Shown piece after piece: positions 1-22,602 of a stretch of DNA of 22,602 nucleotides. The notes under the pieces are model-generated. The model did no database searches. It was not told the DNA's origin and worked only from the letters and a program-made list of their open reading frames with translations. Every line of letters begins with the position of its first letter. Positions within the stretch are counted from its first letter, which is position 1. The DNA lies in assembly GCF_000718775.1 (NCBI RefSeq), contig NZ_JOCB01000122.1, positions 1 through 22,602 on the forward strand, read 5' to 3'. The translations under genes were made by a program, and so were the position numbers. The DNA comes from Streptomyces sp. NRRL S-31. GTDB lineage: Bacteria > Actinomycetota > Actinomycetes > Streptomycetales > Streptomycetaceae.

Positions 1-48
1 GTCCCGCCCCGCCGCCGTCCCGCCCCGCCGCCGTCCCGCCCCGCCGCC
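1..48. repeat. 16-bp GC-rich tandem repeat, three copies, at the left edge
   Basis: Three exact head-to-tail copies of the 16-mer GTCCCGCCCCGCCGCC occupy positions 1-16, 17-32 and 33-48, after which the register is lost. The array probably continues to the left of the window, so the full copy number cannot be seen. It lies upstream of the small membrane-protein gene. No function can be read from the sequence; it may be an intergenic minisatellite or part of a repetitive coding region that lies outside the window. Confidence 0.85.
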
Positions 49-183
49 GTCGCGTGCGGGCGCGTGCGTCCGTGGCCGTCCGCGATCGGGGTCCGGGGCG
101 AGGGTTCCGCGCGCCGGAGGGTGACATTCGGGGCGACGGGGGCGTGCTGGGCGCACCCCGCCCCTTTCGCCCGGGCCCGCGTG

Positions 184-189
184 GCTACT
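184..189 (+). promoter_or_regulatory. -10-like hexamer TACTCT for a leaderless start
   Basis: TACTCT fits the TANNNT -10 pattern and ends ten bases before ATG 199, which would place transcription start at or just before the start codon. No convincing -35 box is visible. This is inferred from spacing only. Confidence 0.35.
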
Positions 190-198
190 CTGGAGGGC

Positions 199-375
199 AT
201 GGACTACGTCTCCGCGCTCGTGCCCCCGGTCGTCATGGCCGTGTTCTTCATCGGTGTGGTCAGGGTGATCGTGAAGACCCAGGGCGGTGCCGCCAAGGCC
301 AAGGAGGACGCGGCCGTCGACGCCGCCCTCGCCCGCGTGGAGGCCGGACCCGAGAGCCCCGCCGCAGGCGCCTGA
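199..375 (+). CDS. small single-pass membrane protein, 58 aa
   Basis: This ORF encodes a 58-residue protein. A hydrophobic segment at about residues 6-25 (ALVPPVVMAVFFIGVVRVIV) is followed by a Lys/Ala/Glu-rich, probably cytoplasmic, tail of about 30 residues that looks helical. The reading frame is open further upstream, to position 64, but that extension is Arg/Pro-rich and looks non-coding. I chose ATG 199 because the protein-like sequence begins there and because TACTCT at 184-189 is a good -10 hexamer ten bases earlier. That suggests a leaderless or nearly leaderless transcript; the GGAGGG at 192-197 is too close to the ATG to be a normal ribosome site. I recognise the type as a small conserved hypothetical of Streptomyces but know no function. 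Confidence 0.65.
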   Translation: MDYVSALVPPVVMAVFFIGVVRVIVKTQGGAAKAKEDAAVDAALARVEAGPESPAAGA

Positions 376-543
376 CCCGCCCCGGGCGCGCATGCCGCGC
401 CCCCGGGCGGCCCCGGCCCGTTCCGAGCCGTACGGCTCGCCGGCGCCTCGCACCGCACTGCCGTACGTCCTTTTTGTGCGCGTTTGCCCCCGTAGTGCAC
501 GTTCGGCACGCCATTGCCGGGATCTCCCACTATTGTCTGAGCT

Positions 544-1026
544 GTGCCTCGCCCATTGGGAGAACTCGAAGACGCGGTCATGACGCGGGTGTGGAAGTGG
601 AACCGCCCGGTGACCGTTCGAGAAGTCCTGGAAGACCTCCAGCGGGAACGCTCCATCGCGTACACCACCGTCATGACGGTTTTGGACAATCTCCATCAGA
701 AGGGCTGGGTGCGCCGTGAGGCGGAAGGCCGGGCCTATCGATATGAGGCCGTGTCGACTCGCGCCGCGTACGCCGCCGCCCTGATGAACGACGCCTGGAC
801 GCAGAGCGACAACCCGGCCGCCGCACTCGTCGCCTTCTTCGGCATGATGAGCGAGGAACAGCGCCAGGCCCTCAGGGACGCCGTACGCATCGTCCAGGGG
901 CCGGAAGAAACCCGGGAAGCCCCCGAACCCCGGCAACAGGCGGCCCCGGAACCCCGGCAACAGGAAGCCCCCGAAGCCGGGCGACAGGAGAACCCCGGCT
1001 CGGCAGAGGACGCGGGCGGACGATAG
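544..1026 (+). CDS. BlaI/MecI/CopY-family transcriptional repressor with repetitive C-terminal tail
   Basis: The 160-residue product has the BlaI/MecI winged-helix fold over about residues 1-80: LGELEDAVM and VWKWNRPVTVREVLEDL, then the recognition-helix region IAYTTVMTVLDNLHQKGWV and the wing RREAEGRAYRYEAV. A dimerisation segment follows (AALMNDAW, then LVAFFGMMSEEQRQALRDAV). BlaI proteins are usually about 120-130 aa; here about 35 extra Glu/Pro/Gln-rich residues form a tail encoded by three 24-bp tandem repeats. The start is GTG 544. TATTGT at 531-536 lies seven bases before it, consistent with a leaderless transcript, and no Shine-Dalgarno is visible. In the classical bla/mec systems the partner is the membrane protease BlaR1/MecR1 (M56); none is encoded in the window, so the signal is unknown. 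Confidence 0.85.
   Translation: MPRPLGELEDAVMTRVWKWNRPVTVREVLEDLQRERSIAYTTVMTVLDNLHQKGWVRREAEGRAYRYEAVSTRAAYAAALMNDAWTQSDNPAAALVAFFGMMSEEQRQALRDAVRIVQGPEETREAPEPRQQAAPEPRQQEAPEAGRQENPGSAEDAGGR
916..987 (+). repeat. three 24-bp coding tandem repeats in the BlaI-like tail
   Basis: Units 916-939, 940-963 and 964-987 each encode eight residues of the pattern EAPEPRQQ / AAPEPRQQ / EAPEAGRQ. They are similar but not identical at the DNA level. They extend the C-terminus of the BlaI-like repressor beyond its usual length and are probably disordered. Confidence 0.85.
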
Positions 1027-1033
1027 CGTCCGC
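1016..1033. other. 7-bp stem-loop with the BlaI-gene stop codon at its loop
   Basis: GCGGACG (1016-1022), loop ATAG (1023-1026) and CGTCCGC (1027-1033) form a perfect hairpin. The TAG stop of the upstream gene occupies the last three loop bases, and the next gene's ATG begins two bases after the stem. No U-run follows, so it does not resemble an intrinsic terminator. Confidence 0.6.
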
Positions 1034-1035
1034 TC

Positions 1036-1569
1036 ATGTCAGCGATGCGTCCCGAAGTCTCCGCAAAAGCCATCACCGTCCGGCGGGCCAGGACCAGCGA
1101 TGTCCCGGCCGTCCGCCACCTCCTCGATGCCTACGTCCGTGACCGCATCCTGCTCGACAAAGCCACGGTCACGCTTTACGAGGACATCCAGGAGTTCTGG
1201 GTCGCCGAACGCGACGACAACGCCGAGGTGGTCGGCTGCGGTGCGCTCCACGTCATGTGGGAGGACCTGGCGGAAGTCCGCACTCTGGCGGTGAAGCCCG
1301 GCCTCAAGGGGGCCGGCGTCGGACATCAGTTGCTGGAGAAGTTGCTCGAGACCGCGCGCTGGCTCGGCGTTCGACGGGTTTTCTGTCTGACCTTCGAAGT
1401 GGACTTCTTCGGGAAGCACGGCTTCGTGGAGATCGGCGAGACCCCGGTCGACACCGATGTGTACGCCGAGCTGATGCGTTCCTATGACGAGGGCGTCGCC
1501 GAGTTCCTCGGTCTCGAACGAGTGAAGCCGAACACCTTGGGCAACAGTCGGATGCTTCTGCATCTGTGA
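1036..1569 (+). CDS. argA: GNAT N-acetyltransferase, short-form ArgA-like amino-acid N-acetyltransferase
   Basis: This is a single GNAT domain of 177 residues. The acetyl-CoA loop is seen in VRTLAVKPGLKGAGVGHQLLEKLLETA (about residues 82-108; K/GxGxG type), followed by GVRRVFCLTFEVDFFGKHGFVEI, a strand-helix pair typical of the fold. It resembles the stand-alone short N-acetylglutamate synthases of actinobacteria (the Mycobacterium tuberculosis Rv2747 type), which acetylate L-glutamate or glutamine at the first step of arginine biosynthesis and lack the kinase-like domain of classical ArgA. No other arginine gene is nearby, so the substrate is inferred from family resemblance. ATG 1036 is nine bases past the upstream stop; an in-frame ATG at 1045 is an alternative. 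Neither has a clear ribosome site, so translational coupling to the BlaI-like gene is possible. Confidence 0.75.
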   Translation: MSAMRPEVSAKAITVRRARTSDVPAVRHLLDAYVRDRILLDKATVTLYEDIQEFWVAERDDNAEVVGCGALHVMWEDLAEVRTLAVKPGLKGAGVGHQLLEKLLETARWLGVRRVFCLTFEVDFFGKHGFVEIGETPVDTDVYAELMRSYDEGVAEFLGLERVKPNTLGNSRMLLHL

Positions 1570-1592
1570 TCGTCATTGCCCCGGTGCCCTAT

Positions 1593-1617
1593 GTCCGAAA
1601 CGCGCATGTTTCCGGAC
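1593..1617 (+). terminator. bulged stem-loop after the ArgA-like gene, possible terminator
   Basis: GTCCGAAAC (1593-1601) pairs with GTTTCCGGAC (1608-1617) around a six-base loop, with one bulged base. It begins 24 bases after the stop codon. No T-tract follows directly, as is common in high-GC actinobacteria. Confidence 0.45.
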
Positions 1618-1672
1618 GCGGGCGGTCCGCCGGGTCTTGCCCGAGGGTTTGTGTTTTTCCGGCAAAAGCGGT

Positions 1673-1706
1673 TTGCTTTCCGACGTAACGCAGTACTGCA
1701 TATAAC
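1673..1706 (+). promoter_or_regulatory. candidate lsr2 promoter with internal 10-bp palindrome
   Basis: TATAAC at 1701-1706 is the best -10-like hexamer before lsr2. TTGCTT (1673-1678) and TTTCCG (1677-1682, spacer 18) are candidate -35 boxes. The perfect palindrome GCAGTACTGC sits at 1690-1699 between them. The surrounding 1645-1710 is noticeably AT-richer than its neighbours, as expected for a region Lsr2 itself could bind. Confidence 0.4.
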
Positions 1707-1773
1707 AGGGGCGGCGAAACGGCGGACGCCGCAGACCCCCTGACCCTCAACGTTATCGATGAAAGGAATTGCG

Positions 1774-2109
1774 GTGGCACAGAAGGTTCAGGTCCTTCTT
1801 GTCGACGACCTCGACGGCGGCGAGGCGGACGAGACGGTGACGTTCGCGCTGGACGGCAAGACGTACGAGATCGATCTCACGACTGCCAATGCGGACAAGC
1901 TGCGCGGCCTTCTTGATCCCTATGTGAAGGGCGGGCGCCGTACCGGCGGCCGTGCCTCGGGTGGGCGTGGAAAGGCGCGCGCCGCTTCCGGCGGCAACCA
2001 GGACACCGCGGCGATCCGCGCCTGGGCCAAGGAGAACGGTTACGAGGTCAACGACCGCGGCCGGGTTCCCGCGTCGATCCGCGAGGCTTACGAGAAGGCC
2101 AACGGCTGA
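1774..2109 (+). CDS. lsr2: Lsr2 nucleoid-associated DNA-bridging protein
   Basis: The 111-residue product is a clear Lsr2. The N-terminal oligomerisation domain begins AQKVQVLLVDDLDGGEADETV and continues through the FALDGKTYEIDLT strand region to about residue 60. A flexible GGRRTGGRASGGRGKARAASGG linker follows, then the C-terminal DNA-binding domain IRAWAKENGYEVNDRGRVPASIREAYEKA, in which RGR is the AT-hook-like minor-groove motif. Lsr2 is the actinobacterial analogue of H-NS: it bridges AT-rich DNA and silences horizontally acquired and specialised-metabolite genes. I chose GTG 1774 rather than ATG 1759 because AAAGGA at 1761-1766 is correctly spaced before it and the family begins MAQKVQ. 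The gene overlaps the convergent gene on the other strand by 22 bases. Confidence 0.97.
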   Translation: MAQKVQVLLVDDLDGGEADETVTFALDGKTYEIDLTTANADKLRGLLDPYVKGGRRTGGRASGGRGKARAASGGNQDTAAIRAWAKENGYEVNDRGRVPASIREAYEKANG

Positions 2110-3113
2110 TCCAGCCGGTCGACGGGATGTCCGGCGCGGGCGCGCCGAAGCAGGACCCGGTGACAGTGCGCTGCCACCGTGTCCACCAGTCGTACGAGAT
2201 CGGGGGCGCTTCCCTCGCGCCCCACGGCCGGTGCGGCCGTCCTGCCCGGCATGCCGGGCATGGCCGGCAGCGAGGTCTCGGCCTCGTGTCCCGGCCCGGG
2301 GGGCCGCAGCCAGACGGCGGCCCCCTGCGCGGACAGGGCCCGCGCGGACGCCGCTCCCACGGGAGCGGCCGGCGGGGTGCCGGCCCGCGCCGATCCGGCC
2401 CGTAGCGGCCCTTCGCACCCCTGCCCGGCGGCATCGGGCCGCACGACGGCCCCGAAGCCCCCTGGGGCGGCTTCCAGAGCCCTTACGGCCCCAAAGCCTT
2501 CTGCGGTGGCCCGCAGAGCCTCCGTGGCCCCAAGCTCACCCGCGGCGGACCCGAGAGTCCCCGCCGCCCCCGGGCCCCCTGCGCTGGCGGTACCGGCTGT
2601 ACCGGCCCCCGGAACCCCCGCGCTCCCAGGCCGTGCGCCGACCGGGCCGTACGCCCCCGCGGGCGGTGGCGGAGCCTCCAGGGTGTCCCCCGCGCCCAGG
2701 GCCCTCATGTCCAGCGCCACGGCGCCCCACTCCAGCCAGTCCAGGAGTCCGGGCAGCTCGTCCGCGCTGCCCGGGGCCACCAGCAGCTCCATCCGGTCGC
2801 CCCGGAGGACCACCGGGGACCCCGCCGCGAGATGCCGGAGCGCCCCCGCGCCCGCCTCGGCCGGCACGTCCAGCACGTCGAACCGCACCCCCAGGCGCAG
2901 CCGCAGCGGCCGTCCGGGCACTGTCGGCCAGCCCAGATCGTTCTCGTACCAGTGCCGGGCCGGCGCGTCCGGGCCGGCGGCGGGAGCACCGGCCGCCGGG
3001 GCGCCCCGGCCGAGGGACCGGCGGGGAAGGGGAACCGTGGACGAGGGGGACGAGGGGGACGAAGGGGACGAAGGAGACGTGGGGATCGCAGACGTGGGGA
3101 CCGAGCCAACCAT
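2088..3113 (-). CDS. SCO3374-family hypothetical protein with low-complexity arms
   Basis: A protein of about 341 aa starting from ATG 3113. It begins MVGSVPTSAIP and then has a Ser-Pro-Ser repeat (about residues 11-25). The conserved-looking core is at about residues 45-150: HWYENDLGWPTVPGRPLRLR, FDVLDVPAEAG, VVLRGDRMELLV, DELPGLLDWLEWGAVALD. A long Gly/Ala-rich stretch follows, and the C-terminal piece is LVRLVDTVAAHCHRVLLRRA. The core resembles the N-terminal part of Streptomyces primase/polymerase (Prim-Pol) proteins, but I see no complete catalytic set, so activity is doubtful. I recall homologues beside lsr2 and clpC in other Streptomyces, named the SCO3374 family. The frame is open upstream to 3284; no ribosome site precedes 3113, so the start is uncertain. 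The stop lies inside the lsr2 3' end. Confidence 0.75.
   Translation of the reverse strand: MVGSVPTSAIPTSPSSPSSPSSPSSTVPLPRRSLGRGAPAAGAPAAGPDAPARHWYENDLGWPTVPGRPLRLRLGVRFDVLDVPAEAGAGALRHLAAGSPVVLRGDRMELLVAPGSADELPGLLDWLEWGAVALDMRALGAGDTLEAPPPPAGAYGPVGARPGSAGVPGAGTAGTASAGGPGAAGTLGSAAGELGATEALRATAEGFGAVRALEAAPGGFGAVVRPDAAGQGCEGPLRAGSARAGTPPAAPVGAASARALSAQGAAVWLRPPGPGHEAETSLPAMPGMPGRTAAPAVGREGSAPDLVRLVDTVAAHCHRVLLRRARAGHPVDRLDQPLAFS
3039..3074. repeat. 9-bp tandem repeat, four copies, coding for Ser-Pro-Ser units
   Basis: Four adjacent copies of GGACGAGGG or GGACGAAGG lie at 3039-3047, 3048-3056, 3057-3065 and 3066-3074. On the minus strand they encode the SPSSPSS region of the SCO3374-family protein. 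Copy number is likely to vary between strains. Confidence 0.85.
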
Positions 3114-3325
3114 GACAAGGGCAACCGTCCGAATGGCACAAGGGTTACGCTGGGTGCCGCGTCGGCTGCGCACGGTGCCGGTTCGGGGGGCATGTGGGGG
3201 TCCGGGGAGGTACGAGGTTGTTCGCCCATAGCGGAGGGAACCGGGGCGCGCGGCATGGAGTGTCAGTCCCCGCGGGTAAGACATGCCTAGTGGGAGGGGG
3301 CGACACGCAGGACGGGCCGTCTCAC

Positions 3326-3342
3326 GTTCGCCATCGGCGTAC
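3326..3342. promoter_or_regulatory. ClgR operator upstream of clpC
   Basis: GTTCGCCATCGGCGTAC is a near-perfect palindrome whose core fits the published ClgR pattern CGCYNANRGCG apart from the central base. ClgR is the actinobacterial activator of clp protease genes and, in Streptomyces, lon; clpC1 is among its known targets. The site lies 13-29 bases upstream of TAACTA (3355-3360), a possible -10, which suits an activator overlapping or flanking a -35 region. Confidence 0.8.
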
Positions 3343-3371
3343 TGGCGAGTGGGGTAACTACCTGGCCTGCG

Positions 3372-3397
3372 GGAACATCGTCTCGCACCATCGGGTT
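3372..3397 (+). promoter_or_regulatory. SigR-type promoter of clpC (GGAAC-N18-GTT)
   Basis: GGAAC at 3372-3376 is followed by exactly 18 bases and GTT at 3395-3397. This matches the Streptomyces disulphide-stress sigma factor SigR consensus GGAAT-N18-GTT with one change. Clp proteases are reported members of the SigR regulon in S. coelicolor. Confidence 0.65.
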
Positions 3398-3542
3398 GGA
3401 GCAGATGTCGGCGTTCGGGGTCAGGAGGCCATCACGGTGTCGGCAGTTGGAATGAGCGGTCCCCGCTTGCGGGACTAAGCTGCGGAAGGACAGGGAGGGG
3501 AAGTTCCCCCCACTGCCTGACCGCTCTGAGGAGCGATTAACG

Positions 3543-6068
<2,526 letters not shown>

Positions 6069-6093
6069 GCGTCCGGCGAGTCGACCGACCGAA

Positions 6094-6122
6094 GGGGCCG
6101 GTGCCTTCCGGGCACCGGCCCC
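6094..6122. terminator. 12-bp perfect hairpin, bidirectional terminator between clpC and the NACHT gene
   Basis: GGGGCCGGTGCC (6094-6105), loop TTCCG (6106-6110) and GGCACCGGCCCC (6111-6122) form a perfect stem. It starts 26 bases after the clpC stop and lies 9 bases beyond the stop of the convergent NACHT gene, so it can terminate both transcripts. Confidence 0.9.
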
Positions 6123-6131
6123 TCCGGGCTT

Positions 6132-8948
6132 TCAGGGCGAGACCACTTTCACCTCGGCCTGCGGGAACAGGGAGGCGTAGGGAAAGTCGGACGGCCTGCG
6201 ATCGCGCCGCAGACCCAGCAGCACCGACCGCAGTCCCGGCATCCGCGCCGCGAGGGCGCGGAGGTCCTCGACGCTGCCGGTCCCGAACACCCGAAGCCTT
6301 GTGACGTGCGGCAGTTCAGGCAGGTCCGCGAGGACGTCCGCGCCGCTCAGGTACAGGTCGAGCGAGCGCAGACTCGTCCAGTGCTCCAGCCCGCGCAGCC
6401 CCGTGGGATCGCCGCCGCAGTCCAACACCAGCCGGTTCAGCGGGAGTGCGGACAGGTGGTGCAGGCCCGTCGCGGCCGGACACTCGATCAGCTCCAGCTC
6501 GCGCAGCGAGGTGAGCGCCGACAGGGCCGCCAGATCGGTGAGCGCCGGGTTCCGCCGCAGCCTGAGTTCCGTCACCGTGCCGGGGTCCGGCAGGGCGGCC
6601 AGGATGTCCTCACCGGTGTGCGCGCCCGAGAGCTGGAGGTGCTGCCAGGGCCGCATCCGGGCCAGTGCCTCGAGCTCCTCCGCGTCCCGGCAGGCCAGCA
6701 CCAGGTCCGTCCGGTCCAGATGGTCCAGCACCTCGGCCGCGTACGTCCTGGTGTCGAAGCGCCCCCAGGTGCCCACGAGCTGCCGCCGCACCCGCAGATC
6801 GGGGTGCTCCCGGAAGCGCCGCAGCACGGCCAGCGCTCCCTCCGGCTCCTCGTCCGCGAGGAGCGAGGCGGTGACCGCCACCGCGTGCGCCGTCTCGGGC
6901 GTCAGCCCCTCGGGCCCAGGCAGCAGTTCCAGCACCAGCGGTCCCGCCTCCGCCAGGGCCCGGGCGCCCTCCGTCGAACGCGGGGGGACCAGGCTGGCCG
7001 CCCGTGACTCGACCGCCGCCCGCACCGCCGGATCGAGCGCCGTCGCGTGCTCCAGGCAGGCCAGCGCCAGCAGGGTGAGCCGAGGGGTGTCACGGTCCAG
7101 CAACTGCCGTAGCAGCGCCGCCCGTTCCCGGGGCCGGGCGTGCGCCACCGCCATCCGCACGACGTCCTCCCACTGGGTGTCGTCGGCGTGGCTGACCAGG
7201 ACGTCCAGATGGCCCTCCGCGACGGCGTACCGGGCGCCCAGGTAGTCCTGGAAGGTGCGGTGCACGAAGTCCACGACGCCCTCGGCCGGCCGGCGCAGCA
7301 GTCCGCTGCGCAGGAGCAGTGACCGGAGGACGGTCGCGGCGTCACCCTGCCCCGCCGCCGGACCGACCGCCGGCAGGCACCGCTCCACGATCCCCTCGGC
7401 CGTGTCGGCGTCCATCTCCGTCCGCCCGCTCAGCACCAGCGCGTACGCCAGCCGCTGCAACAGCTCCAGCTGGGCCTCCTCACCCGGCTCGGCGCCCATC
7501 CCGCGCTCCCGGTCCCGCCGGGCCAGCAACATCGTCAGGGCGGCGTCGTACAGCTCCTTGCGGCCGGTGGGGAGGTAGCCGCGGCGGTCCCGGTGCAGGG
7601 CGCAGATCAGACCGCACATCAGGGGGTTGGTGGCCAGCCTGGCCAGGTCGCGCTTGGTGCGCAGGGAGTCCAGGAGGGGGCCCTCGTACTCGGGTGCCCG
7701 CGCGGCCGCGTGCCAGCGGTGGACGAAGGTCGCCACCTCCGGGCGGCGCATCGGGGCCAGGGTCAGTTCCCGGAACCCCTCCTCGGCCAGCCAGTCGGGG
7801 CGTACGGCGGTCGGGCGGGAGGTCAGGAGCCAGTCGTTGCCCGGGTAGGCGGTGAGCAGGGAGCGCAGCCAGTCACGGGTGCGGTTGCGGTCGGCGGCCG
7901 GTATCTCGTCCAGGCCGTCCACCAGGACCAGGCCCCGCCCGGCCGTCAGCACGCGGTCGGCCCAGCCCTCCGGCGGGGTCAGCGGGCAGCTCACCGCCTT
8001 CAGGAAGTCGGCCGGGGCGGGGAGCGGGCCGGTGCGGATCAGGGTGCGCAGGGGGAGGACGCAGGGGACGCGGTGGCCGTCGCGGGCGGCGGTGACCGCC
8101 AGCCACTGCACCAGCGTCGTCTTGCCGGAGCCGGCGTCGCCGCGCAGCAGCACGCGGGAACCGGCGGCGAGCGCCTCCTCGGCGGGCATCCTGCCCGGGG
8201 TGAGCGGCGGATGCTCGCCGCCGCCCCGCGCGGTGTCCTCCGCCTCGGCCGCCTCCAGGCTCAGATAGGCGACTTCGAGGGGCCAGCGGTCGGGGGAGTC
8301 GCGCAGGTCGATGCCATAGATGGTGATGTGGTTGTGGTGGTCGGCGACGTAGGGCAGGTAGCGGCGCTCGAAGGCGAGGTCCAGTGCGTCCGGGCGGGGG
8401 ATGCGGGCGATCAGCTCGTCGGTCTTCGCGATCAGTTCCCGCTGGGCCCTGACCTGCTCCACCAGGGTCCGGGCCACGAAGGTGGAGCGGCGGGTGAAGA
8501 ACTCCAGGATGTGCAGGCAGGCCCACTGGGTCGCCGAGTCCAGGAAGGCGGTGGCGTCGGCGGACAGGCCGTCCGGGGGCGGGGCGTGACGGTGGAGCAG
8601 TCGTGCCAGGTCCCGGCTGCCGAGCCGTACGGCCTGTACGTCGTCCATGTCCAGGTCGCCGAGGGCGAGCAGCCGGCCGGTCAGCGCGTCGGTGACGGCC
8701 GTCTCCTCGTCGGGCGGGAAGGGACGTTCGCCCGGGGAGGCCACGGCCCGCGCCACCAGGCGGCCGGCGAGGACGCGCACCTCCTTCTCGCCCAGGGTCC
8801 GCTTCTCGCCCCTGAACGACACCAGTGCCGACAGCCGCACCGGTCCGTCGACCAGTCCCGCGCCCGGTCCGTCCTGCGCGAACAGCTTCTTCACCAGCGG
8901 ACCGATCAAGCCGGAGGCCAGCTTGCCACCCAGTACGGCCGGTTCCAT
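6132..8948 (-). CDS. NACHT-domain STAND NTPase with C-terminal leucine-rich repeats (bacterial NLR-like)
   Basis: This 938-residue protein has three parts. The N-terminal helical region (1 to about 240; starts MEPAVLGGKLASGLIGPLVKK) resembles the NACHT N-terminal helical domains of streptomycete NACHT proteins. The NACHT NTPase has Walker A GDAGSGKTT (270-278), Walker B VLVDGLDEIP (341-350) and LLTSRP (374-379), followed by winged-helix and helical superhelix regions with FVHRTFQDYLGARY. The leucine-rich repeats run from about 765 to 915 (LTELRLRRN-, LTSLRELEL-, LRSLDLY-type units). Bacterial NACHT proteins of this layout are signal-dependent switches, and several are antiphage sensors resembling eukaryotic NLRs. 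No nuclease, TIR or protease effector domain is recognisable. ATG 8948 is preceded by a G-rich GGGGGGGTGG ribosome site. The gene is monocistronic, with no defence neighbours in the window. The defence role is an inference from the family. Confidence 0.9.
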   Translation of the reverse strand: MEPAVLGGKLASGLIGPLVKKLFAQDGPGAGLVDGPVRLSALVSFRGEKRTLGEKEVRVLAGRLVARAVASPGERPFPPDEETAVTDALTGRLLALGDLDMDDVQAVRLGSRDLARLLHRHAPPPDGLSADATAFLDSATQWACLHILEFFTRRSTFVARTLVEQVRAQRELIAKTDELIARIPRPDALDLAFERRYLPYVADHHNHITIYGIDLRDSPDRWPLEVAYLSLEAAEAEDTARGGGEHPPLTPGRMPAEEALAAGSRVLLRGDAGSGKTTLVQWLAVTAARDGHRVPCVLPLRTLIRTGPLPAPADFLKAVSCPLTPPEGWADRVLTAGRGLVLVDGLDEIPAADRNRTRDWLRSLLTAYPGNDWLLTSRPTAVRPDWLAEEGFRELTLAPMRRPEVATFVHRWHAAARAPEYEGPLLDSLRTKRDLARLATNPLMCGLICALHRDRRGYLPTGRKELYDAALTMLLARRDRERGMGAEPGEEAQLELLQRLAYALVLSGRTEMDADTAEGIVERCLPAVGPAAGQGDAATVLRSLLLRSGLLRRPAEGVVDFVHRTFQDYLGARYAVAEGHLDVLVSHADDTQWEDVVRMAVAHARPRERAALLRQLLDRDTPRLTLLALACLEHATALDPAVRAAVESRAASLVPPRSTEGARALAEAGPLVLELLPGPEGLTPETAHAVAVTASLLADEEPEGALAVLRRFREHPDLRVRRQLVGTWGRFDTRTYAAEVLDHLDRTDLVLACRDAEELEALARMRPWQHLQLSGAHTGEDILAALPDPGTVTELRLRRNPALTDLAALSALTSLRELELIECPAATGLHHLSALPLNRLVLDCGGDPTGLRGLEHWTSLRSLDLYLSGADVLADLPELPHVTRLRVFGTGSVEDLRALAARMPGLRSVLLGLRRDRRPSDFPYASLFPQAEVKVVSP

Positions 8949-9108
8949 CCGCCACCCCCCCCGTGTGCGTACGACGTACGGAGGGAGCCTAGCCAGTGCG
9001 CTCGGCGCGCGTGACGACGACCGCGACGACCGCCCGCTGAGGCAGACGCCAGGGGAACCGTGGGGTTACTGGACGGTAGGCGGCCAGCGGCCTGGGTCAC
9101 ATTCCCCG

Positions 9109-9155
9109 GGTTTCCGGCCGGGGCGCCCGGTGATAAGCAGCACAGGCCGGAAACC
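9109..9155. repeat. 11-bp perfect inverted repeat, 25-base spacer, upstream of the NACHT gene
   Basis: GGTTTCCGGCC (9109-9119) and GGCCGGAAACC (9145-9155) are exact reverse complements. An outer pair, GTAGGCGG (9076-9083) and CCGCCTAC (9154-9161), partly overlaps the right arm, so two alternative foldings exist. It could be an operator for either divergent gene or an RNA structure. Confidence 0.6.
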
Positions 9156-9299
9156 GCCTACTAGCTGACATAGTGAGCGGAAATAGATGGATAAAACGGA
9201 CTTTCACCGATAAAGGACCCCAAGGTAAAACCCGTCGTCAGGGGTGGTGTCCCTCGGCCGGGACGGGTGTCAAGAGGTGGTTGGTTTTGTACGCACCTA

Positions 9300-9420
9300 C
9301 TACTTGACGCCGTAGATGGGCCCTTTGTCGGTTCTCGGGGTGCTCGGTTACCAAGGGATGGCCGCACCGGCCGGACCCCCTCGTGGACGTCCGTACGCCG
9401 GGTGGTGAATCCGTCTCCGA
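9300..9420 (+). promoter_or_regulatory. possible ydaO-type (c-di-AMP) riboswitch-like leader, weak
   Basis: The leader before the M23 peptidase ends with GGGTGGTGAATCC at 9400-9412, similar to the conserved GGGGTGAATC segment of c-di-AMP (ydaO) riboswitches, which in actinobacteria often precede cell-wall hydrolase genes. The upstream GGGGAACC-type core motif is not clearly present in the expected place; GGTTACCAAGGG at 9347-9358 is only a poor match. I regard this as suggestive, based mainly on one motif plus gene context. Confidence 0.25.
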
Positions 9421-9435
9421 GTTCACGAGGTCCCG

Positions 9436-9987
9436 ATGTTCCGACGCTTCACGTCCCGCTCCGCTCGTACGTCCTCGCACCGCAACCGCGTGGCCGTCCT
9501 GGCTGCCGGTCTCGGCGCCACGGCCGTGCTGGGCACCGGGGTCGCGAGCGCCGCCACCGCGTCCGCCACCTCCTGGGTCGACCCGGTGCACAAGTACACG
9601 CTCTCCGCCGGCTTCATGCAGGCCGGCAGCCACTGGGTCGCCAAGCACAGCGGCCAGGACTTCGCCGTGCCGACCGGCACCGAGGTCGTCGCCGCACACG
9701 GCGGCACCGTCGTCAAGGCCGGCGGGAACGGTGCCGGCGACGGTCCGGCGTACGGCAACGCCGTCGTCATCCAGCACGGCAACGGCACGTACTCGCAGTA
9801 CGCGCACCTGTCCCGGATCGACGTCAAGGTCGGCCAGGTGGTGCGGACCGGCCAGCACATCGCGCTGTCCGGCTCCACCGGCAACTCCACCGGCCCCCAC
9901 CTGCACTTCGAGATCCGCACCACCCCGAACTACGGCTCCGCCGTCGACCCGGTCGCGTTCCTGCGCTCCCACGGCGTGACCGTCTGA
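9436..9987 (+). CDS. secreted M23 (LytM-type) zinc metallopeptidase
   Basis: The 183-residue product has a signal peptide: an Arg-rich n-region, a hydrophobic core VAVLAAGLGATAVLGTGVASA and a likely cleavage after ASA (residue 39). The LytM/M23 fold follows, with zinc ligands H71 and D75 (HSGQD), the YAHLS motif and the HLH pair H155/H157 (GPHLHFEI). M23 enzymes cut peptide cross-links or interpeptide bridges in peptidoglycan, or activate amidases. No cell-wall-binding domain is present, so this is a minimal catalytic enzyme. ATG 9436 has CACGAGG just upstream. Its long leader suggests post-transcriptional control. The next gene, tetR, converges and ends 13 bases after this stop, with no clear terminator hairpin between them. 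Confidence 0.93.
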   Translation: MFRRFTSRSARTSSHRNRVAVLAAGLGATAVLGTGVASAATASATSWVDPVHKYTLSAGFMQAGSHWVAKHSGQDFAVPTGTEVVAAHGGTVVKAGGNGAGDGPAYGNAVVIQHGNGTYSQYAHLSRIDVKVGQVVRTGQHIALSGSTGNSTGPHLHFEIRTTPNYGSAVDPVAFLRSHGVTV

Positions 9988-10000
9988 CCCGGGGGGTCCG

Positions 10001-10600
10001 CTAACCCTTCCCGCCGGCGTGCTCGTGCGCCTGCCGGATCAGGTCCAGGGCGACTTCGAGAACGGCCTCGCGCTTCTTCTCGGAGTCGCCTTCGAGGTCC
10101 TGCATCACGAACATGCCGGCGTGCAGCGTGAACATGGCGCTGACCGAGCGCACCTGGTCCACCAGCTCCGCCTCCGGGTTGATGAGGATGTCCCGCAGGC
10201 CGCGCATCCGGTCCTTGAAGGTGTCGCCGATGCGCAGTTCGCGCACCGTCGCCTGGTTCTCCTGCATGAAGCGGAAGAGCGGCTCCGCGCCCGCGAGCGC
10301 CTCGCTGTAGCGGCGGACGATCTCCTGCTTGGTCTCCAGGGTGTGCGGCTGCCCCCTGCCCCACTCGATCAGTTCCTCGATCGGCTGCGTCAGGTCCTCG
10401 AAGAGGCTGACGATGATCTCTTCCTTCGTCTTGAAGTGGTAGTACAGGGCCGCCTTCGTGACGTCGAGGCGCTCGGCGATCTCCCGCAGGGAGGTCTTCT
10501 CGTAGCCCTGCTCCGCGAAGAGTTCGAGCGCCACGTCCTGGATGCGCTGGCGGGTGTTGCCGCGGCGCTGCTGCTTGGTGCCGTCCATGGTGACGCCCAT
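10001..10600 (-). CDS. TetR-family transcriptional repressor of the divergent exporter
   Basis: The 199-residue protein has a TetR N-terminal helix-turn-helix: RQRIQDVALELFAEQGYEKTSLREIAERLDVTKAALYYHFKTKEEI (about residues 16-61). The C-terminal ligand-binding and dimerisation region is diverse, with NPEAELVDQVRSVSAMFTLHAGMFVMQDLEG. ATG 10600 is preceded by GAGGAG at a usable distance; ATG 10588 is a less likely start. The gene is divergent from a DHA2 exporter and shares a 127-base intergenic region holding a pair of inverted operators over both promoters. This is the standard arrangement for a repressor that controls itself and a drug exporter, released by the exported compound. The ligand cannot be told from the sequence. 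Confidence 0.93.
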   Translation of the reverse strand: MGVTMDGTKQQRRGNTRQRIQDVALELFAEQGYEKTSLREIAERLDVTKAALYYHFKTKEEIIVSLFEDLTQPIEELIEWGRGQPHTLETKQEIVRRYSEALAGAEPLFRFMQENQATVRELRIGDTFKDRMRGLRDILINPEAELVDQVRSVSAMFTLHAGMFVMQDLEGDSEKKREAVLEVALDLIRQAHEHAGGKG

Positions 10601-10627
10601 CCTCGTACTCCTCGCGCTCCGCGGAAA

Positions 10628-12299
<1,672 letters not shown>

Positions 12300-12312
12300 G
12301 TTCCGTCCGCGT

Positions 12313-12349
12313 CCGAAGGCCCCGGGGTGTCCGCCGCCGGGGCCTTCGG
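12313..12349. terminator. 13-bp perfect hairpin, bidirectional terminator between the exporter and cseC
   Basis: CCGAAGGCCCCGG (12313-12325) and CCGGGGCCTTCGG (12337-12349) pair perfectly around an 11-base loop. It lies 13 bases after the exporter stop and 63 bases beyond the cseC stop, between convergent genes. Confidence 0.88.
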
Positions 12350-12412
12350 CCGTTCCCCGGCCGGTCCCGGCCGTTGCGCGGACCGTGGGCGGGGGCCGGT
12401 CACGGTGGCCGG

Positions 12413-13765
12413 CTAGCCGCTCCCGGACACGGGCAGCATCGGGTAGCTGCCCGTGTTGGTCGGTGCGTGCTCCGGCAGCCACAGGACGGCCACCGCGCCC
12501 TCCGCGGGAACGTGGGCGGGCGCGCCCGCGGGCCGTACGTTGCGGAAGGTGAGCCGGGCACCGAGCACCCGCGCCTGGCCGGCCGCGATGGTCAGCCCCA
12601 GCCCATGGCCCTGCCCGGACCGGTCCATGCTGCCGGTGCGGAACCGGCTCGGCCCCTCGGCCAGCAGCTCCTCGGGGAAGCCGGGGCCGTGGTCGCGGAC
12701 CCGGATGACCCGGCCCTCCACGGTGACCTCGATCGGCGGCCGGCCGTGCCGCGCGGCATTGGCGAGCAGGTTGAACAGCACCCGCTCCAGCCGCCGCGGA
12801 TCGGTGGTGACCTCCGACTCGTGCACCACCCGTACGGTGATCCCCGGGTCCTTGGCCGCCACCCGGCGCGAGACGAACTCGCCCAGCAGGAGGTCCTGGA
12901 GTTCCGCCCGCTCCGAGGCACTGTCCAGCCGGGCCACCTCCAGCACGTCCTCGACCAGCGTGCGCATCGCCTTCGCCCGGTCCAGCACCAGTTCCGTGGG
13001 CCGGCCGGGCGGCAGCAGCTCGGCGGCCGTCAGCAGACCGGTCACCGGGGTGCGCAGCTCGTGCGCGATGTCGGCGGTGACCCGCCGCTCGGCCTCCAGA
13101 CGCTGGCGCAGCGCGTCCGCCATGGCGTCCACCGCCCGCGCCAGATCGTCGGTCTCGTCCCGTACGACGCCGCCGATGGCCGCCCGCACCCGGACGTCGG
13201 TCTCGCCCTTGGCGACCTGGTTCGCGGCGGCCGCCGCCTTGCGCAGCCGGCGGGAGAGCTGGCCGCCGATCAGCACGCCCAGCGCGCTGCCGCCGAGCAC
13301 GACCGCGACCGAACCGATGACCAGGGCCTGGTCCAGGTCCTTCATCATGTCGGTGCTGCGGTCCGGCATGTGGAGGTGCACGGACAGCACGTGCCCGTCC
13401 TTCACCGGTACGGCCGCCCAGATGTCGGGGATGCCACCGCGCTGGGAGACGTCACTGGCCCGGCGGCCCCGCTCGACGCTTGCGCGCAGCGCGGCCGGCA
13501 GGTGCGGGTCGTCGACCTTGACGTACGGGAACACCGGTCCCCGGTTCAGCTCGTAGTTGCGCTGGGCCAGCAGCAGGCGGTCGTTGGCCAGTTCGCGCGC
13601 GTTGTCCAGCATCGAGACGCGGGCCGCGTTGTGCACGACCAGGCTCAGCGCGATCGCCACCAGACCGGCCACCAGCGCGATGGCCGCGCTCAGCTTCCAC
13701 CGGAGCCCGGTGCGCAGGCCCGCGTCCTCCACCCGGCGGACCGGATGCCGAAGAATCCCCCGCAT
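12413..13765 (-). CDS. cseC: CseC sensor histidine kinase of the SigE envelope-stress system
   Basis: The 450-residue kinase has TM1 at about 23-45, an extracytoplasmic sensor loop at 46-146, TM2 at about 147-168 and a HAMP linker at about 169-220. The H-box is VTADIAHELRTPV with phospho-acceptor H235. The catalytic domain has N-box NLLANAARHG, G1 DHGPGFP, F-box FRTGS and G2 GHGLGLT. In S. coelicolor, CseC senses damage to the cell envelope, for example from wall-targeting antibiotics, and phosphorylates CseB, which turns on sigE. ATG 13765 lies 13 bases after the cseB stop, so the two genes are co-transcribed. The last 20 residues (after LWLPEHAP) are a short low-complexity extension. Identity is supported by the complete sigE-cseA-cseB-cseC order. 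Confidence 0.95.
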   Translation of the reverse strand: MRGILRHPVRRVEDAGLRTGLRWKLSAAIALVAGLVAIALSLVVHNAARVSMLDNARELANDRLLLAQRNYELNRGPVFPYVKVDDPHLPAALRASVERGRRASDVSQRGGIPDIWAAVPVKDGHVLSVHLHMPDRSTDMMKDLDQALVIGSVAVVLGGSALGVLIGGQLSRRLRKAAAAANQVAKGETDVRVRAAIGGVVRDETDDLARAVDAMADALRQRLEAERRVTADIAHELRTPVTGLLTAAELLPPGRPTELVLDRAKAMRTLVEDVLEVARLDSASERAELQDLLLGEFVSRRVAAKDPGITVRVVHESEVTTDPRRLERVLFNLLANAARHGRPPIEVTVEGRVIRVRDHGPGFPEELLAEGPSRFRTGSMDRSGQGHGLGLTIAAGQARVLGARLTFRNVRPAGAPAHVPAEGAVAVLWLPEHAPTNTGSYPMLPVSGSG

Positions 13766-13778
13766 ACCGTCGCCCCGC

Positions 13779-14480
13779 TCAGGCCTTCAGCTTGTAGCCG
13801 AAGCCGCGGACCGTCTCGATCCGGTCCTGGCCGATCTTCTGCCGCAGCCGCTGCACATGCACGTCGACGACCCGCGTGTCCCCGCCCCAGCCGTAGTCCC
13901 ACACGCGCTCCAGCAGCTTGTCGCGGGAGAGCACGGAGCCCGGCGCCGAGGAGAACTCCAGCAGCAGCCGCATCTCGGTCGGGGTCAGCGCCACCGGCTG
14001 CCCGGACCGGCGCACCTCCATGCCGTCGGTGTCGATCTCCAGCTCCCCGAAGGTGAGCGTGCCGGCGACCGCGGCCGTGGACTCCTCCGCCTGCGCGGTC
14101 CCGCCGGCGTGCCCGAACCGGCGCAGCACCGCGCGGATCCGGGCGACCAGCACGGCACCGTCGAACGGCTTGGTCACGTAGTCGTCGGCGCCCGCCTCCA
14201 GACCGAGGACGACGTCGATGGAGTCGGCGCGCGCGGACAGCATGATCACCGGCACGGTCGACTCGTCCCGGATCCGCCGGCACAGGCTGACCCCGTCCAG
14301 GCCCGGCACCATGACGTCCAGCAGGGCGATGTCGGGCCGGTTCGCCCGGAACGCCGCCAGGCCCGACAGGCCGTCGGGCATCGCGGTGACCGCGAAGCCG
14401 TCCCGCTCCAGGGCGAGCTGGGTGGCTTCGCGGATGACGTCGTCGTCCTCGACGAACAGGACGTGGGTCTGGTCTGCCAT
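13779..14480 (-). CDS. cseB: CseB OmpR-family response regulator
   Basis: The 233-residue protein has a receiver domain with the acidic pocket E11/D12/D13, phospho-acceptor D55 (ALLDVMVPG), S82 (IMLSAR) and K104 (VTKPF). A winged-helix OmpR/PhoB DNA-binding domain follows from about residue 140 (LTPTEMRLLLEF, then VVDVHVQRLRQKI and TVRGFGYKL). It receives phosphate from CseC and activates the sigE promoter. ATG 14480 is 37 bases after the cseA stop; the ribosome site is weak. Ala/Glu-rich residues at about 122-138 form the linker. All catalytic residues are present. Confidence 0.97.
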   Translation of the reverse strand: MADQTHVLFVEDDDVIREATQLALERDGFAVTAMPDGLSGLAAFRANRPDIALLDVMVPGLDGVSLCRRIRDESTVPVIMLSARADSIDVVLGLEAGADDYVTKPFDGAVLVARIRAVLRRFGHAGGTAQAEESTAAVAGTLTFGELEIDTDGMEVRRSGQPVALTPTEMRLLLEFSSAPGSVLSRDKLLERVWDYGWGGDTRVVDVHVQRLRQKIGQDRIETVRGFGYKLKA

Positions 14481-14517
14481 CCCGGTGCTCTCAGTCCTCG
14501 TGTGTGCGTGTGGGGGA

Positions 14518-15171
14518 TCAGTTCTCCGGCACGGGCCGCGGGCTCGGGCCGACGGACTTGCTGTACTCGTTGCGGGTGGGTTTCCCCGGGACGAATCGTC
14601 CCGCCCGCCAGGTGTAGGGCGTCACGATGTCACCGGACGGGCTGGAGATCGGGTCGTCCTGCTCGTAGTACTGCCTGGTCACCGACAGGGTGCCTTGGTC
14701 GATCTCCGCGTAGACCGGGGACTCCTCGGTCTTGAAGACGTTCTTGAACACACCGCCGTCGTCCCGGTACACGTACGAGCCGATACCCACCCAGTCCGCG
14801 CAGGTCATCACGTTGATGACGACGTCGTCCACCGGGGCGTCGGTGAGATCGGCGTACGACACGTCGACCTGGTAGTTGTCGCCGTCGCACGGCTTCAGCT
14901 CGCGTTTGACCGCCCCCGACACGGCGGGGTCGCCCTTCAGCAGCGCCACGGCGTCGACCCGGCGGTACTTGCCGACGACGCTGGGCGACGGGGAGGCGCC
15001 GGCCGCCGCCACCGCCGAGGCGTGCGCCGGTCCCTCGTCCCGGGCGCCGGTGCCCCCGCTGCCGCACGCGGCGACGAAAAGGAGGAGGGCGGCGAGCGCG
15101 GCCCCCACCGCGATCACCGCCTGTGAACTGCTACGGGCCTGTTCGGGCCCGGCCCCGGTCAGGCCGCGCAA
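14518..15171 (-). CDS. cseA: CseA lipoprotein, negative modulator of the SigE system
   Basis: The 217-residue protein has a lipoprotein signal peptide: hydrophobic stretch VIAVGAALAALLLFVAAC with lipobox V-A-A-C and lipidated C36, then a Gly/Ser/Ala-rich spacer. The remainder is a soluble extracytoplasmic domain (ADLTDAPVDDVVINVMTCADW, GIGSYVYRDDGGVFKNVF) with no enzyme motif. In S. coelicolor, CseA is a lipoprotein whose loss raises sigE expression, so it probably damps CseC signalling. The likely start is TTG 15171, inside sigE by 13 bases, with GAGGAG upstream. A GTG at 15117 is an alternative but would remove the basic n-region. The overlap implies translational coupling to sigE. Confidence 0.9.
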   Translation of the reverse strand: MRGLTGAGPEQARSSSQAVIAVGAALAALLLFVAACGSGGTGARDEGPAHASAVAAAGASPSPSVVGKYRRVDAVALLKGDPAVSGAVKRELKPCDGDNYQVDVSYADLTDAPVDDVVINVMTCADWVGIGSYVYRDDGGVFKNVFKTEESPVYAEIDQGTLSVTRQYYEQDDPISSPSGDIVTPYTWRAGRFVPGKPTRNEYSKSVGPSPRPVPEN

Positions 15172-15698
15172 CGCTCCCGCTCCTCACGCTCCAGCGCGCG
15201 TGCGTCCAGATCGCGGGCCTCCAGCTCCTCCCGGAGCCGGGCGAGCGCCCGGTGCAGCGTGCTCTTGACCGTTCCCGCCGACATGCCGAGGGCGGCGGCC
15301 GTCTCCTCTGTGGACATCTGCTCCCAGTGTCGCAGCACCACGACACTGCGCTGCTTCGGTGCGAGCACCTTCATGACGTCCATCAGCAGGGCCCGGTCGG
15401 CGTGCTGCTCGGTGGAGTCGTCCACGGAGGCGTCCGGCAGCTGCTCGGTGGGCACCTCCTCCAGCTTGCGCGCCCGCCACCACTCGGTCCGCGTGTTGAT
15501 CATGACCCGGCGCAGATAGGCGTCGGCGAGGCGCTTGTCGGCGATGCCCTCCCAGCGGCCGTACGTCCGCACCAGCGCGGTCTGGAGCAGGTCCTGGGCG
15601 TCGACCGGGTCCGGGACCAGCCGGCGGGCGCTGCGCAGCAGCGCGTCCTGCCGGGTGCGGACGTACTCCTCGAATTCGAGCACCTCGCCCTGCGCCAT
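15159..15698 (-). CDS. sigE: SigE ECF sigma factor (envelope stress)
   Basis: The 179-residue ECF sigma factor has region 2 at about 8-78 (FEEYVRTRQDALLRSARRLV, DAQDLLQTALVRTYGRW, AYLRRVMINTRTEWWRARK) and region 4 at about 105-158 (LAPKQRSVVVLRHWEQMSTEETAAALGMSAGTVKSTLHRALARL). The C-terminus is highly charged (EREERER). In Streptomyces, SigE directs genes that maintain the cell envelope. It is controlled by transcription through CseB/CseC rather than by a cognate anti-sigma factor, and none is seen beside it. ATG 15698 has a good GGAGG ribosome site; the frame is open to 15779, but that extension looks non-coding. It is the first gene of the operon. Confidence 0.97.
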   Translation of the reverse strand: MAQGEVLEFEEYVRTRQDALLRSARRLVPDPVDAQDLLQTALVRTYGRWEGIADKRLADAYLRRVMINTRTEWWRARKLEEVPTEQLPDASVDDSTEQHADRALLMDVMKVLAPKQRSVVVLRHWEQMSTEETAAALGMSAGTVKSTLHRALARLREELEARDLDARALEREERERCAA

Positions 15699-15787
15699 GA
15701 TCAACCGCCTCCGTTCCCCGTCGCTTCCGGCTCGTGCCCGAAGTCCCGCCGTCCCCACGCCCGGTGGTCCGCCGGGCACGGGGAAGA

Positions 15788-15941
15788 AGTTACGGAGCGG
15801 TTGTCACGGCGCTGTGCGGACCAGCCTGCGGCTGGCAATCGGCTATCCGTCGGTTGTGTAACGGACGAGGGAACGGGGTAAAGCGAACAGTCCACTTGTC
15901 CGGGTATGGGGTGAATTGCCCGGCTGGATGGTCTGTAACGG
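15788..15941 (-). promoter_or_regulatory. recurrent CCGTNAC motifs upstream of sigE, candidate CseB boxes
   Basis: Reading toward sigE, CCGTTACA occurs at 15941-15934 and again at 15864-15857. CCGTGACA lies at 15809-15802 and CCGTAACT at 15795-15788; the last two are 14 bases apart, as direct repeats. OmpR-type regulators usually bind tandem repeats upstream of their target promoter, and CseB is expected to bind in this 272-base gap. A defined -35/-10 pair could not be assigned. Confidence 0.35.
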
Positions 15942-15970
15942 AGGTCGTGGGACTGTGAGGTGGCTGTGCG

Positions 15971-16846
15971 TCAGCCGAGCGGCAGCCGGTACAGACCGCC
16001 GGGCAGCGGCTCCACCAGACCGTCCGAGACCAGCCCGTCGAGAGCGCGCGCCCGCTGCACCGGCTCGTGCCACACCCGGTCCAGCGCCGCCTGCGGCACC
16101 GGTGTGTGGGCCTCCCGCAGCACGGCCAGCAGCTTGCCGCGCACCTGCCGGTCCGTACCCGCGTACGTCTGCCCGCGGCGCGGCGGTCCCGCGTGCTCCG
16201 GCTTGCCCGCGAGCCGCCAGGCGCACTGCGCGGCGATCGGACACCGCTGGCAGCCCTCGTTCTTCGCCGTGCACACCAGCGCGCCCAGCTCCATCGAGGC
16301 GGCGGCCCAGCGCGCGGCGGTCCGCTCGTCCTGCGGCAGCAGCTCCCGGGCCAGGCGCCGCTCGGCGGCCGTGGTGGCGTTCGGCGGGTACTGCACACCC
16401 GTCACCGCCCGCGCGAGGACCCGGCGGACGTTGGTGTCCAGCACCGCGTGCCGCTGCCCGTAGGCGAAGGAGGCCACCGCGGCGGCCGTGTACTCGCCGA
16501 TGCCGGGCAGTGCCAGCAGCTGCCCGTGGTCCGTCGGTACGTCCCCGCCGTGCCGCTCCGTTATGGCGACCGCGGCGCCGTGCAGCCGCAGGGCGCGGCG
16601 CGGGTAGCCGAGCCGGCCCCAGGCGCGCACCGCCTCGCCCGGCGCCTCCTTCGCCAGGTCGGCCGGGCGCGGCCAGCGGGCCAGCCACTCCTCGTAGACG
16701 GGGAGCACCCGGTTCACCGGGGTCTGCTGGAGCATGAACTCGCTGACCATCACGCCCCACGGGCCCGCTTCCGGGCGGCGCCAGGGGAGGTCGCGGGCAT
16801 GGGCGTCGAACCAGTCGATCACAGGGGCGTGCAGCATCTCAGTCAT
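15971..16846 (-). CDS. mutY: MutY A/G-specific adenine DNA glycosylase
   Basis: The 291-residue enzyme removes adenine mispaired with 8-oxoguanine. It has the helix-hairpin-helix glycosylase core: catalytic E36 in SEFMLQQTPVNRV, the hairpin LPGIGEYTAAAVASFAYG (113-130) and catalytic D137 (VLDTNVRRV). The iron-sulphur ligands are C192-x6-C199-x2-C202-x5-C208, all present. The tail after about residue 225 is short compared with E. coli MutY (350 aa) and shows no clear Nudix-like 8-oxoG-recognition domain, which seems usual for actinobacterial MutY. ATG 16846 has GGAAGGG upstream. It is on the same strand as sigE, 272 bases upstream of it, and probably transcribed separately. Confidence 0.96.
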   Translation of the reverse strand: MTEMLHAPVIDWFDAHARDLPWRRPEAGPWGVMVSEFMLQQTPVNRVLPVYEEWLARWPRPADLAKEAPGEAVRAWGRLGYPRRALRLHGAAVAITERHGGDVPTDHGQLLALPGIGEYTAAAVASFAYGQRHAVLDTNVRRVLARAVTGVQYPPNATTAAERRLARELLPQDERTAARWAAASMELGALVCTAKNEGCQRCPIAAQCAWRLAGKPEHAGPPRRGQTYAGTDRQVRGKLLAVLREAHTPVPQAALDRVWHEPVQRARALDGLVSDGLVEPLPGGLYRLPLG

Positions 16847-16921
16847 GGCCCTTCCGATCCTGCCACGGGTTGCCGGGCGGCAGGCGTGACGGCACGGTCA
16901 CCCAGCGTGCGGAAAGGTGAA

Positions 16922-16935
16922 GGGCGGTACCGCCC
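16922..16935. promoter_or_regulatory. perfect 14-bp palindrome between mutY and the surface-protein gene
   Basis: GGGCGGTACCGCCC is an exact palindrome about 76 bases upstream of mutY and 91 bases upstream of the divergent gene. Its size and placement suit a dimeric regulator. It has no recognised owner. Confidence 0.45.
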
Positions 16936-17014
16936 ATGGAAGTTACCGGAATGATGATCCGGAAAAGTTGGCGGCGACGCGGCGGGGGACGCGAGCGCGT
17001 GCGCCGATCTCTCG

Positions 17015-17020
17015 TAGAGT
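17015..17020 (+). promoter_or_regulatory. -10 hexamer TAGAGT for a leaderless transcript
   Basis: TAGAGT ends six bases before GTG 17027, the spacing expected when transcription begins at the start codon. This decides the start over the TTG at 17021. A convincing -35 box is not visible. Confidence 0.55.
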
Positions 17021-17026
17021 TTGCGC

Positions 17027-17878
17027 GTGGGATCTCTGCGCAATCCGATCGGGCCGCTTCCCTCCACCATCTACTGGCGCCGGAGGGTCGTACTGCTGTC
17101 CCTGCTCGCCGTGTTGGCGCTGGTGATCACGTGGATCGTCACCGCCGGCGGCGGGGGCGGCAAGAAGAGCGCGAACGGGTCCGACGGCAAGAACCCCACG
17201 CACACCATCACCCCGGGACCGACCCCGTCCGGTTCCGCGATCAGCCAACACCCGGGCGGGCGCGACGAGTCGGGCGGCGGGGGCTCCGGTGACGGCGGCT
17301 CCGGCTCCGGCTCGGGCGGGGACGGTGGTTCGGCGGAGTCGGGCGCGGACTCCGGCGGGACCTCCGGGGCCTTGGGGTCTCCCGGTTCCGGTGACGGTCC
17401 GGGCGGTGGTTCGGGCGCCGGTTCCGGTGGTGCCGCCGTCGCCGCGGGCGACGCGCTCCCGGCGTCCTCCACACTGCCCGAGTGCACGTCGGCCGCGGTG
17501 GCGTTGAGCCTGCGCAGCCTGCACAACTCCTACTCGCCGGACCAGACGCTGACGTTCCAACTCATCGCCCGGAACCGCTCGTCGGCCGACTGCAAGGTCG
17601 ATCTCGGGCCGAAGAACGCGGTGTTGACGATCACTCCGGCCGACGGTGACGACGCGTACTGGTCGTCGGCCGACTGCCCCAAGGGCGCGGGAAGCCTGGA
17701 CTTCCGGGTGCCGGCCGGTCAGAGCATCACGTACACCGTGAAGTGGGACCGCAAGCCGAGCGCGGCCCACTGCGAGACCCCGCCCGCCGGCTCGGCCAAG
17801 GCGGGCACGTACCTGCTGGAGGCCAAGACGCCGGGGTACGGCAAGACGCAGGCGTCGTTCGTCCTGTCCGCGGACTAG
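17027..17878 (+). CDS. membrane-anchored, Gly/Ser-rich extracytoplasmic protein
   Basis: The 283-residue protein has a short basic N-terminus ending RRR, one membrane helix at about 21-40 (VVLLSLLAVLALVITWIVTA) and then a Gly/Ser/Asp-rich linker of about 100 residues. The C-terminal domain of about 135 residues is predicted to be beta-rich: CTSAAVALSLRSLHNSYSPDQTLTF, NAVLTITPADGDDAYW, VPAGQSITYTVKWDRKPS, GTYLLEA. It has four cysteines, suggesting two disulphides outside the cell. The strand pattern recalls Ig-like or DUF4232-type surface domains, but no enzyme motif is visible. The start is GTG 17027, with TAGAGT six bases upstream, so the message is probably leaderless. It is divergent from mutY and convergent with disA. 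No function is known to me. Confidence 0.85.
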   Translation: MGSLRNPIGPLPSTIYWRRRVVLLSLLAVLALVITWIVTAGGGGGKKSANGSDGKNPTHTITPGPTPSGSAISQHPGGRDESGGGGSGDGGSGSGSGGDGGSAESGADSGGTSGALGSPGSGDGPGGGSGAGSGGAAVAAGDALPASSTLPECTSAAVALSLRSLHNSYSPDQTLTFQLIARNRSSADCKVDLGPKNAVLTITPADGDDAYWSSADCPKGAGSLDFRVPAGQSITYTVKWDRKPSAAHCETPPAGSAKAGTYLLEAKTPGYGKTQASFVLSAD

Positions 17879-17904
17879 CGGGTTACCTCCGGGACGGGAC
17901 GGAC

Positions 17905-17970
17905 CCGGGCTGAATCCGAAGGCGGGACGAATCCGGGCTGAATCCGAAGCCGGGACGGCCGGGCTGATCC
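17905..17970. repeat. imperfect 26-28-bp tandem repeat between convergent genes
   Basis: A unit beginning CCGGGCTGAATCCGAAG occurs at 17905-17932 and 17933-17958, with a degenerate partial third copy (CCGGGCTGATCC) from 17959 to 17970. It fills the gap between the surface-protein gene and disA. No standard terminator hairpin is obvious there. Confidence 0.75.
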
Positions 17971-18111
17971 GGAGGGGACGCCCGGAATCCCGACGGTCCG
18001 TGCCGGGCGGGTCCGGGCCGCGTCCCGAAGGGGCGCGGGGAACCGTGCCGTGTCGCGGGGCCGTGGGACCGCTCGCCCGGACCGGACGCCGGGCACCCGG
18101 CGCCGCCGCGG

Positions 18112-19236
18112 TCAGACGTACCGCTCCAGGATGGAGGACTCGGCCAGCCGCGACAGGCCCTCCCGCACGCTGCGCGCCCGGGCCTCGCCCACGCCGTCCA
18201 CGGCCTGGAGATCGTCCACGCTCGCGGCCAGCAGCTTCTGCAAGCCGCCGAAGTGCTCCACCAGCCGGTCGATGATCGCGCCCGGCAGCCGCGGGACCTT
18301 CGCCAGCAGACGGAAGCCGCGCGGCGACACCGCCGAGTCCAGCGTCTCGGGAGACCCGGTGTAGCCCAGCGCACGCGCCACCGTGCCCATTTCGAGCAGC
18401 TCCGCGTGGGTCAGCGCGTCCAGCTCGGCCAGCGCCTCCTCGACCGTGCGCGAACGCTTCGCCGTCGGCTCGGGCACGTAGTCCCGGACGACCAGCTCAC
18501 GGTCGGGCTCCACCCCGGCGATCAGCTCCTCCAGCTGGAGGGCGAGCAGCCGGCCGTCCGTGCCCAGCTCGACCACGTACTCGGCGATCTCGGTGGCGAT
18601 GCGGCGCACCATCTCCAGCCGCTGCGCGACGGCCGAGACGTCCCGGACCGTCACCAGGTCCTCGATCTCCAGCGCCGACAGCGTGCCCGCGACCTCGTCC
18701 AGCCGCAGCTTGTACCGCTCCAGGGTCGCCAGCGCCTGGTTCGCCCGGGAGAGGATCGCCGCCGAGTCCTCCAGGACGCGCCGCTGGCCGTCCACGTAGA
18801 GGGCGATCAGGCGCATCGACTGGGAGACCGAGACGACCGGGAAGCCGACCTGCTTGCTCACCCGGTCCGCCGTGCGGTGCCGGGTGCCCGTCTCCTCGGT
18901 GGGGATCGTCGGGTCCGGGACCAGCTGGACGCCCGCGCGCAGGATCTTCGACAGGTCCGACGAGAGCACGATGCCGCCGTCCAGCTTGCACAGCTCCCGC
19001 AGCCGGGTGGCGGCGAACTCCACGTCCAGCACGAAACCACCCGTGCACATCGCCTCGACCGTCTTGTCCGAGCCGAGGACGATCAGCCCGCCGGTGTTGC
19101 CGCGCAGGACCCGCTCCAGGCCGTCGCGTAGCGGCGTGCCCGGTGCCACGGCGCTCAGCGAGGCGCGCATCAGGCGATCGGAACCGGCACTCCCACCGGA
19201 CTTTCCGGGAGCTGCTGCCCGGTCGTTGGCTGCCAC
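18112..19236 (-). CDS. disA: DisA diadenylate cyclase and DNA-integrity scanning protein
   Basis: The 374-residue protein converts two ATP to cyclic di-AMP. The DAC domain spans about residues 20-155, with the DGA-type motif seen here as D86-G87-G88 ([11 protein letters not shown]) and the RHR motif R119-H120-R121 (ETGTRHRTA). A helical spine runs from about 160 to 305, and a C-terminal RuvA-like helix-hairpin-helix DNA-binding domain from about 315 to 374 ([40 protein letters not shown]). GTG 19236 is chosen because GGAGGAG lies just upstream and the family begins near AANDR; the frame is open to 19281. It is 80 bases downstream of radA on the same strand. In other bacteria RadA binds DisA and limits cyclase activity, so the pairing is functional. 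Confidence 0.97.
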
Positions 19237-19316
19237 TGCACTCCTCCGGTCGCAGGTTCTGACGCGCTCCCGTTCCCGCACTCGGTTCGTACGGACGGGC
19301 GAGACCTGGGCAAAGT

Positions 19317-20726
19317 CTACCGGCGCTCTTCCGCCTCCCGTGGGGCCTCTCGGCGACGGGAGCGGGGCAGAACGCGCAGCGCGTCCCCCATGTCGGCGAC
19401 TTCCAGGACCTTCATGCCGGGCGGCACCTTCCCCGGATCGGTCGGCACGAGCGCGTGCGTGAAGCCCAGCCGGTGCGCCTCGGAGAGCCTGCGCTGCACA
19501 CCGGTCACCCGTCTGACCTCGCCCGCGAGTCCCACCTCGCCGATCGCCACCAGGTTCTTCGGCAGCGGGGTGTCACTGGCGGCGGAGGCGAGGGCGAGCG
19601 CGATGGCGAGGTCGGCGGCCGGCTCCGACAGCTTCACGCCGCCGACCGTCGCGGAGTAGATGTCCCGCTTGCCGAGCGCGCTGATCCGGCCGCGCTGCTC
19701 CAGCACGGCCAGCATCATCGACACGCGGGAGGTCTCCAGACCGGACGTCGTGCGGCGCGGGGAGGGGATCTGCGAGTCGACGGTGAGCGCCTGCACCTCG
19801 GCCACCAGCGGGCGGCGGCCCTCCAGGGTGACGGTCAGACAGGTGCCCGGCACCGGCTCCGCGCGCCGGGTCAGGAACAGGCCGCTGGGGTCGGCGAGGC
19901 CCGTGATGCCCTCGTCGTGCAGCTCGAAGCAGCCGACCTCGTCCGTCGCCCCGTACCGGTTCTTCACGCCCCGCACCAGGCGCAGCCGGGCGTGCCGGTC
20001 GCCCTCGAAGTGCAGGACGACGTCCACCAGGTGTTCCAGCAGGCGCGGTCCGGCGATGGCGCCGTCCTTGGTGACGTGGCCCACCAGCAGCGTGGACATG
20101 CCGCGTTCCTTGGAGGCGCGGATCAGGGCGCCGGCGACCTCCCGGACCTGGGCCATGCCACCGGGCGCGCCGTCGATCTCGGGCGAGGCGACCGTCTGCA
20201 CCGAGTCGAGGATCAGCAGGGACGGCTTGACCTGGTCCAGGTGCCCGAGGACGGCGGCCAGGTCGGTCTCGGCGGCCAGGTACAGATGGTCGTCGAGCGC
20301 GCGGATGCGGTCGGCGCGCAGCCGCACCTGGCTCGCCGACTCCTCGCCGGTGACGTAGAGCGTGGGGTGCTCGGCGCTGGCGGACTTGGCGGCCACGTCC
20401 AGCAGCAGGGTGGACTTGCCGACGCCCGGCTCGCCGGCGAGCAGGACGACCGCGCCCGGCACGAGGCCGCCGCCGAGCACCCGGTCCAGCTCGGGCACGC
20501 CGGTGGAGCGGGCGGTGGCCTGCCGGCCGTCGACCTGGCCGATGGGCAGCGCGGAGCTGGTCACCCGGCCCGGCGCCGTGGTCCGCACCGCGGGCGCGCC
20601 GTACTCCTCGACCGTGCCCCACGCCTGGCACTCGGGGCAGCGGCCGAGCCACTTGGCCGTCTGCCAGCCGCACTCGGTGCAGCGGTAGGACGGGCGGTCC
20701 TTGGTGGTCTTGGTACGGGCAGCCAT
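19317..20726 (-). CDS. radA: RadA (Sms) DNA repair ATPase / branch-migration helicase
   Basis: The 469-residue protein begins with a zinc finger, C16-x2-C19 and C30-x2-C33 ([17 protein letters not shown]). The RecA-like ATPase has Walker [10 protein letters not shown] (98-106) and Walker B LLILD (170-174). The RadA-specific motif is KNRYG (255-259), a Tyr variant of KNRFG. A Lon-protease-like C-terminal domain (from about 300) serves as scaffold and is not proteolytic. RadA helps process recombination intermediates with RecA. I chose ATG 20726 because the zinc finger follows directly; the frame is open to 20879 but that part is Pro/Arg-rich. TACGGT lies six bases upstream (complement of 20733-20738), so the transcript may be leaderless. 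disA follows 80 bases downstream. Confidence 0.97.
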
Positions 20727-20838
20727 GCGGAAACCGTAGCCCGCGGCACTGACAACGGGACCGCGGGCCGGGGGCGCGGGCCCGGGACGCGCCCGCGGGC
20801 GAGCCCCTTCCGGCCACCACCCGCCGGGATACAGCCGC

Positions 20839-20853
20839 GGAACAAAGGGTTCC
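20839..20853. repeat. short inverted repeat in the radA/sigma-like-gene divergent region
   Basis: GGAAC-N5-GTTCC lies at 20839-20853, roughly midway between the radA start and the divergent gene. It could be an operator, but the arms are only five bases. Confidence 0.25.
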
Positions 20854-20931
20854 TGTCCCCTTATGAGGGATCGTTTCACCCGTACGGATTAAAAGTGCTC
20901 AAGGTTCCGGAAGGGGCACTCCACCGCCGCC

Positions 20932-20937
20932 TACGGT
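20932..20937 (+). promoter_or_regulatory. -10 hexamer TACGGT for the sigma-like/BACON gene
   Basis: TACGGT ends seven bases before an in-frame GTG (20945) that abuts ATG 20948, so transcription probably starts at or near the start codon. No ribosome site is seen within the usual distance. The same hexamer precedes radA at a similar distance on the other strand. Confidence 0.45.
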
Positions 20938-20947
20938 CGCACGGGTG

Positions 20948-22602
20948 ATGAGCAGCAGTCCGGAGACGACCACCCGTACGACCGGCGCGCACCGGGCGCA
21001 CCGCGCTGCGCGCGAAGCACGAGGCGAGGAACGGGGCGGGGTACGAGGCGAAGCGCGGGGCGAGGCGCGAGAGGCGAGGGAGGCGAGTGAGGCGAGTGAG
21101 GCGCGGGACCGCAACGCCGCGCGCGCCCTCGCCCGGCGCACGCCGGCGCGCTACGAGCCGTATCTGGACGGCCTGTTCACCTACTGTCTGTCGGTCCTGT
21201 GCGACCACGACGAGGCCACCGCCGTCCTCGGTGACGTCCTCGCCCTGGCCGAGCGGCGCGGCCACCGGGCTCCCGAGGCCCCCGGCGACCGCAGGGCCTG
21301 GCTGTACGCGCTGGCCCGCTGGGCGTGCCTGCGCAAGCTGGCCGCAGCCAAGCAGAAACGTCAGGCCACGCACGCGGCGGGCCGCACCGGGGCCCGGCCG
21401 TCGACGGCGCCGGCGCCGGGGCCGGGCGGAGGCGCCCCGGACCCGTCCCGCGACCCGGAGTCCGAGGAGCGGCGCCGGGAACTCGCCCTGCTGGCCTGGC
21501 CGGAGGCGGCCGGGACCACCCCCGAGCAGCGCGAGGCACTGGAACTCGCCGTGCGCCACCACCTCGCCGCCCACGAGGTCGCCGCCGTCCTCGGCAGGGA
21601 GCCCGCCGCCACCCGCGAGCTGCTCGCATCCGCCGCCTGCGAGGTCGAGCGCACCAGCGCGGCCCTCGCCGTGGTCCGGGCCGGCGGCTGCCCGAGCGTG
21701 GCGCACCTCACCGGCGACAGCCGGCTGGTCCTCGGCACGGCCCTGCGGCGCGAGCTGGTCCGGCACGTCGACGACTGTCCGCGCTGCCGCCGCACCGCCG
21801 AGCGCGCCGTCTCCGGCAACTGGCCCGGCGCCACGGTCACCCCCGCCGAGCTGCCCGTCCTCCAGGCCCCGCGCGCGGCCCTCGGCACCGCCCTGGCGCA
21901 CCACCCGCGCGCGCGGGGCGCGGCCGTACCCCGCTTCGACCGGCGCGGCTTCCCGGTGGACCCCAAGGACCGCGCGGCCCGCCGCGAGCGGCTGCGCGCG
22001 CGTGCCGTCACGACGACCGTGGTCGCCACGGTCGTCGCCGCTCCGGTCCTCGCCCTCTGGGCCGCCTACCGGGGCGGACCGGCCGGGGACGACGGCCCCT
22101 CCGCGACCGCGCGCGAGACACAGGGCCCCGGCCTGCTCGGCGGCGGCCCGGCCGGCGACTACCGGAACGCGGGGAACGTCAGCGCGAAGCCGGGCCCCCG
22201 GACCGGCGGGGACGGCACGGCGGACGTCTCCGTGGAGGTGGTCAGCGTCGGCGGAGCGGACCGGAAGGGCGCGGGGCGGCTGGCCGTCGACGCCGCCAAC
22301 GACGGCGACACCACCCTGATCACCCTCACGGCCTCCGGCGCGTCCGAGGTCCGCTGGTCGGTGTCCACACCGGCCGCCTGGCTCTACTTCAGCCGGTCCA
22401 CCGGAACCCTCGGCCCCGGCCGGACGGTGACCGTCAAGGTGTACGTCGACCATCTGCGCGAGCCGTCCGGCCACTGGCGGGCGCGGGTGGCGGTGGCCCC
22501 GGCGGGCGCGGTGGTCACCATCGACGGCTACGGCGCGGCGCCGAGCCGCCCGACGCACCGCCCCCCGTCGGCCGGCCCCACCACCCCGGCCCCGCCCAGC
22601 AC
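20948..22602 (+). CDS. sigma-factor-like / ZAS anti-sigma / membrane / BACON-like fusion protein, truncated at window end
   Basis: An open frame of at least 551 codons runs off the right edge. After a Glu/Ala/Arg low-complexity N-terminus (about 20-55) comes a sigma region 2-like segment (about 65-135: RYEPYLDGLFTYCLSVL, DHDEATAVLGDVLALAE, RAWLYALARWACLRKL). A region 4-like segment follows (about 176-240: PEQREALELAVRHHLAAHEVAAVLGREPAATRELL). An HX3CX2C zinc anti-sigma motif, H273-x3-C277-x2-C280, comes next, then one membrane helix (354-374) preceded by Arg residues. An outside Ig-like region resembling a BACON domain (about 425-528: VRWSVSTPAAWLYFSRSTGTLGPG) leads into a Pro/Thr-rich tail. 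Known ECF systems use separate sigma and anti-sigma proteins; here the parts share one chain. In-frame GTG 20945 is an equally possible start. Whether the sigma-like regions bind RNA polymerase is unknown. Confidence 0.8.
   Translation, partial: MSSSPETTTRTTGAHRAHRAAREARGEERGGVRGEARGEAREAREASEASEARDRNAARALARRTPARYEPYLDGLFTYCLSVLCDHDEATAVLGDVLALAERRGHRAPEAPGDRRAWLYALARWACLRKLAAAKQKRQATHAAGRTGARPSTAPAPGPGGGAPDPSRDPESEERRRELALLAWPEAAGTTPEQREALELAVRHHLAAHEVAAVLGREPAATRELLASAACEVERTSAALAVVRAGGCPSVAHLTGDSRLVLGTALRRELVRHVDDCPRCRRTAERAVSGNWPGATVTPAELPVLQAPRAALGTALAHHPRARGAAVPRFDRRGFPVDPKDRAARRERLRARAVTTTVVATVVAAPVLALWAAYRGGPAGDDGPSATARETQGPGLLGGGPAGDYRNAGNVSAKPGPRTGGDGTADVSVEVVSVGGADRKGAGRLAVDAANDGDTTLITLTASGASEVRWSVSTPAAWLYFSRSTGTLGPGRTVTVKVYVDHLREPSGHWRARVAVAPAGAVVTIDGYGAAPSRPTHRPPSAGPTTPAPPS
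21046..21114 (+). repeat. GAGGCG-rich tandem coding repeat
   Basis: This stretch is built from GAGGCG-containing units of 9 and 12 bases, including two adjacent GAGGCGAGT copies. It encodes alternating Glu-Ala with Arg or Ser (GEAREAREASEASEAR). It gives the sigma-like fusion protein a charged, probably helical or disordered N-terminal arm and may vary in length between strains. Confidence 0.7.

Follow-up and report, generated by a model that had tools for sequence, protein, structure and literature searches.

The window, by which we mean the whole stretch of DNA analysed, corresponds to the entire contig C122 (positions 1–22602; 22,602 nucleotides). At its right-hand end lies a gene for a fused protein comprising a putative pseudo-sigma head, a zinc anti-sigma (ZAS)-like domain, a transmembrane (TM) helix, and a BACON-like outer domain. 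The features of the locus are given below, with residues numbered from the GTG codon; counting from the ATG gives numbers lower by one (e.g., 273–280 instead of 274–281 for the zinc motif).

18112–19281, disA, located after radA (DisA, 527 bits)
19317–20726, minus strand, radA, the divergent neighbour (TIGR00416, 500 bits)
20864–20887, plus strand, conserved non-coding element TGAGGGATCGTTTCACCCGTACGG of 24 bases upstream of the gene, from aligned upstream regions
20932–20937, plus strand, TACGGT, a candidate −10 element seven bases before the GTG
20945–22602, plus strand, gene of the fused protein, with a GTG at 20945 followed by an ATG at 20948, and its 3′ end lost at the contig end
21143–21364, plus strand, sigma region 2-like helices (residues 67–140), with the canonical ECF region 2.2 Asp replaced
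21455–21673, plus strand, sigma region 4-like helices (residues 171–243), from profile matches and models
21605–21649, plus strand, region 4.2 recognition-helix window (residues 221–235), with a net charge of zero or below in all 111 family members
21683–21814, plus strand, zinc anti-sigma-like domain (residues 247–290), with presumed ligands C249, H274, C278, and C281
21932–21955, plus strand, juxtamembrane motif RFDRRGFP (residues 330–337), with G335 and P337 invariant (111/111)
22004–22072, plus strand, single transmembrane helix (residues 354–376), with P367 and W372 invariant (111/111)
22223–22543, plus strand, BACON/Ig-like outer domain (residues 427–533)
22544–22602, plus strand, start of a Pro/Thr-rich C-terminal tail that continues past the contig, from alignment with full-length relatives

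The frame is open on the plus strand from 20945 to 22600, up to the contig end. The complete gene, which the initial annotation had expected to extend beyond 22602, is represented by a relative of 598 aa (P0001, 97% identical), and alignment with P0001 and other full-length relatives indicates that the window gene lacks the Pro/Thr-rich tail only. A profile search of its own genome found a single copy. The ORF is a real gene, because a match was present in 99 of 101 genomes, radA lies divergently in 109 of 111 loci, and all 111 family ORFs keep the four presumed zinc ligands unchanged. An artefactual frame on the opposite strand was considered and rejected, as the antisense frame mirrors GC3 and both homologues and domains favour the plus strand. 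The named homologues indicate that the genome is a Streptomyces one, since every organism readable among the 120 matches listed belonged to this genus. Public records label some close Streptomyces relatives (e.g., P0054 and P0058) as sigma-70 family sigma factors.

The 99 matching genomes (E ≤ 0.001) belong to the family taken as Streptomycetaceae and cover all 17 genera sampled. Regarding the two genomes without a match, G075 also has no convincing radA, and G036 retains a 3′ remnant beside the start of radA. The 111 loci include the window itself and exclude L150–L165, which are duplicates of earlier genomes; 80 of them are the best 80 matches of one scan. The short DNA matches L002–L008 and the 100-base fetch L113 were left aside. 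The two exceptions to the divergent arrangement are L100, one gene away from radA owing to a tandem copy, and L041, whose 6 kb of fetched sequence show no radA. Outside the 111 loci, the HX3CX2C motif is also present in L205 and in the second L207 copy, and L206, which contains runs of N, shows none. In L207 (G001:C77:32500–37200), a tandem and more diverged second family copy sits between the gene and radA. Across the class, 75 of 197 genomes gave a match at E ≤ 1e-5; many of the weak ones look like ordinary ECF sigma factors by length and extent, and 14 strong ones (L166–L179; hereafter, distant relatives) combine a sigma part, HX3CX2C, and a hydrophobic segment. Since SCO3351 is called RadA in the available text of PMC3897704, the Streptomyces coelicolor counterpart is probably SCO3350 or SCO3349. 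A search of the main texts of accessible papers for the tags SCO3348–SCO3353 found none naming either gene, and a word search of an S. lividans sigma-gene paper found neither.

Elsewhere in the window, about 5 kb from the gene, the cell-envelope stress system SigE-CseBC is encoded on the minus strand (12413–15779), consisting of a SigE-family sigma factor, cseB, and cseC (NCBIfam CseB and CseC, 386 and 766 bits, respectively). A single-pass membrane protein with a Gly/Ser-rich linker and a fast-evolving TM segment lies at 17021–17878 (plus strand) and had no NCBIfam match. A 938-aa protein at 6132–8948 (minus strand) showed a weak match to the NACHT antiphage protein EruA (48 of 1000 bits), far under the cut-off.

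The upstream alignment, which took 22 of the 92 Streptomyces regions, revealed a strongly conserved non-coding block at 20855–20944 (GTCCCCT..TGAGGGATCGTTTCACCCGTACGGATTAAA), within which the TGAGGGATCGTTTCACCCGTACGG element is nearly invariant and a CCTACGGTC box is conserved ahead of the start codon. A genome search allowing up to 3 mismatches found no second copy of TGAGGGATCGTTTCACCCGTACGG, and Rfam gave no match over 20600–21100. The element may serve the fusion gene, because it is also present in L041, where radA was not found upstream. The position of TACGGT makes a leaderless mRNA possible.

The initial annotation had described sigma region 2- and 4-like helices, with sigma similarity expected in residues 62–240. 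Similarity to sigma factors was indeed detected there: NCBIfam sigma models covered residues 48–236 (best E-value, 4.6e-6) and 75–217 (9.3e-6), with all scores of the window protein far under the curated cut-offs. Sigma70_r4_2 appeared at E ≤ 1 in 25 of 47 family members searched with Pfam (best E-value, 3.3e-7). Sigma70_r2 was absent from the 25 families listed, out of 29, for these 47 members; thus, at most one of them could match. In AlphaFold models, both sigma regions superposed on ECF sigma factors, so the head is predicted to adopt a two-domain helical sigma fold (sigma2 plus sigma4); it is predicted to be compact, resembling the fold of some anti-sigma-bound ECFs. Foldseek alone returned no match for the head at E ≤ 0.001. 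The Pfam search of the window protein, at E ≤ 10, gave a mixed outcome for the four domains that had been anticipated: BACON_2 was above its cut-off, zf-HC2 was found below it (10.8 bits against 22.2), and neither Sigma70_r2 (PF04542) nor Sigma70_r4 was matched.

The fusion of a sigma domain, a zinc finger, and a membrane segment is itself already known and is not new. In the available text of PMC8999054, ECF48, ECF52, and ECF53 are described as sigma–zinc finger–TM fusions for which proteolytic activation is expected, and the earlier suggestion of an undescribed system was thus too strong. The same text places ECF48 and ECF53 in actinobacteria and describes them as having a zinc finger (likely a ZAS) fused along with one or two TM helices; compared by description only, the family or its sister clade might belong to one of these groups. 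According to the accessible part of PMC5826349, the actinobacterial ECF52 (SCO4117) unites a sigma domain, a zinc finger, a TM segment, a Pro-rich part, and an outer domain in one protein, a layout common to the family; the ECF52 outer domain, which follows the Pro-rich part, is NPCBM, whereas that of the family is BACON_2. The family also differs from ECF52 in having radA as its neighbour. All six ECF52-like loci examined (L192–L197), labelled as such on the basis of architecture (NPCBM and zinc motif), contain HX3CX2C. A tree was built from 22 members of the family, the 14 distant relatives, 14 ECFs, and the 6 ECF52-like proteins. In it, the family and the distant relatives grouped together with a support of 100, apart from the ECF52-like proteins, whose own branch also had a support of 100. 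Identity with ECF52 was therefore rejected, given the separate branches, the different region 2.2 Asp and recognition-helix charge, and BACON_2 in place of NPCBM. The single NPCBM match found in the window's own genome lay on another contig (C71), as a piece at the contig edge (G000:C71:94–507), which is probably part of the genome's own ECF52 (SCO4117-like) gene split between contigs.

The distant relatives are likewise fused sigma factors, come from other actinomycetes, and share the sigma2–sigma4–ZAS–TM layout with the family; an example is Phytoactinopolyspora mesophila P0121, whose sequence is identical to L168. They differ in that Sigma70_r2 exceeded its cut-off in 8 of the 10 scanned with Pfam (53.4 bits in L168); the remaining four of the 14 were L174, L176, L178, and L179, and three of these are similar to L177, which was itself among the two below the cut-off. 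BACON_2 was found in 3 of the 10, and radA was not within 1.5 kb in any of the 14 loci. Relatives of L168 that have this layout and match Sigma70_r2 well carry the public name sigma-70 family sigma factor.

The residues of the head set the family apart from canonical ECFs. The region 2.2 Asp was present in 15 of 15 ECFs, 6 of 6 ECF52-like proteins, and 9 of 14 distant relatives, but in only 1 of 22 family members. Here, the 15 canonical ECFs were hand-picked from 30 loci of an own-genome Sigma70_r4_2 search; L128, with a doubtful N-terminal frame, was kept in these residue counts and left out of the tree and the ECF52-like comparison. The 22 family members, used in both the residue counts and the tree, consisted of 3 Streptomyces loci plus 19 others. 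The region 4.2 recognition-helix window had a net charge of +2 to +5 in all 15 ECFs and +2 to +3 in all 6 ECF52-like proteins, whereas among the 111 family members it was −2 in 96, −1 in 6, −3 in 4, 0 in 3, and −4 in 2; the basic recognition helix of ECF sigma factors was thus lacking throughout. These results support the degenerate sigma that the initial annotation had offered as an alternative; the proteolytic release and the decoy or scaffold role proposed there would be conjectural. The region 2.2 Gln and the region 2.4 Asn were also missing from all 22 members, but they are equally missing (0/6 each) from the ECF52-like proteins, and their loss therefore carries little weight as a sign of lost sigma function. 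The acidic residue after the region 2.2 Gln position was retained in 104 of 111 members, which counts against a degenerate head. Overall, the head seems to have lost its promoter-reading parts yet remains under selection. Changed region 2.2 and 4.2 sequences were also seen in the distant relatives L174 and L177–L179 (family handle f17), and the sigma function may consequently have been lost more than once, or earlier.

These residues bear directly on whether the protein could still be a working membrane-tethered sigma factor, comparable to ECF52/ECF53 and recognizing promoters in an unusual way, in which an outer signal would lead to proteolysis, degradation of the ZAS, and release of the head. 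The layout is that of ECF48, ECF52, and ECF53, deletion of SCO4117 alters the expression of many genes in the available text of PMC5826349, the sister proteins mostly match Sigma70_r2, and ECF52-like proteins likewise manage without the Gln and Asn. Nevertheless, the replacement of the region 2.2 Asp in 21 of 22 members and the absence of a positive recognition helix both separate the family from the ECF52-like proteins, the window protein has no Sigma70_r2 match, and the window gene was not among the 85 own-genome Sigma70_r4_2 matches (150 of 297 candidates scored). We consider a working sigma factor rather unlikely.

Selection was estimated from 3101 of 4186 Streptomyces pairs (92 sequences), which are not independent. 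The dN/dS values were 0.21 for sigma2, 0.17 for sigma4, 0.26 for the ZAS, 0.04 for the TM helix, 0.73 for the linker, and 0.39 for the outer domain. The head is under purifying selection, with a dN/dS of about 0.2. It could in principle be a decaying remnant, with the outer domain and the membrane anchor alone being of importance, as the loss of sigma signature residues would allow; however, its sigma-like parts evolve under stronger constraint (0.17–0.21) than the outer domain, and the zinc ligands are invariant, so we regard decay as very improbable.

The TM helix was the most constrained part and is nearly frozen within the genus. A single membrane segment had been placed at residues 354–374, in agreement with the hydrophobic peak at 352–377 and the helix at 354–376. 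As a control, the TM segment of the neighbouring single-pass protein (17021–17878) gave a dN/dS of 0.80 (1141 of 2775 pairs; one control helix only). This contrast (0.04 vs 0.80) suggests a specific reader of the helix, which could be a protease, a partner, or the helix itself; a frozen helix with an invariant Pro would also suit the protease substrate expected of a working tethered sigma factor. The positive charges on the N-terminal side of the helix point to a head inside and a C-terminus outside the cell. Next to the membrane, a G[FWY]P motif corresponding to the invariant G335 and P337 was present in 9 of 14 distant relatives and in none of the 6 ECF52-like proteins.

The HX3CX2C motif, reported at residues 273–280 counted from the ATG, is exact (274–281 from the GTG) and is conserved in homologues, occurring in 111 of 111 family ORFs. 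C249, H274, C278, and C281 are invariant both in these ORFs and in an alignment of 42 rows reaching out to distant relatives, and zf-HC2 appeared at E ≤ 1 in 35 of 47 members. The spacing of 25 between C249 and the motif presumably recalls RsrA. The head would be able to bind zinc. The fold-search rows span positions 6–207 of the model and barely cover the ZAS part, whose fold is thus a prediction from sequence. The invariant ligands, the selection that maintains the pseudo-sigma, and the cell-envelope ECF system SigE-CseBC in the same window would fit an anti-sigma factor acting in trans, whose ZAS inhibits another ECF sigma factor and whose built-in pseudo-sigma is a competing plug timing the free ZAS. 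Such a role is improbable, as no cognate sigma gene was found adjacent in the window, where the conserved neighbour is radA, and, according to the available text of PMC8999054, CseBC controls SigE at the level of transcription.

The outer domain proved to be BACON-like, as first proposed. BACON_2 (28.7 bits; cut-off, 25; residues 449–505) was the sole Pfam match above cut-off in the window protein, and it was found at E ≤ 1 in 46 of 47 family members. In the AlphaFold model, the outer part superposed on a GH115 Ig-like domain, and MSP, PapD, and ASH folds were also among the matches listed by the fold search. The carbohydrate or mucin binding that the initial annotation associated with BACON domains would be conjectural for this protein.

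Taken together, we hold with about even confidence that the protein is a PhyR-like pseudo-sigma within a single-pass Streptomycetaceae membrane receptor that acts by partner switching rather than by starting transcription. PhyR, the alphaproteobacterial sigma mimic, is described in the available text of PMC8103513 as having a correct ECF structure with degenerate promoter- and core-binding regions. Judged on its residues, the family likewise appears to possess a degenerate sigma-like domain, with weak profile and fold similarity. The two differ in that PhyR, as a response regulator, has a receiver domain and its partner is NepR, whereas the family members are membrane proteins with their own ZAS; a receiver (REC) domain was not among the 4 Pfam families found at E ≤ 10 in the window protein. 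The papers listed by a literature search for sigma mimics of this sort dealt mostly with sigma factors in general.

The PhyR-like reading is based on the architecture, the conservation, the changed sigma residues, the purifying selection, and the predicted compact fold; the topology, zinc binding, ligand, partner, TM reader, and switching step are inferences. The protein would descend from an ECF sigma factor of actinomycetes that already carried its own ZAS together with a membrane helix and an Ig-like domain on the outer side. In Streptomycetaceae, the sigma head would then have lost the residues that bind core RNA polymerase and the promoter while retaining its ZAS clamp and a sigma fold. 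A signal at the cell wall would be perceived by the BACON-like domain together with the linker and relayed by the sequence-specific membrane helix, either via a partner or via an intramembrane protease. The ZAS would then loosen, and the pseudo-sigma head would bind or release a protein partner, such as the anti-sigma factor of a real ECF sigma. Tentatively, the sigma mimic in the membrane could titrate an anti-sigma factor, and an outside signal opening the zinc clamp could switch a whole ECF pathway, making the family a core, uncharacterised class of receptor.

The unusual feature of the family, as judged from its sequences, is its degenerate head and not its fusion layout. The gene is near-universal in the family sampled (99/101) and sits beside radA-disA, with cseBC and their sigE-family gene some 5 kb away, and the sister group with a better-preserved sigma part is a natural control. 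If the head is a pseudo-sigma, the label sigma-70 family sigma factor would be wrong for some members, and the protein would represent a membrane-bound counterpart of PhyR in actinomycetes, showing how a fused sigma/anti-sigma pair can become a receptor.
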